NCBI GenBank assembly: GCA_025060415.1
Contig: JANXBT010000001.1
Coordinates: forward strand, 371,546-435,545
DNA length: 64,000 bases
Origin: Candidatus Bipolaricaulota bacterium
GTDB taxonomy: Bacteria > Bipolaricaulota > Bipolaricaulia > Bipolaricaulales > Bipolaricaulaceae
Direction: 5' to 3'
The translations under genes and the position numbers were made by a program. Shown piece by piece: positions 1-64,000 of the stretch; position 1 is the first letter of the stretch; each line of letters opens with the position of its first letter. The notes below the pieces were generated by a model. That model was not told the origin of the DNA. It searched no databases and saw only the letters and a program-made list of their open reading frames with translations.

Positions 1-2514
1 CACCACGTTCCGGGCCACGCTCGGACCCAGGTTCGTCACCACCAGGGTGTAGGTGAGCGTCGTCCCGGCCACCACCGGATCGGGGCTATCAACCTTTCGG
101 ACCTCGACATCGGCTTGCTCTTTTTGGTAGACCACGAGGGTTACCACCGCTTGGTCGCACGCTCCCTCGGGATCACAGGCCCTATACCCGAAAGTGTCGG
201 TGCCGTAGAACCAGGGGTGGGGGGTGTAGGTGAAGCCGCCTCCCGGACGCAGACTGAACGCGGCCGCATGGGCCGGAGGAATGAGAAGTTCCGCGGTCAG
301 CTCGTCTCCGTCCGGATCCAGATCGTTGCACAGAACGCTACCGATTCCCAAGCCTTCGAATTGCCAACAGCTAAGCGAGCCGGGCTGCCCGTCGTGGGTG
401 TTGAGAGTGGTTCCCTGCTCGAGGGTGTACTCATCGTCTCCGGCCACGGGCGGTTCATTCTCGGGGATGCAAGGGATATTGATGGTCACGACGGAGGTCG
501 AAGAATAAGCTCCGCTTGTATCAACCGCGCGATAGAGGAATGAATCAGTGCCTACGAAGAACGTGGGAGGGCGATAGACAAAGGAGCCATCCGGATAAAG
601 GGTCAGCGTGCCTCTGGGCGGCAAGAGGAGCTGCGCGTTGAGCTGCTCCGGCTGGGGGTCAGGGTCCCAGTCATTTCCCAGGACACCGGGGGCGAGAACC
701 CTAAGCTCAGGGACGGGGCCTCTCCCCATATAAGCTTGGCAGCAGTAGCTATCTTCCTGAGCCACGGGAGCGCGGTTTTGAACACTGATGATCACCGTGG
801 CTTCCGAAAAGGCGCCGCTGGGATCCACTGCTCGGTAGCGGAAACTATCCTGCCCGGCGAAGTTCGCGGCAGGGCGATAGATGAAGGATCCATCAGGATT
901 GAAAAACTCAAGGAGGCCATGGGTTGGTCCCTGAACGAGGTGAGCTGTGAGAGGATCCCCATCGGGATCGGAGTCGTTGGCCAGGACCCCGGGTGCGCTC
1001 ACGGTAAGCGCGGTATTTTTAAAGGTTGAGTATCCGTCGTTTAGAGCTGAGGGGGGACGGTTTTGGCCGGTGATGGTGATGGTTACCCGGGCTACGTTCG
1101 ACTCCGCCCCGACCTCGTCCACCGCCTTGTAGAAGAACTGCGTTGTGCCCGTCCATCCCCGCGGCGGGATGTAGGTGAAGCCGCCGTCGAACCACGGAGC
1201 GGGGCCGTGGACTTCAAGCGTACCGATGGGTGGGGGTTCGACAAGGTAAGCGAACCAATCCCATGGGCCGCTGTACACGTCGTTTTCAAGCACACCGGGC
1301 GCGGGGATGACGAGGGGCTGGTTCATCTCGCCTTGGTACGCGTCATCGAAGGCGTGAAAGCCCACAAGAGCCATAACGCGGATGATCACACGGGCCTCCG
1401 AAAACGCTCCGCTGGTGTCCATCGCCCGGTAAGTGAACGTGTCTGTGCCCTCGAAATTCCTCGGCGGTCGATACTTGAAGGACCCGTCGGAGTTGAAGTA
1501 TTCCAGCGTACCGTGCTCTGGGCCTGCGACCAGCTGGGCTACAAGGAACTCCGGGCTCAGGTCGGGATCGGTGTCGTTTCCCAGAACCCCCGGAGCCGCA
1601 ACGGTGAGTGGCACGTTGCGGGATGTTCCGTAGAAATCGTTTCGAGCCGCGGGAGCACGGTTCTGCACGGTGATCGTCACCGTGGCCGTATTCGAGTTCG
1701 CCCCATCCCCGTCCCGGGCTTGGTAGGTGAACGTCGTCGTCCCGGCCCAGTTGGCCGGCGGGGTGTAGGTGAACGACCCGTTTGGGTTGAGGGTCAACGT
1801 TCCCTGGGTCGGTCCGGACACGAGCTCTGCGGTGAGGGCATCCCCATCAGGGTCGGAGTCGTTGGCGAGCACCCCGGGCGCGCCCACGCTAAGCGGCGTG
1901 TTCTTGTACGTCGTGTAGCTGTCGTTCTGGGCCGTGGGGGGGCGATTATAGGTCACCTCAAACCGGAATCCAACGCCCACGTAAGTTGGCTGATCGTGCG
2001 GACTGTTCTGGCATGTCACCCGCAAAAAGTAGCGACCTCCCGCTTGGAGATGACCCTTTACGTCAACATCCAGGGTGTAGGCACAGGACCAGCAGCAATC
2101 GGATCGTCCATATCCGCAGGGGCATTGCCCATCTGAGCGCGATCCCAGCGAAATTTCCTGGTAGCTTGGGGAAGTGCGTACAAGATACGCACTTCCGAAG
2201 TTGTCCCAGTTGCAGCGGACGCGAGCCGCCGTAACGGTAGCGTCCGCGGGGATGTCGATCCCGGCGCTATATACAGTAAACACGCAGTTAGAAACCGTGT
2301 CACGGGTCGGGGCAACCCAGGAACTGGTGTAGTCTTTACACCACCCGGGAACGGTGAAATACGTGGGGATGTAGGACCCACACGAGGTGTCGGAGATGCT
2401 CACATTCGAGCTGCTGTCCACGTAGACCGTCGTACCACCAAGCCCGGTTGGGCCCCAGAAAACCGTTGCCAAAAGGACGGTTATGCTGACGAGATATCCT
2501 TTTAGCGTTCGCAT
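1..2514 (-). CDS. Secreted repeat protein with six cadherin/Ig-like repeats and a DUF11 repeat (3' end outside window)
   Basis: An uninterrupted frame of 838 codons runs from ATG 2514 off the left edge. ATG 2520 is also in frame, but an AAAGGGG element lies 8 nt before 2514. Residues 1-26 form a signal peptide (MRTLKGYLVSITVLLATVF). About 160 residues of a Cys-rich beta domain follow, with Cys clusters near 2080-2110. Six repeats of roughly 95-110 residues then begin near nucleotides 1960, 1670, 1375, 1065, 780 and 475. They share N-R-x-P starts, APGVLANDSDPDGD and GSFTYxPP, as in the Bacterial Ig/tandem-95 (Big_9, cadherin-like) family. The last 40 residues (DSPDPVVAGTTLTYTLVVTN) open a DUF11 repeat. 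It is probably a cell-surface or secreted adhesive protein. Its target and anchor are unknown because the C-terminus is missing. Confidence 0.88.
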   Translation of the reverse strand, partial: MRTLKGYLVSITVLLATVFWGPTGLGGTTVYVDSSSNVSISDTSCGSYIPTYFTVPGWCKDYTSSWVAPTRDTVSNCVFTVYSAGIDIPADATVTAARVRCNWDNFGSAYLVRTSPSYQEISLGSRSDGQCPCGYGRSDCCWSCAYTLDVDVKGHLQAGGRYFLRVTCQNSPHDQPTYVGVGFRFEVTYNRPPTAQNDSYTTYKNTPLSVGAPGVLANDSDPDGDALTAELVSGPTQGTLTLNPNGSFTYTPPANWAGTTTFTYQARDGDGANSNTATVTITVQNRAPAARNDFYGTSRNVPLTVAAPGVLGNDTDPDLSPEFLVAQLVAGPEHGTLEYFNSDGSFKYRPPRNFEGTDTFTYRAMDTSGAFSEARVIIRVMALVGFHAFDDAYQGEMNQPLVIPAPGVLENDVYSGPWDWFAYLVEPPPIGTLEVHGPAPWFDGGFTYIPPRGWTGTTQFFYKAVDEVGAESNVARVTITITGQNRPPSALNDGYSTFKNTALTVSAPGVLANDSDPDGDPLTAHLVQGPTHGLLEFFNPDGSFIYRPAANFAGQDSFRYRAVDPSGAFSEATVIISVQNRAPVAQEDSYCCQAYMGRGPVPELRVLAPGVLGNDWDPDPQPEQLNAQLLLPPRGTLTLYPDGSFVYRPPTFFVGTDSFLYRAVDTSGAYSSTSVVTINIPCIPENEPPVAGDDEYTLEQGTTLNTHDGQPGSLSCWQFEGLGIGSVLCNDLDPDGDELTAELLIPPAHAAAFSLRPGGGFTYTPHPWFYGTDTFGYRACDPEGACDQAVVTLVVYQKEQADVEVRKVDSPDPVVAGTTLTYTLVVTNLGPSVARNVV

Positions 2515-2563
2515 CACCATAACCCCTTTCTCCCTCTCTTGGGACCGTGTAAACAAACTATTC

Positions 2564-2593
2564 ATTGTATAGGCGTAGCAAGAAGGCTGTCAA
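2564..2593 (-). promoter_or_regulatory. Sigma-70-type promoter for the repeat protein gene
   Basis: On the minus strand, TTGACA (2593-2588) and TACAAT (2569-2564) are separated by 18 nt. Transcription would start near 2557, giving a leader of about 40 nt before ATG 2514. Confidence 0.6.
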
Positions 2594-3030
2594 GAAGGAA
2601 AGTCCGTCCGCACACAGTGTGCAGCAGGCTTGCTTCCGAAAAGGGCCTGCAAGAAGCAGGCGCATTTTCCAAGCCAAACCCGCCCAGCCTCATGCACATG
2701 GCCGCCTCTTGCCCCGGGGCGAGCCGAAGTTCCTTAAAGCTCCCTTTTCAGCCTGGCTCGATCGTCCCAAAGGTTTCCTCGCCAGCCCGCAGACGCCGAG
2801 CCTCGGCTCTAGCACCTTTTTCGCCTCTCGCCTCACTTCGCTCGCTCTGCCCTTGCGGCGGTTTTTGGGGTGACTCCAGGAGGCCGGGTCGCGAGCTCGC
2901 GCGGTGACGCATCGCTTATCCGGACACGTCTCGGCATCGCTCGAGGAAGCCGCTTGTGCAGCTCCCGCAGGTTCCGAGTCCTGTCCCATTTAAGAAGGGG
3001 CGCAACCCCCTTCCCCCGGTAACGAGGCGC
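2594..3030. other. Gene-poor spacer with inverted repeats
   Basis: About 440 bp lie between the fmt stop and the promoter of the repeat protein. The short open frames here have no family signature or ribosome site. Several small inverted repeats are visible: a CGCGAGCTCGCG palindrome near 2889, a GGGGC/GCCCC-type hairpin near 2996-3018, and GCAGGC/GCCTGC repeats near 2624-2680. The spacer may hold the fmt transcript end or a structured RNA. I could not match it to a known RNA. Confidence 0.5.
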
Positions 3031-3921
3031 TTAAGTGCCAAAACGGCCGCCGCCCTCCCGACAATACCCGTTGAGGAAATCCCTCCCAGACAAGACCCGA
3101 CCGCCCGCGGGCTGAAGCTCCAGCACCTCGAGGCCCCCCTGGCCCGCGGCCACAAGGAGCCGATCCCGCCGGGAAAGGATTGAGCCCGGCGCCCCCAGGC
3201 TTTCCCCCTCCGCAACAACGCGGGTGCGCAAGACCCTCACCAACTCGCCCTGCCAGGTCGTGTAAGCGCCCGGCTTTGGGGAGAGGCCGCGCACCAGATT
3301 GTGGATGCGCCGCGCCTCCCACTCCCAGCGAATTTTTCCGTCCTCCTTATGGAGCTTGGGGGCCGGAGGGCCGTTGGGCGGTTGGGGTCTGGGCTCGATC
3401 TCCCCCCGCCAAAGCTTCTCCACCGTCTCCACCGCGAGCTCCGCCCCAAGCTGGGCCAACCTTCTTTCCAGCTCACCGGCTGTCTCCTCCGGGCCGATCG
3501 CCACCCGGCGCTGAAGGAGGATGGGCCCGGTATCCATCCCCTCGTCCATGAGAAAGGTGGTGACCCCGGTCTCCTCCTCCCCGCGGATGAGGGCCCAGTG
3601 GATGGGCGCGGCTCCGCGGTACTTGGGGAGGAGCGAGGCGTGGACGTTCACGCAGCCCAAACGGGGGATGCGGAGCACGGTCGGCCGCAGGAGCTGGCCG
3701 AACGCGGCGGTCACCAGGATGTCGAGGTCCAAAGAGCGTAGGAGCGCCACGCTTTCTGGGCTATTGATGGACTTGGGCTGCAGGATGGGGAGGCCCAGTT
3801 CCTGGGCGACGAGCTTCACCGGGGGCGGGGTGAGCTTCAGGCCCCGCCCCGCGGGCTTATCCGGCTGGGTGATCACCAACAGGACGCCGAAGCGCTCCGC
3901 CAACGCCCGCAGGGCGGGCAC
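3031..3921 (-). CDS. fmt: Methionyl-tRNA formyltransferase
   Basis: The enzyme formylates Met-tRNA(fMet) with 10-formyl-tetrahydrofolate in the cytoplasm. The active-site region is clear: VNVHASLLPKYRGAAPIHWA (Asn and His) followed by DEGMDTG (Asp). The C-terminal OB-type domain ends with GRDFLNGY. The first usable start is GTG 3921 (296 aa), but the conserved N-terminus continues upstream in the same frame as RLAFAGTSAFA, back to 3954. That matches the usual M-R-x-x-F-x-G-T-P start, with CCG (3957-3955) where the start codon should be. The real protein is therefore probably about 308 aa, with a non-standard start or a base error. It overlaps the end of def, the usual def-fmt order. Confidence 0.93.
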   Translation of the reverse strand: MPALRALAERFGVLLVITQPDKPAGRGLKLTPPPVKLVAQELGLPILQPKSINSPESVALLRSLDLDILVTAAFGQLLRPTVLRIPRLGCVNVHASLLPKYRGAAPIHWALIRGEEETGVTTFLMDEGMDTGPILLQRRVAIGPEETAGELERRLAQLGAELAVETVEKLWRGEIEPRPQPPNGPPAPKLHKEDGKIRWEWEARRIHNLVRGLSPKPGAYTTWQGELVRVLRTRVVAEGESLGAPGSILSRRDRLLVAAGQGGLEVLELQPAGGRVLSGRDFLNGYCREGGGRFGT

Positions 3922-3947
3922 GGCGAAGGCGCTTGTCCCCGCGAAGG

Positions 3948-4469
3948 CTAGGCGCGGACCTGAGCGGTCGAAGGCACCCCCTCCTTACGGGCCTGGAGCT
4001 CGCGGAAGACCCGCAGGACCCGCTGGCGCTCCGCGGGCGGCAGGTGGTCGATGAACAGGACCCCATCCAAGTGGTCCAGCTCGTGGAGGAGCAACCGGGC
4101 TTTCAGGCCCTCGGCCTCGATGATGTGGCGGCCGCCCTCGTGGTCCTGGTACTCCACCTTCACCGCCCGAGGCCGGGGCACCTCGGCCCATACCCCGGGG
4201 AGGGAAAGGCACCCCTCTTCGTCCACCTCCAACTCCTCGGCGCGCCAGAGCACGCGCGGGTTGAGGAGCACGAGGGGATCGCGGTTTTCCTCCAGGCGCA
4301 CCACGGCGGCGCGGAGGGGAAAGCCGATCTGGTTGGCCGCCAGCCCCATCCCCTCCACACGGGCGAAGGCCTCCAGAAGGGCCTCGCTGATGGCGTGGGC
4401 CTCCGCGCTACCGGGGCGTACCGGCCGGGTGGGCTTCCGCAGGATGGGATCAGGGTAAATCCGTACCAA
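3948..4469 (-). CDS. def: Peptide deformylase
   Basis: This 173-aa enzyme removes the formyl group from new proteins. All three metallo-hydrolase motifs are present: GMGLAANQIG, EGCLSLPG and LLHELDHLDG (the HExDH metal site). I chose TTG 4469 because AGGAGG lies 5 nt upstream and the protein then begins MVRIYPDPILR, like other deformylases. A longer open frame reaches 4697 but overlaps recG on the other strand and has no extra family match. fmt follows with an overlapping end. Confidence 0.95.
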   Translation of the reverse strand: MVRIYPDPILRKPTRPVRPGSAEAHAISEALLEAFARVEGMGLAANQIGFPLRAAVVRLEENRDPLVLLNPRVLWRAEELEVDEEGCLSLPGVWAEVPRPRAVKVEYQDHEGGRHIIEAEGLKARLLLHELDHLDGVLFIDHLPPAERQRVLRVFRELQARKEGVPSTAQVRA

Positions 4470-4493
4470 CTTGGCCTCCTCTTCGAGGGGCTT

Positions 4494-4499
4494 ATTATA
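4494..4499 (-). promoter_or_regulatory. TATAAT -10 element upstream of def
   Basis: On the minus strand TATAAT lies 24 nt before the def start, in the 42-bp gap between def and the divergent recG. No good -35 element is visible. Confidence 0.4.
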
Positions 4500-4511
4500 A
4501 GGCCGCACGCG

Positions 4512-6761
4512 ATGCGCGGCGGGGAGTTGGGGGAGCGCCTGGCCTTGTTGCGCAGGGTGATCGCGCTGGAGCGCGAGAAGGGCTTCACCGACCGGGCGGT
4601 GGTGGGCGGCCTGGAGGCCCTGGTGCGACGTCAGTTCCCCGCGGCCGCCCGCGCCGTGGCCGGCTACGCCCAGATGAGCCCCGCGGAGCGGGCGCAAGCC
4701 CTGCAGCGCTTGGAGCGCCTCCTTTCCCAGGACCTCCTGCGCCTAGATAGCCCGATCCGCCTCGCGCCCGGGGTGGGCGAGAAGCGGGAGGCCCTGTTCC
4801 AGAAATTGGGCATCCGCACCGTGGAGGACCTCCTCACTTTCCTGCCCCGCAGGCTGGAGGACCGCACCCAGCGCCGCGCCATCAAGGATCTGCGCGATGG
4901 GGAAAGCGCCCTCGTGGAGGGGGTGTTGCGGGCCAAGTCCAAGGTGAAGGTGCGGCCCAACTTGGAGCTCATCAAGGCGGCCCTGGACGACGGCACCGGC
5001 CTTCTCTTCGGCGTTTGGTTCAACCAGCCCTGGGTCTGGGACTCCCTGGTGCAGGGCGAGCGCTACGCCTTTTTCGGAAAGGTCCAGATCCGGTTCGGGG
5101 AGGTCCAGATGGAGAACCCCGTGTGGGAGAAGGCGGGGGCGAAGGGCCAGACGGGCCGCTTCGTGCCCATCTACCCCAGCACGGAAGGCCTCTCCCAAAA
5201 CGTCTTGCAGGGCGTGATCCGCCGCACCCTGCGGCGCGCCAAGCCCGCCATCCCCGAAATCGTCCCGGCCGAGGTGCGCCAACGCCTGGGCCTCTTCTCC
5301 CGTGCCCAGGCCCTGGAGAAGATCCACTTCCCCGCAAGCCCCGAGGAGTTTGCGAAGGCCCGGGAAACCCTGGCCTTTGAGGAGCTCTTCCTCCTCCAGG
5401 TGGGCCTGGCCCTGCGCAAGAAGAGGGCGGTCGCGGGGCGGCAGATCCAGCCCGATCCCTCCTGGCTGGCGCGCTTCGTGCAAAGCCTCCCCTTCGCCCT
5501 GACCCCCTCGCAGCGGCGGGCGATCGCCAGCATCGAGGCGGACCTGCGCGCGCCCCACCCCATGCTCCGGCTTCTCCAGGGCGACGTGGGCTCCGGCAAG
5601 ACGGTGGTGGCCGCCGCGGCCTGCGCCATGGTGGCCTCCGCGGGCGCCCAGGCCGCGGTCATGGCCCCCACCGAGATCCTGGCCGAGCAGCACTTCTTCG
5701 TGTTCCAGGAGCTCCTCAAGCCCCTGCCCATCCGCGTGGCCCTCCTCAGCGGCGGCCTCCCCCGCCGGGAGCGGGAAAGGCTCCTTGGGGCGATCGCGTC
5801 CGGGGAGGTGGCCGTGGCGGTGGGCACCCACGCCCTCCTCGAGGAGGACGTGGCGTTCCGGGACCTCGCGCTGGTCGTCATCGACGAGCAGCACCGGTTC
5901 GGGGTGGTCCAGCGGGCGGCCCTGGAGAAAAAGGGGCAGGGCACGAACGTCCTCGTCATGTCCGCTACGCCCATCCCCCGCACCGTGGTCCTCACCGTGT
6001 ACGGCGAGTTCGAGCTCTCCGTCCTGACGGAGCTCCCCAGCGCCCGGAGAAACGTGCGGACGGTTTGGCTTTCCCAAAGCCGGCGGGAGGAGGTGTACCA
6101 GGAGGTGGGGCGGCTTTTGGCCCAGGGCGCCAAGGGCTACGTGGTGTACCCCCTTGTGGAGGAGTCGGAGGAGCTGGACCTGCGGGCGGCCACCGTGGCC
6201 TACGAGGAGCTCCGGGCCCGCTTCGGCGGGGTCGTGGGGCTCCTCCATGGCCGCATGCCCCCGGAGGAGAAGCGCGCGGCCATGGGCGCCTTTCGCGAGG
6301 GGAAGATCCGGCTCCTGGTGGCCACCACCGTGGTGGAGCTCGGGCTGGACGTGCCCGATGCTTCGTTCATGGTCATCGAGCACGGGGAGCGGTTCGGCTT
6401 GGCCCAACTGCATCAGCTCCGGGGCCGGATCGGCCGGCAGGGGCAGGAGGCGATCTGTTGGGTTCTGGCCGATCCCACCACGGAGGAGGCGCGGGCGCGG
6501 CTCGCCGCCTTCCGCGACCTCACCGACGGGTTTAAGATCGCCGAGGCGGACCTGCGGATTCGGGGCCCGGGCGACCTTTTGGGTACGGCCCAGCACGGGT
6601 TCGTCTCCAAGTTCAAGGCCGCGGATCTGGTGCGGGACTTGCCGCTTCTGGAGCGCGCGCGGGCCGAGGCCCGCAGGCTCGTGGAAAAGGGCGTCCCTCC
6701 CGAGCTCGCCGCGGAGGTGGAGCGCCGGTTCGGGGCAGACCTGGAGCTCTTGGGGGTGTGA
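4512..6761 (+). CDS. recG: ATP-dependent DNA helicase RecG
   Basis: The 749-aa enzyme remodels stalled replication forks and Holliday junctions. An N-terminal extension of about 75 residues precedes the wedge/OB region (LGIRTVEDLLTFLPRR and on). Superfamily 2 helicase motifs follow in order: Walker A GDVGSGKT, Walker B DEQHRFG (the RecG form of DExH), SATPIPRT, TTVVELGLDVPDAS and QLRGRIGRQGQ. ATG 4512 is the first in-frame start after the divergent promoter region. Its ribosome site is weak, so the exact start is uncertain. gatC begins on the base after the stop. Confidence 0.95.
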   Translation: MRGGELGERLALLRRVIALEREKGFTDRAVVGGLEALVRRQFPAAARAVAGYAQMSPAERAQALQRLERLLSQDLLRLDSPIRLAPGVGEKREALFQKLGIRTVEDLLTFLPRRLEDRTQRRAIKDLRDGESALVEGVLRAKSKVKVRPNLELIKAALDDGTGLLFGVWFNQPWVWDSLVQGERYAFFGKVQIRFGEVQMENPVWEKAGAKGQTGRFVPIYPSTEGLSQNVLQGVIRRTLRRAKPAIPEIVPAEVRQRLGLFSRAQALEKIHFPASPEEFAKARETLAFEELFLLQVGLALRKKRAVAGRQIQPDPSWLARFVQSLPFALTPSQRRAIASIEADLRAPHPMLRLLQGDVGSGKTVVAAAACAMVASAGAQAAVMAPTEILAEQHFFVFQELLKPLPIRVALLSGGLPRRERERLLGAIASGEVAVAVGTHALLEEDVAFRDLALVVIDEQHRFGVVQRAALEKKGQGTNVLVMSATPIPRTVVLTVYGEFELSVLTELPSARRNVRTVWLSQSRREEVYQEVGRLLAQGAKGYVVYPLVEESEELDLRAATVAYEELRARFGGVVGLLHGRMPPEEKRAAMGAFREGKIRLLVATTVVELGLDVPDASFMVIEHGERFGLAQLHQLRGRIGRQGQEAICWVLADPTTEEARARLAAFRDLTDGFKIAEADLRIRGPGDLLGTAQHGFVSKFKAADLVRDLPLLERARAEARRLVEKGVPPELAAEVERRFGADLELLGV

Positions 6762-7049
6762 ATGATCGACGAGGCGGTGATGGCCAAGGTGGAGGCGTTG
6801 GCGGGGCTGCGGCTCTCCCCCGAGGAGCGCGAAAGGCTGCGCGCGGATTTGGCCAAAATCCTCGCGTACTTCCGGAAGCTGCAGGAGGTGGACACCGAGG
6901 GGGTGCCGCCCTTCTCCCCCCTTCCGGGGCAGACGAACGTGCTGCGGGAGGACGAGCCCGCGCCCTCCCTGCCCCGCGAGGCGGCGTTGCGCCACGCGCC
7001 CGACCCGGCGGACGGCTACTTCCGGGTGCCCCCGCTCTTCCCCTCATGA
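6762..7049 (+). CDS. gatC: Asp/Glu-tRNA amidotransferase subunit C
   Basis: The 95-aa protein carries the GatC pattern: an N-terminal helix pair (IDEAVMAKVEALAGLRLSPEE), a middle DLAKILAYFRKLQEVDTEGV, and the LREDEP belt segment. GatC tethers GatA and GatB in the complex that converts mischarged Glu-tRNA(Gln) or Asp-tRNA(Asn). Its ATG directly follows the recG TGA and its own TGA overlaps the next ATG. gatA lies 45 kb away at 51878-53278. gatB is not in the window. Confidence 0.92.
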   Translation: MIDEAVMAKVEALAGLRLSPEERERLRADLAKILAYFRKLQEVDTEGVPPFSPLPGQTNVLREDEPAPSLPREAALRHAPDPADGYFRVPPLFPS

Positions 7050-8011
7050 GGGAAAACCCCGTGCGCGTCGGGGCCCATTGGGTCCTCCGGCGCAGCCGCT
7101 TCGTGCGCCTGGATCGCGACGCCCTGGCGGCCTGGGCGGCGGAGCTCCTCCCCTGGCCCGAGCCCCGCTGGGTGGCCCGCTACCACTTCCGGGGCGAGCC
7201 GGAGCTCACCCTGCGGTACCTCCTCCTCCTGGACGCCCTCAACTTCTGTTTCTGGCCGCCCGCGGGCTTCCCCCGCGTCCCCGGGGAGGCGCGCAAATGG
7301 GGCGTAAGCGGCCCCGACGGGGAGAGGTTGACCGGCTACTACGCCCTAAGCTACGCGCTGCGGCGCGTGGCCGAGGAGGAGCCGGGGTTCTTTGCCGCCG
7401 AGCGCCTGGCCCGCCTCTCCGCCGCGGACCTGCAAGCGGTGCTGGGGGATATCCCGCTTCTCCCCTGGCGGGCGGCCGCGGCCCGGGAGGTGGGCCTCCT
7501 GCTCCTGCGCTTCCGCGGCGCCGCGCGCTTCTTCGCCCTCGCCCGGGGCTCCGCCCCGCGGCTTGTGGAGCTTTTGACCGCGCACCTCCCCATGTTCCGG
7601 GATGGGGCCCTCTACGGGGGGCGATGGGTCCCCTTTCACAAGCGGGCCCAGATCCTCGTGGCCGATGTGTGGGGCACGTTCGGCGGCCAGGGACCGGGGG
7701 CCTTTGCGGATATGGCGTGGCTCACGGCCTTCGCGGACTACAAGCTCCCCCAAATCCTTTGGGCCCGCGGGGTCCTGAGGATCCACCCCGCTTTGGCGGA
7801 GCGGATCCGCCGCGGGGAGCTCCTCCCTTGGGGGAGCGCCGAGGAGGTGGAGCTCCGGGCGGCCACGGTCGTGGCCGTCGAGGAACTCGCCCTTTGGCTG
7901 CGCCAGCAAGGGCGGGAGCTTTTGCCCTTCCAGGTGGATTGGCTCCTTTGGAACGCGGCCCAAACGGCGTTGCCCGTGCCCCACCACCGCACCCTCACCT
8001 GGGCCTACTAG
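7046..8011 (+). CDS. Queuosine-5'-phosphate N-glycosidase family protein (Qng1/DUF2419, queuine salvage)
   Basis: The 321-aa protein matches the Qng1/C9orf64/DUF2419 family, which releases the queuine base from queuosine or its 5'-phosphate. Family-typical segments are LLLLDALNFCFWP, LPWRAAAAREVGLLLLRFRG, LLTAHLPMFRD, FADYKLPQILWARGVLRI, SAEEVELRAATVVAVEEL and VDWLLWNAAQ. It starts on an ATGA overlap with gatC. The next gene, 2 nt downstream, is tgt, the enzyme that puts the base into tRNA, and this strongly supports the salvage role. I assign the family from remembered motifs. Catalytic residues were not aligned. Confidence 0.82.
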   Translation: MRENPVRVGAHWVLRRSRFVRLDRDALAAWAAELLPWPEPRWVARYHFRGEPELTLRYLLLLDALNFCFWPPAGFPRVPGEARKWGVSGPDGERLTGYYALSYALRRVAEEEPGFFAAERLARLSAADLQAVLGDIPLLPWRAAAAREVGLLLLRFRGAARFFALARGSAPRLVELLTAHLPMFRDGALYGGRWVPFHKRAQILVADVWGTFGGQGPGAFADMAWLTAFADYKLPQILWARGVLRIHPALAERIRRGELLPWGSAEEVELRAATVVAVEELALWLRQQGRELLPFQVDWLLWNAAQTALPVPHHRTLTWAY

Positions 8012-8013
8012 CC

Positions 8014-9201
8014 ATGCCCTTTGAGGTCGTGAGGGAAGTGCCAGGGAGCGAGGCCCGCCTGGGGTGCCTCCGCACCGCCCATGGGGCCGTGGAGACCCCG
8101 ACGTTCGTGGCCGTGGCCACGCGCGGCGCCGTGCGCGCCGTGGCCATGGAGGACCTCGAGGCCCTGGGCGTGCAGATCCTCATCGCCAACACCTACCATC
8201 TTGCGGTGCGGCCGGGGCCGGAGCTCGTGGCCGAGCTTGGGGGCCTCCACGGGTTCACGGGCTGGCGCGGCCCCTGGATGACCGACTCCGGCGGCTTCCA
8301 GGTCTTCTCCCTGGGCGCGGGCAAGGTCCACGGGGTGGGGAAGATCGCGTCCATCTTCCCGGGCGAGGACCGTCCCCGACGGGACCCTGCGGGGGTGTCC
8401 CTGGTGGAGCTCACGGAGGAAGGCGTCTGGATCCGCTCCGTCCTCGACGGCCGCAGGCTCTTCTTCTCGCCCGAGGAGGTGATCCGCATCGAGCGGCTTT
8501 TGGGGGCGGACATCGTCCTGCCCCTGGACGAGTGCACCTCCCCCTTTCACGACGAGGCCTACACCCGAAGGGCCATGGAGCGCACGCATCGCTGGGCCGA
8601 GCGGGCCCTTTCCGCGTTTGAGGGCACCCGGGGCTTGGGCCCCAACCCCCATCAGGAGCTTTGGGGGATCGTGCAGGGCGGGGCCTACGAGGAGCTCCGG
8701 CGCGCCTCCGCGCGCACCATCGCCGGCTTGGGCTTCCCCGGCTTCGCCATCGGCGGCTCCCTTGGGAGATCGAAGGAGGACATGTACCGGGTGCTGGAGT
8801 GGACGGTGCCTGAACTTCCCAGGGATAAACCGCGCCACCTTTTGGGGATCGGGACGCTGGAGGACATCGTGGAGGCGGTGCGGCGGGGGATGGACCTGTT
8901 CGACTGCGCGGCGCCCACGCGGCTGGCCCGCAACGGCGCCCTCCTGGCCCTCTCCGAGCCCGGGTTCCGGCTGAACATCGACAACGCCCGCTTCCGGCGG
9001 GACGAGCGCCCGGTGGACGAGGCCTGCGATTGCCCCACGTGCCGGCGCTACTCCCGGGCCTTTCTGCACCACCTCCTGCGGGCGGGCGAGCTCGCGTACT
9101 TCCGGCTGGCGACCGTACATAATCTGCGGTTCATGGTGCGGTTCATGGGGTGGATCCGCGCGGAGCTTGCGGCCGGGCGCCTGCCGGAGCTCCCCCGATG
9201 A
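8014..9201 (+). CDS. tgt: tRNA-guanine transglycosylase with altered substrate loop
   Basis: The 395-aa TIM-barrel enzyme exchanges G34 of the GUN anticodons for a deazaguanine base. Visible landmarks are TPTFVAVATRG, ANTYHLAVRPG, TDSGGFQVFS, the nucleophile region DLFDCAAPTRLARNG, and the zinc site CDCPTC plus a downstream His (AFLHHLL). Two features are odd. The loop after QVFSLG carries an insert (GAGKVHGVGKIASIFPGEDR). The base-recognition loop reads GGSLGRSKEDM, where preQ1-specific bacterial enzymes have GGL-(S/A)-V-G-E-x-K-EDM, so it is one residue shorter and lacks the Glu. Beside Qng1 this suggests queuine, not preQ1, as substrate. rnhA overlaps the stop by ATGA. Confidence 0.93.
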   Translation: MPFEVVREVPGSEARLGCLRTAHGAVETPTFVAVATRGAVRAVAMEDLEALGVQILIANTYHLAVRPGPELVAELGGLHGFTGWRGPWMTDSGGFQVFSLGAGKVHGVGKIASIFPGEDRPRRDPAGVSLVELTEEGVWIRSVLDGRRLFFSPEEVIRIERLLGADIVLPLDECTSPFHDEAYTRRAMERTHRWAERALSAFEGTRGLGPNPHQELWGIVQGGAYEELRRASARTIAGLGFPGFAIGGSLGRSKEDMYRVLEWTVPELPRDKPRHLLGIGTLEDIVEAVRRGMDLFDCAAPTRLARNGALLALSEPGFRLNIDNARFRRDERPVDEACDCPTCRRYSRAFLHHLLRAGELAYFRLATVHNLRFMVRFMGWIRAELAAGRLPELPR

Positions 9202-9671
9202 AGCGGGTTTTGGTGTACACGGACGGGGCGTGTTGGGGCAACCCCGGTCCTGGGGGCTGGGCGGCCATCCTCCTTTGGGGCCCCCATCGCAAGGAGATCT
9301 CCGGCTGGGAGGAGCACACCACGAACAACCGCATGGAGCTGCGGGCAGCCATCGAGGCCCTCAAGGCCCTCAAGGAGCCGGTGGAGGTGGAGATCTTCAC
9401 GGACTCGGCCTACCTCAAGCGCGGCGTCACCGAGTGGCTCCCCCGCTGGAAGGCCCAGGGCTGGAAGCGGAGGGAGGGCAGGGTCTGGAAGCCCGTGGCC
9501 AACGCGGACCTTTGGCAGGAGCTGGACGCCCTTTTAGAAAAGCACCGGGTGCGGTTCCACTGGGTGGAGGGGCACAGCGGGAACCCGGAGAACGCCCGGG
9601 CCAACCGGCTGGCGCGGGAGGCCATGCGGGCGGCGCAGGAGGCTAGGCGCGGCGAACCCGGCTCTGGATGA
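9198..9671 (+). CDS. rnhA: Ribonuclease HI
   Basis: The 157-aa enzyme cuts RNA in RNA-DNA hybrids. The first three metal ligands are present: Asp in YTDGACWGNPGPGGWA, Glu in TNNRMELRAAIEAL and Asp in FTDSAYLKRG. The His loop is HWVEGHSGNPEN. The fourth carboxylate (Asp134 in E. coli, in the C-D-E-L-A motif) is Asn here (RANRLAREA). This site tolerates change better than the other three, so activity is likely but should be tested. The start overlaps tgt by ATGA, and the end overlaps the convergent gene at 9643 by 29 bp. Confidence 0.93.
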   Translation: MKRVLVYTDGACWGNPGPGGWAAILLWGPHRKEISGWEEHTTNNRMELRAAIEALKALKEPVEVEIFTDSAYLKRGVTEWLPRWKAQGWKRREGRVWKPVANADLWQELDALLEKHRVRFHWVEGHSGNPENARANRLAREAMRAAQEARRGEPGSG

Positions 9672-9963
9672 GGAGGGCCCGCTCGACGTCCTGGGGGCGG
9701 ACCCAGCCCTTCTCCACGAGGATCTCGCCGATGAGGCGGCGGCGGCCCTCGGCCTCCTGCTCCTGCAGGGCCTGCTGGACCCGCGACCGATCCACGACCC
9801 CGAGGTCCACGAGGATCTCGCCCAGGCGCTTGTCCCGCTCGAAGTACTCCTCGAGGATGGACATGATCACCGCCGAGCGGGACTTGCGCTGCTGTTGGGC
9901 CAATTTATCCACGAGGTCCAGGAGGTACTTGTCCTCGTCGCTGCAGTACAGGGTGACCTGCAT
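9643..9963 (-). CDS. Small RHH-like protein with MshEN/GspE-N-type tail
   Basis: The protein is 106 aa from ATG 9963. Residues 1-40 (MQVTLYCSDEDKYLLDLVDK, then KSRSAVIMSILEEY) look like a ribbon-helix-helix DNA-binding fold. The rest (LGEILVDLGVVDRSRVQQAL, then LIGEILVEKGWVRPQDVERA) carries two copies of the L-G-E-I-L-V-x-x-G-x-V motif of MshEN/type II secretion ATPase N-domains, which can bind c-di-GMP or mediate pairing. GTG 9978 is an alternative start and would overlap the upstream subtilase stop by GTGA, so the two genes are probably translationally coupled. Function unknown. Confidence 0.75.
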   Translation of the reverse strand: MQVTLYCSDEDKYLLDLVDKLAQQQRKSRSAVIMSILEEYFERDKRLGEILVDLGVVDRSRVQQALQEQEAEGRRRLIGEILVEKGWVRPQDVERALLIQSRVRRA

Positions 9964-9974
9964 CCCTTTCCCCC

Positions 9975-11051
9975 TCACCTATCCCAGGTTTTCGTAACAT
10001 TTTCTAATTTAGCCGGGCGGGCGGGGGCCGGCAAGTTGCAGGCGGCCGCCACCGCCGCCGCCGCGTCCACCAGGCCCCGGCCGAAGCCGGGCCGCTCCTG
10101 GGGCCAGGCCTCGCAGGTGCGGAGGAGCACCTCCCCCGCCGCCGGGCCGGAAAGCCCGGGGTTAGCGGAGAGCACAAGGGCTAGGGTTCCGCTCACGTGG
10201 GGGGCGGCGAAGGACGTCCCCGAGAGGGTGCCCACGGCGCCCTGGGGGAGGAGGGCGGGGATCTCCGCGCCCGGGGCGCTCAGGTCCACCTCCGGCCCGC
10301 GGTTGGAAAACCGGGCCGGGCGGTCGTCCCGATCCGTGGCGGCCACAGCCAACACAAACGGATACCGCGCCAAGGGGTTCACGCCCTCGCGGCCCGCGTT
10401 CCCGGCGATGGCCACCACGAGCACCCCTTGGGCCCCGGCCCGGGCCAGGGCCTCCTCCACCTCCCTGGGCGGCGGGGCCATGGCCACGAGGCTCAGGTTG
10501 ATGATGTGGGCCCCGTTTTGCACGGCGTAGTCGATGGCGCGGGCCAAATTCCTCCAATCCCGTTCGTAAAAGAGGCCGCGGGAGTCGAGGAAGCGCAGGT
10601 CCATGAGGCGGATCTGGGGGGCGACGCCCACCAGGTCCCGGGCCCGGGCGGCGAGCACGGAGGCCACAGCCGTGCCGTGGTAATGAAGGGGGGTGCGGCG
10701 CCGGTGTGCGGGGACGTGGTCCCGGAAATCCCAGCCGTAAAGGTCGTCCACGTAGCCGTTTTCGTCGTCGTCCCGGCCGTTTGGGGCCTCGCGGGGGTTA
10801 GTCCAGCGCACCCCCGCCAGCTCCGGGAGGGAGAAGTCGATGCCGGAGTCGATCACGGCCACGACGATCTCGGGGGAGCCCTGGGTGATGGCCCAGGCTT
10901 GGGGGGCTTTGATGCGGGCGATGTTCCAGGGGGCGGCCGGGGCCGGGTGGAGGTCCGTGTGCCCCGCGGAGCCCGCGGGCTGGCGGGGGAGGGTGGCACC
11001 CAGGAGGAGGCCCAATCCGGCCAGGACCGGCCAGCGGACCTTTTCCATCAT
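9975..11051 (-). CDS. Secreted subtilisin-like serine protease (S8)
   Basis: The 358-aa protein begins with a signal peptide (MMEKVRWPVLAGLGLLLGAT). The catalytic triad is complete: Asp in VAVIDSGIDFS, His in HYHGTAVASVLA and Ser in SGTSFAAPHVSG. The oxyanion Asn lies in AIAGNAGREGV. Only about 15 residues separate the signal peptide from the catalytic domain, so there is no room for an I9 propeptide. It has no ribosome site. A TATACC element (11065-11060) sits 8 nt before ATG 11051, so the mRNA may be leaderless. The small RHH-like gene overlaps its stop. Confidence 0.93.
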   Translation of the reverse strand: MMEKVRWPVLAGLGLLLGATLPRQPAGSAGHTDLHPAPAAPWNIARIKAPQAWAITQGSPEIVVAVIDSGIDFSLPELAGVRWTNPREAPNGRDDDENGYVDDLYGWDFRDHVPAHRRRTPLHYHGTAVASVLAARARDLVGVAPQIRLMDLRFLDSRGLFYERDWRNLARAIDYAVQNGAHIINLSLVAMAPPPREVEEALARAGAQGVLVVAIAGNAGREGVNPLARYPFVLAVAATDRDDRPARFSNRGPEVDLSAPGAEIPALLPQGAVGTLSGTSFAAPHVSGTLALVLSANPGLSGPAAGEVLLRTCEAWPQERPGFGRGLVDAAAAVAAACNLPAPARPAKLENVTKTWDR

Positions 11052-11094
11052 AAAGTAATGGTATAAAGTTGTTTAAACTACATCAAGGGGACGG

Positions 11095-12048
11095 ATGTCC
11101 GGACCTGCGACCCCCGCCCCTGGGCTACACTCCCCCGTGGCCCCCATCCTGCGCGTGCGAAACCTGCGCAAATCCTACGGCCCCGTGCGGGCCGTGGACG
11201 GCATCTCCTTCGCCGTGGAGGCGGGCACGGTCTTTTCCCTCCTCGGCCCAAACGGCGCCGGGAAAACCACCACCGTGGAGATCCTCGAGGGCTTGCGGGT
11301 CCCCGACGCCGGGGAGATCGAGCTCTTTGGGGAGAGGGTGGCGCGGGTGGGCCCCGCCCAAAAGGCCCGCCTGGGCGTCCTCCTCCAGGAAGCGGCCTTC
11401 GAGCCTTATCTGCGGGTGCGCGAGGTCCTCGTCCTCTTCGCCGCCTTCTACCCCCGCCACCGCCCGCCCGAGGAGCTCTTGGACCGCGTGGGCCTTCGGG
11501 AAAAGGCGCGGGCCTTGGTGCGCACCCTCTCCGGCGGGCAAAAGCGGAGGCTGGCCCTGGCCGTGGCCCTCCTCAACGACCCGGAGCTCCTCTTCCTCGA
11601 CGAGCCCACCACCGGGCTCGACCCCCAGGCCCGCCGCCACACCTGGGACCTCCTCTTGGAACTGCGGCGGGAGGGGAAAACGGTGTTCCTCACCACCCAC
11701 TACATGGAGGAGGCCGAGGCCCTCTCCGACTGGGTGTGCATCATGGACCACGGGCGCATCCTGGCCGAGGGCTCCCCCCGGGACCTCGTGGGCCGCTTCG
11801 GCCCCACCACGTTCGTGGAATTCGACCTCCCTCCCGCCTCCTTCCCCGCCCTGGCTGCGCGCTTCCCTGGCCAGGCCCGGCAGGACGGGGAACGTGGCCT
11901 CCTCCAGGTGCAAGACCTCGCGCGGGATCTAGCGCGCCTGCTTTCCTGGGCCGAGGAGGAGGGCCTCGCCCTGCGTAACCTCCTTGTGCGCCAGCCCAAC
12001 CTCGAGGACGTCTTCCTCGCTCTCACGGGAAGGAGGCTGCGCGAATGA
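11095..12048 (+). CDS. ABC exporter ATP-binding protein
   Basis: The 317-aa ATPase is of the CcmA/DrrA/NatA type. It has Walker A GPNGAGKTTT, Q-loop LQEAAF, signature LSGGQKRRLALA, Walker B LLFLDEPTTGLD and switch His in TTHYMEE. The C-terminal 80 residues fit the drug/lipid exporter tail. ATG 11095 has AAGGGG 4 nt upstream. A GTG about 45 nt downstream (VAPILRVRNLRKSYG) is an alternative start. It forms an operon with the two ABC-2 permeases, joined by ATGA overlaps. The substrate (drug, lipid or polysaccharide) cannot be told from sequence. Confidence 0.93.
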   Translation: MSGPATPAPGLHSPVAPILRVRNLRKSYGPVRAVDGISFAVEAGTVFSLLGPNGAGKTTTVEILEGLRVPDAGEIELFGERVARVGPAQKARLGVLLQEAAFEPYLRVREVLVLFAAFYPRHRPPEELLDRVGLREKARALVRTLSGGQKRRLALAVALLNDPELLFLDEPTTGLDPQARRHTWDLLLELRREGKTVFLTTHYMEEAEALSDWVCIMDHGRILAEGSPRDLVGRFGPTTFVEFDLPPASFPALAARFPGQARQDGERGLLQVQDLARDLARLLSWAEEEGLALRNLLVRQPNLEDVFLALTGRRLRE

Positions 12049-13196
12049 GAGCGATCGGAGCCCTGGCCCTGGCCTTCGCCCGCACCACCCTGCGCGAGGG
12101 CAACACCCTCTTTTGGTTCTGGCTTTTCCCCCTCCTCCTCTTCGGCCTTCTGGGCGGGATCTTCGGCCGCGTGGAGCGCGGAAGGCTCGACCTCACCGTG
12201 GTCGTGGTGAACCTCGATCGGGGGCCGCTGGGCTGGGAACTCCTGCGGGCCCTGGAGGAGGCGGGGCTCGCCCTGCGTTCCTTGGTGCCCCCCTTGGGGA
12301 CCAGCGCAGCGCCCCTCCTGGACGAGGCGCGGAGGGAGGTGGCGGAGGGGAGGGCCCACGCGGCCCTGATCGTCCCCGAGGCCTTTTCGGACCGGCTCCT
12401 GGGCGGAGGGGAGAAGGAAAGCCTGCCCGTGGAAATCTTCTACCGCCGGGGGGAGGCGGGCTCGAGCACCGCGGCCTCCCTCCTGGCGGAGGTCCTCGAG
12501 GAATTCGGCTGCGCCCTTCTGGCCCAAGCCGGGCTTGTGCGCGCGCCCGTGGGCCTCGGGGTCCAACGGGTGGGGGGCGGCGCCCAAACCGTGGGCTACG
12601 CGGAGTTCCTCCTCCCCGGGGTCCTCCTCATGGCCCTTTTTGTCCTCGGGCTGTTCGGCGTTCCGGACGTCGTCCTCCTGGCGAGGGAAACCGGGGTTCT
12701 TCGGCGCTACTTCGCCGCCCCCCTTTCCGGCGGGCGCTACCTCCTGGGGGTTGGCCTGGGCCTAGCGCTTGTGGCCGCGGCCCAGACCGCCGCGGTTTGG
12801 GCCCTGGGCCGGATGGCCTTCGGCGTGCGCCTCCCCCTCGGGCGGCCGGCGAGCTTGGCCTTCCTCCTCCTGGCCTTCGCCACCGCCCTCGCCCTCGGGT
12901 TCCTCATCGCTGCGCTGGCGCGGAACTCCGCCAACGCCCTGGCCCTGGCCAACCTCCTGAACCTCCCCCTCCAGTTCCTGGGCGGCCTCTACTTCCCCCT
13001 CACCGGGCTTCCCGCCGCCCTCCGGCCCCTTGTGGCGGCCAACCCCCTCACCCACCTCGCAGAGGGCTGGCGGATGGCCCTGGGCTTGGGCACCCCCACG
13101 TTCCCCCTTTGGCTCAACCTCCTCGTGCCCTTGCTCTGGATCGTGGGGAGCGGAGCGTTGGCGGCCGCGCGCCTCACCTTCTTGGAGGACCGATGA
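12045..13196 (+). CDS. ABC-2 type exporter permease A
   Basis: The 383-aa membrane protein has one N-terminal helix (about residues 22-40), a roughly 150-residue extracytoplasmic domain, and five C-terminal helices, the DrrB/NatB ABC-2 layout. Segments such as LPGVLLMALFVLGLFGVPDV, RETGVLRRYFAAPLSGGRYL and GLYFPLTGLPAALRPLVAAN are typical of the family. The start overlaps the ATPase stop by ATGA, and the stop overlaps the next permease in the same way, so the three proteins are made in fixed ratio. Confidence 0.9.
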   Translation: MRAIGALALAFARTTLREGNTLFWFWLFPLLLFGLLGGIFGRVERGRLDLTVVVVNLDRGPLGWELLRALEEAGLALRSLVPPLGTSAAPLLDEARREVAEGRAHAALIVPEAFSDRLLGGGEKESLPVEIFYRRGEAGSSTAASLLAEVLEEFGCALLAQAGLVRAPVGLGVQRVGGGAQTVGYAEFLLPGVLLMALFVLGLFGVPDVVLLARETGVLRRYFAAPLSGGRYLLGVGLGLALVAAAQTAAVWALGRMAFGVRLPLGRPASLAFLLLAFATALALGFLIAALARNSANALALANLLNLPLQFLGGLYFPLTGLPAALRPLVAANPLTHLAEGWRMALGLGTPTFPLWLNLLVPLLWIVGSGALAAARLTFLEDR

Positions 13197-14251
13197 GGGG
13201 CTTCGCCGCCGTCTTCCTCGCCCAGCTCCGCATCTTCCTCCGGAACCCGGTGGACCTTTTGGTGACCGCAGTGCTCCCCTTGGCCCTGGTCCTCCTCTTT
13301 GGCTTCATTTGGGGCCGTGGGGAGCGGCCCACGCGGGTAGGGGTGGTGCTCCTGGCGGATGGGGAGCTCCTCCAATCCGTGCTCGCGGAATTCCCCGAGC
13401 TCGCGCCGCAGACCTATCCCGAGGCTTGGGCGCTGGAGCAGGCGGTGGCCCGGCGGGCGGTGGACTTCGGCCTCATTTGGGATGGCCGGGAACTGACGGT
13501 CCTTCTGGCGCACGGCCGGGTGCAGGAGAACCCGGGTTTTGCGGCCTGGGCCCGCCGGGTGGCCCGCGCCCTGGAGCGCCGCCGGGCCGGGGTGCCCCCG
13601 CCCGTGCGGCCCGTGAAGGTCCACGTGGGCAAGCTCTCCGCCGCCACCTGGTACGACCACATCGTGCCTGGGCTCATGGCGGTGGCCCTCCTCCAGGCGG
13701 GGGTGTTCGCCGTGGCCGGGCGGTTGGCGGCGATGCGGGAGCGCGGGATCCTCCGGCGGCTGCAGGCCAGCCCCGTTCCCGGCTGGGCCGTGCTCGCGGG
13801 GGTGGGCCTCCTGCGCTTGGGGGTGGGCTTCGCCACCGCGGGCCTGAACCTGGCCCTCGCCCAAGCCCTCTTCGGCACCGCCTTTTCCCCCCACGTCGGC
13901 CGCCTGCTCTTCTACGGGTTGGCCGCTGGCCTCGGCGGGATGGGGTTTGGGGCGGCGTTGACGGCCCTGGCCCGGCGGCCGGGTAGCGCGGCCACCCTGG
14001 GGTCCGTCCTCGTGCAGGCGATGGTTTTCCTCTCGGGGATCTACATCCCCTTCGAGTTCCTTCCCCCTGGGCTGCGGGCGGTGGGCCAGATCCTGCCCGC
14101 GTACCACCTGGCCCAGGGGATGCGGGCCGCCCTGGGCGTGGTGGAGCCCGCCCCTTCCGCCTTCCTGGCCGGCCTGGGGTTCGCCCTGTTCGGGATCCTG
14201 GCCTTTTGGGGGTTCGGACGGCGGGCCCTCCGGCCGGAATCGCGGGCTTAA
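13193..14251 (+). CDS. ABC-2 type exporter permease B
   Basis: The 352-aa protein has the same layout as its neighbour: an N-terminal helix (LLVTAVLPLALVLLFGFIWG), an extracytoplasmic domain, then helices with RERGILRRLQASPVPGWAVL and YIPFEFLPPGLRAVGQILPA. The two permeases probably pair as a heterodimer with the shared ATPase. It starts on an ATGA overlap (13193-13196). Confidence 0.9.
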   Translation: MRGFAAVFLAQLRIFLRNPVDLLVTAVLPLALVLLFGFIWGRGERPTRVGVVLLADGELLQSVLAEFPELAPQTYPEAWALEQAVARRAVDFGLIWDGRELTVLLAHGRVQENPGFAAWARRVARALERRRAGVPPPVRPVKVHVGKLSAATWYDHIVPGLMAVALLQAGVFAVAGRLAAMRERGILRRLQASPVPGWAVLAGVGLLRLGVGFATAGLNLALAQALFGTAFSPHVGRLLFYGLAAGLGGMGFGAALTALARRPGSAATLGSVLVQAMVFLSGIYIPFEFLPPGLRAVGQILPAYHLAQGMRAALGVVEPAPSAFLAGLGFALFGILAFWGFGRRALRPESRA

Positions 14252-14302
14252 AGTGGAGGCCCCCGCCGACGGACATCGCCTCGGGGGAGGAAGGAGGCTG
14301 GG

Positions 14303-14473
14303 ATGCTTAAAGGTTCCCGCAGGACGCACGATGCTCGGCACCTGAACCTCACGTGTGCGGACTGCGGGGCGCGGATCGCGGGGCTGCCGTTTGCGCCCAG
14401 GACCGATCGCCCCGTGTACTGCCAAAAGAGCGCCCGGAACCGCCGGCGCCAGAACCCGCAGATGTGGAGGTGA
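14303..14473 (+). CDS. Small zinc-ribbon protein (56 aa)
   Basis: This short gene has a strong site (GGAGGAAGGAGG) before ATG 14303. It matches the zinc-ribbon family with a CxxCG knuckle followed by (V/L)PFxPxxxRPVYCxxC. Here LTCADCGARIAGLPFAPRTD is followed by RPVYCQKS, so the fourth Cys is replaced by Ser. The tail is Arg-rich (NRRRQNPQMWR), which suggests RNA or ribosome contact. It may be co-transcribed with the ABC exporter, 51 bp upstream. Function unknown. Confidence 0.7.
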   Translation: MLKGSRRTHDARHLNLTCADCGARIAGLPFAPRTDRPVYCQKSARNRRRQNPQMWR

Positions 14474-14480
14474 AAAAAAC

Positions 14481-14504
14481 GGGGGCGGTCTTGCGACCGC
14501 CCCC
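14481..14504 (-). terminator. Rho-independent terminator for the Cys-rich gene
   Basis: A perfect 10-bp stem (14481-14490 with 14495-14504) and a TTGC-type tetraloop are followed on the minus strand by a run of seven T. It lies just after the stop of the minus-strand gene at 14510 and could also slow plus-strand transcription. Confidence 0.8.
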
Positions 14505-14509
14505 TACGC

Positions 14510-14770
14510 TCATTCCTCGCGCAGACGCCGGAGCTTTTCCTCTACCGCTTGGGCCTCCTTTCTCAGCGCCTCTAGATAGGCCTCAAGTTCGGCGATCCTC
14601 TCCTCTTTCGTGCGGAACCGGCGCACGAACCCCAAGGGCGCCGGGGGAGGGCATTCGCCGCAGCCGCAACAGCAGCAGCACCCGCAGCAACAGCAGGGGC
14701 CCCAGACGCGGGGCGCCAGGTACCGGGGGGCGGGAGGCCAAGGGGCTCCGCAGCACTCAGGCCCGTACAT
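14510..14770 (-). CDS. Cys-rich, coiled-coil small protein (DUF5320-like)
   Basis: The protein is 86 aa from ATG 14770, which has AAAGGAGG 8 nt upstream. GTG 14779 is a weaker alternative. Residues 8-40 are Pro/Cys-rich and include the extreme tract CCCCGCCCCCGCGEC. The C-terminal 35 residues form a coiled coil (ERIAELEAYLEALRKEAQAV). This resembles DUF5320-type proteins, which are found near metal-related genes and PadR regulators. A metal or Fe-S role is only an inference. The gene overlaps the end of the PadR frame by 14 nt. Confidence 0.75.
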   Translation of the reverse strand: MYGPECCGAPWPPAPRYLAPRVWGPCCCCGCCCCCGCGECPPPAPLGFVRRFRTKEERIAELEAYLEALRKEAQAVEEKLRRLREE

Positions 14771-15118
14771 CTGGCTCACCTCCTTTCAGGGTCGCGTAGA
14801 TGCCGAGGAAGCGGTCGAGTTCTTCCCGCAAGCGGCGGAGGAACACGGCCCAGGCCCGGAGGTAGTCCCAGCCGGCATCGGTGAGGGCGTAGACCCGGCG
14901 GGCCGGCCCGCTCCCCGAGGTGTCCCAAAAGGAGCGGATGAGGCCCTCCTCCTCCATGGACCGCAGGGCCCGGTACAGGGCCCAGGGATCCAGCTCCTGC
15001 TCGGAGAGGCGGGCCACCCGTGGGCGGGGCCCTGGGCGAGGGAGAGGAGGATCCAGGGCTGGGCCAGCCCCCGCACCCGTCCGGGCGGGCCACAGGGTTG
15101 GCGGGGTTCCCGATCCAT
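14757..15118 (-). pseudogene. PadR-family regulator, frameshifted
   Basis: From ATG 15118 the frame reads through the first winged-helix half (GLAQPWILLSLAQGPAHGW), then the homology jumps to another frame near 15017-15028 and continues ARLSEQELDPWALYRALRSM, EEEGLIRSFWDTSGSGPARR and a C-terminal helix to the stop at 14757. PadR proteins have HGYxLLxxL here, so about 10 nt appear to be missing. The downstream frame alone (GTG about 15017) lacks recognition helix 1. This is either a true inactivation or an assembly or base-call error. Confidence 0.7.
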
Positions 15119-15128
15119 GTGTAAGGCC

Positions 15129-15157
15129 GTTATATGCATAAAGCAGATTAAAGGCAA
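15129..15157 (-). promoter_or_regulatory. Promoter of the PadR gene
   Basis: TTGCCT (15157-15152) and TATAAC (15134-15129) are 17 nt apart on the minus strand. ATG 15118 follows only 10 nt after the -10 element and has no ribosome site, which suggests a leaderless transcript. Confidence 0.6.
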
Positions 15158-15158
15158 G

Positions 15159-16166
15159 TCACAGGGCCACCCGGAGCACCGCGGCGCCCCGGATCTCCGC
15201 CCGCTTCAGCCGCAGGAGCGCCGCGTTGGCCTCCTCAAACGGAAAAACCTGGACCTCCGGACGAATCCCCGCCTCCTGGGCCAGGCGCAGGAACTCTTCC
15301 CCGTCCCGTCGGGTGGCGTTGGCCACGCTGCGCACCGCCCGCTCCCCCCAAAGGAGGCGGTAGGGCATCTCCGGGATCGGGCTCATGTGGATGCCCGCCA
15401 GGACCACGGTGCCGCCGGGCCGCGTGCTCTGCAGGGCCTCGGGCACGATCCAGCCCGCGGGCGCGAACACGAGGGCCGCGTCCAGGGGCTCCGGCGGCCG
15501 CTCCCCCGGCCCGCCCACCCACTCCGCCCCCAGCTCCCGGGCCTGCTCCCGATGCTCCGAAGAACGGGTGAACACGTACACCCGCATCCCCAGGAAGCGG
15601 GCGGCTTGGATCACCAGGTGGGCGGAGGCCCCAAACCCATAGAGGCCGAGGAGGTCGCCCTTTTGCGCGCCCGAGAGCTTCAGGGCACGGAAGCCCACCA
15701 CGCCCGCGCAGAGAAGGGGGGCCTGCTCCACGGCCGGCACCCCTTCGGGCAAGGGGAAGGCGAAATCCGCGAAGACCCGCGCGTACTCGGCGAAGCCCCC
15801 GTCCACGGTGTACCCCGTGAACCGGGCCTGGGGGCAGAGGTTTTCCTGCCCGCGCCGGCAAAAGGGGCACTGGCCGCAGGCCCAGGCCAGCCAGAAGAAC
15901 CCCACCCGTTGTCCCGGGCGGAACCGGGCGACGCCCGGGCCGAGGGCGGCCACCTCGCCCACCCCCTGGTGGCCCAGCACCACCGGGCTTTTCCGTAAGG
16001 GGAGATCGCCCTCGGCGATGTGGAGGTCGGTGTGGCAGACGCCGCAGGCCCGGACCCGCACGAGGATTTGGCCAGGCCCGGGCTCGGGAACGGGAAGCTC
16101 CGCGAAAACGAGCGGGCCCTCCTCCGCGGGCTTTGGCTCCCTAAGAAGAAGGGCCCGCATCCTCAT
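15159..16166 (-). CDS. Zinc-dependent alcohol dehydrogenase (MDR family)
   Basis: The 335-aa protein starts at ATG 16166 (ATGA overlap with the upstream stop). ATG 16160 is an equal choice. Catalytic zinc ligands appear in RACGVCHTDLHIAEGDLP and GHQGVGEV. The structural zinc motif is CGQCPFCRRGQENLC. The nucleotide fold is LLGLYGFGASAHLVIQAARF, of the CAD2-like subgroup, which has a slightly altered glycine pattern. It probably oxidises or reduces a small alcohol or aldehyde with NAD(P). The substrate is unknown. The PadR promoter begins just beyond its stop. Confidence 0.9.
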   Translation of the reverse strand: MRMRALLLREPKPAEEGPLVFAELPVPEPGPGQILVRVRACGVCHTDLHIAEGDLPLRKSPVVLGHQGVGEVAALGPGVARFRPGQRVGFFWLAWACGQCPFCRRGQENLCPQARFTGYTVDGGFAEYARVFADFAFPLPEGVPAVEQAPLLCAGVVGFRALKLSGAQKGDLLGLYGFGASAHLVIQAARFLGMRVYVFTRSSEHREQARELGAEWVGGPGERPPEPLDAALVFAPAGWIVPEALQSTRPGGTVVLAGIHMSPIPEMPYRLLWGERAVRSVANATRRDGEEFLRLAQEAGIRPEVQVFPFEEANAALLRLKRAEIRGAAVLRVAL

Positions 16167-16582
16167 CCCTCGAACTCCACCACCCAAAGCTCGTCGGCTT
16201 CCAGCAGGTAGTACTCGGCCTTGCGCACCTCCACGTAGAGGAGCACGTAGTCCGGGTCCTCCGGCCCCTCCCAGTACTCCTCCCACTCCTCGTCCCAGAA
16301 CTCCTCCTTGGCCTCTTTGTCCTCCACGATCTGGGCCGTGCCGAAAAGCTGGGCGTAGGCACCGCCCTCCAGGTCCAAAAAGCACACGGTCACCTGTGGG
16401 TTTTTTCCGATCTCCTCCACTTTGCGGGAGGACTTGCTCGTGGCGAACCACACCCCGCCCTCCTCCTCGTAGGCCAGCAGGGTCATGGGCCGCACCCGCG
16501 GATAGCCCTCGGCCTGGGTGATGAGCAGGGCGATCTCGCTCTCCTCCACGATCTCCCACAGCTTCTCCTCTGCTTCCGCCAT
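16163..16582 (-). CDS. Pyridoxamine-5'-phosphate oxidase-like flavin/F420-binding protein
   Basis: The 139-aa protein has a split-barrel fold. Typical segments are IALLITQAEGYPRVRPMTLL, GGVWFATSKSSRKVEEIGKN and PQVTVCFLDLEGGAYAQLFG. It resembles the general-stress-protein-26 branch more than true PdxH, because the PLP-binding Arg/Lys signature is absent. ATG 16582 has AAAGGGGG upstream. It overlaps the alcohol dehydrogenase start, so the two redox proteins are coupled. Confidence 0.85.
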   Translation of the reverse strand: MAEAEEKLWEIVEESEIALLITQAEGYPRVRPMTLLAYEEEGGVWFATSKSSRKVEEIGKNPQVTVCFLDLEGGAYAQLFGTAQIVEDKEAKEEFWDEEWEEYWEGPEDPDYVLLYVEVRKAEYYLLEADELWVVEFEG

Positions 16583-16670
16583 CCTACCCCCTTTGGTTGG
16601 GCCCAGGATAACGCAAACCCCGCGGCGCGCCACTCGCCGGGGACCCGGGTTCGCGCCGGCGCAGGGCGGG

Positions 16671-17195
16671 CTAGGGTGGGGGGAGCGGGGCCCCCGCGAC
16701 GGGGACGAGGAGCGCCCCTTCCCCGAACCAGGCGGCCACCGCGGCCACCAACGCGGGGCGCACCGTGAGGACGAGAAAGGCTTGGGAGGAGAGGCAGGCC
16801 TGCAGGCCGGGGAGGAAGCCCCCGCCCTGGAGCTCCAGGGGGCCCACCTCATCGACCACCACGATCGCCGCCTCCTTGGCCGCGCGCGCTAGGACGGCGT
16901 TGGCGAAGGCCAGGGCCTCGGGCCGGAAGAAGAAGCGGCCGTAGGGCAAGCCCGGCGGCTCGGTGGAGCACAAAAGCCTCTCCTCCCCGGTGCGCAGGTG
17001 GCGCACCCAATAGCCTACGGTCTGGCCGTCCCGGAGGAGGCGGGGCGAAGCCACGCCGTCGAACGCCGCGCCCCTTGCGGAGAGCGCGGCGCTCAGGGCC
17101 AACACCGCGGAGGTCTTCCCGCTCCCGCGGGGGCCGTGGAGGAGGAGGGCGCGCTTCCCCGCCCTTTGGGCCTGCCAGAGGAGCTCGGGGTTCAC
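16671..17195 (-). CDS. THEP1-type nucleoside-triphosphatase (NTPase_1)
   Basis: The 174-aa P-loop protein has Walker A HGPRGSGKTSA and the family-typical VVVDEVGPLELQGGG as Walker B. The middle GVASPRLLRDGQTVGYWV also fits the THEP1/DUF265 family. It begins with GTG 17195 in a GTGA overlap with the stop of xdhC, so the two are made together. The pairing suggests a helper role in nucleotide or molybdenum-cofactor handling for the hydroxylase at 26283. This is inferred from context only. Confidence 0.88.
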   Translation of the reverse strand: MNPELLWQAQRAGKRALLLHGPRGSGKTSAVLALSAALSARGAAFDGVASPRLLRDGQTVGYWVRHLRTGEERLLCSTEPPGLPYGRFFFRPEALAFANAVLARAAKEAAIVVVDEVGPLELQGGGFLPGLQACLSSQAFLVLTVRPALVAAVAAWFGEGALLVPVAGAPLPPP

Positions 17196-17983
17196 GGGGC
17201 GAGGGCGGCGTGGGCCGGGCCCAGCCGGCCGTGGTGGAAGGCCAGGAGCTCGGCCAGGATGGAGACGGCCACCGCGCCCGGGTCCTTCCCGCCCAAAGGA
17301 AGGCCCACCGGGCAGCGGAGCGCCGCCGCCCGCTCCGGGCTCACCCCCTCGGCCTGCAGGCGCTGCCGGATTTCCGCGGCCTTCGCCCGAGAGCCGAGCA
17401 TGCCCACGTACGCGGGCGCCGGCTCTCCCCCGAGCAGGCTCCGCACCACCCGGTAATCGGTCTCGTGGCTTTCCGTGGCCACCACGGCGTAGACCGTTCC
17501 CGAAAGGGGCGGGAGCGGGCGGTAGTCCGGGGCGAGGTGGCCCGCCACCCCCGGGGGGAGGTCCGCCAGGTGCGCGGGCCGGTCGTCCACAAGGAGGATG
17601 CGCCAGGGCGTGGCCGCGCGGGCCAGGCGGGCCAGCAGGGCGCCCACGTGGCCGGCGCCGAAGATGGCCAGGGTGGGCGGGGCCCGCAGCACCTCATAAA
17701 ACAGGGTGGTGCGGCCGCCGCAGAGCATCCCCAGATCCCGCAGGTCGTAGGTCTCCAAGAGGGTGCGGGGCCCCTCCCGCAGGAGCGCCAGGGCCCGGGC
17801 GATGGCCCGGTGTTCCAGGGCGCCCCCGCCCACGGTCCCCTCCACGCGGCCCTCGGGGAGGACGAGCATGCGCGCGCCCGGCTCGCGCGGGGCCGCGCCC
17901 TCCACCTCCACCACCGTGACGAGCACCGCGGCGGCCCCCTGCTCGAGGGCCTCCGCCACCCGCCGCAGGAACTGCGGATCCAT
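17192..17983 (-). CDS. xdhC: XdhC/CoxF family molybdenum-enzyme maturation factor
   Basis: The 263-aa protein has the N-terminal XdhC domain (LVTVVEVEGAAPREPGARML, GTVGGGALEH, CGGRTTLFYEVL) and a C-terminal Rossmann domain (TLAIFGAGHVGALLARLARA, VVATESHETDY, YVGMLGSRAK). Members of this family bind, protect and sulfurate the molybdenum cofactor and insert it into xanthine dehydrogenase-type enzymes. The only such enzyme here is the large subunit at 26283-28604, on the other strand beyond the carbamoyl cluster. Confidence 0.92.
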   Translation of the reverse strand: MDPQFLRRVAEALEQGAAAVLVTVVEVEGAAPREPGARMLVLPEGRVEGTVGGGALEHRAIARALALLREGPRTLLETYDLRDLGMLCGGRTTLFYEVLRAPPTLAIFGAGHVGALLARLARAATPWRILLVDDRPAHLADLPPGVAGHLAPDYRPLPPLSGTVYAVVATESHETDYRVVRSLLGGEPAPAYVGMLGSRAKAAEIRQRLQAEGVSPERAAALRCPVGLPLGGKDPGAVAVSILAELLAFHHGRLGPAHAALAP

Positions 17984-18071
17984 ACTTCCGCCAATTTACC
18001 CCCTCCTTGGGCGCTTGCCCACCCCTTTGCTCCCCACCCCCTCCTCCGCTAGGTTTTCCGCGAGGTGGGCC

Positions 18072-19001
18072 ATGGCGAAAAACCGTTTCGCGTTTTTCCG
18101 CGGGGCCATCCGGCCGATCGAGGAGGCCAAGATCTCCGTGATGACCTCCGGGTTCAACTACGGGACCGGGGTCTTCGAGGGGATCCGCGCCTTCTGGAAC
18201 GCCGAGGAGCAGGAGCTTTTCGTGTTCCGCATGCGCGAGCACTACCTTCGGCTTTTGCGCAGCGCCCGCGTGCTCCTCATGGACCTCCCCTATAGCGCCG
18301 ACGACCTAGGTCAGATCACGTTGGAGCTCCTGCGGCGGGAGGGCTACCGCGAGGATGTGTACATCCGGCCCATCGCCTACAAGTCCAGCGAGGAGATCGG
18401 CGTCCGCCTCCATAACCTGGAGTGCGACCTCGCCATCTTTGCCGTGCCCTTCCAGGCGTACCTGCCCGAGGGGGGGATCCGGGCCATGGTCTCCTCCTGG
18501 CGCCGGGTGGAGGACAACGCCATCCCGGCGCGGGCCAAGATCACCGGGGCCTACGTGAACTCCGCCCTGGCCAAGACCGAGGCCTACTTGGCGGGCTTCG
18601 ACGAGGCCATCGTCCTCAACGAGGACGGCCAGGTGGCCGAGGGCAGCGCGGAGAACCTCTTCCTCGTGCGGGAGGGCACCCTCATCACCCCGCCCATCAC
18701 CGCCAACATCCTAGAGGGGATCACCCGGGACACGGTGATCGCCCTGGCCCGGGACCTGGGGATCCCGGTGGTGGAGCGGCCGGTGGACCGCACCGAGCTC
18801 TACTTGGCGGAGGAGGTGTTCCTCACGGGGACCGCGGCCGGCCTGGCCCCGGTGGTGGAGATCGACCGCCGGCGGATCGGCGCCGGAAAGCCCGGCCCCA
18901 TCTTCACCCGGCTCCGGGACCTCTACGAGCGCCTGGTGCGGGGGAAGGAGCCGCGGTACCGGGCCTGGTGCACCCCCGTGTACTCAGCCCCAGCCCGCTA
19001 G
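18072..19001 (+). CDS. ilvE: Branched-chain amino acid aminotransferase (fold type IV)
   Basis: The 309-aa PLP enzyme shows the class IV pattern: SGFNYGTGVFEGIRAFW, YIRPIAYKSSEEIGV, the PLP lysine in ARAKITGAYVNSALAKTEA, and EGSAENLFLVREGTLITPP followed by NILEGITRDTVI. These features fit the IlvE group. A related D-amino-acid transaminase cannot be excluded. ATG 18072 has GAGGTGG upstream. It diverges from xdhC (88-bp gap), and its end overlaps the convergent PLP gene by 18 bp. Confidence 0.9.
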   Translation: MAKNRFAFFRGAIRPIEEAKISVMTSGFNYGTGVFEGIRAFWNAEEQELFVFRMREHYLRLLRSARVLLMDLPYSADDLGQITLELLRREGYREDVYIRPIAYKSSEEIGVRLHNLECDLAIFAVPFQAYLPEGGIRAMVSSWRRVEDNAIPARAKITGAYVNSALAKTEAYLAGFDEAIVLNEDGQVAEGSAENLFLVREGTLITPPITANILEGITRDTVIALARDLGIPVVERPVDRTELYLAEEVFLTGTAAGLAPVVEIDRRRIGAGKPGPIFTRLRDLYERLVRGKEPRYRAWCTPVYSAPAR

Positions 19002-20447
19002 CCGGTTGAACTCCACGATGAGCTCGTCGATGGCGTCCACCTGGCGGTGGATGCGGTCCCAGTAGTCCGGCCACTCGTACCACTGGGCGAGGAGCTCCTC
19101 GGCGCTCTTGCCCATCTGCTCCACCCAGGTGAAGTACTTGAGGTTGTGGATGCGGCGCCGATCCCAATAGGAAAGCTCGAGCATCCAGTCCGTGGACAGG
19201 CCGCGTAGGAAGCGGTGGTGGTCCACGGCGGCCTGCCGTTCCGTGTAGGGGCCCTGCGCCTCCCGGAGCTCCTGCAGCCGGCTCCCGTAGAGCTCCATGG
19301 AGTCGGTGAGGACGGTCACCACCCAGTCGCGGGAGGTGAGCTCAAAATACCGGGCGAACTTCACGGCGGCGACGAGGTTGGCTGCGCCGGAGATCCCCAC
19401 GAGGTCGAGCCGGTCCAGGAGGTCCGGGGGGACCCCTTCCTTGCGGAGGTATTCGCGGCCGGCGGGCTCGTTGAAGAGGCGGATGAGGGCCAAGGGGGCC
19501 GCGTCGTCCACGGCGATGACCATGTCGGTGTTGCGCACGTTGTGGATCCAGGGCACGTGCTTGTCCCCGATGCCCTCGATGCGGTGGGAGCCGAAGCCGT
19601 TCTGGAGGAGGGTGGGGCACTGGAGGGACTCGCCCACGGCGAGCTTGGCCCCGGGGAACCGCTCCTTGAGGTAGTCCGCGCAGCCCAGGGTCCCGGCGGA
19701 GCCGGAGGTGAGGACGACGCCCTGGAAGCGCGCGCCGGGCCCCATCGCCTCCCGGAGGACCTCCTCCATGGCCGGGCCGGTCACGGCGTAGTGCCAAAGG
19801 TGGTTCCCGAACTCGTCGAACTGGTTGAAGATCATGACCTCCGGGCGCGTCCGCTCGAGCTCCTTGCACTTCATGAAGATCTCCCACACGTTGGCCTCGC
19901 TGCCGGGGGTGGCGATGACCTCGCTGGCGATCTTCCGTAGCCAGTCGAACCGTTCGCGGGACATGCCCTCGGGGAGGATGGCGATGGAGGCGCAGCCGAG
20001 GAGGTGGGCCACGTAGGCGCCGCCGCGGCAGAAGTTGCCGGTGGAGGGCCAGGCGGCCTTGTGCCGGGTGGGGTCGAACTGGCCGGTGACCAGGCGGGGC
20101 ACCAGGCAGCCGAAGGTGGCCCCCACCTTGTGGGCGCCGGTGGGGAACCACTTGCCCACCAGGGCCACGATCTTGGCCGGGACGCCCGTGAGCTCCTCGG
20201 GGAAGAGGAGGTAGTTGACCCGGCCGAACCCGCCGCCCTGGGGGACGGGCTCGTTTTTCCAGGTGATGCGGAAGAGGTTGCGGGGGTGGAGGTCCCAAAG
20301 CCCGACCCCCCGGAGCTCCCGCTGGATCGCCTCGGGGATGAGGCGGGGGTCGCGCAGCTGGCGGAAGGTGGGGATGAGGACGTTTTTGGCCCGGGCCAGC
20401 TGGGCGTTCCGCCGCCGCTGTTCCTCGTGCACGGTGAGGTCGATCAT
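18984..20447 (-). CDS. Fold-type II PLP-dependent enzyme of unknown reaction (TrpB/cysteine synthase superfamily)
   Basis: The 487-aa enzyme starts at ATG 20447 after AAGGAG. The PLP lysine lies in WFPTGAHKVGATFGCLVPRL, a TrpB-like GAHK. The Ser/Thr-Gly-Asn substrate loop follows in WPSTGNFCRGGAYVAHLLGC, with ILPEGMSRERFDWLRKIASE as the cap region and VVLTSGSAGTLGCADYL as a phosphate-binding Gly loop. It is longer than cysteine synthase, TrpB or diaminopropionate ammonia-lyase (YgeX), with a C-terminal addition of about 90 residues (SYWDRRRIHNLKYFTWVEQM and on). Its divergent neighbours are a FadR-type regulator, carbamate kinase and two transcarbamylases. It may therefore make or break the amino acid that they carbamoylate. 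The specific reaction is unknown. Confidence 0.8.
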   Translation of the reverse strand: MIDLTVHEEQRRRNAQLARAKNVLIPTFRQLRDPRLIPEAIQRELRGVGLWDLHPRNLFRITWKNEPVPQGGGFGRVNYLLFPEELTGVPAKIVALVGKWFPTGAHKVGATFGCLVPRLVTGQFDPTRHKAAWPSTGNFCRGGAYVAHLLGCASIAILPEGMSRERFDWLRKIASEVIATPGSEANVWEIFMKCKELERTRPEVMIFNQFDEFGNHLWHYAVTGPAMEEVLREAMGPGARFQGVVLTSGSAGTLGCADYLKERFPGAKLAVGESLQCPTLLQNGFGSHRIEGIGDKHVPWIHNVRNTDMVIAVDDAAPLALIRLFNEPAGREYLRKEGVPPDLLDRLDLVGISGAANLVAAVKFARYFELTSRDWVVTVLTDSMELYGSRLQELREAQGPYTERQAAVDHHRFLRGLSTDWMLELSYWDRRRIHNLKYFTWVEQMGKSAEELLAQWYEWPDYWDRIHRQVDAIDELIVEFNRLAGWG

Positions 20448-20463
20448 CGCCGCTCCTTTCCGG

Positions 20464-20492
20464 TTGACGGGATCTGGCGACAATGCTACCAT
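20464..20492 (+). promoter_or_regulatory. Promoter of the FadR-type regulator operon
   Basis: TTGACG (20464-20469) and TACCAT (20487-20492) lie 17 nt apart. The start of transcription would fall in the inverted repeat at 20494-20512, only about 18 nt before ATG 20517. Confidence 0.5.
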
Positions 20493-20493
20493 G

Positions 20494-20512
20494 TTGTCTG
20501 ACAGGTAGACAA
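20494..20512. promoter_or_regulatory. Likely operator of the FadR-type regulator
   Basis: A perfect inverted repeat, TTGTCT-N7-AGACAA, lies between the divergent PLP-enzyme gene and the regulator gene. Operators of this length and shape are usual for GntR/FCD regulators. It covers the plus-strand start of transcription and a TTGTCT that could serve as -35 for the minus-strand gene. Binding would control both directions. Confidence 0.65.
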
Positions 20513-20516
20513 CCCC

Positions 20517-21236
20517 ATGGAGTTCCACAAGGTCCGGCCCACCAAGGCCTCCACGGCGGTGGCCCAGCAGCTCCTGCGGGCCATCAAGGAGGGGGTGTTC
20601 CCCGTGGACTCCAAGCTCCCCTCCGAGGCGGAGCTCGCCCAGATGATGGGGGTGAGCCGGCCCACCGTGCGCGAGGCCCTCTCCGCCCTCGCCGCCGTGG
20701 GCCTCATCGAGGCCCGCCCCGGCATCGGCAACTTCGTGAAAAACCCCACGGAATCCATGGCCTTCGAGGCCCTCTTCCTCCTCGAAAGCGAGGCGAGCTG
20801 TCTGGAGATCATGGAGGCCCGCACGGTCCTCGAGCCGGCGGTGGCCGAACTCGCCGCAAAAAAGCGCACGCCCGAGCAGGCGGAGCTCCTCTTCGCCATC
20901 TGCGAGGAACTGGAGGGGCTCGCTACCCCCGCGCGCTTCGACGAGTACTTCACCGCGGACAAGCGCTTCCACCTGGCCCTGGTGCAGGCCACCGGGAACT
21001 CCCTTCTCGCCGCAGCCCTAACCCCCCTCATCAACACCATGGACCAAAGGATCTATCGGGAGTTCACCCGCGAGTACTACATGAAGGACGTGGAGAGCAT
21101 CACCGAGGTGGCCTCCCTCCACCGCCGGGTGGCGGAGGCCGTGGCCCAAAAGGACGGAGCCGGGGCGCGCCAAGCCATGCACGCCCACTGGCTGCGCATG
21201 TGGCGCCTGGTCCAAGGCGAGGAAACCCCCGCCTAG
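20517..21236 (+). CDS. GntR-family regulator, FadR/FCD subfamily
   Basis: The 239-aa protein has an N-terminal winged helix ([40 protein letters not shown]) and an all-helical FCD sensor domain. The metal/ligand site residues of FCD proteins appear in [14 protein letters not shown] (Glu/Asp region), [12 protein letters not shown] (first His) and [10 protein letters not shown] (second His). FCD regulators usually sense carboxylic acids or amino-acid breakdown products. It is the first gene of the carbamoyl cluster and probably represses it through the repeat just upstream. Confidence 0.9.
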
Positions 21237-21253
21237 CTGAGGAGGTCGAACGT

Positions 21254-22201
21254 ATGAAGAAGACGGTCGTCGTGGCTTTGGGCGGCAACGCCCTCCTGCA
21301 GGTCGGGCAGAAGGGCACGTTCGAGGAGCAGATGCAGAACGTGTACAACGCCGCGGAGCAGCTTGCTGGCCTTGTCCTCTCCGGGAAGTGGCGCCTGGTG
21401 GTCACCCACGGCAACGGCCCCCAGGTGGGCAACATCCTCCTCCAGAACGAGGCGGGCAAGCACCTCGTCCCGCCCATGCCCATGGACGTCTGCGGGGCAG
21501 AGTCCCAGGGGATGATCGGGTACATGATCCAGCAAGCCCTCCACAACGTCCTGGCCCGCCACGGCCGGCCCGACATCCCCGTGGTGACCCTCGTCACCCA
21601 GGTCCTCGTGGACAAGGACGACCCGGCCTTCCAGAACCCCACGAAGCCCGTGGGCCCCTTCTACACGCGGGAGGAGGCCCTGCGTCTAAAGGAGGAAAAG
21701 GGGTGGCAGGTGGTGGAGGACGCGGGGCGCGGCTGGCGCCGGGTCGTGCCCTCGCCGGACCCCAAGGCCATCGTGGAGAGGGAGGCCATCCGCATCCTTG
21801 TGGAGAACGGGGCCATCGTCATCGCCTCCGGCGGGGGCGGGATCCCCGTGGTCAAGGAGGACGGGGCCTACCGCGGCGTGGAGGCGGTGATCGACAAGGA
21901 CCTGGCCGGCGAGCGGCTGGCCGAGGACGTGGGAGCCCAGGTCTTCCTCATCCTCACCGACGTGGACCGGGTGCGCCTGAACTTCCGCAAGCCCAACGAG
22001 GTGGCGCTGGAGCGGATGACCGTGGCCGAGGCCAAGCGCTACTTGGCCGAGGGCCACTTCGCCAAGGGCTCCATGGAGCCCAAGGTCAAGGCCTGCGTGC
22101 GGTTCGTGGAGGCGGGGGGTGAGCGGGCCATCATCGCCTCCCTGAACCAGGCCGCGGCGGCCCTCGACGGCCGCGCCGGTACGCAAATCGTGCGGGGCTA
22201 A
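21254..22201 (+). CDS. arcC: Carbamate kinase
   Basis: The 315-aa amino-acid-kinase-fold enzyme interconverts carbamoyl phosphate + ADP and carbamate + ATP. Key parts are [36 protein letters not shown], the [11 protein letters not shown] loop, [10 protein letters not shown] and [12 protein letters not shown]. The last part includes [20 protein letters not shown] and [25 protein letters not shown] lies 8 nt before ATG 21254. With the next two genes it forms a route that takes a carbamoyl group from a substrate and makes ATP. No arginine deiminase is present. Confidence 0.95.
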
Positions 22202-22229
22202 CCCGCAAAAAATCCAAAGGAGGTTGGGT

Positions 22230-23264
22230 ATGGCCGCGACGGATCTTCGGGGACGGGACTTCATCACCATCATGGACTTCGACCGGGAGGAGCTCGAGAC
22301 CATCCTGGAGACGGCGTTCGACCTCAAGCGCAAGTTCATCCGGGGGGAGCCCCACGAGCTCCTCAAGGGGAAGACCCTGTTCATGTTCTTCTACAACCGG
22401 TCGCTGCGCACCCGCAACTCCTTCGAGGCCGGGATGACCCAGCTTGGGGGGCACGCCCACTACCTGGAGCCGGAGGCCGTGTACACGCCGGCCCTGCCCG
22501 GCGAGGAGAAGGCCTACGCCACGGAGAGGATCGCCGACGTGGCCCGGGTCCTCGCGGAGATGGGCCACGGCATCGCCATTCGCATCTACGGGAAGCCCAC
22601 GGGTTGGCTCTATGGGAAGGGTCGGCTGGTCATCCAGGAGTTCGCGCGCTGGGCGCGCATCCCCGTGATCAACATGGAGGACGACGTGGACCACCCCTGC
22701 CAGGCCCTGGCCGACATCATGACCATCATGGAGAAGTTCGGCACAGACCTGCGGGGCAAGAAGTTCGTCATGAGTTGGGCCTACTCAGGCTCGGTGGAGA
22801 AGCCCCTGGCCGTGCCCCAGGGCGCGATCATGATCGCCTCCTACTTCGGCCTCGACATCACCCTGGCCCACCCCAAGGGCTTCGACCTCGACCCCAACAT
22901 CCTCAACTTCGTGAAGAAGAACGTGAAGAAGTACGGGGGCTCCTTCCGAATCGTGCACGACATGGACGAGGCCTTCAAGGACGCGGACATCGTGTACCCC
23001 AAGTCCTGGACCTGCCAGCCCACGGATGGGAAGACCCCCTTGGACGTGGAGAAGGCCAAGGCCCTGTTCGAGGCCAACCGCCACTGGATCACCACCGTGG
23101 AGAAGATGCGGCTCACCAACGACGCGATCTACATGCACTGCCTCCCCGCGGACCGGGGCATGGAGGTCACCGACGAGGTCATCGACGGGCCCAACTCCGT
23201 GATCATCGAGCAGGCGGGGAACCGCCTCCACGCCCAAAAGGGGCTCATGGCCCTGATCATGTGA
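22230..23264 (+). CDS. Carbamoyltransferase paralog 1 (OTC superfamily, substrate unknown)
   Basis: The 344-aa protein starts at ATG 22230 behind AAAGGAGG. The carbamoyl-phosphate motif is SLRTRNSFEAGMTQLGGHA (usually S-T-R-T-R), the HPxQ motif is DHPCQALADIMTI, and the catalytic Cys motif is intact in MHCLPADRGMEV. The ornithine loop (SMG) is missing. In its place is DADIVYPKSWTCQP, with a Lys as in N-acetylornithine- and YgeW-type 'knotted' transcarbamylases. It is therefore unlikely to be ordinary ornithine carbamoyltransferase. It lies between carbamate kinase and paralog 2. In catabolism it would release carbamoyl phosphate from an N-carbamoyl compound. Confidence 0.85.
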   Translation: MAATDLRGRDFITIMDFDREELETILETAFDLKRKFIRGEPHELLKGKTLFMFFYNRSLRTRNSFEAGMTQLGGHAHYLEPEAVYTPALPGEEKAYATERIADVARVLAEMGHGIAIRIYGKPTGWLYGKGRLVIQEFARWARIPVINMEDDVDHPCQALADIMTIMEKFGTDLRGKKFVMSWAYSGSVEKPLAVPQGAIMIASYFGLDITLAHPKGFDLDPNILNFVKKNVKKYGGSFRIVHDMDEAFKDADIVYPKSWTCQPTDGKTPLDVEKAKALFEANRHWITTVEKMRLTNDAIYMHCLPADRGMEVTDEVIDGPNSVIIEQAGNRLHAQKGLMALIM

Positions 23265-23275
23265 GGGGGGGAGCG

Positions 23276-24307
23276 ATGAGCTGGTACAACCTGGCCGGGA
23301 AGGACCTGATCAGCACGAAGGACTGGACGAAGGAGGAGCTGGAGATCGTCCTTAAGGTCACGGACGAGCTCAAGGCCCTCTACTACGCGGGGGTGCCCCA
23401 CCACACCCTCAAGGACAAGACCTTCCTCATGCTCTTTTTCAACCCCTCCACGCGCACGCGCCTCTCCTTCGAGACGGCCATGACCCAGCTTGGGGGGCAT
23501 GCCCAGTACATCACGGGCGCGGACCTGCGTCTTTCCTTAGAGGACAAGCCCGGCGCGGGCGAAACCATCAAGGACACGGCCAAGGTCATGAGCCGCTACG
23601 CCCACGGCATCGGGATCCGCCTCCTGGAGGACAAGGTCTCCCGCTGGGGCGAGGACACGGAGATCCTCTACAAGTTCGCGGAGCACGCGGACATCCCCGT
23701 GATCAACATGGCCTCGAACTCCTGGCATCCCTGCCAGGGCCTCACGGACATCTACACCATCCGGGAGAAGCTGGGCTCCGACCTCAAGGGCGTGCGGTAC
23801 ACCATCATGTGGGCCTACTCCCCTTGGGCCCGCTCCCTGGGCTCGGTGCAGGAGGAGATGATCGTGGCCGCTCGGTTCGGGATGGAAGTGGTGGTGGCGC
23901 ACCCCAAGGGGTACGAGCTCGAGCCCGAGGCCGTGGAGCTGGCCAAGAAGTACGCGGCCCAAAGCGGGGGGAAGTTCGAGGTGACCCACGACCTCGACGA
24001 CGCCCTCAAAGGGGCAACCATCGTGTTCCCGCGGGGCTGGATGAGCCTACGCCGCTACGAGATCGGCAAGGAGGCGGAGATCAAGAACGCCGAGAAGTTC
24101 AAGGACTGGAAGTACACGCGCAAGCGCCAAAAGGAGCTGGCGAAGCCCGGCTACCTCATGCACGTGATGCCCATCGACCGCGGGCACGAGGCGGACCCCG
24201 AGATCTGCGACGATCCCGAGCTCTCCTGGATGTACGACCAGGCCGAGAACCGCTTGCACGTGCAGAAGGCCATCCTTTCCCTGGTGATGGGCGGCCGCCC
24301 CTCCTGA
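23276..24307 (+). CDS. Carbamoyltransferase paralog 2 (OTC superfamily, altered catalytic motif)
   Basis: The 343-aa protein starts at ATG 23276, 11 nt after paralog 1. The phosphate motif is canonical (NPSTRTRLSFETAMTQLGGH) and HPCQ is kept (SWHPCQGLTDIYTI), but the H-C-L-P motif reads MHVMPIDRGHEAD, with Val for the catalytic-site Cys. The second-substrate loop is FPRGWMSLRRYEIGKEAEI, followed by an insertion (KFKDWKYTRKRQKELAKPGY). The two paralogs are thus each altered at a different conserved site. Transcarbamylase active sites lie between subunits, so a mixed trimer is possible. A terminator follows at 24331. Confidence 0.83.
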   Translation: MSWYNLAGKDLISTKDWTKEELEIVLKVTDELKALYYAGVPHHTLKDKTFLMLFFNPSTRTRLSFETAMTQLGGHAQYITGADLRLSLEDKPGAGETIKDTAKVMSRYAHGIGIRLLEDKVSRWGEDTEILYKFAEHADIPVINMASNSWHPCQGLTDIYTIREKLGSDLKGVRYTIMWAYSPWARSLGSVQEEMIVAARFGMEVVVAHPKGYELEPEAVELAKKYAAQSGGKFEVTHDLDDALKGATIVFPRGWMSLRRYEIGKEAEIKNAEKFKDWKYTRKRQKELAKPGYLMHVMPIDRGHEADPEICDDPELSWMYDQAENRLHVQKAILSLVMGGRPS

Positions 24308-24330
24308 GCGAGGGGCTGGGCTGGGTGGCG

Positions 24331-24361
24331 CAGGGCCGGCCTCGCCCGGCCCTGCTTTTTT
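24331..24361 (+). terminator. Rho-independent terminator of the carbamoyl operon
   Basis: The 9-bp stem CAGGGCCGG/CCGGCCCTG (24331-24339 with 24346-24354) has a 6-nt loop and is followed by CTTTTTT. It ends the gntR-arcC-transcarbamylase operon 24 bp after its last stop. Confidence 0.85.
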
Positions 24362-24381
24362 GGGTTATCCTCCCCACCCCC

Positions 24382-25518
24382 ATGGAGGCCCTGGGCCTGC
24401 GCGGCGGCCGCCTGGTCCTCCCGGACGCGGTGGTCCCCGGCGATCTCCTCGTTCAGGACGGGAGGATCGCCGCCGTGGGGGAGGGCGTGGCCCGGCGGGC
24501 TCCCCGCGCGCTCGATGTGTCCTCCTTTTATGTGGCCCCGGGCTTCCTCGACCTCCAGGCGAACGGCGCCTTGGGGCAAACCTTCCTGACCGCCCCGGCC
24601 GAGGGGATACAGGCCATCCTCGATTTCTTCGCGCGGCACGGGACCACGGGCCTTTTGGCCACCCTGACCTCTGCCCCTTGGGCGGAGCTGCGGGCGGCCC
24701 TGGCGCGGTTGCGCGGGATCGCCCATCCCGTGTTGTTGGGGGTGCACCTGGAGGGGCCGTTTTTGGCGGAGGGCCGGCGGGGCGCCCACCCCCAGGCCCA
24801 CCTCCGCCCCCCTTCCGCGGCCGCCGCGCGCGACCTCCTTGGGGAGTTCGGCCCCCTGATCAGGCTGTGGACCCTGGCCCCCGAGCTCCCCGGCGCCCTC
24901 GAGGTCCTCCGCATCCTGCGGGAAGAGGGGGTGGTGGGGGCGGCCGGCCACTCGGAGGCCTCGTACGACGAGGCCTGCCAGGCCTTCGCCACTGGGGTGG
25001 CCCTGGTCACCCACCTCTTCAACGGCATGCGGCCCCTCCACCACCGCGAGCCCGGGCTTGTGGGCGCCGCCCTGGAGCGGGAGGTGTTCGTGAGCCTTAT
25101 TTGCGACGGGATCCACGTGCATCCCGCGGTTCTGCGCCTCGTGGCCAAATGGAAGGGGTTCGATCGCCTCATCCTCGTCACGGATGCGGTGGCCCCCACC
25201 GGGCTCCCCGACGGCGATTACGAGCTCTTCGGCCACCGCGTGCGCGTGGAGGGCGGGGCCCCTCGCCTCCCCGACGGCACCCTGGCCGGAAGCACCCTCA
25301 CCCTGGACCGCGCGATCCGGAACTTCCGGGAGTTCACGGGCTGTTCCCTGTCCGAGGCCGTGCGCTGCGCCACCCTGAACCCCGCCCGGCTCCTGGGGAT
25401 CGACGACCGCAAGGGCAGCCTCGCCCCCGGGAAGGACGCCGACCTCGTGGTCTTCGACGAGGACCTCACGGTGCACTACACGATCGTGGGGGGCAGGATC
25501 GTGTACCAGCGGGGGTAG
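24382..25518 (+). CDS. nagA: N-acetylglucosamine-6-phosphate deacetylase
   Basis: The 378-aa amidohydrolase has APGFLDLQANGALGQTFL, the metal Glu in GVHLEGPFLAEGRRGAH, metal His residues in AAGHSEASYDEA and THLFNGMRPLHHREPG, ICDGIHVHP, and the catalytic Asp in ILVTDAVAPTGLPDG. The product, glucosamine-6-phosphate, is the substrate of NagB, encoded 2 nt downstream. ATG 24382 has no ribosome site. TATCCT (24366-24371) lies 10 nt upstream, just beyond the terminator T-run, so the mRNA may be leaderless. Confidence 0.92.
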   Translation: MEALGLRGGRLVLPDAVVPGDLLVQDGRIAAVGEGVARRAPRALDVSSFYVAPGFLDLQANGALGQTFLTAPAEGIQAILDFFARHGTTGLLATLTSAPWAELRAALARLRGIAHPVLLGVHLEGPFLAEGRRGAHPQAHLRPPSAAAARDLLGEFGPLIRLWTLAPELPGALEVLRILREEGVVGAAGHSEASYDEACQAFATGVALVTHLFNGMRPLHHREPGLVGAALEREVFVSLICDGIHVHPAVLRLVAKWKGFDRLILVTDAVAPTGLPDGDYELFGHRVRVEGGAPRLPDGTLAGSTLTLDRAIRNFREFTGCSLSEAVRCATLNPARLLGIDDRKGSLAPGKDADLVVFDEDLTVHYTIVGGRIVYQRG

Positions 25519-25520
25519 GC

Positions 25521-26252
25521 ATGCGCCTCCTTGTGGCCGCGGACTACGCGGGGCTTTCGCGGGAGGCCGCCCGCTGGGTGGCCCGCCGGATCCTGGAAAA
25601 GCCGGACCTTGTGCTGGCCCTGCCCACCGGGGAGACCCCGCTCGGCCTGTACCGTGAGCTCGTCCGGCTCCACCAAGAGGGCCTTCTCGACTTCGCGGGG
25701 GTCACGGCGTTCAACCTCGACGAGTACCTGGGGCTTCCCCCCGGGCATCCCGCCTCCTTCCGCGCCTATATGGAGCGGAACTTCTGGGGGCACGTGAACC
25801 TCCGGCCAGAGGCCCGCCACATCCCCAACAGTCTCCCCGAGGACGCGGAAGCGGAGTGCCGGCGCTACGAGGCGCGGATCCAAGAGGCGGGCGGCCTGGA
25901 CCTCGCGATTCTGGGCCTGGGGAAGAACGGGCACATCGCCTTCAACGAGCCGGGGACCCCGTGGGAGAGCCGCACCCATGTGGCCGAGCTTTCGGAGGAG
26001 ACGCGGCGGGAGGAGGCCTCCCGGTTCGGCGGCCTGGCGCACGTGCCGAAGCGGGCGATCACCATGGGCATCCGCACCCTCATGAACGCCCGAGAAATCC
26101 TGCTTTTGGTCTCCGGGGAGGAGAAGGCCCCCGTGTTGGCGCGGGCCTTGGAGGGCCCGGTGACGCCGGCGGTCCCGGCCTCGGTTTTGCAGCTCCATCC
26201 CAACCTCAGGGTGATGGTGGACCGCGCGGCGGCCCGCGGGCTAGGGGCCTAG
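25521..26252 (+). CDS. nagB: Glucosamine-6-phosphate deaminase
   Basis: The 243-aa protein converts glucosamine-6-phosphate to fructose-6-phosphate and ammonia. NagB motifs are LALPTGETPLGLYRELVRLH, TAFNLDEYLGLPPGHPASF (catalytic Asp), LAILGLGKNGHIAFNEPGTP (phosphate loop and catalytic His) and AITMGIRTLMNAREILLLVS. It is short, without the allosteric C-terminal extension of the E. coli enzyme. Together with nagA it feeds amino sugars into glycolysis. Confidence 0.93.
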   Translation: MRLLVAADYAGLSREAARWVARRILEKPDLVLALPTGETPLGLYRELVRLHQEGLLDFAGVTAFNLDEYLGLPPGHPASFRAYMERNFWGHVNLRPEARHIPNSLPEDAEAECRRYEARIQEAGGLDLAILGLGKNGHIAFNEPGTPWESRTHVAELSEETRREEASRFGGLAHVPKRAITMGIRTLMNAREILLLVSGEEKAPVLARALEGPVTPAVPASVLQLHPNLRVMVDRAAARGLGA

Positions 26253-26282
26253 CCCGTTACAATCGCGCAGGAAAGGAGCGCG

Positions 26283-28604
26283 ATGCCGGAGGTCTTGGTC
26301 CAGGAGAGGACCCAGGTGGTGGGGCGGGGCGTGCCCCGCCTGGACGCCGAGGCCAAGGTGCGGGGGCAGGCTCGCTACGCCGACGACCTCGCCTTCCCCG
26401 GGATGCTCTACGGCAAGGCCATCCGCTCCGCGCGGCCCCACGCTCGGATCCGCAAGCTCGACCTCTCCCGCGTTTTGGCCCACCCCAAAGTGGTCTGTGT
26501 GGCCACCGCCGCGGACATCCCCGGGAAAAACTGCGTCCCCATCATCTACGAGGACATGCCCCTCCTTGCGGAGGAGGTCGTGCGCTACGTGGGCGAGCCG
26601 ATCGCCCTTCTGGCCGCGGAGACCCGGGAGGACGCGGAGGAGGCCGCCCAGCTGGCCGAGGTGGAGTACGAGGACCTCCCCGCGGTGTTCGATCCCCTGG
26701 AGGCCGTGCGGCCGGGGGCGCCCCAGGTGGCCGTGCCCAGCGCCGCCGAGCGCGGCAACATCTTCAACCACATGGTCATCCGCAAGGGCGACGTGGCCAA
26801 GGGCTTCGCCGAGGCCGAGGTGATCGTGGAGGGCGAGTACCGCGTGGGCTACCAGGAGCACGCCTACCTGGAGACCCAGGGGATGATCGCCGTCCCCGAG
26901 GACAACGGGATGGCGGTGTACGGGAGCCTCCAGTGCCCGTTCTACGTGCAGCGGGCGGTGGCCACCGTGTTGGGCCTCCCCCTCGCGCGGGTGCGGGTGG
27001 TCCAGACGGCCACGGGCGGGGGGTTCGGCGGGAAGGAGGACGTGCCCTCGCAGGTGGCGGCCATGGCCGCGGTCTTGGCCTGGAAGTCCGGCCGCCCGGT
27101 GAAGGTCGTGTTCGACCGGGAGGAGGACATCCTCACCACCTCCAAGCGGCACCCGGCGGTCGTCCGCTACAGGACCGGCGCCAAAAGGGATGGGACGCTT
27201 ACGGCCGTGGAGGTGGAGTTTTACTACAACGCCGGCGCGTACCAAACCCTGTCCTCGGCGGTGCTCTGGCGCGGCCTGATCCACGCCGCCGGCCCCTACC
27301 GCATCCCCCACGTTAAAGTCGACGGCTACTCCGTGGCCACGAACACCGTGCCTTGCGGGGCCTTCCGCGGTTTTGGTTCGCCCCAGGTCATCTTCGCCCA
27401 CGAGTCCCAGATGGACGAGCTGGCCCGCCGGCTGGGCCTGGACCCCTTGGAGCTGCGCCGCAAAAACGCCCTGCGGGAAGGGGACGAGACGGCCACGGCC
27501 CAGGTCCTCACGGAGTCCGTGGGGCTTCTTTCCTGCATCGATAGGGCCAAAGAGCTTTCCCGCTGGGAGGAGCGCCAGCGCGCGGTGGCGGAGTTCAACG
27601 CCCGGGAGCGGTTCAAGCGGCGGGGCCTGGGGGTGTCCACGGTGATGTACGGGGTGGGGCTGGGCGCGAAGGCCCCCCTCCTGGACAAGGCCGGGGCCTA
27701 CCTGAAACTGGAGGCCGACGGCTCCATCACCCTGGCCGTGGGGAACACGGAGATGGGCCAGGGGGCAGTGACCGTCCTCGCCCAGATCGCCGCGGAGGCC
27801 CTGGAGGTCCCGCTGTCCGCGATCCAGGTGGCGCCGGTGGACACCGCCCGGGTCCCGGACTCCGGGCCCACCGTGGCTTCCCGCACCACCACCGTGCAGG
27901 GGATGGCCGTCCTGGATGCCGCCCGCAAGCTCAAGGCTAAGATCGACCGCGCCGTGCAGGAGATCCTGGGTTGCCCCAAGTTCGTGGTGGAGGGCCGGGC
28001 GTTCTGTGATCCACGGGACCCCCGGCGGCGCGTGACCCTGGCCGAGGTGGCCCGCTGGATGTGGGTGCACAACTGGGACATGGGCGCCACCGGCTGGGCC
28101 GAGGCCGCGCCCGTGGACTGGGATCCCCAAACCGGCCTCGGCCACGCCTACTTCGTCTACTCCTTCGCCTGCCACATCGCCGAGGTGGAGGTGGACGTCC
28201 TCACCGGGGAGACCCGGGTGTGCGGTTTTTGGGCCGTGCACGACTCCGGAAAGATCGTGAACCCCAAGACGGCCTGGGGTCAGGTGGCCGGCGGCATCGC
28301 CCAGGGCATCGGGTACGCCCTCCTTGAGGAGCTCCCCACGAACGAGGGCCGCATCCTTTACCCCTCCTTCACCGCCTACCACATCCCCACGGCCCAGGAC
28401 ATGCCCGAGGAGCTCGTGATCGATTTCGTGGAGGCGCCCTACTCCGGCGGCCCTTATGGGGCCAAGGGCCTGGGGGAGGTCCCCCTCATGGCCTCCCACG
28501 CTGCGGTGGCCAATGCCATCTCCCACGCCACGGGCGGCCGCCTCCGCGAGTACCCGGCCACCCCGGAACGCGTCCTCTCCCTCCTGGAGGGCCAGGGGTC
28601 GTGA
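26283..28604 (+). CDS. Xanthine dehydrogenase-family molybdenum-binding subunit
   Basis: The 773-aa protein is the large (molybdopterin) subunit of an aldehyde oxidase/xanthine dehydrogenase-type hydroxylase. It has RLDAEAKVRGQARYADDLAF, the cofactor loop TATGGGFGGKEDVPSQ, PCGAFRGFGSPQV, GNTEMGQGAVTVLAQIAAEA and the catalytic Glu in PYGAKGLGEVPLMA. GGAAAGGAGC precedes ATG 26283, and TACAAT (26258-26263) may be its -10. The [2Fe-2S] and FAD subunits that pass on electrons are absent from the window, so they must be elsewhere or replaced. XdhC and an NTPase at 16671-17983 are its likely maturation factors. The substrate could be a purine or another heterocycle. Confidence 0.92.
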   Translation: MPEVLVQERTQVVGRGVPRLDAEAKVRGQARYADDLAFPGMLYGKAIRSARPHARIRKLDLSRVLAHPKVVCVATAADIPGKNCVPIIYEDMPLLAEEVVRYVGEPIALLAAETREDAEEAAQLAEVEYEDLPAVFDPLEAVRPGAPQVAVPSAAERGNIFNHMVIRKGDVAKGFAEAEVIVEGEYRVGYQEHAYLETQGMIAVPEDNGMAVYGSLQCPFYVQRAVATVLGLPLARVRVVQTATGGGFGGKEDVPSQVAAMAAVLAWKSGRPVKVVFDREEDILTTSKRHPAVVRYRTGAKRDGTLTAVEVEFYYNAGAYQTLSSAVLWRGLIHAAGPYRIPHVKVDGYSVATNTVPCGAFRGFGSPQVIFAHESQMDELARRLGLDPLELRRKNALREGDETATAQVLTESVGLLSCIDRAKELSRWEERQRAVAEFNARERFKRRGLGVSTVMYGVGLGAKAPLLDKAGAYLKLEADGSITLAVGNTEMGQGAVTVLAQIAAEALEVPLSAIQVAPVDTARVPDSGPTVASRTTTVQGMAVLDAARKLKAKIDRAVQEILGCPKFVVEGRAFCDPRDPRRRVTLAEVARWMWVHNWDMGATGWAEAAPVDWDPQTGLGHAYFVYSFACHIAEVEVDVLTGETRVCGFWAVHDSGKIVNPKTAWGQVAGGIAQGIGYALLEELPTNEGRILYPSFTAYHIPTAQDMPEELVIDFVEAPYSGGPYGAKGLGEVPLMASHAAVANAISHATGGRLREYPATPERVLSLLEGQGS

Positions 28605-29725
28605 GCCCGCACCCGGAGAAGAAGCGGGTCTGGCCCGTGGCCCTGGCCCACGGCCTGAACGACGGCTACGGGGCCTTCCTCTCCGCCCTCCTCCCCCTCC
28701 TCATCGAGCGGCTGGGGATCTCCTTGACCCTGGCGGGGCTTCTGACCTCCGTGCGTTCGAGCCTGGCCTCGTTCGGCCAGTGGCCCTTGGGGCTGGCCGT
28801 GGACCGCTTCGGCCCGCGGGCCTTCGCCCTCCTTGGGCCGGCCCTCACCGCGACGGCCATGGGCCTTTTGGGCGTGGCCCCCTCCTACACCGCCGCGGCC
28901 CTGCTCCTTGTCCTTGCGGGCTTGGGCACGGCCGCGTTCCACCCCGCGGGCGCCTGCCTCGTGCCCGAGGGCGGCTCCCGGGGCCTGCGCATGGCCCTGT
29001 TCGCCGCGGGCGGGACCCTGGGCGTGGCCCTGGGCCCCCTCCTCGTCACCCAGACCGTGAGCCGCTTCGGCCTCCCCCGCGTTCCGCTCCTCCTCGTGCC
29101 GGCCGCACTTCTCCTTGGGCTCATTGCCTTTGCCCTCCCCCGGGGCGCGCGTCCCAACCGCCAAGCGGTGGGCTTTGCGCGCCACCCCCAGCGCCATCAG
29201 GTCCTGCGGCTTTGGGGGATGGGCGTGTTCCGGGATGTGGTGGGGACCGCGGTCATGGGTTTTTTGGCGGTGGTGTGGGCCCGCCGGGGGGCCTCCCTCA
29301 CCCTGGCTGGCTTCTCCCTCACCGTGTACGCCCTCGCCGGAGCGCTGGGAGATCTTGTGGGCGGGCGCCTCTCCGACCGCTTCGGCCGCCGGGAGGTCCT
29401 CGCCGGCGCCCTCCTCCTCGCCATCCCCTGCCTCTACGCCTTCCTCTTCACCCGGGGCGCGGTGTCCCTAGCCTTTCTGGCGCTCTTCGGCCTCGCCTCC
29501 GCCGCCTCGGTTCCCGTCGCCGTGGTCTACGGGCAGGAGCTCATGCCCGAAAGCCGCGGCCTCGTGTCGGGGCTCCTTTTGGGCCTGGCCTGGGGCGTGG
29601 GCTCGCTTTTGGTGACCGGGGTGGGGGCTCTCGCCGATCGCATCGGCTTGGAGCCGGCCTTGGGCCTCGTGGGCCTGGCCTTGCTCCCCGCGGCCGCCCT
29701 GGCCCTCTCCCTGCCCCAGCGCTAG
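28601..29725 (+). CDS. MFS transporter (fosmidomycin-resistance-like)
   Basis: The 374-aa membrane protein has about 12 helices. The N-terminal half shows HGLNDGYGAFLSALLPLLIE and AFHPAGACLVPEGGSRGLRM, as in Fsr-type carriers. The central loop motif is GGRLSDRFGRREVL. It starts with GTG in a GTGA overlap with the hydroxylase gene, so it may move that enzyme's substrate or product. Its end overlaps the convergent DUF362 gene by 4 bp. Confidence 0.87.
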   Translation: MSPHPEKKRVWPVALAHGLNDGYGAFLSALLPLLIERLGISLTLAGLLTSVRSSLASFGQWPLGLAVDRFGPRAFALLGPALTATAMGLLGVAPSYTAAALLLVLAGLGTAAFHPAGACLVPEGGSRGLRMALFAAGGTLGVALGPLLVTQTVSRFGLPRVPLLLVPAALLLGLIAFALPRGARPNRQAVGFARHPQRHQVLRLWGMGVFRDVVGTAVMGFLAVVWARRGASLTLAGFSLTVYALAGALGDLVGGRLSDRFGRREVLAGALLLAIPCLYAFLFTRGAVSLAFLALFGLASAASVPVAVVYGQELMPESRGLVSGLLLGLAWGVGSLLVTGVGALADRIGLEPALGLVGLALLPAAALALSLPQR

Positions 29726-30891
29726 CGGCGATCCCGATACACCACGCGCTCCGCGGCCCGGAAGAAGCGGCCCCAAAGGTCCAAGTGCAAAGCGATGGCG
29801 TCGTAGCGGCAGGCCTCGTGGCAGCACATGCAGCGGATGCATTTTTTCCTGTCGATCCAGGCCTTCTTCCCGCGCAGCTGGGCCGCGCCTGTGGGGCAGG
29901 CGCGCACGCACGCGCCGCAGCCCACGCAGCGCGCGGGCACCACCACGGGCTGGGCTTGGAGGTGGCGGGTGGCCCAGCGCGTGAGGGGAGCGGGAACCCG
30001 CCCCATCATCTCCCCTGCCGCGGGCGGCAGGCGAAAATCGCGCACGCGCAGGCCCTCCAGGCTCTCCCCAAGGACCTCGATTTCCCGCAGATCCCCCACG
30101 CCCAGGCCCCGGCGGTGCGCGTGGTAGGTGGTCCAAACCCGGAGGGGATCGAGGCCGATCGCGCTTTGGGCCACGGCGTCCACGGCCACGGCGTCGGGGC
30201 TGGCGAGGATGAGCCCCAGGGGGCGCGGGGTGCCGTTGGCCGGGCCGGCGCCCTCCATGGCCACGATCCCATCCATGACGGTCAGGGCCGGCCGCGCCGC
30301 GGCAAAGATGTCCACAAGGACCTGCGCGAACTCCTGGGGCGCCGGGTGCTCCCCGTGCAGGGCCGTGCGCAACCCCGCGGGGATCACGCCGTAGAGGTTC
30401 TTGATGGCCCCGGTGAAGGTGGTGAGGGCGTGGGTCTTGAGCTTGGGGAGGTTCACGAGGACCTCGGCCTCGCGCACCGCCCGCGCGATGTAGACCTTCT
30501 TGAGCACGCCCCCGTCGAGGGCCATCTCCACAAAACCGCGCTCCCGGAGGTTGAGGAGCTCCACGCCCAGGCGGCGGCACATCTCCCGGTAGCCGCCGAG
30601 CTCGAAGCTCCGGGCCTCGTGCACGTCGTCGCCCACCACGATGTGGGGGGTGAGCTCTTTAAGGAGGGCGAGCACCGCTTCCGCGAAGGCGGGGTGGGTG
30701 ATGATGCCGCGCTCGGGCGGGGAGGGCGGGGGGAGGAGGTTCACCTTCACGAACACCTTGGCCCCGCGGGGCACGACCCCCTCCAGCCCGCCCAGAAGGG
30801 CCAGGGCCCGTTCCAGCGCCCGCCGCACCCCGGCGGGCTCGTAGTCCTGGGCGCGCACCAATGCGACCCGCGCCTTGGGCTGAGGGGCCAT
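29722..30891 (-). CDS. DUF362 protein with a 2x[4Fe-4S] ferredoxin domain
   Basis: The 389-aa protein has the DUF362 core (AKVFVKVNLLPPPSPPERGI, VLVNLPKLKTHALTTFTGAI, KNLYGVIPAG, VMDGIVAMEGAGPANGTPRP) followed by a C-terminal pair of cluster motifs, CVGCGACVRACPTGAAQL and CIRCMCCHEACRYDAIAL. Such proteins are common in anaerobes and have no settled function. Electron transfer or a redox modification is likely. ATG 30891 is preceded by GGAGG. Confidence 0.9.
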   Translation of the reverse strand: MAPQPKARVALVRAQDYEPAGVRRALERALALLGGLEGVVPRGAKVFVKVNLLPPPSPPERGIITHPAFAEAVLALLKELTPHIVVGDDVHEARSFELGGYREMCRRLGVELLNLRERGFVEMALDGGVLKKVYIARAVREAEVLVNLPKLKTHALTTFTGAIKNLYGVIPAGLRTALHGEHPAPQEFAQVLVDIFAAARPALTVMDGIVAMEGAGPANGTPRPLGLILASPDAVAVDAVAQSAIGLDPLRVWTTYHAHRRGLGVGDLREIEVLGESLEGLRVRDFRLPPAAGEMMGRVPAPLTRWATRHLQAQPVVVPARCVGCGACVRACPTGAAQLRGKKAWIDRKKCIRCMCCHEACRYDAIALHLDLWGRFFRAAERVVYRDRR

Positions 30892-30906
30892 GCGCGCCTC
30901 CGGCGG

Positions 30907-31371
30907 CTAGGGCAGCACCCACACGCCCAGGAGGAACTCCCGCTCCTCGGGCAGGAGGCAGTAGGTGGCCGTGCAGAGTTGGAAGCGCAGGCGGGCCGGG
31001 AGGAGCCGGAGGCCGGGGGCCGCCCCCTCGGCGATGCGCAGCACCACCACGATGGCCGTCGTCCCCGTGTACACCGCTAAGGCCCGCTTGGCGAAGGCCA
31101 GGTACTTTTCCTGGGCCTCGGGATAGCGGATTTCCTCCACCTGCACGTCGGCAGCGGGTTCCACCGCCAGGACGGTGGGGATGAGGTGAGGCAGGGAGGG
31201 TTGGTGGGCCTGAAGGGCCCAGCCCTCCGGGATCTCCAGGGCCACCACGAGGGCCACGGCGCTGCCGGGCCGGCCTGCAGCCCAGGCCCGGATCGCTACC
31301 CCTTCCTCCCCTGGCTGGGCCTGGGCCAGGAACGCCGCCACCCCTAAGGCCAACCCTAAAAGCCACCTCAT
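30907..31371 (-). CDS. Periplasmic DsbD-alpha-like domain protein
   Basis: The 154-aa protein begins with a signal peptide (MRWLLGLALGVAAFLAQAQ). The Ig-like core ends in RFQLCTATYCLLPEEREFLL, the two-Cys motif of the DsbD N-terminal domain (DsbC-interacting, PF11412-like). The domain is a stand-alone protein here. Its start overlaps the upstream LolA-like/thioredoxin gene by ATGA. The transmembrane electron-passing part of DsbD is missing, so electrons must come from another membrane protein. Confidence 0.82.
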   Translation of the reverse strand: MRWLLGLALGVAAFLAQAQPGEEGVAIRAWAAGRPGSAVALVVALEIPEGWALQAHQPSLPHLIPTVLAVEPAADVQVEEIRYPEAQEKYLAFAKRALAVYTGTTAIVVVLRIAEGAAPGLRLLPARLRFQLCTATYCLLPEEREFLLGVWVLP

Positions 31372-33065
31372 GGGCTCACCCCCTCAAGGATCCTCTGGAT
31401 TTCCCGATAGAGCACGGTTACCCCGCCGTAGCCGCGGATGCGGCCCAGCTCCTTCCCTCCCGGCCCCAAAAAGAGCAACGTGGGCAAGGCCTTGGCCTTG
31501 TAAAGGTCGGCGATCCTTTGGCTTGGCGTGTCCCGCGGATCGCTGAGGTCCACCTTGAAGCGGGGCAGGGGCGCCAGGAGCTCCACGATGGCCGGGGCGC
31601 GGAAGGCCTCCTCCTCCATGGCCAAGCAAGGGGTGCACCAATCCGCGCCGAAATAGAGGACCACCACGGGGCTGGTGCGCAGGGCCTCCTCGAGCTTGCC
31701 GGGGGAGAAGGGCTCCCAGGTGAGGGGCGGAGCCGTGGGCGCAAGCTTCTCCTTGGGGAGCTCAGGCCCCTCCTCCAAGGGGAGCGCAAGGGGACGGCGG
31801 GCGGGGACATCCTTTGGCACGGCGAAGAGTTCGGGATCAAGCTCCACATTTTCCTGGTACTCCAGGACGCGCACGGTGGTGACCCTCCATTCCCACTTCT
31901 GAAGATCTCGCCCTTCGGGCACAAGCATGGGCCGGGTGTATTGGACGACCAGGAGGGTTTCCTGATCGATCCACCACTGGGCTGGGGGGGCTTCGAGGGC
32001 CTCGAACGGCCGGCCGGGGCCCCGCCCCCCCGGCCTTCCCCCTAAGGTTTCGACGGCAATCTCCACGATGGGGGAAAGATTCAAGCCCTCGAAGGCCCTG
32101 GCGCAGACGAAGGCCATGGGCCACTCCCCCTTCAGCCATTGGAGCCCCACCTCAACGGGAATCTCCTCCTTCTCCCACCGGTCCTCCTCGGGGTCGTAGG
32201 TATAGGCCACCCCCTCACGCAGGTCAAAAAGCTCCGCCAGGAGGAGCTCCGAGCCGAACCAAGGGGAGGGCGGGGTGCGCAGCTCCACCCTCAAGTACGG
32301 GGGCTGCCAATAAATCCATTCCTCGAGGGAGCCCATGGCTACCTTTTCCTGTTTGCGCACGAAAAAGGATTTCACCTCCCCGTAGCGCTTCACCACCCTC
32401 TCCACGAGGGCCATGCCCTCTAGGGAGAGTTTGAAGATGCGGGCGATTTCCTCGGGCTTGGGCGGCTGGAAAAGGGCTTCCGCCACCTCCGCTTGGGGCA
32501 AGAACTTCACCAGGGTGTACTCCTGGCGCAAGGGGCCCACCTGATGGCGAACCGCCCAAATGTAGAGGGTTTCGGGATCGATCCAGAGGGTGAGCTCGCC
32601 CTTGGGCGGAAGGGAGGCGCGTAACGCCCAAAACGGCTTTCCCTCCCGCACCTCCTCCTCCACGCTTTCGGGCTGAAGCCCGGCCAGGAACGCCAGCCCC
32701 AGCGCGGCCCAGCTCCAAGGCTCCCTCGCTTCCAGCAGCTCCTCCTGCACCCAGCGGCCGGGCCCAGCCGCGTACCAGCGCACCCGCTTTTCGTAGTCCC
32801 AGACCTCCAAGGGAATCATAAGGGGTTCGAATTCTTCCAGGAGCTCCCGCTCGATGCGCGCTAACGGCGCACGGTACCACACCCGATACGTGATCACGAT
32901 TGCGTGGCCCTGGACGGCCCAGGCCTCCTGGACCTCGGCGTAGAACGCGGGGATCTCCTGGTAAAGGGCGCGGAGTTGGGCGAAGAGGGCGTGGGGGTCG
33001 GGCTGCGCCGGACCAGGGATTCCCAACAAAAGAATAGCCGCCGCGGCAAGAAGAAACGCGCGCAT
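31368..33065 (-). CDS. LolA-like sensor/carrier protein fused to a DsbD-gamma-type thioredoxin
   Basis: The 565-aa protein has a signal peptide (MRAFLLAAAAILLLGIPGPA). Two LolA/RseB-like segments follow (about 20-220 and 220-430; each includes W-x-x-PP-Y/R-lipid-shell features and long beta strands). The C-terminal thioredoxin fold has its active site in VVLYFGADWCTPCLAMEEEA, as in DsbD-gamma. ATG 33065 has AAGGGGG 5 nt upstream. It lies 20 nt after the stop of the left dnaJ copy, so it was natively the next gene of the hrcA-dnaJ operon. It probably works with the DsbD-alpha-like protein to repair periplasmic thiols. Confidence 0.78.
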   Translation of the reverse strand: MRAFLLAAAAILLLGIPGPAQPDPHALFAQLRALYQEIPAFYAEVQEAWAVQGHAIVITYRVWYRAPLARIERELLEEFEPLMIPLEVWDYEKRVRWYAAGPGRWVQEELLEAREPWSWAALGLAFLAGLQPESVEEEVREGKPFWALRASLPPKGELTLWIDPETLYIWAVRHQVGPLRQEYTLVKFLPQAEVAEALFQPPKPEEIARIFKLSLEGMALVERVVKRYGEVKSFFVRKQEKVAMGSLEEWIYWQPPYLRVELRTPPSPWFGSELLLAELFDLREGVAYTYDPEEDRWEKEEIPVEVGLQWLKGEWPMAFVCARAFEGLNLSPIVEIAVETLGGRPGGRGPGRPFEALEAPPAQWWIDQETLLVVQYTRPMLVPEGRDLQKWEWRVTTVRVLEYQENVELDPELFAVPKDVPARRPLALPLEEGPELPKEKLAPTAPPLTWEPFSPGKLEEALRTSPVVVLYFGADWCTPCLAMEEEAFRAPAIVELLAPLPRFKVDLSDPRDTPSQRIADLYKAKALPTLLFLGPGGKELGRIRGYGGVTVLYREIQRILEGVSP

Positions 33066-33085
33066 CGCAACCCCCTTTGCGGGGA

Positions 33086-33706
33086 TTATAGGGCGGCTTC
33101 AGAGCCGGGGCGGCGGGGCGGCGGGGGCTGGGGAAGCCTTTCCGTGAAGGCCTGCAAGAGCCGGCGCTCCTCCCGCCCCAGCCTCTTTGGGATCACCACG
33201 CGCAGCCGCACCTTGAGGTCGCCGCGGCCCTGGGGGCCCGGAAGCCCGCGGTCCCGCAGCACCAGCACCCCATCTGGCTCCGTGCCCTCCGGGACCTCCA
33301 GCTCCGCCTCGCCCTCCAGGGTGGGCACGCGGATCCTCCCCCCAAGGACGAGGGTGGCGTAGTGCACGGGGACCTCCACCCAGAGGTCCCGCCCCTGGCG
33401 GGCGAACAGGGGATGGGGTTGGATTTCCACGACCACGTGGAGGTCCCCGGGCGGCCCGCCGGCCACGCCGGCGTTGCCCTGCCCGGGGAAGACAAGGCGC
33501 GCCCCGTCCTCCACGCCTGCGGGGATGGCGAGGGTGACCTCCGCCCGTTCCCGGGTGCGGCCGCTCCCCTTGCAGCCCGGGCAGGGGGACTCCGGGACCT
33601 CCCCCACGCCCCCGCACTCCGGGCAGGTGCGCACGTTCACGAACGTGCCGAACATGGAGAACTGGCGGTACTCGATGCGGCCGGTGCCGCGGCAGGTGGG
33701 ACAGGC
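33086..33706 (-). pseudogene. dnaJ: 5'-truncated dnaJ copy with the native 3' end
   Basis: The frame keeps only the DnaJ part from the second zinc motif (CPTCRGTGR) on. It continues through [23 protein letters not shown] and the C-terminal client-binding domains to LPQPPPPRRPGSEAAL and the stop at 33086. It lacks the J domain and the first half of the zinc region. Homology to the intact gene stops abruptly at 33705, and the DNA beyond is AT-richer island. It has one residue change at a conserved site ([16 protein letters not shown] in the full gene), consistent with relaxed selection. A short product from ATG 33655 is possible. Confidence 0.88.
33132..33705. repeat. Left direct repeat of the dnaJ 3' region (574 bp)
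   Basis: It pairs with 44554-45127 in the same orientation at a constant offset of 11,422 bp, with no gaps. By eye I count nine mismatches (about 98% identity), only one of which changes the protein. It is the left end of the inserted island. Confidence 0.93.
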
Positions 33707-34251
33707 CTGTTTGATCTCCTCTCTCCCGTTTTGGACACCCGAAAAATACCGTTTTTCCCGGCGCCGTGGCCAGAGAGACCAGCTTTGCGGCGATGGACAA
33801 TATTAAAAGAAGATTGGGATGCCCATGTCGAGGGGCTTTTTAGTCTTATTGGACAGAATTGTAGACATAACGAGGTGTGCGATGTCGTTTGTTTGTTCAG
33901 CATGTAACCAAATGCAGTTGGTTGTCATCGAGAGCAGGGCATCTCTGACGAGTTTTAGATCTCCCGTTTATGCTTGGCTAAGAACAACGCTCCCGTCTTT
34001 CAACTCAGCAGCATTCGGGCAAAGGATTTGTCTTGAAAAAAAGATCTTTGGCGAAGACATTCAAAGAAAAGGGATTCTTCGGCGGAGTTGAAAAGAGCCT
34101 AAAATAGAATTAGCCTAACCCTCACCTCGATTACCGTGTTTCTAACCTCCAATCTCAAAAATTCCACCGCGTTCAAAAGATTGCGTGTGCGGTCTCCCTT
34201 TCCAGTTGCGCCCTCTTTTTTTTATGAAGCAAGGAATAGTTCCTAAAAGTT
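33707..34251. other. Gene-poor left end of the island
   Basis: This is about 545 bp of mixed composition without a convincing gene. Short open frames such as 33819-34091 show no family signature and no good start site. It may hold remnants of whatever recombined with dnaJ. Confidence 0.5.
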
Positions 34252-34285
34252 AAGGGCCGCCAAGTAAGTGTACTTGGCGGCCCTT
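34252..34285 (-). terminator. Strong terminator after the minus-strand GH3 gene
   Basis: A perfect 15-bp stem (34252-34266 with 34271-34285) has the 4-nt loop AGTG. On the minus strand it follows the GH3 stop at 34302 and is followed by a short T-rich stretch. Confidence 0.85.
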
Positions 34286-34301
34286 CTTTTCATCGTTCTT
34301 A

Positions 34302-36194
34302 TCAGTAGCTCAGTCCAAAGCCATAGTCAAACATGGGGTTTTCAAGATCAAAGGGAACGTCTTCCTTCTGAGCCAAGACGGACTCCATACTTGAGGGGAT
34401 TTGGAACGGCAATTTACCAACGGGCTTGAAGCGACCAAAGATCACGTCGAGAAGCGCATTATCTTGGATATCAAAGGTGGCGATAAGTGCATTCACACTT
34501 TTAACAAGTTCGGGTTTAACTACAGTCGGAGCTCGATCAAAATTCAGCACAAGAATTATTGGGATGCCCGCGGAACGGGCTACGTCGATTGGTTTTAGTC
34601 TCTCAGGAGGAATTTCGATTCCACCAACATCGATCTCAATGATTGCAAAATCGGCCTCGTTTGGATTATCTACTACTGTTGCATATTGGCTCAAGACAGC
34701 GGGGTCTACGCCCATAAGGTATGAAATAGTGACGCCAAATCTGGTTACCGTTAGGATGCTTGAAGGTGCATAAACTTTTGGCCTGCGGGCTACAACTTTA
34801 TTAGGTGAAATCTCGAGCACTGCTTCAGGCAAAGGCAAGATTCCATCGTTTTTGAGGAGCACTACAGATTCTAGCTGTGCTTGGTATCCAAGCGCTTTGA
34901 ACTCCGCCGAGCCTACAATTGCTTGAGCCCTAATTGGATCGACATACGGATCTTCAAAGAGTCCAAGCTGGAATTTGAGTCTAAGAATTTTGCGTACGGA
35001 TTGATTTATGCGTTCTTCGGAAACTTTTCCTTCCTTTACAAGCGCGATCAGCGGCTCAGGATCTCTTTCGCCGCCAAACATATCTACACCGGCTTCGAGA
35101 GCCAAGAGATAACGACCCTTAATGTCAAGTGCTGCGAGATCTTCCCGTAGAGGCCCTACTCGAGAAATCACTCCCCAATCCGTACACATAATGATGTCTG
35201 AGAAGCCGAGCTCTACTCGAAGAAGATGGTCAAGATATTTGGAGTAGCAAACGGCACATTTATCCGCAAAGGGGATTCCACTGTAATAACACATGGTTGC
35301 AGGAGCACCTGCTTTGAACGCTGCGATGAAGGGTTTTAAATGATATTCGAAATTGTTTCCGGGATAGGCAAACCAACGCCCAGCACCGCCCGCATGAGGT
35401 CCAGAACCAGGCCAGTGCTTGGGCATCGTAACAATGCTGTTCGGGCCTAAAGTCTCTCCTTGAGCCCCTTTAATAAAGGCGGCAGCCATTGCAGCCGTCA
35501 ACTCTGCGTCTTCGCCAAATGTTTCACCATTGCGTCCCCACCGCGGTTCCGTCATTACGTCAACGATAGGACCGAGGAACATATGGAGGCCAACTGCACG
35601 ATACTCTATAGCCATAACTTCACCAAAACGTTTAGCAAGTTCGAGATTACGTGTTGCAGCAATGCCCAACATACCCTCACGCTTTGGCCAGGCGGAGAAA
35701 TATTGAGTCCCTGTTACATGTCCTATTAGAAGTGCCCCGTGACGAGGATCACTGCTAAAGATTATTGGTATCCCTAAACGGCTTGATTCAGCGACTTCCT
35801 GCATGGCGTTAGTCCATGTTGCGAACATTTGCGGCGGCGATACAGCGTTGGTGAGAATGCATCCCAAACCGACATCTAAAATCCAACGCTTAGCATTAGC
35901 TTTAACCCACTCTAAGGTATGAGGAGCACCTAAGTTAGGGTGCAGCAATTGTCCGATCTTTTCCTCAAGCGTCATTTGGGCCAAAAGGTTTTCCACCCTT
36001 TCGTCTACGGAAAGACGCCAATCCTCGTATGGGTCAAGGACTCCATTTTTATTGAGGTCTTTGAATTTGAAGCCGCCAATTTCAAGAATAGGCACAACTC
36101 GAGCCTCAATTTCCGGTTGTTTTACCGATCCCAACCCATTGACCGCATACAGACCAAAAACAACAAGCACTCCAAACAAGATCTTCTTTAACAT
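34302..36194 (-). CDS. Secreted GH3 family glycosidase (beta-glucosidase/xylosidase type)
   Basis: The 630-aa protein starts at ATG 36194 behind AAGGAGG. The signal peptide is MLKKILFGVLVVFGLYAVNG. An EF-hand-like calcium loop (DLNKNGVLDPYE) precedes the GH3 barrel (RVENLLAQMTLEEKIGQLLH, TEPRWGRNGETFGEDAELTA, MPKHWPGSGPHAGGAG). The nucleophile Asp lies in IIMCTDWGVISR. The second, alpha/beta domain follows (QLESVVLLKNDGILPLPEAV), ending in the GH3 tail FDYGFGLSY. It probably cuts beta-linked oligosaccharides outside the membrane. The exact sugar is unknown. It is divergent from the ROK regulator. Confidence 0.92.
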   Translation of the reverse strand: MLKKILFGVLVVFGLYAVNGLGSVKQPEIEARVVPILEIGGFKFKDLNKNGVLDPYEDWRLSVDERVENLLAQMTLEEKIGQLLHPNLGAPHTLEWVKANAKRWILDVGLGCILTNAVSPPQMFATWTNAMQEVAESSRLGIPIIFSSDPRHGALLIGHVTGTQYFSAWPKREGMLGIAATRNLELAKRFGEVMAIEYRAVGLHMFLGPIVDVMTEPRWGRNGETFGEDAELTAAMAAAFIKGAQGETLGPNSIVTMPKHWPGSGPHAGGAGRWFAYPGNNFEYHLKPFIAAFKAGAPATMCYYSGIPFADKCAVCYSKYLDHLLRVELGFSDIIMCTDWGVISRVGPLREDLAALDIKGRYLLALEAGVDMFGGERDPEPLIALVKEGKVSEERINQSVRKILRLKFQLGLFEDPYVDPIRAQAIVGSAEFKALGYQAQLESVVLLKNDGILPLPEAVLEISPNKVVARRPKVYAPSSILTVTRFGVTISYLMGVDPAVLSQYATVVDNPNEADFAIIEIDVGGIEIPPERLKPIDVARSAGIPIILVLNFDRAPTVVKPELVKSVNALIATFDIQDNALLDVIFGRFKPVGKLPFQIPSSMESVLAQKEDVPFDLENPMFDYGFGLSY

Positions 36195-36298
36195 TTTTCC
36201 TCCTTCTTTAAGTTCGAGACCTGCTTTACGGCCAGACGACCAGCTCCTTCCACATTTTCTGTAAGATCGCGCGACCACCTCCTTCCTTCTCTTAAGCA

Positions 36299-36327
36299 AT
36301 AATACCGACCCAACGTCCGCCTGTCAA
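36299..36327 (-). promoter_or_regulatory. Promoter of the minus-strand GH3 gene
   Basis: TTGACA (36327-36322) and TATTAT (36304-36299) with a 17-nt spacer form a near-ideal sigma-70 promoter. The leader to ATG 36194 is about 100 nt. Confidence 0.8.
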
Positions 36328-36380
36328 GTCCCCCCGGTACACCGCGGGAAAACTGTCGGAAATGTAACTCTCTTGGAGCC

Positions 36381-36406
36381 TTGCGCACAATCCTTGAAGT
36401 GCGCAA
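36381..36406. promoter_or_regulatory. Likely ROK operator
   Basis: The perfect 8-bp inverted repeat TTGCGCAC-N10-GTGCGCAA ends 2 bp before the -35 element of the ROK gene and lies about 54 bp upstream of the divergent GH3 promoter. This is a good site for autoregulation and local control. Confidence 0.65.
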
Positions 36407-36408
36407 CC

Positions 36409-36437
36409 TTGACAAGGGGCCAAAATCCAAGTATACT
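36409..36437 (+). promoter_or_regulatory. Promoter of the ROK regulator operon
   Basis: TTGACA (36409-36414) and TATACT (36432-36437) are 17 nt apart. ATG 36447 begins 10 nt after the -10 element without a ribosome site, which implies a leaderless mRNA. Confidence 0.8.
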
Positions 36438-36446
36438 TTATTCGGA

Positions 36447-37613
36447 ATGAGAACAAAGTCACAGAGGTTGGTGCTAAACCCAAAGGCCATGGGTGATCAT
36501 CACCGTTCTCTTCTCCTCCGCTATTTGCGCCTTAATGGGCCGACCTCTCGTGCTAACCTAGCTAGATCCTTAGGGTTGGCCCCATCGGTCGTGTCCCGGT
36601 TGGCGCGAGAGTTGCTTGCCGAGGGGTGTTTAGTAGAACGAGAGTGCATAAAAACGTCAGTCGGACGCAAACCTACACTTCTAGCTTTTAATCCTAATTA
36701 TCGCACAGTGATCGGCGCTCATATTCAAACCGATAAATTGGAATGTGCACTTCTCAATCTAGGTGGTTATGTGCTTGCCCGCTGGGAATCCATCATCGAA
36801 AGAGAGCCCATGCCGGAACAAGTTTTAGAACTCCTCTTCAAAGCCGTGAACGCCCTTCGGCAGGAGAATACGTTAGGGATAGGGGTAGCTATTTCTGGTC
36901 TCATTGATGCGAAAACGGGAAAAATCGTGTTCTCTCCCGTCTTGCAGTGGGAGGGAATTAACATTCGTGAGGTCTTGGAAAAAGGCTGCACTCTTCCGGT
37001 GTATGTGGAGAATGACGCGAATGCTTTGGCCGCCGCCGAACTTCTCCATGGCGCAGGCCGCAATTATAAAGACTTCCTGTGCGTAATGATAAGCGATGGT
37101 TTAGGGTGCGGCGTGGTTCTAGGAGGACGTCTATATCGAGGAACGCTGGGAGGGGCTGGAGAGCTGGGGCACACCACAATTGATCTTGGTGACGACGCCC
37201 CTATTTGTCGCTGTGGCGAACAAGGTTGTCTTGAAGAATTTTGTTCCAAGCGGGCCCTGAACAGAGAAGCTCAGCGCCTTGGGCTAAAGGATTGGCGGGT
37301 ACTAGGAGAAATGGCACGTATGGGTGACCCCTATGCTCAGAAAGCTTTCCTTCGTTTTGGCTACTACCTAGGGGTGGGCTTGAAAAACGCGGTGAATCTC
37401 CTAAACCCAGAAGCAGTGATCATCGGCGGTGATCTGACGGAGTTCGCAGACCTCTTTTTAAACACCGTGAAAGAAGTGGTACGCAAACATTGTTTTCCTG
37501 GCGGACGGACTGCTCCGGAGATCATGCTTTGGCAAGTGGGTAAGGAAGGTTTCCTGATAGGTGCAGGCGGCTTAGTCGTCGAGGAGTTTTTGAGCTCGCC
37601 CATACGGACGTAA
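36447..37613 (+). CDS. ROK-family transcriptional regulator
   Basis: The 388-aa protein has an N-terminal MarR-like winged helix (LLRYLRLNGPTSRANLARSL, GLAPSVVSRLARELLAEG) and a ROK sugar-kinase-like domain: IGVAISGLIDAKTGKIVFSP, VYVENDANALAAAELLHGAG, LGGAGELGHTTIDLG and the zinc motif CRCGEQGCLEEFCS. It belongs to the NagC/XylR type, which binds a sugar and releases DNA. ATG 36447 was chosen because of the promoter just upstream. A longer frame to 36381 would start inside the operator and promoter. Confidence 0.92.
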   Translation: MRTKSQRLVLNPKAMGDHHRSLLLRYLRLNGPTSRANLARSLGLAPSVVSRLARELLAEGCLVERECIKTSVGRKPTLLAFNPNYRTVIGAHIQTDKLECALLNLGGYVLARWESIIEREPMPEQVLELLFKAVNALRQENTLGIGVAISGLIDAKTGKIVFSPVLQWEGINIREVLEKGCTLPVYVENDANALAAAELLHGAGRNYKDFLCVMISDGLGCGVVLGGRLYRGTLGGAGELGHTTIDLGDDAPICRCGEQGCLEEFCSKRALNREAQRLGLKDWRVLGEMARMGDPYAQKAFLRFGYYLGVGLKNAVNLLNPEAVIIGGDLTEFADLFLNTVKEVVRKHCFPGGRTAPEIMLWQVGKEGFLIGAGGLVVEEFLSSPIRT

Positions 37614-37630
37614 TATGGAAGGAGGTCAGA

Positions 37631-38392
37631 ATGCGGGCGCTAAAGTGGTTGGTTGGTTTGCTGGCTATTTGGGTCTCTGCTGGACAAGCACTGGAGGCCA
37701 TAGCTTGGCGTGCTCCCGGTCCAGTCGTAATCGACGGAGCGCTGAACGAATGGATTACCTCCGATCCCATTATTATAAAAGACGCAAAACAAGCAATCGT
37801 TGCCCCTTATCTTTGGGGAGGCTCCCTGGATTGCAGTGTCACTGTATACGTGATGTGGGATGAGGAAAATCTTTACATTGCTGCGGAGATATTCGATGAC
37901 GTTCCCTTTACAGCTCGCGCAGGCTTTCGTCCGGATGAGGCCGACAGCCTTGGTGTTTACTTGAGCACAAATCCCCAGGCCAATCCTGTTCGTAAGCACT
38001 ATGAAGCTACCGATTTTCGAATTTTGCTGATGATCGACGGTTATGAATTTAACACTGCTATTGATCGTGATATGCTTACTGATCCCAAAGGAATTGAAAC
38101 GGCAGGGATGTATGGGGATGAACAAGTTTTGTCTGGTTATGAGGCCGCTGCTGTACCCACTAAACGGGGATGTATCTTTGAGGCCAAGATTCCATTCAAA
38201 GCTTTATCTAATGAGCAAATCCCTGTGTTTGTGCCAAGGGACGGTGTTAAAGTTGGCTTTAACATCGAAATCAATGATATCGATATGCCATGCCCGGGCA
38301 TCGGTGCCAAAACTTTAGCCTGGACTGGTACAGAGGCTATCCGGCAGAATCCTAGTGAATGGGGCGTCCTCATCTTTAGGATAAAAAGATAG
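37631..38392 (+). CDS. Secreted CBM9/DOMON-like carbohydrate-binding protein
   Basis: The 253-aa protein starts behind AAGGAGG with a signal peptide (MRALKWLVGLLAIWVSAGQA). The body is one CBM9-like beta-sandwich: IDGALNEWITSDPIII, VYVMWDEENLYIAAEIFDDV and DEADSLGVYLSTN, then CIFEAKIPFKAL and KVGFNIEINDID. Such domains bind soluble or chain-end sugars. It is not fused to an enzyme, so it may help capture oligosaccharides for the importer encoded next. Confidence 0.78.
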   Translation: MRALKWLVGLLAIWVSAGQALEAIAWRAPGPVVIDGALNEWITSDPIIIKDAKQAIVAPYLWGGSLDCSVTVYVMWDEENLYIAAEIFDDVPFTARAGFRPDEADSLGVYLSTNPQANPVRKHYEATDFRILLMIDGYEFNTAIDRDMLTDPKGIETAGMYGDEQVLSGYEAAAVPTKRGCIFEAKIPFKALSNEQIPVFVPRDGVKVGFNIEINDIDMPCPGIGAKTLAWTGTEAIRQNPSEWGVLIFRIKR

Positions 38393-38411
38393 GAAGTAAG
38401 AGGAGGAAGCC

Positions 38412-39731
38412 ATGGCTATGCGAATCTTCATGGTGTGGGTGGTTGTAAGTTCGCTCGTTTACTCTCTAGGTGTAGCTCAGGATATCGCTGCCATTGTCGG
38501 CAATGCCAAGGCAACCGGAGTGTTGAATGTGTATCACTGGTGGACCGCTGGTGGAGAGAAAGAGGCAATCGAGGCTGCATTGGAGATTTTCCGCGCTCGT
38601 TATCCTCGGGTTCAGGTACTATCCAACGCTATCCCTGGCGGGGCTGGCGGCGCCATGGTGATGAAAGTGAAAATTCTCATGGTGACAGGCAATGCTCCGG
38701 AGACTTTCCAGGCCCATCCCGGTTTTGAAATACAACCCTATACCGATGCCAACCTGCTCCTTCCTTTGGATGGGCTTTGGGCTTACGGCAACATTGCGGA
38801 GCGGCTTATCCCTGGAATTGCTGAGTTGTGCCGAGTTAATGGCACATACTATGCTGTTCCCATCGGGATTCACAAGTGCAACGTGATCTGGTATAACAAA
38901 CGCTTGTTTGATGAATGCGGAGTTCAGCCCCCCGGGGAACCCGTAACCTGGGAGGAGTTCTGGGCGCTTTGCGAGGAGCTGGCGCGGAAGCTACCCCCCG
39001 GGAAATATGTGTTGGACCTCGGCGATCGGCAGGGTTGGACGGCCACGCACGCGTTTGAAGCCCTCATGATGGGGGTGAGCCCACACATTTACGAAAATTT
39101 CATCAACGGAGTGGCCACAGAGGAAGAGATCGCCAAAGTTCTGGACGTGTACAAGAAGTTTTTGCGTTACGTAGCCCCCGATCATACAGCCAGGCTGTGG
39201 TACGAAACAGCCGGTGAGGTCTACGCCGGTAATATCGCCATGTACCTTATGGGCGACTGGATGAAGGCTTACTTTGCTTCCCGAGGTTGGAAATATGGGA
39301 GGGATTACGGGGCCTTTTCTGTGCCCGGAACTTCCGACAAGTTTGGGGTTTGCATCGATACCTTTGTTGTACCGCGGGGTTCCGCTAACCGCGAGAACGG
39401 GTTAAGGTGGGCTTATCTTTGCGCAGACCCTGAACTTCAATTGCTTTTTACGCAACGCAAAGGTTCTATCTCCCCTTATCGAGATTTCCCCGTTGATCTT
39501 TACGATGAGCTGACCCTCGGTTTCTATCGTCAGCTCATGTCCCCGGAGACCCTCGTTTATCCGAGCTTTGCTCATGGTACCGCCCTCCCTTGGGAGGTCC
39601 TCATGGATCTCCATAGCCGCATTACCGATTTCACCACCAGCGCTGATCCTGATGTACACCGGTTTGCTCGGCTCATTGCCCAGTCGCTCAAGGAGGCAGG
39701 CGTGCAACCGCGGTGGGACATCGTGCGCTAG
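38412..39731 (+). CDS. Sugar ABC transporter substrate-binding protein (family 1)
   Basis: The 439-aa protein has a signal peptide (MAMRIFMVWVVVSSLVYSLG) and the MalE/UgpB-type fold: VYHWWTAGGEKEAIEAALEI, YAVPIGIHKCNVIWYNKRLF, WEEFWALCEEL and MYLMGDWMKAYF. No lipobox Cys is visible at the cleavage site. It is the first gene of the importer operon, with AGGAGG before ATG 38412. A GH3 gene lies between it and the permeases. Confidence 0.92.
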   Translation: MAMRIFMVWVVVSSLVYSLGVAQDIAAIVGNAKATGVLNVYHWWTAGGEKEAIEAALEIFRARYPRVQVLSNAIPGGAGGAMVMKVKILMVTGNAPETFQAHPGFEIQPYTDANLLLPLDGLWAYGNIAERLIPGIAELCRVNGTYYAVPIGIHKCNVIWYNKRLFDECGVQPPGEPVTWEEFWALCEELARKLPPGKYVLDLGDRQGWTATHAFEALMMGVSPHIYENFINGVATEEEIAKVLDVYKKFLRYVAPDHTARLWYETAGEVYAGNIAMYLMGDWMKAYFASRGWKYGRDYGAFSVPGTSDKFGVCIDTFVVPRGSANRENGLRWAYLCADPELQLLFTQRKGSISPYRDFPVDLYDELTLGFYRQLMSPETLVYPSFAHGTALPWEVLMDLHSRITDFTTSADPDVHRFARLIAQSLKEAGVQPRWDIVR

Positions 39732-39740
39732 GAGGTCTAT

Positions 39741-41663
39741 ATGTGCCTTGCCAACGTGTTTGTCCTGTGTTTCTGTTTGGTGGCCTTTGCTCTAGCCGCT
39801 GAGCCACCCGTTGTGCAGACACGCTACAAGCCGCTCTTGTGCGTGGACGGCTACCTTTTTCGCGATCTAAACGCTAATGGCCAGCTCGATGTTTACGAAG
39901 ATTGGCGACGTTCTGTGGATGAGCGTGTAGAAGATTTGCTCGCTCGAATGACCTTAGCCGAAAAAGTGGCGCAGATGATGCATCCCACTTTCATCCCCCG
40001 TCCAGATGGGTCGCCTCCACCATTCATGGAAAAGTGGTGCCGCGACTTGCAAATCGGGTTTGTATTGGTTCGGGACCTTCCTAGTGCCCGAGCTGCTGCG
40101 GAGTGTATGAATCGGCTCCAAGAGTGGTGCGAGCAATCGCGCTTGGGCATTCCTATAGTGGTAAGCATGGACTCCATTCATGGCTTAAGTTATGTAAATG
40201 GCGGTATCGTTTATCCTCATAACCTAGGGCTCGCGGCCATAGGGGATCTCAATTTAGTGAGAGCTTTAGTAGAAGCCGCCCGAAAAGAGCATCTTGCAGT
40301 GGGTGTGCGCATGACGCTTTCACCCAATGCCGATCTAGCTACCGAACCTCGGTGGGGGCGCGTGTACGAGTGTCCGGGTGAGGACGCCAACTTTGCTGCT
40401 GAATTCGTGCGCGTATATGTAGAAGCTTACCAAAATGGAACCGCGTTGAACAGGGACTCTATAATTTGTTGTGTTAAACACTTTCCTGGCGCTGGTCCGC
40501 AAATGGAAGGGGTGGACATGGCTCCCATCGTCTCGACTCCTGAAACCCTGCCACTTCATCTTCTGCCGTTTAAGGCGGCTATTGAAGTAGGTGTAGCGAG
40601 CGTTATGCCTTATTACAGTATTCCCTTGGCCCTGGATACCATGGCCGCGCTGGGTTCTAGAAAAACTTTACAGGACTTGTTGCGCCAAAACCTTGGTTTT
40701 ACTGGCTTCATTAACACTGACTGGGGGATGCAGTTTGGCATCCGCCAAGCAGGGATGTTTTGGGGGCGGGAGATCTCCAACGATGAAGCGCTTATCATTG
40801 GTATCGAACAGGCTGAGGTAGATGTCGTAGGTGGGGCTTCGCCTCGGGATATAAGCGATGTCGTGCGCTTGGTGGAGATTGGGAAAATCCGTGTTGAGCG
40901 AATTAATGAATCTGTACGTCGCATTCTTCGCGTCAAGTTTATGCTTGGAATTTTCGAGAACCCCTATGTCGACCCCTCTCATGCTGAAAAAATCGTCGGT
41001 TGCCCCGCGCATCAAGCGCTCTCTTTAGAGGCCGCCCGGCGTTCCCTCACGCTTATAAAAAACACCGGGATTCTGCCCCTGCGAAACGTGAATTCCATTC
41101 TGGTAGCAGGTTTGCGTGCTGGGGACGTGGATAGTCTGACCGGAGGGTGGACATCGAAGCAAACCGGGCTCACGATCGTCGAAGCCATACGGGCTTTAGC
41201 GGGCGAGGGGGTTCGTGTGCACTACGTCGCGGAAAACGTGGAGGAGGCCAGGGTTCGGGCCGCTGGTAGCGATGTTGCCATCGTGGTGGTGGGTGAACCG
41301 GCGTACGTGCATAACCCTCCTTGGGGAGCGAGCACCTTGGAGCTTACTTCATCGCAACAAAAGCTCCTGGAAGCTGTCCATGAAACGGGAACCCCTCTTG
41401 TTGTTGTGGTGTTGTTGGCGCGCCCTTATATTTTGACGTGGTGCGCGGAAAAAGCTGATGCCATAATCATCGCCTACTTGCCGGGTACGCAAGGTGCCCA
41501 AGCCATCGCAGAGGTTTTGTTTGGTCGCGTAAACCCTCAAGGTCGGCTTCCTATCCAGTTGCCTCGCAACATGGAGCAAGTGCGCAACCAGCGTAGCGAT
41601 CTCCCCGCGGACCTTACCGACCCGCTTTACGAACGCGGGTTTGGCCTCAGCTACAGTGGGTGA
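39741..41663 (+). CDS. Second GH3 family glycosidase, secreted
   Basis: The 640-aa protein is a paralog of the GH3 at 34302. It has a signal peptide (MCLANVFVLCFCLVAFALAA), an EF-hand-like loop (DLNANGQLDVYE), the GH3 barrel (RVEDLLARMTLAEKVAQMMH, TEPRWGRVYECPGEDANF, CVKHFPGAGPQMEGVD), nucleophile Asp in FINTDWGMQFGI, and the tail LYERGFGLSYSG. It differs from its paralog in the subsite loops, so the pair may handle different linkages. It lies inside the importer operon, so its products are probably imported. Confidence 0.92.
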   Translation: MCLANVFVLCFCLVAFALAAEPPVVQTRYKPLLCVDGYLFRDLNANGQLDVYEDWRRSVDERVEDLLARMTLAEKVAQMMHPTFIPRPDGSPPPFMEKWCRDLQIGFVLVRDLPSARAAAECMNRLQEWCEQSRLGIPIVVSMDSIHGLSYVNGGIVYPHNLGLAAIGDLNLVRALVEAARKEHLAVGVRMTLSPNADLATEPRWGRVYECPGEDANFAAEFVRVYVEAYQNGTALNRDSIICCVKHFPGAGPQMEGVDMAPIVSTPETLPLHLLPFKAAIEVGVASVMPYYSIPLALDTMAALGSRKTLQDLLRQNLGFTGFINTDWGMQFGIRQAGMFWGREISNDEALIIGIEQAEVDVVGGASPRDISDVVRLVEIGKIRVERINESVRRILRVKFMLGIFENPYVDPSHAEKIVGCPAHQALSLEAARRSLTLIKNTGILPLRNVNSILVAGLRAGDVDSLTGGWTSKQTGLTIVEAIRALAGEGVRVHYVAENVEEARVRAAGSDVAIVVVGEPAYVHNPPWGASTLELTSSQQKLLEAVHETGTPLVVVVLLARPYILTWCAEKADAIIIAYLPGTQGAQAIAEVLFGRVNPQGRLPIQLPRNMEQVRNQRSDLPADLTDPLYERGFGLSYSG

Positions 41664-41681
41664 AAAGGGGAGGGTGGTGGG

Positions 41682-42581
41682 ATGAGCCAGAATTTTCGCC
41701 GCAAGGGGATAGGTCATTGGCTCTCTCGCCACCCTTTCATAATCTTAGCTCTCCCCCTTGGCCTTGTAGGATACTTTGTATACGGTGGGATGTTTTGGAA
41801 TGCTTGGGTTTCCTTTACGAATTGGCGAGGATTAACCCCCACTTATGCTTTTTATGGATTTCAAAATTATTCGCGGTTGTTTGGGAGCGCTGTCTTCGCC
41901 GTCGCCTTAAAGAACACGCTTTTGCTTTTCTTGACTATTCCCGTTTGCATTGTCGTAGGGTTCATTTTGGCTGTTCTATTGGACCAAAACATTCGAGGTA
42001 CGGGGATTTTCAGAAATCTCTTGCTTCTTCCTTATGCACTTTCGTTTGTGGTAACAGGCACGATCTGGGCTTGGATGTACAACCCGTCTAAAGGAATTTT
42101 AAACGCCCTGTTGCGACAGATCGGTTTGGCCCGTTGGCAGGGGATGTGGCATACCAGTCAAGAAACTGTAATGTACGCGATTGTTCTAGCTTTGGTGTGG
42201 CAATTTTCTGGTTATGCCGCGCTTGTCCTGTTGGCAGGCATCCGTTCCGTACCAGAAGTGCAAATCAAAGCGGCTTTGCTAGAAGGTGCCACGCGGTTTC
42301 GTATTTACCGAAAAATCATCGTTCCTCAGCTGAAAGGGGCGGTCATGACGGTGGTGATAGTTATCATGATGTATGCTTTGCGCGCGTTTGATTTTATTTG
42401 GGTTCTCACTGGTGGAGGTCCAGGCTATGCCTCTCATACGCTTTCTATTATGATGTATAAGGAAGCCTTCCAGGCCACACGTTTCGCCTATGCCGCGGCT
42501 ATTGCAAACGTCTTGTTAGGGCTTACTTTAATCCTTGTCCTTCCCTATCTTTATTGGATGCACAGGAGAGCCGGGCAATGA
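41682..42581 (+). CDS. Sugar ABC transporter permease (MalF-like)
   Basis: The 299-aa protein has six predicted helices. The EAA loop that contacts the ATPase is LLEGATRFRIYRKIIVPQLK. The N-terminal GMFWNAWVSFTNWRGLTPTY is usual for MalF/UgpA-type subunits of oligosaccharide importers. Its stop overlaps the next start by ATGA. Confidence 0.92.
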   Translation: MSQNFRRKGIGHWLSRHPFIILALPLGLVGYFVYGGMFWNAWVSFTNWRGLTPTYAFYGFQNYSRLFGSAVFAVALKNTLLLFLTIPVCIVVGFILAVLLDQNIRGTGIFRNLLLLPYALSFVVTGTIWAWMYNPSKGILNALLRQIGLARWQGMWHTSQETVMYAIVLALVWQFSGYAALVLLAGIRSVPEVQIKAALLEGATRFRIYRKIIVPQLKGAVMTVVIVIMMYALRAFDFIWVLTGGGPGYASHTLSIMMYKEAFQATRFAYAAAIANVLLGLTLILVLPYLYWMHRRAGQ

Positions 42582-43399
42582 GCACTCTAGTGGGACGCGG
42601 TCTCGTAGTTACGGTGCTTGTTGTGGTAACGCTGCTCTACCTTCTCCCCCTATGGGGAGCATTTACCACCTCTTTAAAAACCGACGAGGAAATAGACCTT
42701 ACTTCGCCGATCGCTTGGCCCCAACGTCCCACCGCTTCTGGATATATTGGTGCTTTTAACCACCTAAAGCGCGCACTATTGAATAGTGTCCTGATAACCG
42801 TCGGGGGAACATTTGGATCGGTCGGGTTAGGAGCCATTTGCGGCTATGTGCTGGCCTTGCATAGTTTTCCTGGGGCCAACCTTGTCTTTTTGCTGCTCGC
42901 TGCGGGCATCTTTTTGCCCTTCCAGGCTATCTTAATCCCGCTTTTCCAAACTGTCCGCGCATTGAGGTTGTACGATACCATCGGGGGGATTGTCTTGGCA
43001 CATACGGCTTATGGGATACCCATGTGCGCGGTGATGTTTAAAACCTTTTATTCTGAAGTGCCAAAGGCGCTGGTTCGCCAAGCTTTAACTGATGGAAGCA
43101 GTCCATGGAGGTTTTATTGGAGAGTTGTGCTTCCAAGTACTAAATTGGCCACGGTGACTATACTAATTTTCCAATTCACCTCTATTTGGAACGAGCTCCT
43201 ATTTGGTTTGGTGCTGGGTGGCCCCCGTTCGATGCCCGCCACCGTGGCGCTTAATAACCTAGTAGGAACCTTAGCGGCTCAATGGAATATCCAAATGGCA
43301 GGCTCGCTTCTTCTCGCCGTCCCAGTGCTCATTGTATACGCTTTCCTTGGTCGCTACCTCGTACGAGGTTATATGGCGGGAGCGGTAACGGCCGTTTGA
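42578..43399 (+). CDS. Sugar ABC transporter permease (MalG-like)
   Basis: The 273-aa protein has six helices and the EAA loop QALTDGSSPWRFYWRVVLPS. The N-terminal LLYLLPLWGAFTTSLKTDEE is typical of MalG/UgpE. It pairs with the MalF-like protein. Confidence 0.92.
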   Translation: MSTLVGRGLVVTVLVVVTLLYLLPLWGAFTTSLKTDEEIDLTSPIAWPQRPTASGYIGAFNHLKRALLNSVLITVGGTFGSVGLGAICGYVLALHSFPGANLVFLLLAAGIFLPFQAILIPLFQTVRALRLYDTIGGIVLAHTAYGIPMCAVMFKTFYSEVPKALVRQALTDGSSPWRFYWRVVLPSTKLATVTILIFQFTSIWNELLFGLVLGGPRSMPATVALNNLVGTLAAQWNIQMAGSLLLAVPVLIVYAFLGRYLVRGYMAGAVTAV

Positions 43400-43414
43400 A
43401 GAAAGGAGGAGACG

Positions 43415-44569
43415 ATGGCTTCCGTCACCGTAAAAAATCTCTTCGTCTCTTACCATCGCGGCAGGACTATAGCTGTGGATCATGTTTCTTTCGCTGTAGA
43501 AGATGGGAAATTTTGTGTACTTTTGGGACCATCTGGGTGCGGGAAAACCACCATCCTTCATTGCATCGCTGGACTGATTCGTCCTACATCCGGGGAGATC
43601 ATCATTGGTGAACGTGTTGTCACTTCTACGGAGAAAAACATCTTTGTACGTCCTCAAGAGCGGAACGTAGCTATGGTTTTCCAGGAATACGCTCTCTATC
43701 CAAACTTGACGGTGCGTGAAAACCTAGCGTTTCCTCTAGAGTGCCAAAGGCTGCCTAAAAAGGAGATCGCGGCTCGGGTGCAGTCTGTTGCTGAATTGCT
43801 AGGGATTACTGATCTCCTCCATCGCAGACCGGCCCAGCTTTCTGGTGGGCAACGCCAGCGTGTCGCCTTGGGGCGGGCTTTAGTGCGGCAGCCCACTGTT
43901 TTTCTCCTTGATGAGCCCTTGGGAAACCTTGATGCCCAGCTTCGAGTACAAGTCAGATATGAACTCAAGCGTATTCAGCGCCAGCTACGCGCCACCATGA
44001 TTTATGTAACGCATGATCAAACCGAGGCTTTGACCCTTGCCGATAAAATTGTGCTTTTGAGGAGCGGAAAGATCGAGCAAGAGGGCAGTCCTCAAGAAAT
44101 GTACGAGAAACCTGCCAACCTTTTTGTGGCTGGATTTATTGGTTCCCCGCCCATGAATTTTATCGAGGGCCAGGTCTTAACCTGTGAGGGCATGCTTCTG
44201 ATCGATGCTGGAATTTTTAAAGTGCGTGCAGAAGCTTTGGGCATTGCCAAAAATCTTGCACCCGGAACCAAAGTCATGTTAGGGGTTCGCCCGGCGGACA
44301 TTAATGCTCGACCTTCCTCCCCCCAGGATCTTCTCCTCCCTGCTATTGTGGACCTGCTTGAACCCTTGGGCGATAGCGCTGTTGTTCATGTTCTAAGTGG
44401 AAACTTTAAGTTTACCGCCAAATGGGAAGGAGGGTCTCTAAAACCTGGGGGTTTAGTTTCTTTGTTTTTAAACCCGCGAAAAATTCACGTTTTTACTTTG
44501 CCCGATGGGATGAGGGTATCTAAAATTGAGGACGGTGCGGCGGGCCGGGCGGAGGAAGCCTTTCCGTGA
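43415..44569 (+). CDS. Sugar ABC transporter ATPase (MalK/UgpC type), 3' end in the dnaJ repeat
   Basis: The 384-aa ATPase has Walker [11 protein letters not shown]-loop [12 protein letters not shown], signature [15 protein letters not shown], Walker [12 protein letters not shown], switch His in [14 protein letters not shown] and a C-terminal TOBE/regulatory domain. The family homology ends near [10 protein letters not shown]. The last residues ([11 protein letters not shown]) are read from the junction and the dnaJ repeat, and the stop lies inside the repeat. It overlaps the dnaJ end by 50 bp, tail to tail. Confidence 0.92.
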
Positions 44570-45646
44570 AGGCCTGCAAGAGCCGGCGCTCCTCCCGCCC
44601 CAGCCTCTTGGGGATCACCACGCGCAGCCGCACCTTGAGGTCGCCGCGGCCCTGGGGGCCCGGAAGCCCGCGGCCCCGCAGCACCAGCACCCCGTCCGGC
44701 TCCGTGCCCTCCGGGACCTCCAGCTCCGCCTCGCCCTCCAGGGTGGGCACGCGGATCCTCCCCCCGAGGACGAGGGTGGCGTAGTGCACGGGGACCTCCA
44801 CCCAGAGGTCCCGCCCCTGCCGGGCGAACAGGGGATGGGGTTGGATTTCCACGACCACGTGGAGGTCCCCGGGCGGCCCGCCGGCCACGCCGGCGTTGCC
44901 CTGCCCGGGGAAGACAAGGCGCGCCCCGTCCTCCACGCCTGCGGGGATGGCGAGGGTAACCTCCGCCCGTTCCCGGGTGCGGCCGCTCCCCTTGCAGCCC
45001 GGGCAGGGGGACTCCGGGACCTCCCCCACGCCCCCGCACTCCGGGCAGGTGCGCACGTTCACGAACGTGCCGAACATGGAGAACTGGCGGTACTCGATGC
45101 GGCCGGTGCCGCGGCAGGTAGGGCAGGTCCGCAGACCCGTGCCCGGCGTCAGGCCGCTCCCCCCGCAGCGGGAACAGGCCGCGTAGCGGGGGAGGGAAGC
45201 GCGCAGGGTCGTGCCGAAGGCAGCGTCCTCCAGGGTGAGGCGCACGCGGTACTCCAGGTCCTCCCCGCGCTGGGCCCGGCTGGCGGGGCGGGCCCGCCGG
45301 CCCTCCCCAAAGAAGAGGTTGAAGATCTCCTCGAACGCGGAGGGGCCGAAGAACTCCTCGAAGGCCTCGCGGGTGCGGCGGAATCCTTCAGGCCCGAAGT
45401 CCACGCTCTGCTCCGGCCCCACGTGCCCAAAGCGGTCGTACTGGGCTCGCTTCACCGGGTCCGAAAGCACCTCGTAGGCCTCGGCGATCTTGCGGAACTT
45501 CCGCTCCGCCTCCTTTTTGTCGCCTTTATAGACGTCGGGGTGGTACTGCTTGGCGAGCCGGCGGAAGGCCCGCTTGATCTCCTCTTGGGTGGCGTTGCGG
45601 GGAACGCTCAGGATCTCGTAGTAGTCCTCCGCAGGGGGCATGGGGA

Positions 45647-45650
<4 letters not shown>
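44520..45650 (-). CDS. dnaJ: Chaperone DnaJ with a hybrid C-terminal end
   Basis: The 376-aa co-chaperone has a J domain ([20 protein letters not shown] and YHPDVYKG with the HPD motif), a G/F-like linker, four zinc motifs ([32 protein letters not shown]) and the two client-binding domains. GTG 45650 overlaps the dnaK stop by GTGA. ATG 45641 is an alternative start. The native tail (PQPPPPRRPGSEAAL, kept in the left copy) is replaced by [10 protein letters not shown], whose last codons and stop are island DNA. The core is complete, so it is probably functional. Confidence 0.95.
44554..45127. repeat. Right direct repeat of the dnaJ 3' region (574 bp)
   Basis: Partner of 33132-33705. This copy lies inside the intact dnaJ gene, and its outer (5' dnaJ) side continues into native gene sequence, while its inner side ends at the island junction. 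Confidence 0.93.
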
Positions 45651-47418
<1,768 letters not shown>

Positions 47419-47422
<4 letters not shown>

Positions 47423-47874
47423 CCGGGCTCACCTCCCTTGGGGCCGAGGCTGACCTTGACCTTAGCCGGCCGGAGGACCCGCCCCTGGCGGGTCCAGCCG
47501 CGCTCGAACTCGGCGAGGACCGTGTTTTTGGGCTCCGCCGAGGCCTCCGCGGCCACGGCCTCGTGGTAGAGGGGGTCGAAGGCCTCCCCCACGGCCGGGA
47601 TGGGCTGGCAGCCCAGGCGCGCCAGGATCTCCGTGAACAGCCGGTGCACCGCCCGCAGGCCCTCCTGCAGCTGCGCGGGGTCCTGGTCGGCGGCGAGGGC
47701 CCGCTCCAGGGCCTCATAAACGTGGAGGAACAGAAGCACGGCCTCGTCCAGGGCCCGCTCCCGCCACAGCTCCCGCTCCCGGGCCACCGCCTTCTTGTAG
47801 TTGTCGAACTCGGCGGCCAGGCGCAGGAGCTCCTCCTTCAGGCGCCCCTCTTGGGTCAGGGCCTCCTCGTTCAT
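47419..47874 (-). CDS. grpE: Nucleotide exchange factor GrpE
   Basis: The 151-aa protein has the long N-terminal helix ([20 protein letters not shown]) and the C-terminal beta domain with [13 protein letters not shown] and [12 protein letters not shown]. It releases ADP from DnaK. ATG 47874 overlaps the hrcA stop by ATGA. A GTG 15 nt upstream is less likely. Confidence 0.95.
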
Positions 47875-48881
47875 GGCGCACCCCCGCACTGGAGGAGGAG
47901 GGACTGGAGGCGGCTGGCGAGGTAGCGCACGGCGGAGAAGGCGCGGGCGTAGTCGAGCCAGAGGGGGCCGGCCACGCCCAGCACCCCCTGGCCGGGGAAG
48001 TAGGGGGCGGTGACGAGGGTGAGCTCCCGCAGTTCCGGGACGAGGTCCTCCCCCACGTGGGCCAGGACCCCTTCCCGGCCGGCCCGCAGCTCCGCGATCA
48101 GCGCGGCGAACCCGCGCTCATCCTCCATGAGCCGCAGGAGGTCGCGCACCCGGGCCAGGGCCCACTCCGGGGAGTGGGCGCCGAGCTCGGAGAGAAGCTG
48201 GGGCCAGCCCTCCGCGAAGAGGGGGAGGGCGGGCGCGTCCGCGGTGAGCTCCTGGAGGAGGCGGTAGGCGGTGTGCACGGCGCGGCCCTGCCAGGGCTCG
48301 GGCGGGGGGGTCGGGGCCGGGGCCCGCAGCCGGGCTGCCAGCCAGGCCTCGGCCTCCCGCTCCTCCTCCGGGCTCAGGTCGGCGGGGACGGAGACCAGGC
48401 GGGCCTCCAGGACGCCGAAGGCGGAGAAGGTGGCGGCCAAGGCCCTTCCGGGCTCCACCGCCCGCAGGACCACCCCCCGGCAGGGGAGGGCCTCCCCCTT
48501 GGGGGGGATGACGAACCCCAGCTGTCCGGTCATGGCGGAGAGGAGGAGGGCGGTGCGGCGCAGGAGCTCGGCCAGGGGGGGCAGGCCGGGCCGGGGGTGG
48601 GGCTCCGCGGGCAGGCGCTCGGCCTTGGCGTCCAGTTCGGCCACGGCCAGGAGCCACTGGGCGAAGAACCGGAACCCCTGCACCGTGGGGACCCGGCCGG
48701 CGGAGACGTGGGGCTTGTAGAGGTAGCCCTCCTCCTCCAGGGCGTGGAGCTCGTTGCGGATGGTGGCGGGGCTCAGGCGGTGGCGGTAGACCCGCACGAT
48801 CTCCTGGGAGGAGACGGGACGGCGGGTGTGGATGTAGCGGTCCACCACCTCCGCCAGGATGCGCGCCCTCCGGCCCTTCAT
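47871..48881 (-). CDS. hrcA: Heat-shock repressor HrcA
   Basis: The 336-aa repressor has an N-terminal winged helix (RYIHTRRPVSSQEIVRVYRH, LSPATIRNELHALEEEGYLY, KPHVSAGRVPT) and a GAF-like C-terminal domain. ATG 48881 lies at the edge of its own CIRCE operator. TTG 48887 is an alternative start. It is first in the heat-shock operon and would repress it until chaperones are titrated by unfolded protein. Confidence 0.95.
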   Translation of the reverse strand: MKGRRARILAEVVDRYIHTRRPVSSQEIVRVYRHRLSPATIRNELHALEEEGYLYKPHVSAGRVPTVQGFRFFAQWLLAVAELDAKAERLPAEPHPRPGLPPLAELLRRTALLLSAMTGQLGFVIPPKGEALPCRGVVLRAVEPGRALAATFSAFGVLEARLVSVPADLSPEEEREAEAWLAARLRAPAPTPPPEPWQGRAVHTAYRLLQELTADAPALPLFAEGWPQLLSELGAHSPEWALARVRDLLRLMEDERGFAALIAELRAGREGVLAHVGEDLVPELRELTLVTAPYFPGQGVLGVAGPLWLDYARAFSAVRYLASRLQSLLLQCGGAP

Positions 48882-48907
48882 TAGCAATCACCCCCTGGAA
48901 GTGCTAA
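48881..48907. promoter_or_regulatory. CIRCE operator
   Basis: TTAGCAATC-N9-AAGTGCTAA (48881-48889, spacer, 48899-48907) matches the CIRCE consensus TTAGCACTC-N9-GAGTGCTAA at 16 of 18 arm positions. It covers the likely start of transcription and touches the hrcA start codon. Confidence 0.88.
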
Positions 48908-48911
48908 AGAT

Positions 48912-48939
48912 ATGATAGGCCGCAGGGCCCCAAAGTCAA
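48912..48939 (-). promoter_or_regulatory. Promoter of the hrcA-grpE-dnaK-dnaJ operon
   Basis: TTGACT (48939-48934) and TATCAT (48917-48912) are 16 nt apart on the minus strand. Transcription would begin near 48905, inside the CIRCE element. Confidence 0.7.
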
Positions 48940-48985
48940 GCCCGCTCAGGCTTGGCACGCTCCCCACCCCAGGGGAAGCCGAACC

Positions 48986-51706
48986 TCACGCGTTTTTCCC
49001 GCAGCAGTGCTTGTACTTCCTCCCGGAGCCGCAGGGGCAGGGGTCGTTCCGCCCCACCCGGTCCGGCGGGGCGGGCCGGCGCGCAGGGGCAGGGGGGTGC
49101 GTGGCGACCGCAGTTGGGGCTGGCGGCCCCTCCACCCGCACCATGAGCCGCGGGGAAAGGAGCACCCGCATCACCTGCTCCTCGCTGCGCACCAGCATCT
49201 CCTCGAACATGCGGTGCGCCTCGCGCTTGAACTCCACCAGGGGGTCGGTCCCCCCGTAGGCCCGAAGCCCGATCCCCTCCCGCAGGTCGTCGAGCTCCAG
49301 GAGGTGCAGGCGCCAGTTCTCGTCCACCGTGCGCAGCACCACCAGCCGCGCCACCACCGGGAAGTAGGGGGCGAGGCGCGCCCACTGGCGGTCGAGCTGC
49401 TCCCGGAGCGCCTCCTGCACGCGCCGCAGGAGCTCCTCCCACCGCCGGGCCGGCAGCTCCGGAACGGGCTCGCACACCTGGGCCAGCTCCCGCCGGAGCC
49501 CCTCCAGGTCGCCCGCCTCCGGGGGCTTGCCCCGCGGCACGTGGCGCTCCACCAGGATCTCCGCGAACTCCTCGGCCATGCCCCGCAGGTGTTCCCGGAG
49601 CTCCTCGTCGTTGGGGGTCTCCCCGGGCGCGGGGAGGAGGAAGCGCTCGCGCAGGGCGTAGATGGCGTCCCGCTGTTTGGCCATGATCTCGTCGTACTCC
49701 AAAAGGCGCTTGCGGATCTCGAAGTTCCGCTCCTCCACGCGCTTTTGCGCCCGGCGGATGGCGCGGGTGAGGAGGTCGTGGGTGATGGCCTCGCCCTCCT
49801 TCACGCCCAGGCGTTCCATGAGGGCGGCGAGGCGCTCGCCCCCAAAGAGGCGCAGGAGGTCGTCCTCCAGGGAGAGGAAGAACTGGGCCTCGCCGGGGTC
49901 GCCCTGGCGGCCGGCCCGGCCCGCCAATTGGTCGTCGATGCGGCGGGCCTCGTGGCGCTGGCAGCCGATCACGAAAAGCCCGCCCTGGTAGATCTCCCGC
50001 CACTCCTCGGGCCGGAACTCCCTCCCCGTCTCGCGGCACCACTTCCTGATCTGCTCCAGGACCCAGCGGCCGTAGGGCGAGCGGGGGTCCGCGGGCCGCA
50101 CGATCTTCCGGCGCTCCTCCTCCGCCTCCTTTCGGTAGCGCGCCAGCAGCTCCTGGTACTTCTCCGGCTCCGTGCGGGGGTCGGCCTCCTGGCGGGCGCG
50201 GTACTCCGGGTTGCCCCCAAGGAGGATGTCCGTGCCCCGGCCGGCCATGTTGGTGGCGATGGTGATGGCCCCGTAACGCCCGGCCTGGGCCACGATCATG
50301 GCCTCCTTCTCGTGGTACTTGGCGTTCAGCACTTGGTGGGGGAGGCCCCGCCGGGTCAGGAGCTGGGAGAGGTACTCGGAGTCCTCGATGGAGGTGGTGC
50401 CGATGAGGACCGGCCTTCCCTGGCGGTGGAGCTCGGCCACCTTTTCCGCCACCGCCTCGAACTTGGCCTTCCGCGTGCGGAAGATCACGTCGGGGTGGTG
50501 GTAGCGGATCATGGGCCGGTTGGTGGGGATCTGCACGACGTCCAGCCCGTAGATCCGCTTGAACTCCTCCTCCTCCGTCTTGGCCGTGCCCGTCATCCCC
50601 GCCAGGCCCTTGTAGAGCCGGAAGTAGTGCTGGAGGGTGATCTGGGCGAGGGTTTGGTGCTCGCGCTGGATGGGCAGGCCTTCCTTGGCCTCGATGGCCT
50701 GGTGGAGGCCGCCGGAGTAGCGGCGGTCGGGCATGAGCCGGCCCGTGAACTCGTCCACGATGATGACCCGGCCGTCCTTCACGATGTAGTCGCGGTCGCG
50801 CTTGTAGAACACAAGGGCCTTGAGGGCCGTCTCTAAGTGGTAGCGGGCGGTGGCCGCCCGGGGGTCGGCGATGTTGTCGAACTTCAAGAGCTTTTCGGCC
50901 TTCTCCCAGCCCTTCTCCGTGAGGGAGAGGCGGCGGTGGGCCTCGTCCACCTCGAAGTCCTCGCCGGGCTTGAACAGGCGGGCCAGGCGCGCGAACTCCC
51001 GGTACAGGCGGGCCGTCTCCTCCGTGGGCCCGGAGATGATGAGGGGGGTGCGGGCCTCGTCGATGAGGATGTAGTCGATCTCGTCGATGATGGCGTAGTC
51101 CAGGGGCCCCTGGACCTTCTGGTCCCGGGAGAGGACCATGTGGTCCCGCAGGTAATCGAAGCCGAACTGGGCGTTCGTGCCGTAGACGACGTCGCATTGG
51201 TAGGCGCGCTTGCGCTCGGCCGGCGGGGTGTCCTCCTGCAGCAGGCCCACGCTGAGGCCCAAAAACTCGTAGACCGGGCCCATCCAGTGGCGGTCGCGCT
51301 TGGCCAGGTAATCGTTCACCGTCACGATGTGGACCTTGCCCACCAGGGCGTTGAGGTAGGCGGGCATGGTGGCCACCAGGGTCTTCCCCTCCCCGGTTTT
51401 CATCTCCGCGATGCGCCGCTGGTGCAGGACGATCCCGCCCAGGACCTGCACGTCGAAGGGGTAGAGGCCGATGGTCCGGCGCGCGGCCTCCCGTACCACC
51501 GCAAACGCCTCGGGCAGGAGCTGGTCCGGGGTTTCCCCGGCGCGCAGGCGGCGCCGGAACTCCGCGGTCTTGGCTTGCAGCTCCTCGTCCGAAAGGTCCT
51601 TCATCTTGGCGGACCAGTGGTTCACCGCCGCCAGGATGGGGAGGAGGCGGCGCAGCTTGCGCTCGTTGGAGTCGCGCACCCGGCGCAAGAGCCTAAGGAG
51701 GGGCAT
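48986..51706 (-). CDS. secA: Preprotein translocase ATPase SecA
   Basis: The 906-aa motor protein has NBD1 Walker A in EMKTGEGKTLVA, YGTNAQFGFDYLRD, and IIDEIDYILIDEARTPLIIS (usual DEVDSILIDE, with Tyr for Ser here). The preprotein cross-linking domain and NBD2 (TNMAGRGTDILLGGNPEYRA, GRAGRQGDPGEAQFFLSLED) follow. The C-terminal zinc motif is CPCGSGRKYKHCCG. It pushes secretory proteins through SecYEG, which fits the many signal peptides in this window. Confidence 0.97.
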   Translation of the reverse strand: MPLLRLLRRVRDSNERKLRRLLPILAAVNHWSAKMKDLSDEELQAKTAEFRRRLRAGETPDQLLPEAFAVVREAARRTIGLYPFDVQVLGGIVLHQRRIAEMKTGEGKTLVATMPAYLNALVGKVHIVTVNDYLAKRDRHWMGPVYEFLGLSVGLLQEDTPPAERKRAYQCDVVYGTNAQFGFDYLRDHMVLSRDQKVQGPLDYAIIDEIDYILIDEARTPLIISGPTEETARLYREFARLARLFKPGEDFEVDEAHRRLSLTEKGWEKAEKLLKFDNIADPRAATARYHLETALKALVFYKRDRDYIVKDGRVIIVDEFTGRLMPDRRYSGGLHQAIEAKEGLPIQREHQTLAQITLQHYFRLYKGLAGMTGTAKTEEEEFKRIYGLDVVQIPTNRPMIRYHHPDVIFRTRKAKFEAVAEKVAELHRQGRPVLIGTTSIEDSEYLSQLLTRRGLPHQVLNAKYHEKEAMIVAQAGRYGAITIATNMAGRGTDILLGGNPEYRARQEADPRTEPEKYQELLARYRKEAEEERRKIVRPADPRSPYGRWVLEQIRKWCRETGREFRPEEWREIYQGGLFVIGCQRHEARRIDDQLAGRAGRQGDPGEAQFFLSLEDDLLRLFGGERLAALMERLGVKEGEAITHDLLTRAIRRAQKRVEERNFEIRKRLLEYDEIMAKQRDAIYALRERFLLPAPGETPNDEELREHLRGMAEEFAEILVERHVPRGKPPEAGDLEGLRRELAQVCEPVPELPARRWEELLRRVQEALREQLDRQWARLAPYFPVVARLVVLRTVDENWRLHLLELDDLREGIGLRAYGGTDPLVEFKREAHRMFEEMLVRSEEQVMRVLLSPRLMVRVEGPPAPTAVATHPPAPARRPAPPDRVGRNDPCPCGSGRKYKHCCGKNA

Positions 51707-51877
51707 GGCCCGGAAACTATACGGGCTTAGGGCCGCCCTTCCAGGGCCTGGAGGACGCGCCGGCGCATCTCCCGTAGAGCGGAAAGCTGCCCCTGCAGCT
51801 CCCCGCGCTTAAGGGGGACGGCCCCGCGGGGCTGCGCGGCGCGCGCCGACCCCCGCCGCGTCGCGCTCGGGCACGGC

Positions 51878-53278
51878 CTAGCCCAGCGCCTCCTCCAAAG
51901 CCAGAGCCGCCGCCAAGAGCTTGGGCTCAGAAAGGCGTGGCCCGATGAGCTGCAACCCGAAGGGGAGCCCGTCCACCTTCCCGGCGGGGATGGAGATGGC
52001 CGGCAGGCCGGCCAGGGCGGAGGGAATGGTGAAGAGGTCCGAAAGGTACATGCTGAGGGGATCCGCCTTCTCGCCCAACCGGAAGGCGGGGGTGGGCGAG
52101 GTGGGGCCGAAGATCAGGTCCACCTTAGCGAAGGCCTCGTCGAACTCCCGGGCGATGAGGGTGCGCACGCGCTGGGCCTTCCCGTAGTACTGGTCGTAGT
52201 AGCCGGCGGAGAGGGCGAACGTGCCCAGGGCGATCCGCCGCTTGACCTCCGGCCCGAACCCTAGGGCCCGGGACTGGGCGATCATCTCCCGCACCCCCTG
52301 CGCGGGAACGCGCAGGGTGTAGCGCACCCCGTCGTAGCGGGCGAGGTTGGCCGAGGCCTCGGCCGAGGCGATGAGGTAGTAGGCGGGAAGGGCGTACTCC
52401 GTCAGGGGGAGGGAGAGGGGGACCACCTCACCGCCCAGCCCTTCGATCGCCGCGCACCAGCGGTCCACAAGGCTTAGCGCCTCCGGCCCCAGCTCCCTGG
52501 GGGTGTACTCGCGGGGGAGCCCCAGCCGGAAGCCGGCCAGAGCGGGGCGCAGATCGGCGCAGTAATCCTGGGGCGGCACGGGGAGGCTTGTGGAATCCTT
52601 GGGGTCGTGGCCGGCCATGAGGGAGAGGAGGAGGGCCGCGTCGCGCACGGTCCGGGTGATGGGGCCGATCGTGTCCAGGGAGGAGGCGAAGGCCACGAGG
52701 CCGTAGCGGGACACGAGGCCGTAGGTGGGGCGGAGGCCCACCACCCCGCACAGGGCGGCGGGCTGGCGCACGGAGCCCCCGGTGTCCGAGCCCAGCGCGG
52801 CCAGGGCCTCCCCGGCGGCCACCGCCGCCGCCGACCCGCCCGAGGACCCGCCGGGCACGCGCGTCGGGTCCCAGGGGTTGCGGGTGGGCCCGAACGCGGA
52901 GTTCTCCGTGGACGACCCCATGGCGAACTCGTCCAAGTTCGTCTTGCCCTGGACCACCAGCCCGGCGGCCTTGAGCCGGGCCACCGCCGTGGCCTCGAAG
53001 GGCGACCGGTAGCCCTCCAGCAGCCGGGAGGCACAGGTGGTGGGGAACTCCAGGGTGCAGATGTTGTCCTTGACGGCGAGGGGCAGCCCCCGGAGGGGCT
53101 TGTCCCGCGCGGCGTGGGCCCAGGCCTTCAACTCCTCCTTGTCGGCCAGGGCCAGGAACGCCCGCACCACAGGCTCGCGTTCGGCGATCGCGCGGAAAAG
53201 CGCGTCCACCACCTCGGCCGGGCTGAGCGCTTCCGCGCGGATCAGGCGCAGGGCCTCCGTGAGGTTGCGGGGGAGCAA
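51878..53278 (-). CDS. gatA: Asp/Glu-tRNA amidotransferase subunit A
   Basis: The 466-aa amidase has the Ser-cisSer-Lys triad in PLAVKDNICTLEF (Lys), PGGSSGGSAAAVAAGEA and LGSDTGGSVRQPAALCG (Ser residues). It makes ammonia from glutamine and passes it to GatB. I chose TTG 53278 (MLPRNLTEALRLIRAEALSP) because the family N-terminus begins there. There is no ribosome site, since the tRNA-Leu 3' end is only 7 nt upstream. The open frame continues through the tRNA, but that part is not protein. Confidence 0.95.
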   Translation of the reverse strand: MLPRNLTEALRLIRAEALSPAEVVDALFRAIAEREPVVRAFLALADKEELKAWAHAARDKPLRGLPLAVKDNICTLEFPTTCASRLLEGYRSPFEATAVARLKAAGLVVQGKTNLDEFAMGSSTENSAFGPTRNPWDPTRVPGGSSGGSAAAVAAGEALAALGSDTGGSVRQPAALCGVVGLRPTYGLVSRYGLVAFASSLDTIGPITRTVRDAALLLSLMAGHDPKDSTSLPVPPQDYCADLRPALAGFRLGLPREYTPRELGPEALSLVDRWCAAIEGLGGEVVPLSLPLTEYALPAYYLIASAEASANLARYDGVRYTLRVPAQGVREMIAQSRALGFGPEVKRRIALGTFALSAGYYDQYYGKAQRVRTLIAREFDEAFAKVDLIFGPTSPTPAFRLGEKADPLSMYLSDLFTIPSALAGLPAISIPAGKVDGLPFGLQLIGPRLSEPKLLAAALALEEALG

Positions 53279-53285
53279 GGGCGAG

Positions 53286-53373
53286 TGCCGGGGGTGGGAC
53301 TTGAACCCACACGGGGGGTGGTTACCCCACTGGATCCTGAGTCCAGCGCGTCTGCCAATTCCGCCACCCCGGC
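53286..53373 (-). tRNA. tRNA-Leu (anticodon CAG)
   Basis: An 88-nt cloverleaf: acceptor GCCGGGG/CCCCGGC, D-arm with GCAGAC, anticodon stem CTGGA/TCCAG around loop CTCAGGA, a long variable arm (GGGG/CCCC) typical of Leu, and T-arm GTGGG-TTCAAGT-CCCAC. The discriminator base is A and CCA is not encoded. gatA starts 7 nt downstream. Confidence 0.95.
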
Positions 53374-53465
53374 GCTCCGGCGCGCATTCTACGGGCTGGG
53401 CGGGCCCTGTCAAGATTTGACGGAATGGCCGGCCCCACGGTAGACTCCCGGCCAGGGTGAGGGGA

Positions 53466-54140
53466 ATGGTCGAACTCAAGGATTTCCGGGTGTTCCGGGA
53501 TCTCAAGCCCGAAGAGCTCCAGAAACTGGCCGGCCTTGTGCGAAAAATCGAATACGGCGAGGAAGAGCTCATCTTCATGGAGGGCGCCCCCGCCTTCGGC
53601 TTCTACCTGGTGTTCAAGGGCGCGGTGAAGCTGGTCAAGCGCAGCGCCAAGGGGAAATCCCAGATCCTCAAGATCGTGGGGCCCGGGGGCCTTCTGGGCG
53701 AGACCACCCTCTTCGATAAGGGCGTACACAACGCGTACGCCAAAACCCTCATCCCCTCCACGGTGGGCTTCATCGAGCGCGGCGACTTCTTCTTTTTTCT
53801 CGAGCACCACCCCAAGGTGATCTTCCGCTTCTTCGAGTACCTCTCCCTCGAGCTCAAGGCCTTCCAGAACAAGCTGGCCGAGCGCTCCTACGCCTCCAGC
53901 AAGGAACGCCTGGCCCGCCTCATCCTCGCCCTGGACCGGTTGGGCCTGGAGCTTTCGCGGGCGGAGCTGGCGGAGATGGCCGGCGTGTCCTCGAAAACCG
54001 CCATCCGCACCCTGAGCGAGCTGGAGTCCCGGGGCATCATCAGCGTGGACAACCGCCGGATCAACGTGCTGAAGGAGGAGTACCTGCGGCGGCTGGCCGA
54101 ACCCTTCGCCCTCGAGGTGGATAAAGCCCTCATCATCTAG
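53466..54140 (+). CDS. Crp/Fnr-family transcriptional regulator
   Basis: The 224-aa protein has an N-terminal cyclic-nucleotide-type beta-roll (EELIFMEGAPAFGFYLVFKG, then GPGGLLGETTLFDKGVHNAY) and a C-terminal winged helix (LSRAELAEMAGVSSKTAIRT). No N-terminal Cys cluster is present, so it is not a true Fnr oxygen sensor, and the cAMP-contact Arg/Ser pattern is not clear. The signal is unknown. GAGGGGA lies just before ATG 53466. The sensor kinase follows 55 bp downstream. Confidence 0.9.
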   Translation: MVELKDFRVFRDLKPEELQKLAGLVRKIEYGEEELIFMEGAPAFGFYLVFKGAVKLVKRSAKGKSQILKIVGPGGLLGETTLFDKGVHNAYAKTLIPSTVGFIERGDFFFFLEHHPKVIFRFFEYLSLELKAFQNKLAERSYASSKERLARLILALDRLGLELSRAELAEMAGVSSKTAIRTLSELESRGIISVDNRRINVLKEEYLRRLAEPFALEVDKALII

Positions 54141-54195
54141 CTTTTGGACCTCTGTCCTTGGCGGGGCGGGCGGGCCCGCAGTAAAACCGAGCACC

Positions 54196-56016
54196 ATGCG
54201 CCGCAGGCGTGGGCCGCTGGGATTGGCGTTGGGGGTTTCCTTTCTCTTCTGGGCCCTGCTGGTCTGGGCCCTGGGCTGGGCCGATGACCCCCTGCGGTTC
54301 CTCGTCCTGAGCGGGGCCTGGACGGGGATCGCGGCGGCCCTCTTGGGCTGGCCCAAGGGGATGCTCGCCCCCCTGGCGAGCCTGGCCGTGGCCGCCCCGG
54401 CCCTCGCCCGCCAACCCCTCCTCGTCTTCGCCTCCCAAGCCCTCTTCCTCCTGGGCCTGGCTCTCGTGGGCAGCGGGCTGGGCTTCGCCCTGCGCAAGGG
54501 CAGCTCCCGCCGCCAGCTCCACCGCCAGCTGGAGCGGTCCTACGGGGAGGAGGTGTTCGAGAACTCCCTCAACATCCTCCACGTGATCGACCGGGAGGGG
54601 AACGTGGTGCGCCGCAACCGCCGCTCCCTGGAGCTTTTGGGCTGGCCCCACCGCCGCAGCCTGCACGTCACGGAGTACGTGCACCCCCAGCACCTCGACG
54701 AGTTTCGCCTGGAGCTGGAGCGGCTGTTTGAGCGGGGGGAGCTGCGCGACCTGCGGGTGCGGTTCCTCACGGAAAGCAAGCACAGCCTCCCCGTGGAGGT
54801 GCAGGCCCGCCGGGTCACCGGGAGGTTCGCGGTGCTGGAGGCGCGGGACCTTTCGGACCTACAAAAGCTCGAGTACGAGCTCCACCAGATGCAGGCCCGC
54901 TACCGCTGCGTGATCGAGGCGGGCCTGGATACCCTGGACCTTGGGCTGATCCTCGTGGACGCCAAGGGCGAGGTGCTGTGGGCCAACCTCGCGGTGAGCC
55001 GCTTTTTCGGGCTGGACCGGGACCAGTGGTTTGGGCACCACGCCCTCCAGCTCATGGAGCGGATCAGCATGGTCCTGGAGGAGGGCGAGGCCTTCTACCG
55101 GCGGGTGCGGGAGATCTACCAGGCCGGCCTGAGCGAGGAGGGGCTGGTGGTGCAGGTGCGGCCGGGGAAGGGCCGGGAGGAGCGGGTGCTCCAGTACCGC
55201 TCCCTGCCCCTGGCCACGCGGGACTACAAGGGCGGGCGGGTGGACTACTTTGCGGACATCACGCCCCTCAAGCGCCTGGAGGCCGAGCTGCGGGAGCAGA
55301 AGCGCCTCTTGGAGGAGGCGAACGAGCGGCTCAAGGCCTTCAACGCCGCCCTCTCCCACCAGCTGCGCAACCCCGCCCGGTCCGCCCTCGGCCGGCTCCA
55401 CCTCGTCCTTTCCCAGGCCGATGGGGCCCTTCCCCCCCAGGCCCGCGAGGACCTGGAGAACGCTAAACGCTGCCTGGAGCGCATGGACCGGATGATCGAG
55501 GACCTCAACCGCTACGCCAAGATGCGCCTGGACCCCTCGCAGTTCGAGCCGGTGGACTTGAACCGGCTTTTGGCGGAGGTCCGGGAGGACCTGGGCCCGG
55601 CCCTGGCCCGGGCGGAGCTGCGGGTGGCCGCGGACCTCCCCGTGGTGTTCGGGCGGCCGCGCCTGCTGGCCGAGCTCTTCGCCAACCTCCTCCACAACGC
55701 CGTGAAGTTCAACGACAAGGACACGCCGGTGGTGGAGGTGGGATGGAGGCCCCACCGGGCGGACGCCTACCTCTTCTGGGTGCGGGACAACGGTCCTGGG
55801 ATCCCCGGGGAGTACCTGGAGAAGATCTTCCAGCTCTTCGAGCGGCTGGACACCACGAAGGAGGGGACCGGTGCGGGCTTGGCCATCTGCCGCCGCATCG
55901 TGGAGGAGCACGGGGGCCGGATCTGGGCGGAGTCCCAGCCCGGGCAGGGCGCCACGTTCTACTTCACCCTGCCCCGGCAGCCCGTAAGAAGAGGGGTGGA
56001 GAACGATGCCCGTTGA
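54196..56016 (+). CDS. Membrane sensor histidine kinase with two PAS domains
   Basis: The 606-aa protein has three or four N-terminal helices (residues 8-95, e.g. GLALGVSFLFWALLVWALGW), PAS1 (about 115-220), PAS2 (about 240-360) with a linking coiled coil (AELREQKRLLEEANERLKAF), an H-box AALSHQLRNPARSA (Gln where Glu or Asp is usual after His) and an ATPase domain with NLLHNAVKFND, DNGPGIPGEY and GTGAGLAICRRIVEEHGGRI. It is similar to the non-orthodox kinases paired with Rcp1-type regulators. The response regulator overlaps its stop by 11 nt. Confidence 0.93.
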   Translation: MRRRRGPLGLALGVSFLFWALLVWALGWADDPLRFLVLSGAWTGIAAALLGWPKGMLAPLASLAVAAPALARQPLLVFASQALFLLGLALVGSGLGFALRKGSSRRQLHRQLERSYGEEVFENSLNILHVIDREGNVVRRNRRSLELLGWPHRRSLHVTEYVHPQHLDEFRLELERLFERGELRDLRVRFLTESKHSLPVEVQARRVTGRFAVLEARDLSDLQKLEYELHQMQARYRCVIEAGLDTLDLGLILVDAKGEVLWANLAVSRFFGLDRDQWFGHHALQLMERISMVLEEGEAFYRRVREIYQAGLSEEGLVVQVRPGKGREERVLQYRSLPLATRDYKGGRVDYFADITPLKRLEAELREQKRLLEEANERLKAFNAALSHQLRNPARSALGRLHLVLSQADGALPPQAREDLENAKRCLERMDRMIEDLNRYAKMRLDPSQFEPVDLNRLLAEVREDLGPALARAELRVAADLPVVFGRPRLLAELFANLLHNAVKFNDKDTPVVEVGWRPHRADAYLFWVRDNGPGIPGEYLEKIFQLFERLDTTKEGTGAGLAICRRIVEEHGGRIWAESQPGQGATFYFTLPRQPVRRGVENDAR

Positions 56017-56446
56017 ACGCCGGATGACGATCCTGGTGGTGGAGGATGACCCGCTCCACTACGAGCTCATCGAGCGGTCCGTGCGCAGCCTGGAGCGGGC
56101 CAACGTCCGCTACGACCTCTATTGGGCCAAGGACGGGGAGGAGGCCCTGGACTTCCTGTTCCGCCGCAAGAACTACGTGCAGGCCCCCCGCCCCAACCTC
56201 GTCCTCCTGGACCTCTACCTCCCCAAAAAGCACGGCCTGGACGTGCTCAACGAGATCAAGAAGGACGAAAAGCTGCGCAAGATCCCGGTGATCGTGTTCA
56301 CCGTCTCCACCGACGAGGAGGAGATGGTGCGGGCCTACGACTCCGGGGCCGCAGGGTTCCTGCAGAAGCCCGCCTCCCCGGAGGAGTTCGAGCGGCTGCT
56401 CGCCACGGTCTGGGAGTACTGGCGGATCGCCAAGCTGCCGGACTAG
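56006..56446 (+). CDS. Single-domain response regulator (Rcp1-like)
   Basis: The 146-aa receiver has the acidic pocket ILVVEDD, the phospho-acceptor Asp in LVLLDLYLPKKHGLDVL, Thr in VIVFTVSTDEEE and Lys in GFLQKPASPEEFERL. There is no output domain, so it probably passes phosphate on or acts by protein contact. It overlaps the kinase gene by 11 nt, with GAGGGGTGGAG before ATG 56006. Confidence 0.93.
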   Translation: MPVERRMTILVVEDDPLHYELIERSVRSLERANVRYDLYWAKDGEEALDFLFRRKNYVQAPRPNLVLLDLYLPKKHGLDVLNEIKKDEKLRKIPVIVFTVSTDEEEMVRAYDSGAAGFLQKPASPEEFERLLATVWEYWRIAKLPD

Positions 56447-56760
56447 CGTCCGCGGCCCAGGCCGCGAAGGTCCCCTCCCCGCGCGACGCCTGTCGTTCCC
56501 CCTCCGGCCGGCCCGGGCCTAAGGTGGGGTTGGGCCTGGGCGTGTGAGGCGTGGTGCCGGCCCGACGGGGTTTCCCGCCCCTCCTGCTGGGCCTCCAGCG
56601 GGTGGGCTGCCGTTCGAATCGGCAAAACACGCCCCATGACCCCCTCCTGGCCTCCTTCCTCCTCGCCGGGGAGGGGCCCCCCGCCCCTCCCCGCCCTTGC
56701 CTTCCGGCCCCGCCTCCGGGTAGCATGGCCCAACCTCAGGTTTTAGGAAAGGGGGTTGGC
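56447..56760. other. Spacer with the promoter of the nucleoside importer
   Basis: About 310 bp without a supported gene. TTGCCT (56697-56702) and TAGCAT (56721-56726), 18 nt apart, form a plausible promoter for the binding-protein gene at 56761. The rest is C-rich on this strand, and no conserved RNA was recognised. Confidence 0.5.
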
Positions 56761-57924
56761 ATGGCACTCAGGCGCATTGCCTTTGTGGTCTTGGCGCTGG
56801 CATTTCTGGGGCTGCCCGGGTGGGCCGGCCGAGTGGCCCTCATCCTCGACGTGGGCGGCCGCGGCGACCTCTCCTTCAACGACATGGGCTACAAAGGCAC
56901 GGAGGAGGCCTGCGCCGCGTTCGGCTGGGAGTTCGTGGACATCCAGTCCGCCACCTCCGCGGACTACCTCCCCAACATCCGCAACGCCGCCCGCTCCCGC
57001 CGGTTCGACCTCATCATCTGCGTGGGCTTCCTCCTTGCGGACGCGCTGAACGCGGTGGCCCCGGAGTTCCCCGACCAGAAGTTCGCCATCATTGACGCGG
57101 TCGTGCCCCATCCCAACGTGCTTTCCATCGTGTTCGAGGAGCAGGAGGGCTCGGCCCTGGTGGGGGCCCTGGCCGGCATGCTCGCCGCCCACTACGGCTA
57201 CCCCTATGTGGGCGTGGTGTTGGGCATCGAGATCCCTGTCCTCTACCACTTCGAGGGCGGCTACCGCTTCGGTATCGACTGGGGGCTCCAGAAGTACGCC
57301 CAGGTGACGGGCAAGAAGGCGGACGTGGGCCTCCTTTGGGTCTACACCGGGACCTTCTCGGACATCGCCAAGGGCAAGGCCGCGGCGGAGGCCCAGCTGG
57401 AGCAGGGTGCGGTGGCCGTGTACAACGTGGCCGGCCCGCTGGGCATCGGCATCCTGGAGGCCGTCTCCGCTAAGCTGGCCAAGGAGGGCCGCGAGGCCGG
57501 TCCCCCCTTCATGATCGGCGTGGACGCCAACCAGGACTGGATGGGCGACGGCAACAAGGTCGTGGCCTCCATGATGAAGCGCGTGGACGTGGGCTGCTAC
57601 ACGGCCATCCAGATGGTCCACGAGAAGACGTTCCGGGGCGGCGTGCTCTCCCTGGGCCTGCGGAACAAGGGCGTGGCCATCAGCCGGTACCCGGACCTCC
57701 TGGAGTTCATCGATTTCGGCATCAAGGCCGGGGTCATCACCGAGGCCGACCGCGGCCGCATCATCGAGAACTGGAAGGCCATGCGCGCCGCCATCCCCCA
57801 GTGGATCTGGGACGCGGTGGACGAGCTGGAGGCCAAGATCCTCTCCGGCGAGGTCGTGGTGCCCAAGCCCACGACGCGGGAGGAGATGTTGGCCGTGCGC
57901 GCCCGGTATCCGCTGGTGCGTTGA
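56761..57924 (+). CDS. BMP-family substrate-binding protein (nucleoside-type ABC importer)
   Basis: The 387-aa protein starts at ATG 56761 behind AGGAAAGGGGG. An in-frame ATG at 56725 would put extra residues before the signal peptide (MALRRIAFVVLALAFLGLPG). The BMP/PnrA/Med pattern is clear: VALILDVGGRGDLSFNDMGY, ICVGFLLADALNAVAPEFPD, FAIIDAVVPHPNVLSIVFEE, QEGSALVGALAGMLA and MIGVDANQDWMGDGNKVVAS. Family members bind purine nucleosides. There is no lipobox Cys, so it may be a free periplasmic protein. Confidence 0.92.
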   Translation: MALRRIAFVVLALAFLGLPGWAGRVALILDVGGRGDLSFNDMGYKGTEEACAAFGWEFVDIQSATSADYLPNIRNAARSRRFDLIICVGFLLADALNAVAPEFPDQKFAIIDAVVPHPNVLSIVFEEQEGSALVGALAGMLAAHYGYPYVGVVLGIEIPVLYHFEGGYRFGIDWGLQKYAQVTGKKADVGLLWVYTGTFSDIAKGKAAAEAQLEQGAVAVYNVAGPLGIGILEAVSAKLAKEGREAGPPFMIGVDANQDWMGDGNKVVASMMKRVDVGCYTAIQMVHEKTFRGGVLSLGLRNKGVAISRYPDLLEFIDFGIKAGVITEADRGRIIENWKAMRAAIPQWIWDAVDELEAKILSGEVVVPKPTTREEMLAVRARYPLVR

Positions 57925-57934
57925 AGCCGGGGGC

Positions 57935-57960
57935 GGGGCCCGGGCCGCGGCCCGGGCCCC
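57935..57960 (+). promoter_or_regulatory. Strong hairpin between binding-protein and ATPase genes
   Basis: A perfect 12-bp GC stem (57935-57946 with 57949-57960) has almost no loop and no T-run. It probably protects the upstream mRNA or damps read-through, so that binding protein exceeds ATPase. No ribosome site follows before ATG 57973. Confidence 0.55.
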
Positions 57961-57972
57961 CTCCGCCCGCCC

Positions 57973-59520
57973 ATGGCCCCGTTCCTCCTCCGTGCGGAGC
58001 GCCTGACCAAGGTCTACCCCGACGGCACGGTGGCCCTCCACGGGGTGGACCTCGAGGTCCGGCCGGGCGAGGTCCTCGGGCTCCTTGGGGAAAACGGCGC
58101 CGGGAAGACCACCCTCACCAAGATCCTCTCCGGCCTGCTCCCGCCCACCTCCGGCCGCCTCCTCACCCCCGCCGGCCCCGTGCGCTTCCACTCCCCTAAG
58201 GACGCGCTGCGCCTGGGCATCGGCATGGTCCACCAGCACTTCGCCCTCGTCGGCACCTTCACCGCCCTGGAGAACGTGGCCCTGGGCCTAGGGGGGATGA
58301 GCCTCCCGGCCCTGCGGGAGCGGCTTGAGGCCCTCATCGCCGAGACGGGCCTGCACGTCCCCCTCGATGTGCCCGTGGAGCAGCTGGCCGTGGGCGAGCG
58401 CCAGCGCGTGGAGATCCTCAAGGTCCTCGCGCGCAACGTGAACTTGCTCATCCTGGACGAGCCCACGAGCGTCCTCACCCCGGTGGAGACGGCCGAGCTT
58501 TTCAAGTTCCTGCGGGCCCTTAGGGAGAAGGGCAAGGCCGTGGTGTTCATCACCCATAAACTCAAGGAGGCCCTGGCCATCACCGACCGCATCGTGGTGC
58601 TCCGGCGGGGCCGGGTGGCGGGCGAGGTGGAGACGGCGCGCACTTCCGCGGCGGAGCTGGCCCGGCTCATGGTGGGCGCGGAGGCGGGCGGCCGCGGAAG
58701 CAGCGTGGAGCTGGCCACCGAGACCCCGGCCGTGGCCCGCGAGGCGCGGGCCGCCGCAGAGCCCGCCCTCGTGGTGGAGGACCTGCGCGTCCGCGCGGAC
58801 ACCGGGGAGCTGGCGGTGCGCGGGCTCTCCTTCGCCCTCTATCCTGGTGAGATCCTGGGGATCGCGGGGGTGGAGGGGAACGGCCAGACCGAGCTGGTGG
58901 AGGCGCTGTGCGGCCTCCGGCCCATCGAGTCCGGGCGGGTGCTCCTGTTGGGGCGGCCCGTGGCCGGCCGCTCGCCCCTCGAGCTCTACCGCCTGGGCCT
59001 AGCCCACATCCCCGAGGACCGCTGGAAGCACGGCCTGATCCTCTCCTTCACGGTCATGGAGAACGCGATCTTCGGCCTGCAGCGGGAGCGGGCCTTCCGG
59101 GGGCCGGGGGGCCTCCTGCGCCGCCGCGCGGCCCTCGCCCACGCCGCGCGCCTGGTGCGGGACTTCCAGATCCAGGCCGCGGGGCTGCACGCGCCCGCCC
59201 GGAGCCTCTCCGGCGGAAACCAGCAGAAGCTCATCGTGGGGCGGGAGCTGGCCAAAGACCCCAAGGTGATCGTGGCGGCCCAACCCACGCGGGGCCTGGA
59301 CATCGGGGCCGCCCAGTTCATCCGCGAGCTCCTCCTCAAGCTGCGGGAGGAGGGCCGGGCCATCCTCCTTGTTTCCGCGGACCTGGACGAGGTGCTGGCC
59401 CTGGCGGACCGCGTGGCCTTCATGTACGAGGGGGCGTTCGTGGGGGTGGCGCGGCCGGCGGAGCTCACCCCCGAGGCCATCGGTCTCCTTATGGGCGGGG
59501 TCAAGGCGGGGGCGCGGTGA
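57973..59520 (+). CDS. Double-ATPase of the BMP-type nucleoside importer
   Basis: The 515-aa protein has two ABC domains, as in YufO/NupA/RbsA-type ATPases. The first has GENGAGKTT, QLAVGERQRVEILKVL, LLILDEPTSVLTP and ITHKLKE. The second has a degenerate P-loop (GVEGNGQTEL), LSGGNQQKLIVGRELA and PTRGLDIGA. Asymmetric sites are normal for this group. It is followed by two permease genes in GTGA/ATGA overlaps. Confidence 0.93.
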   Translation: MAPFLLRAERLTKVYPDGTVALHGVDLEVRPGEVLGLLGENGAGKTTLTKILSGLLPPTSGRLLTPAGPVRFHSPKDALRLGIGMVHQHFALVGTFTALENVALGLGGMSLPALRERLEALIAETGLHVPLDVPVEQLAVGERQRVEILKVLARNVNLLILDEPTSVLTPVETAELFKFLRALREKGKAVVFITHKLKEALAITDRIVVLRRGRVAGEVETARTSAAELARLMVGAEAGGRGSSVELATETPAVAREARAAAEPALVVEDLRVRADTGELAVRGLSFALYPGEILGIAGVEGNGQTELVEALCGLRPIESGRVLLLGRPVAGRSPLELYRLGLAHIPEDRWKHGLILSFTVMENAIFGLQRERAFRGPGGLLRRRAALAHAARLVRDFQIQAAGLHAPARSLSGGNQQKLIVGRELAKDPKVIVAAQPTRGLDIGAAQFIRELLLKLREEGRAILLVSADLDEVLALADRVAFMYEGAFVGVARPAELTPEAIGLLMGGVKAGAR

Positions 59521-60578
59521 GCCGGCTGGGGCAGGGGCTGCGGCCGCTGGTGGAATCGCTGATCGCCGGCCTCATCGGGCTTGGGGTTGGCGCCCTCATC
59601 ATGTGGGCCTGGGGCTACAACCCCTGGCCGGCCTACCGCGTGCTCTTCCAGGAGAGCTTTGGAAGCACCTACGGCCTGGCCGGCGCCCTGGCCAACGCCA
59701 CGCCCCTGATCCTCACGGCCCTGGCCTTCGCCATCGGCGCCCGGGCCGGCCTCTTCATCATCGGCGCGGAGGGGATGATGTACATGGGCGCCCTGGCCGC
59801 CGTGGCCGCCAGCCTCCCCCGCCTCCCCGCCGGGCTCCACCCCCTGGTGAGCCTGGCCCTGGCCGCCCTCGCGGGCCTCCTTTGGGGCCTGATCCCCGCC
59901 CTCCTCCGCGCCTTCCGCGGCGTGCACGAGGTCATCTCCACCATCATGTTCAACTGGCTGGCCCACTTCCTCGCCTTTTACCTTGTGGCCAACGTGCTGG
60001 TGGACCCCGTGCGCGCGGAGAAGACGATCTCGGTGGCGCGCACCGCCCGCCTGCCCCTCCTCCTGCGCGGCACGGACCTCTCCCTGGGGATCGGGGTGGC
60101 CGTGGGGTGCGCCCTCCTTGCGTACCTTTGGCTTTGGCACACGGTGAGCGGGTACGAGGTGCGGGCCGCGGGGGCCAACCCGGAGGCGGCCCGCTACGCG
60201 GGCGTGGCGCCCCGGGCCACGGTGCTGGGGGTGTTCGCGGTGGCGGGGGCCCTGGCGGGGCTGGCGGGCGCGGTGGAGGCCATGGGCCGGCCGCCCACCT
60301 ACGCCGTCTACAGCGGGCTCACGAACCTTGCGGGCTTCGGTTTCGACGGGATCGGGGTGGCCATGATCGGCCGCAACCACCCCCTCGGCATCCTCCCGGC
60401 GGCCGTGTTCTACGGGGGGCTTCAGGCCGGGGCCCGCCTCATGCAGATGTGGGCCAAGGTCCCCTTCGAGGTGGTGCGGGCCGTGCAGGGGGTGATCGTG
60501 CTGGCCCTGGCCCTCCCCGAGCTCCTTCGGATCCTCCGCCGGTTGGGCCTGCTCCGGCGGGTGCGGAGGCACGCATGA
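59517..60578 (+). CDS. Nucleoside-type ABC importer permease 1
   Basis: The 353-aa BPD_transp_2 (RbsC/YufP-type) permease has about 8-10 helices. It has NATPLILTALAFAIGARAGL, IIGAEGMMYMGALA and the ATPase-contact loop YEVRAAGANPEAARYAGVAP. It starts with GTG in a GTGA overlap with the ATPase gene. Confidence 0.92.
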   Translation: MSRLGQGLRPLVESLIAGLIGLGVGALIMWAWGYNPWPAYRVLFQESFGSTYGLAGALANATPLILTALAFAIGARAGLFIIGAEGMMYMGALAAVAASLPRLPAGLHPLVSLALAALAGLLWGLIPALLRAFRGVHEVISTIMFNWLAHFLAFYLVANVLVDPVRAEKTISVARTARLPLLLRGTDLSLGIGVAVGCALLAYLWLWHTVSGYEVRAAGANPEAARYAGVAPRATVLGVFAVAGALAGLAGAVEAMGRPPTYAVYSGLTNLAGFGFDGIGVAMIGRNHPLGILPAAVFYGGLQAGARLMQMWAKVPFEVVRAVQGVIVLALALPELLRILRRLGLLRRVRRHA

Positions 60579-61474
60579 CCTGGGCGTACTTCTGGAGCCT
60601 CCTTTCCATCTCCCTCCACGCCATGGTCCCCATCACCTTGGCCGCCGTGGGCGAGGTGATCGGGGAGTCCGCGGGGCTTTTCAACATCGGCCTGGAGGGG
60701 ATCCTCCTCCTTTCCGCGTTCACGGGGACCCTGGGGGCCAAGGCGGGCGGGCCCCTGGCCGGGCTCCTGGCGGGCGTGGCCACCGGGCTGGCCGTGGGGT
60801 TCGTCTTCGGCCTCATCTGCGCCTTCGGGAAGGGGAACCAGCTCATCGCCGGGGTGGGCCTCAACCTGTTCGCCCTGGGGTTCGTGGCCTTCGGCCTGCA
60901 GGTGTTGGGGTCCCCGGGGTTCCACAAGGTCCCCGACGGGAGCCAGCTCCCGCCGATCCGCACCCCGGTGGGCGCCTTCTCCCCCCTGATCCCCTTGGCC
61001 CTCGCCCTGCCCTTCTTCGTGCACTGGCTTTTGGGGCGGACCCGGGTGGGCCTGCGCCTCAAGGCCGTGGGCGAGAACCCCGAGGCGGCGGACGTGGCGG
61101 GGATCCCCGTGGAGTGGGTGCAGCTTTTGAGCACCATGGCGGGGGCGGCCTTGGCCGGCCTGGCCGGCGCCTACATGTCCGTGTCCTGGCTGGGCTCCGT
61201 GACCAAGGAGATCTCCGCCGGGCGGGGCTTCATCGCCCTGGCCACCGTGGTGTTCTCGGGGCTGCGCCCCCTGCTCGCCCTTGCTGGGGGCCTCCTGTTC
61301 GGCTTCTTCGAGTCGCTGGCCACCTGGATCCAGTCCCTGCCCGGCGTGAAGGAGGTGGTGCCCTGGCAGTTCATCGCCATGACCCCCTACGTGGCCACCC
61401 TGCTGGTCGTGGCCGGGGTCATCGGCCGGGTGCGGTTCCCCAAGGCCCTGGGCGTGCCCTACCGGCGGGAGTAG
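60575..61474 (+). CDS. Nucleoside-type ABC importer permease 2
   Basis: The 299-aa BPD_transp_2 (YufQ-type) permease has the paired motifs MVPITLAAVGEVIGESAGLF, NIGLEGILLLSAFTG and VGLRLKAVGENPEAADVAGI. ATGA overlap with permease 1. It completes the importer, which probably brings in purine nucleosides. Confidence 0.92.
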   Translation: MTWAYFWSLLSISLHAMVPITLAAVGEVIGESAGLFNIGLEGILLLSAFTGTLGAKAGGPLAGLLAGVATGLAVGFVFGLICAFGKGNQLIAGVGLNLFALGFVAFGLQVLGSPGFHKVPDGSQLPPIRTPVGAFSPLIPLALALPFFVHWLLGRTRVGLRLKAVGENPEAADVAGIPVEWVQLLSTMAGAALAGLAGAYMSVSWLGSVTKEISAGRGFIALATVVFSGLRPLLALAGGLLFGFFESLATWIQSLPGVKEVVPWQFIAMTPYVATLLVVAGVIGRVRFPKALGVPYRRE

Positions 61475-61477
61475 GGG

Positions 61478-61483
61478 TATAAT
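61478..61483 (+). promoter_or_regulatory. -10 element of the phnD-like gene
   Basis: TATAAT lies 24 nt before ATG 61508. The -35 region is weak (TGCCCT at 61455-61460). GGGAGGTG at 61491-61498 is the ribosome site. Confidence 0.5.
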
Positions 61484-61507
61484 GGCTGCACGGGAGGTGA
61501 TTTTCGG

Positions 61508-62536
61508 ATGAGGCGCATTGCCCTGGTGCTCGTGGGTTTGGCCGCGCTCGGGCTGGGGGGGCTGGCCCAGGCCCTGGGGACCCCGGAGCGGCCCATCATC
61601 ATGCTCTTCGTCCCCTCGGTGAAGGTGGACGTGATCATGGAGGTGGGGCCGAAGATCGCGGAGGCCCTCTCCCAGATGACGGGGTTGGTGATCAAGCCCG
61701 TGGTGGCCGCGGATTACGCCGCCTTCATCGAGGCGTTCATCGCCGCCCGGGGCGACACGTTCGGCGTTCCCACCACGGACCAGTACGTGCGCATCGTGGA
61801 GGCCAACCCCGGCGTGCACGCCCGCCTGGCCGCCGTGCGCGCCGGCTACCCCTACTACTTCGCCACCATCTACGCCCTGCGGGCGAAGGGCTACAAGTCC
61901 GTGTACGACCTGCAGGGGAAGGTGTGGGGTTTCGCCCATACCCGCTCCACCTCCGGGTACGTCATCCCCAAGATGTACTTCGATCAGCTGGGCCTGACGT
62001 TCGCGGAGGAGAAGGCGTTGGGCTCCCACGTGAAGGCCATGATCGCGCTCCTGGAGGGCGACGTGGACTTCTGCACGGGGTACGGCTCGCCGCCGCTTCC
62101 GCCGGACACCATCGCGGAGGCCCTGAAGGCCGCGGGCTGGCGCTGGGAGTTCGGCATGGACCCGGAGCTCTGGCTGTGGGACCGCTGGAACAACGACCTC
62201 TACCCGGAGGGCATCCGCGGGCATTGCCGGGACCTGCGCTGGGCCATCGCCACGGAGGTGAAGGTCTACGGCGACATCTGGGAGCTGGTGCGGAAGGTGG
62301 GGATCGTGGACGTGGTGGGGCCGATGCCCAACGACTGCATTGCCTTCAGCGCCGGCTTCCCCAAGGACCTGGAGGACCGGATCGTGGAGGCCATCAAGGC
62401 CCACATCCGCTCGCCCGAGGGGAACAAGCTCTGGTCGCGGCCGGGCTTCTACGAGTGGTACGACGTGGCGGAGATCGACGACTCCTTCTATGACTCGTAC
62501 CGCAAGCTCGTGGGGCTGCCCATTCCGAAGCGCTGA
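61508..62536 (+). CDS. phnD: Phosphate/phosphonate-type ABC transporter binding protein (PhnD-like)
   Basis: The 342-aa protein has a signal peptide (MRRIALVLVGLAALGLGGLA) and the PhnD-type fold: GTPERPIIMLFVPSVKVDVI, YAAFIEAFIAARGDTFGVPT, YKSVYDLQGKVWGFAHTRST, SGYVIPKMYFDQLGL and ALLEGDVDFCTGYGSPPLPP. The canonical serine/threonine phosphonate contacts (T-S-T-S-G) are present as TRSTSGY. The real ligand may be phosphate, phosphite, phosphonate or another anion. A PhnC ATPase and a PhnE-type permease follow. Confidence 0.87.
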   Translation: MRRIALVLVGLAALGLGGLAQALGTPERPIIMLFVPSVKVDVIMEVGPKIAEALSQMTGLVIKPVVAADYAAFIEAFIAARGDTFGVPTTDQYVRIVEANPGVHARLAAVRAGYPYYFATIYALRAKGYKSVYDLQGKVWGFAHTRSTSGYVIPKMYFDQLGLTFAEEKALGSHVKAMIALLEGDVDFCTGYGSPPLPPDTIAEALKAAGWRWEFGMDPELWLWDRWNNDLYPEGIRGHCRDLRWAIATEVKVYGDIWELVRKVGIVDVVGPMPNDCIAFSAGFPKDLEDRIVEAIKAHIRSPEGNKLWSRPGFYEWYDVAEIDDSFYDSYRKLVGLPIPKR

Positions 62537-62552
62537 GCGGGGGTGAGGGACC

Positions 62553-62582
62553 GGGGGGAGCCCGGCGGCTCCCCCCTTTTTT
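62553..62582 (+). terminator. Intrinsic terminator/attenuator between phnD and phnC
   Basis: A perfect 10-bp stem (62553-62562 with 62567-62576), loop CGGC and six T's (62577-62582) form a textbook terminator. The phnC ATG comes only 3 nt after the T-run. Confidence 0.85.
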
Positions 62583-62585
62583 GCT

Positions 62586-63353
62586 ATGGCCCACGTGGTG
62601 GTGGAAAACCTCAGCAAGATCTACGAGCGCGGGAAGGTCCGGGCCCTCTGGAACGTGAACTTTTCCGTGGAGAAGGGGGAGTTCCTCGTGCTCATCGGCC
62701 TTTCCGGCTCGGGGAAGTCCACCCTCCTGCGCTGCATCAACCGCCTGGTGGAGCCCACGTCCGGGCGGGTGTTCCTCAACGGCCTGGAGCTCACGCGGCT
62801 TTCCCCGCGGGCCATGCGCCGGGTGCGGCGGCGCATCGGCATGATCTTCCAGCAGTTCAACCTGGTGAAGCGCGCCACGGTCCTCCAGAACGTCCTCGCC
62901 GGGCGGCTTGGCTACACGAGCACCCTGCCCTCCCTGCTGGGCTGGTTCCCCAAGCGGGACATTCAACGGGCCAAGGAGTGCCTGGAGCGCGTGGGCCTTT
63001 TGGACAAGATGTACGTGCGGGCCGACCAGCTCTCCGGGGGCCAGCAGCAGCGGGTGGGCATCGCCCGAGCCCTCATGCAGGAGCCCGAGCTGCTCCTTGC
63101 GGATGAGCCCGTCTCCGCCCTGGACCCCGCCACCTCCCACTCCGTGATGCAATACATCGAACAGATCAACAAGGAGGACGGGGTGACGGTCATCGCCAGC
63201 CTGCACTTCCTCTCCCTGGCCCGGCGGTACGGGCAGCGGATCCTCGCCCTGCGCGCGGGCGAGGTGGTGTTCGACGGCCCACCCGAGGCCATCGACGACC
63301 GGAAGTTCAAGGAAATCTACGGGGAAGAGGCCGAGGAAGTGGAGATCCGGTGA
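62586..63353 (+). CDS. phnC: Phosphonate-type ABC transporter ATPase (PhnC-like)
   Basis: The 255-aa ATPase has Walker [19 protein letters not shown]-loop [20 protein letters not shown] (typical of PhnC), signature [17 protein letters not shown], Walker [14 protein letters not shown] and switch His in [10 protein letters not shown]. No ribosome site is possible, because the terminator T-run ends 3 nt before ATG 62586. Expression must come from read-through with an unusual start, or from a downstream start. Confidence 0.92.
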
Positions 63354-64000
63354 AGCTCCTACGCGCCCGCGCCCTCGCGTTCCTCCTGGACCTCCTGGTT
63401 TGGGCCTACCTCCTCTACAGCGGGTTCACCCTCTACTACCTGTCCGCCCTGTGGAGCCCCTGGCGGCCCGAGGAGAAGCTGGTGTGGCCGGCGCTCTCCC
63501 CCTGGGCGTGGGCCGTGGTCCTTGTAGGCCTTGGGGAGGCGGTCCTCCTCACCCAGGCCTTCGGCCCCAGCCTGGGGCAGCGCTTGATGGGCGTGCACCT
63601 CGTGGCCGAGGACGGCGCGCCCCCCAAGCTCGCCGCGCGCCTGGCCTACTTCGGCTTTTCCCACCTGGCCCTGGCCACGTTGGGCCTGGGCAGCGTGCTG
63701 CACCCCCAGCGCCCCTGGCACGAGCGCTGGGCGGGCGTGCGCCTGGAGCCCTTGCCGCCCCCCAGCAGTGCCGTCCGGCGCCCCCCGTGGTACCGCACCG
63801 CGTACGGCCTCACCGCCCTGCTTGTGGCCCTGGCCACGCTGGCCGTGGGGTGGCGGCTGACGGAGGTGGACCTGCGCCGGCTGGTGTACGACGCCTCCAA
63901 GTCCCTGCGCATCTGGTACGGCCTGATCGGCCCGGACTTTCGCTACCTCCTGGCCCCGGACCCGCGCATCAAGCTCTCCCTGGTGGATGGGTTGGTCCAA
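63350..64000 (+). CDS. phnE: RDD-domain/PhnE-type permease fusion (3' end outside window)
   Basis: An open frame of 217 codons runs from GTG 63350 (GTGA overlap with phnC) to the window edge. Residues 1-140 look like an RDD membrane domain: ARALAFLLDLLVWAYLLYSG, PSLGQRLMGVHLVAEDGAPP and PWHERWAGVRL. From about residue 145, TAYGLTALLVALATLAVGWR, TEVDLRRLVYDASKSL and a following RIKLSLVDGLVQ match the N-terminus of PhnE permeases. A fused RDD-PhnE is unusual. The EAA loop is not in view. Confidence 0.8.
   Translation, partial: MKLLRARALAFLLDLLVWAYLLYSGFTLYYLSALWSPWRPEEKLVWPALSPWAWAVVLVGLGEAVLLTQAFGPSLGQRLMGVHLVAEDGAPPKLAARLAYFGFSHLALATLGLGSVLHPQRPWHERWAGVRLEPLPPPSSAVRRPPWYRTAYGLTALLVALATLAVGWRLTEVDLRRLVYDASKSLRIWYGLIGPDFRYLLAPDPRIKLSLVDGLVQ

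Follow-up and report, generated by a model that had tools for sequence, protein, structure and literature searches.

Within the window, a 64,000-nucleotide stretch of DNA from a genome of 1.35 Mb in 35 contigs, two overlapping genes on the minus strand encode proteins that resemble the two periplasmic parts of DsbD, one of them joined to a pair of LolA-like domains. The features at and around this locus are listed here (compared genomes are cited as G plus a number, the window's own being G000).

31368..33065, minus strand: fusion gene, 565 aa, with a signal-like segment, LolA-like domain 1, LolA-like domain 2 and a DsbD-gamma-like thioredoxin domain
33006..33065, minus strand: N-terminal hydrophobic segment of the fusion (residues 1-20), a probable Sec signal peptide without lipobox Cys
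32430..33002, minus strand: LolA-like domain 1 (residues 22-212), from the AlphaFold2 model and VIA-align
31800..32429, minus strand: LolA-like domain 2 (residues 213-422), from profile comparison with domain 1
31377..31733, minus strand: DsbD-gamma-like thioredoxin domain (residues 445-563), from structure alignment and PDB profile search
31626..31637, minus strand: CTPC redox motif of the fusion (C477-C480), from the sequence
30907..31371, minus strand: stand-alone DsbD-alpha (nDsbD-like), 154 aa, with a signal-like N-terminus, from PF11412 and a model
30958..30975, minus strand: Cys pair of alpha (C133-x4-C138), from the sequence
31368..31371, minus strand: ATGA overlap of the fusion stop and the alpha start, from the sequence
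33085..33090, minus strand: TATAAT, a -10-like element that shares bases with the dnaJ remnant's stop codon and lies 25 nt ahead of the fusion start
33114..33705, minus strand: duplicate 3' part of dnaJ, 97% identical to 44533-45127
44520..45650, minus strand: intact dnaJ, behind hrcA (identity tested), grpE and dnaK
48881..48907, strand not assigned: CIRCE-like inverted repeat abutting the hrcA start

DsbD is normally a single membrane protein with an alpha domain, a beta domain of eight transmembrane (TM) segments and a gamma domain, which passes electrons from cytoplasmic thioredoxin to periplasmic clients in the order beta, gamma, alpha, client. The initial annotation had read this locus as a split form of DsbD, with alpha as a stand-alone protein, gamma as the C-terminal end of a protein with two LolA/RseB-like segments, and an ATGA overlap between the two genes; the overlap lies at 31368-31371, and the domain assignments were borne out as described below. 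A Pfam search gave no DsbD_TM match in either of the two open reading frames. Both proteins have a short basic and hydrophobic start in sequence; the most hydrophobic 19-residue window of the fusion begins at residue 3, while in the 154-aa protein another stretch exceeds the N-terminus in hydrophobicity.

In the same search the fusion had thioredoxin matches below threshold only and no match to the LolA families PF03548 and PF17131, and the copy of the fusion in G017 scored 13.3 bits against the Pfam LolA cut-off of 30. The AlphaFold2 model of the product of 31368-33065 (mean pLDDT 79.6, below 50 in parts of residues 2-18, 304-330 and 424-434) has a LolA-like fold in domain 1, a half-open beta-barrel with a helical lid. 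By VIA-align, residues 20-213 match 4mxt, a LolA-like protein of Bacteroides (Z 16.9, 2.9 A over 173 residues), and RseB 3m4w_D (Z 13.4). Residues 213-425 repeat domain 1 as a homologous copy (hhalign probability 99.6, E 7e-24, 17% identity); this assignment comes from the profile comparison, as the fold-search rows do not span domain 2, which in the model has a helix and strand order similar to domain 1 and is weak at 304-330. A profile of the fusion also found a protein of G057 (E 2e-7 over positions 3-189) that passes the Pfam cut-offs for both LolA_like and LolA, and in a profile alignment to a three-sequence group including this protein domain 1 reached a probability of 92.4 and domain 2 just 6.7. 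Because of the fold match and the internal repeat, we ruled out a chance resemblance of this part to LolA.

LolA carries lipoproteins through the periplasm, and RseB/MucB binds an anti-sigma factor of the RseA/MucA type. The fusion shares with LolA and LolA_like proteins the fold of domain 1 and differs from them in its duplication, its fused thioredoxin domain and its lack of a Pfam LolA match. Like RseB/MucB, it has a LolA-like domain within a periplasmic protein of more than one domain, but here the second domain is another LolA-like copy, followed by the thioredoxin domain. PMC4520260 describes DUF2092 as related to LolA.

As modelled, the thioredoxin domain of the fusion is closest to DsbD-gamma among solved structures. 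Residues 445-558 align by VIA-align with DsbD-gamma 1vrs_E (Z 16.3, 1.8 A, 113 residues); 1uc7_A gave Z 15.6, and lower values were obtained with DsbH (14.1), other thioredoxins (at most 13.7) and E. coli thioredoxin 2trx (12.8). A profile search of the PDB ranked the Thermus thioredoxin 2lst_A first (E 1.6e-17) and 4ip1_A, from DsbD, second (4.9e-17). The redox motif is WCTPC (C477, C480), and its CxPC is kept in all ten copies of the fusion that reach this stretch.

The product of 30907-31371 is a stand-alone DsbD_N protein with the Cys pair C133/C138. It matches PF11412 (DsbD_N) with 35.5 bits against a cut-off of 25, and the Cys pair is present in all four stand-alone copies that reach it. 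The best Foldseek match of its model (pLDDT 88) is nDsbD 3pfu (E 7.5e-6), and complexes of alpha with clients of the DsbC/CcmG type are a kind present among its structural matches. A second aligner placed the N-terminal domain of ScsB on top (Z 10.4), followed by Ig-like domains of sialidases (10.2) and nDsbD (10.1), and profile A5 searched against PDB sequences did not find nDsbD, its best match being antibody chains (E 0.83). Since the fold ties with unrelated Ig-like domains, the identity of this protein rests on Pfam and the Cys pair.

Compared with DsbD (alpha PF11412, beta PF02683, gamma thioredoxin-like), the locus encodes the two periplasmic domains, each with a Cys pair and genetically coupled, but as two separate secreted proteins, with gamma fused to two LolA-like domains and beta missing. 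Alpha, an 8-TM beta and gamma in one polypeptide are found in a separate gene. The claim that the membrane DsbD-beta is absent is thus right for the locus and wrong for the genome, which encodes elsewhere a complete alpha-beta-gamma DsbD (569 aa, L001 961-2670) as well as a CcdA-like protein (487 aa, L002 700-2163) that has a CPYC segment at its N-terminus, ahead of the DsbD_TM part. All eight genomes that carry the fusion have a DsbD_TM match over the cut-off of 27.1, with best matches of 28 to 156 bits. A complete DsbD was seen in the window's genome and not in the other seven, where the best DsbD_TM matches are weak (28-51 bits) and of a kind also present in most non-carriers. Seventeen of the 40 genomes of the window's family were counted as having DsbD, among them G008 with a shortened beta and G031 cut by a contig end, and one of the 40 has both fusion and DsbD (Fisher p 0.06 one-sided, 0.11 two-sided, with G018 and G003, which holds an alpha remnant, counted as non-carriers). 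A tree-aware test on a DnaK tree of 26 genomes found only three supported independent pairs. Mutual exclusion of fusion and DsbD is only suggestive on these figures, and we dropped it as an argument.

An Omp85 match just over its cut-off makes an outer membrane likely in this organism, in agreement with the cautious view taken in PMC6092417. No match to VKOR was found. A separate LolA_like protein exists (128 bits), so the cell may have a carrier with the LolA fold besides the fusion.

A profile built from six fusions was searched against 100 Bipolaricaulota genomes and found the fusion in eight (G000, G005, G007, G011, G017, G030, G035 and G037), all of which belong to the window's family, represented by 40 genomes. 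Two copies are incomplete: that of G007 ends with its contig after the first 155 residues, and that of G011 is broken into two frames. Tandem pairs of fusions occur in G030 and G037, and G017 has two fusion loci. The count leaves out G018, where the double LolA-like protein stops short of any thioredoxin domain, as well as G085 and five more genomes in which LolA-like parts are joined to other redoxin types. Outside the phylum, no fusion was present among the matches listed, which cover about 290 of 389 genomes of relatives and are confined to positions 429-561, the thioredoxin part; because this search scored no more than three candidates from each genome, and those at E 1e-12 or better, it may have overlooked rare or diverged fusions elsewhere. 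A single eight-residue motif searched in 84,980 species genomes gave 340 stretches and 64 related loci, of which five cover both LolA and thioredoxin parts; these five are G005, G037, G030, G017 and G035. No description of a fusion of LolA with DsbD-gamma was found in the literature searched, which was covered in part.

PF11412 gave 24 matches in 23 of the 100 phylum genomes, a figure that is not exhaustive, as the alpha of the G002 DsbD was missed and found by protein search. Four of these matches lie outside a DsbD frame (G000, G017, G030, G037), each directly 3' of a fusion gene, with a 4-base overlap in three of the four pairs and an 11-bp gap in G017. By protein search and PF11412 in the 100 genomes, the only stand-alone alpha without a fusion is a remnant in G003, cut before the Cys pair. 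G005, G011 and G035 have a convergent gene behind the fusion and no alpha, and the contig runs out in G007 and at the dnaJ-linked copy of G017. These absences were scored in draft genomes; completeness of the carriers is 81-99%. A stand-alone alpha is not unique to this system: short DsbD_N-like genes without a LolA fusion occur outside the phylum, in G103 and G105.

Phylogenetic analysis of 10 thioredoxin domains from fusions and 34 of DsbD type placed the fusions in a single clade (98/93) made up of two subclades, which points to one origin; the window's domain groups with that of G005 and the second tandem copies of G030 and G037. The sample comprised DsbD-type and fusion thioredoxins only, so the tree itself does not show that the domain is a gamma. 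Of the 46 loci with a scored domain, 34 entered the tree, including rows from outside Bipolaricaulota (G100, G105, G106, G111); near-copies (L109, L110, L111, L115, L116, L124, L125, L137), fragments (L117, L123) and weak rows (L089, L098) were left out. A recent break-up of a resident DsbD is unsupported, because the fusion domains form their own clade and are not sister to the gamma of the DsbD in G000.

The initial annotation had also stated that the pair natively follows dnaJ and sits in the heat-shock operon. The first statement holds for the fusion in five relatives (G005, G007, where the contig end cuts the fusion, G011, with its two frames, G017 and G035), in which it directly follows dnaJ on the same strand. 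It does not hold for the window, where the fusion is preceded by no more of dnaJ than a 592-bp duplicate of its 3' end (580 of 595 alignment columns identical to the intact gene) and the intact dnaJ stands some 11.5 kb off, on the far side of a sugar-uptake island. The block between the two measures 10.8 kb, has about 50% GC against some 65-74% in its surroundings, and encodes GH3, ROK, CBM9 and sugar-ABC genes. The same sugar locus stands behind dnaJ in G006. G004 represents the empty site of the window: there the gene next after dnaJ is homologous to the DUF362 gene (identity tested) that stands behind alpha in the window. Next to dnaJ, 11 of the 21 non-carriers with a located dnaJ have a convergent Ham1/RdgB-like gene (Pfam-tested in G035 only; dnaJ is partial in G009 and G022). 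The fusion sits between dnaJ and this gene in G035 and G011, and in G030 the fusion-alpha pair faces it, with dnaJ on another contig; the fusion of G037 is likewise on a different contig from dnaJ.

As for the heat-shock operon, adjacency to dnaJ in relatives and a CIRCE-like site abutting the hrcA start (two mismatches; none in 100 shuffles) speak for the placement, and the island separates the fusion from it in the window. Co-transcription is weakened by a TATAAT found at the dnaJ-fusion junction in four of six dnaJ-linked copies (G000, G005, G007, G017) and at none of 21 examined dnaJ ends without a fusion behind, a set to which those of G030 and G037 and the window's own intact dnaJ belong. 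The hexamer is rare: it occurs 21 times in 522,360 strand-bases, and 7 of 195 gene starts have one no more than 60 nt away. At three of the four junctions it shares bases with the dnaJ stop codon, and three of the four come from one genus. A full sigma-70 promoter was not found in 32900-34400 of the window, where no -35 element was recognised. The difference between four of six and none of 21 makes independent transcription from an own promoter likely for the fusion, with TATAAT as a -10-like element of this candidate promoter.

The domain identities, the Cys motifs, the genetic coupling and the DsbD_TM match in each carrier are what we observed. As gamma and alpha are coupled and secreted and beta-type proteins are encoded elsewhere in all carriers, a split relay is the simplest reading, and on balance we think it probable that the two proteins make up the periplasmic half of a relay that reduces disulfides in the manner of DsbD, the LolA-like domains binding a hydrophobic ligand or client. 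Beta would act in trans: a membrane protein of the DsbD_TM type from another locus (the complete DsbD, or a CcdA-like protein in most carriers) would pass electrons to the gamma-like CxPC, the gamma-like domain would reduce the alpha encoded by the next, overlapping gene, and alpha would reduce envelope clients. The two LolA-like domains may bind a hydrophobic ligand or a lipidated client, thereby bringing the reductase to a particular envelope protein; most likely they form a hydrophobic pocket that selects a client or a place at the membrane. The principle is that of CcdA systems, in which a beta-only membrane protein serves separate periplasmic thioredoxin-fold proteins, as described in PMC4460558 for H. 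pylori CcdA HP0265 with its thioredoxin-like partner HP0377, but the partners proposed here are a DsbD-alpha and, on a scaffold of LolA-like domains, a domain of gamma type.

The roles within the pair could also be reversed, the fusion being a client, that is, an isomerase or reductase of the DsbC/TlpA type whose LolA-like pair holds the substrate on which the thioredoxin domain acts, while alpha, reduced by the CPYC segment of a CcdA-like protein, keeps the fusion reduced. The position of this segment in the CcdA-like protein of the window's genome fits such a scheme, as do the TlpA/AhpC-type domains of other LolA-like fusions in the phylum and the fact that E. coli alpha reduces DsbC and CcmG; we nevertheless hold it unlikely, as the thioredoxin domain is structurally closest to DsbD-gamma, the usual electron donor of alpha. 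It is still less likely that the protein is a LolA-type carrier with its own reductase, in which the double cradle would bind lipidated or hydrophobic envelope proteins in transit, gamma would keep their cysteines reduced, and the free alpha would draw on gamma for other clients; were it so, lipoprotein traffic would include a redox-proofreading step.

An RseB-like envelope sensor, the view of the initial annotation, whose LolA-like pair would detect a lipid or a mislocalised lipoprotein while the thioredoxin domain reported or repaired thiol damage under heat-shock control via dnaJ, is possible and not favoured; we regard it as quite improbable. RseB/MucB is among the top Foldseek matches of the fusion, but LolA carriers match its LolA-like part at least as well. 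The place behind dnaJ in five of eight carriers and the CIRCE-like site before hrcA would suit such control, and against it stand the TATAAT at four of six junctions, the displacement from dnaJ in the window, the separate contigs in G030 and G037, and the neighbouring genes, among which no regulatory partner was found. Very unlikely, finally, is a chance neighbourhood of relics, in which an old DsbD broke up and its pieces persist without joint function. The patchy distribution (8 of 40 family genomes), the split copy of G011 and the alpha of G003, cut short and lacking a fusion, would agree with decay; yet CxPC is kept in every copy that reaches it at only 24-35% overall identity to the window's protein, the 4-base overlap recurs among the pairs, and apart from the G003 remnant alpha is not found without the fusion in the phylum.

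If the split relay works as proposed, the DsbD order can run between free proteins, and a fused binding domain can address an envelope reductase to its clients. The outer DsbD parts are here two soluble proteins whose genes are coupled, and one part is attached to a scaffold of the lipid- or lipoprotein-carrier type, an arrangement that hints at an unusual route for the DsbD-type supply of reducing power to the cell envelope in some bacteria of Bipolaricaulota, a phylum without cultured members. Other fusions of the phylum (G085; G014, G019, G025, G027, G033) likewise have a LolA-like N-terminus joined to a thioredoxin-superfamily domain, which there is of the TlpA/redoxin type in place of DsbD-gamma; no CxxC is seen in the redoxin domain of five of the six. 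The joining of LolA-like parts to three thioredoxin-superfamily types in one phylum (gamma-like, TlpA-like and a redoxin without CxxC) suggests a functional link between the two folds.

Between dnaJ and the fusion of two LolA-like domains with a DsbD-gamma-like thioredoxin domain, the window carries a 10.8-kb sugar-uptake block with a GC content of about 50%:

33706-44519, the whole block, within which lie a ROK regulator, a CBM9 protein and sugar ABC genes (Pfam)
34302-36299, GH3 gene (Pfam)
39741-41663, second GH3-like gene (by eye)

The 3' end of dnaJ is repeated over 592 bp, with 97% identity, on the two sides of the block, and in another Bipolaricaulota genome (G006, stretch L232) the same sugar block is also found behind dnaJ, with an identity of 77-81%. 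The 10.8-kb block looks like the product of recombination with the dnaJ region of a relative, which left dnaJ intact.

Incomplete or split copies of the stand-alone DsbD-alpha gene and the fusion gene were found in other genomes. The gene for the stand-alone DsbD-alpha in G003 (L071 5525-5824) is cut before the Cys pair, and it faces ABC-transporter genes, the same genes that adjoin the alpha/fusion locus in other genomes. The fusion of G011, a single-contig genome, is split in two frames (L069 9606-11272), which could reflect either a pseudogene or an assembly error.

Related architectures were also observed. G018, which also has a complete DsbD, encodes a 385-aa protein (L018 1244-2401) with two LolA-like domains that stops ahead of any thioredoxin domain. 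In G085 two LolA-like genes (L073 2-865 and L074 2-877) continue into a TlpA-type domain, which can be read to WCRP, where the contig ends; this genome has a complete DsbD as well. Five genomes (G014, G025, G033, G027 and G019) join a single LolA-like domain to an AhpC/redoxin-type domain without CxxC, Pfam having been run on those of L194 and L197:

L193, 1617-2729, LolA-like + AhpC/redoxin-type fusion
L194, 4681-5793, the same
L195, 3819-4931, the same
L196, 14-1117, the same
L197, 2492-3595, the same

Finally, G008 encodes a DsbD of 401 aa (L020 685-1890) in which alpha and gamma are present and the match to the membrane beta domain spans only about 75 model positions.
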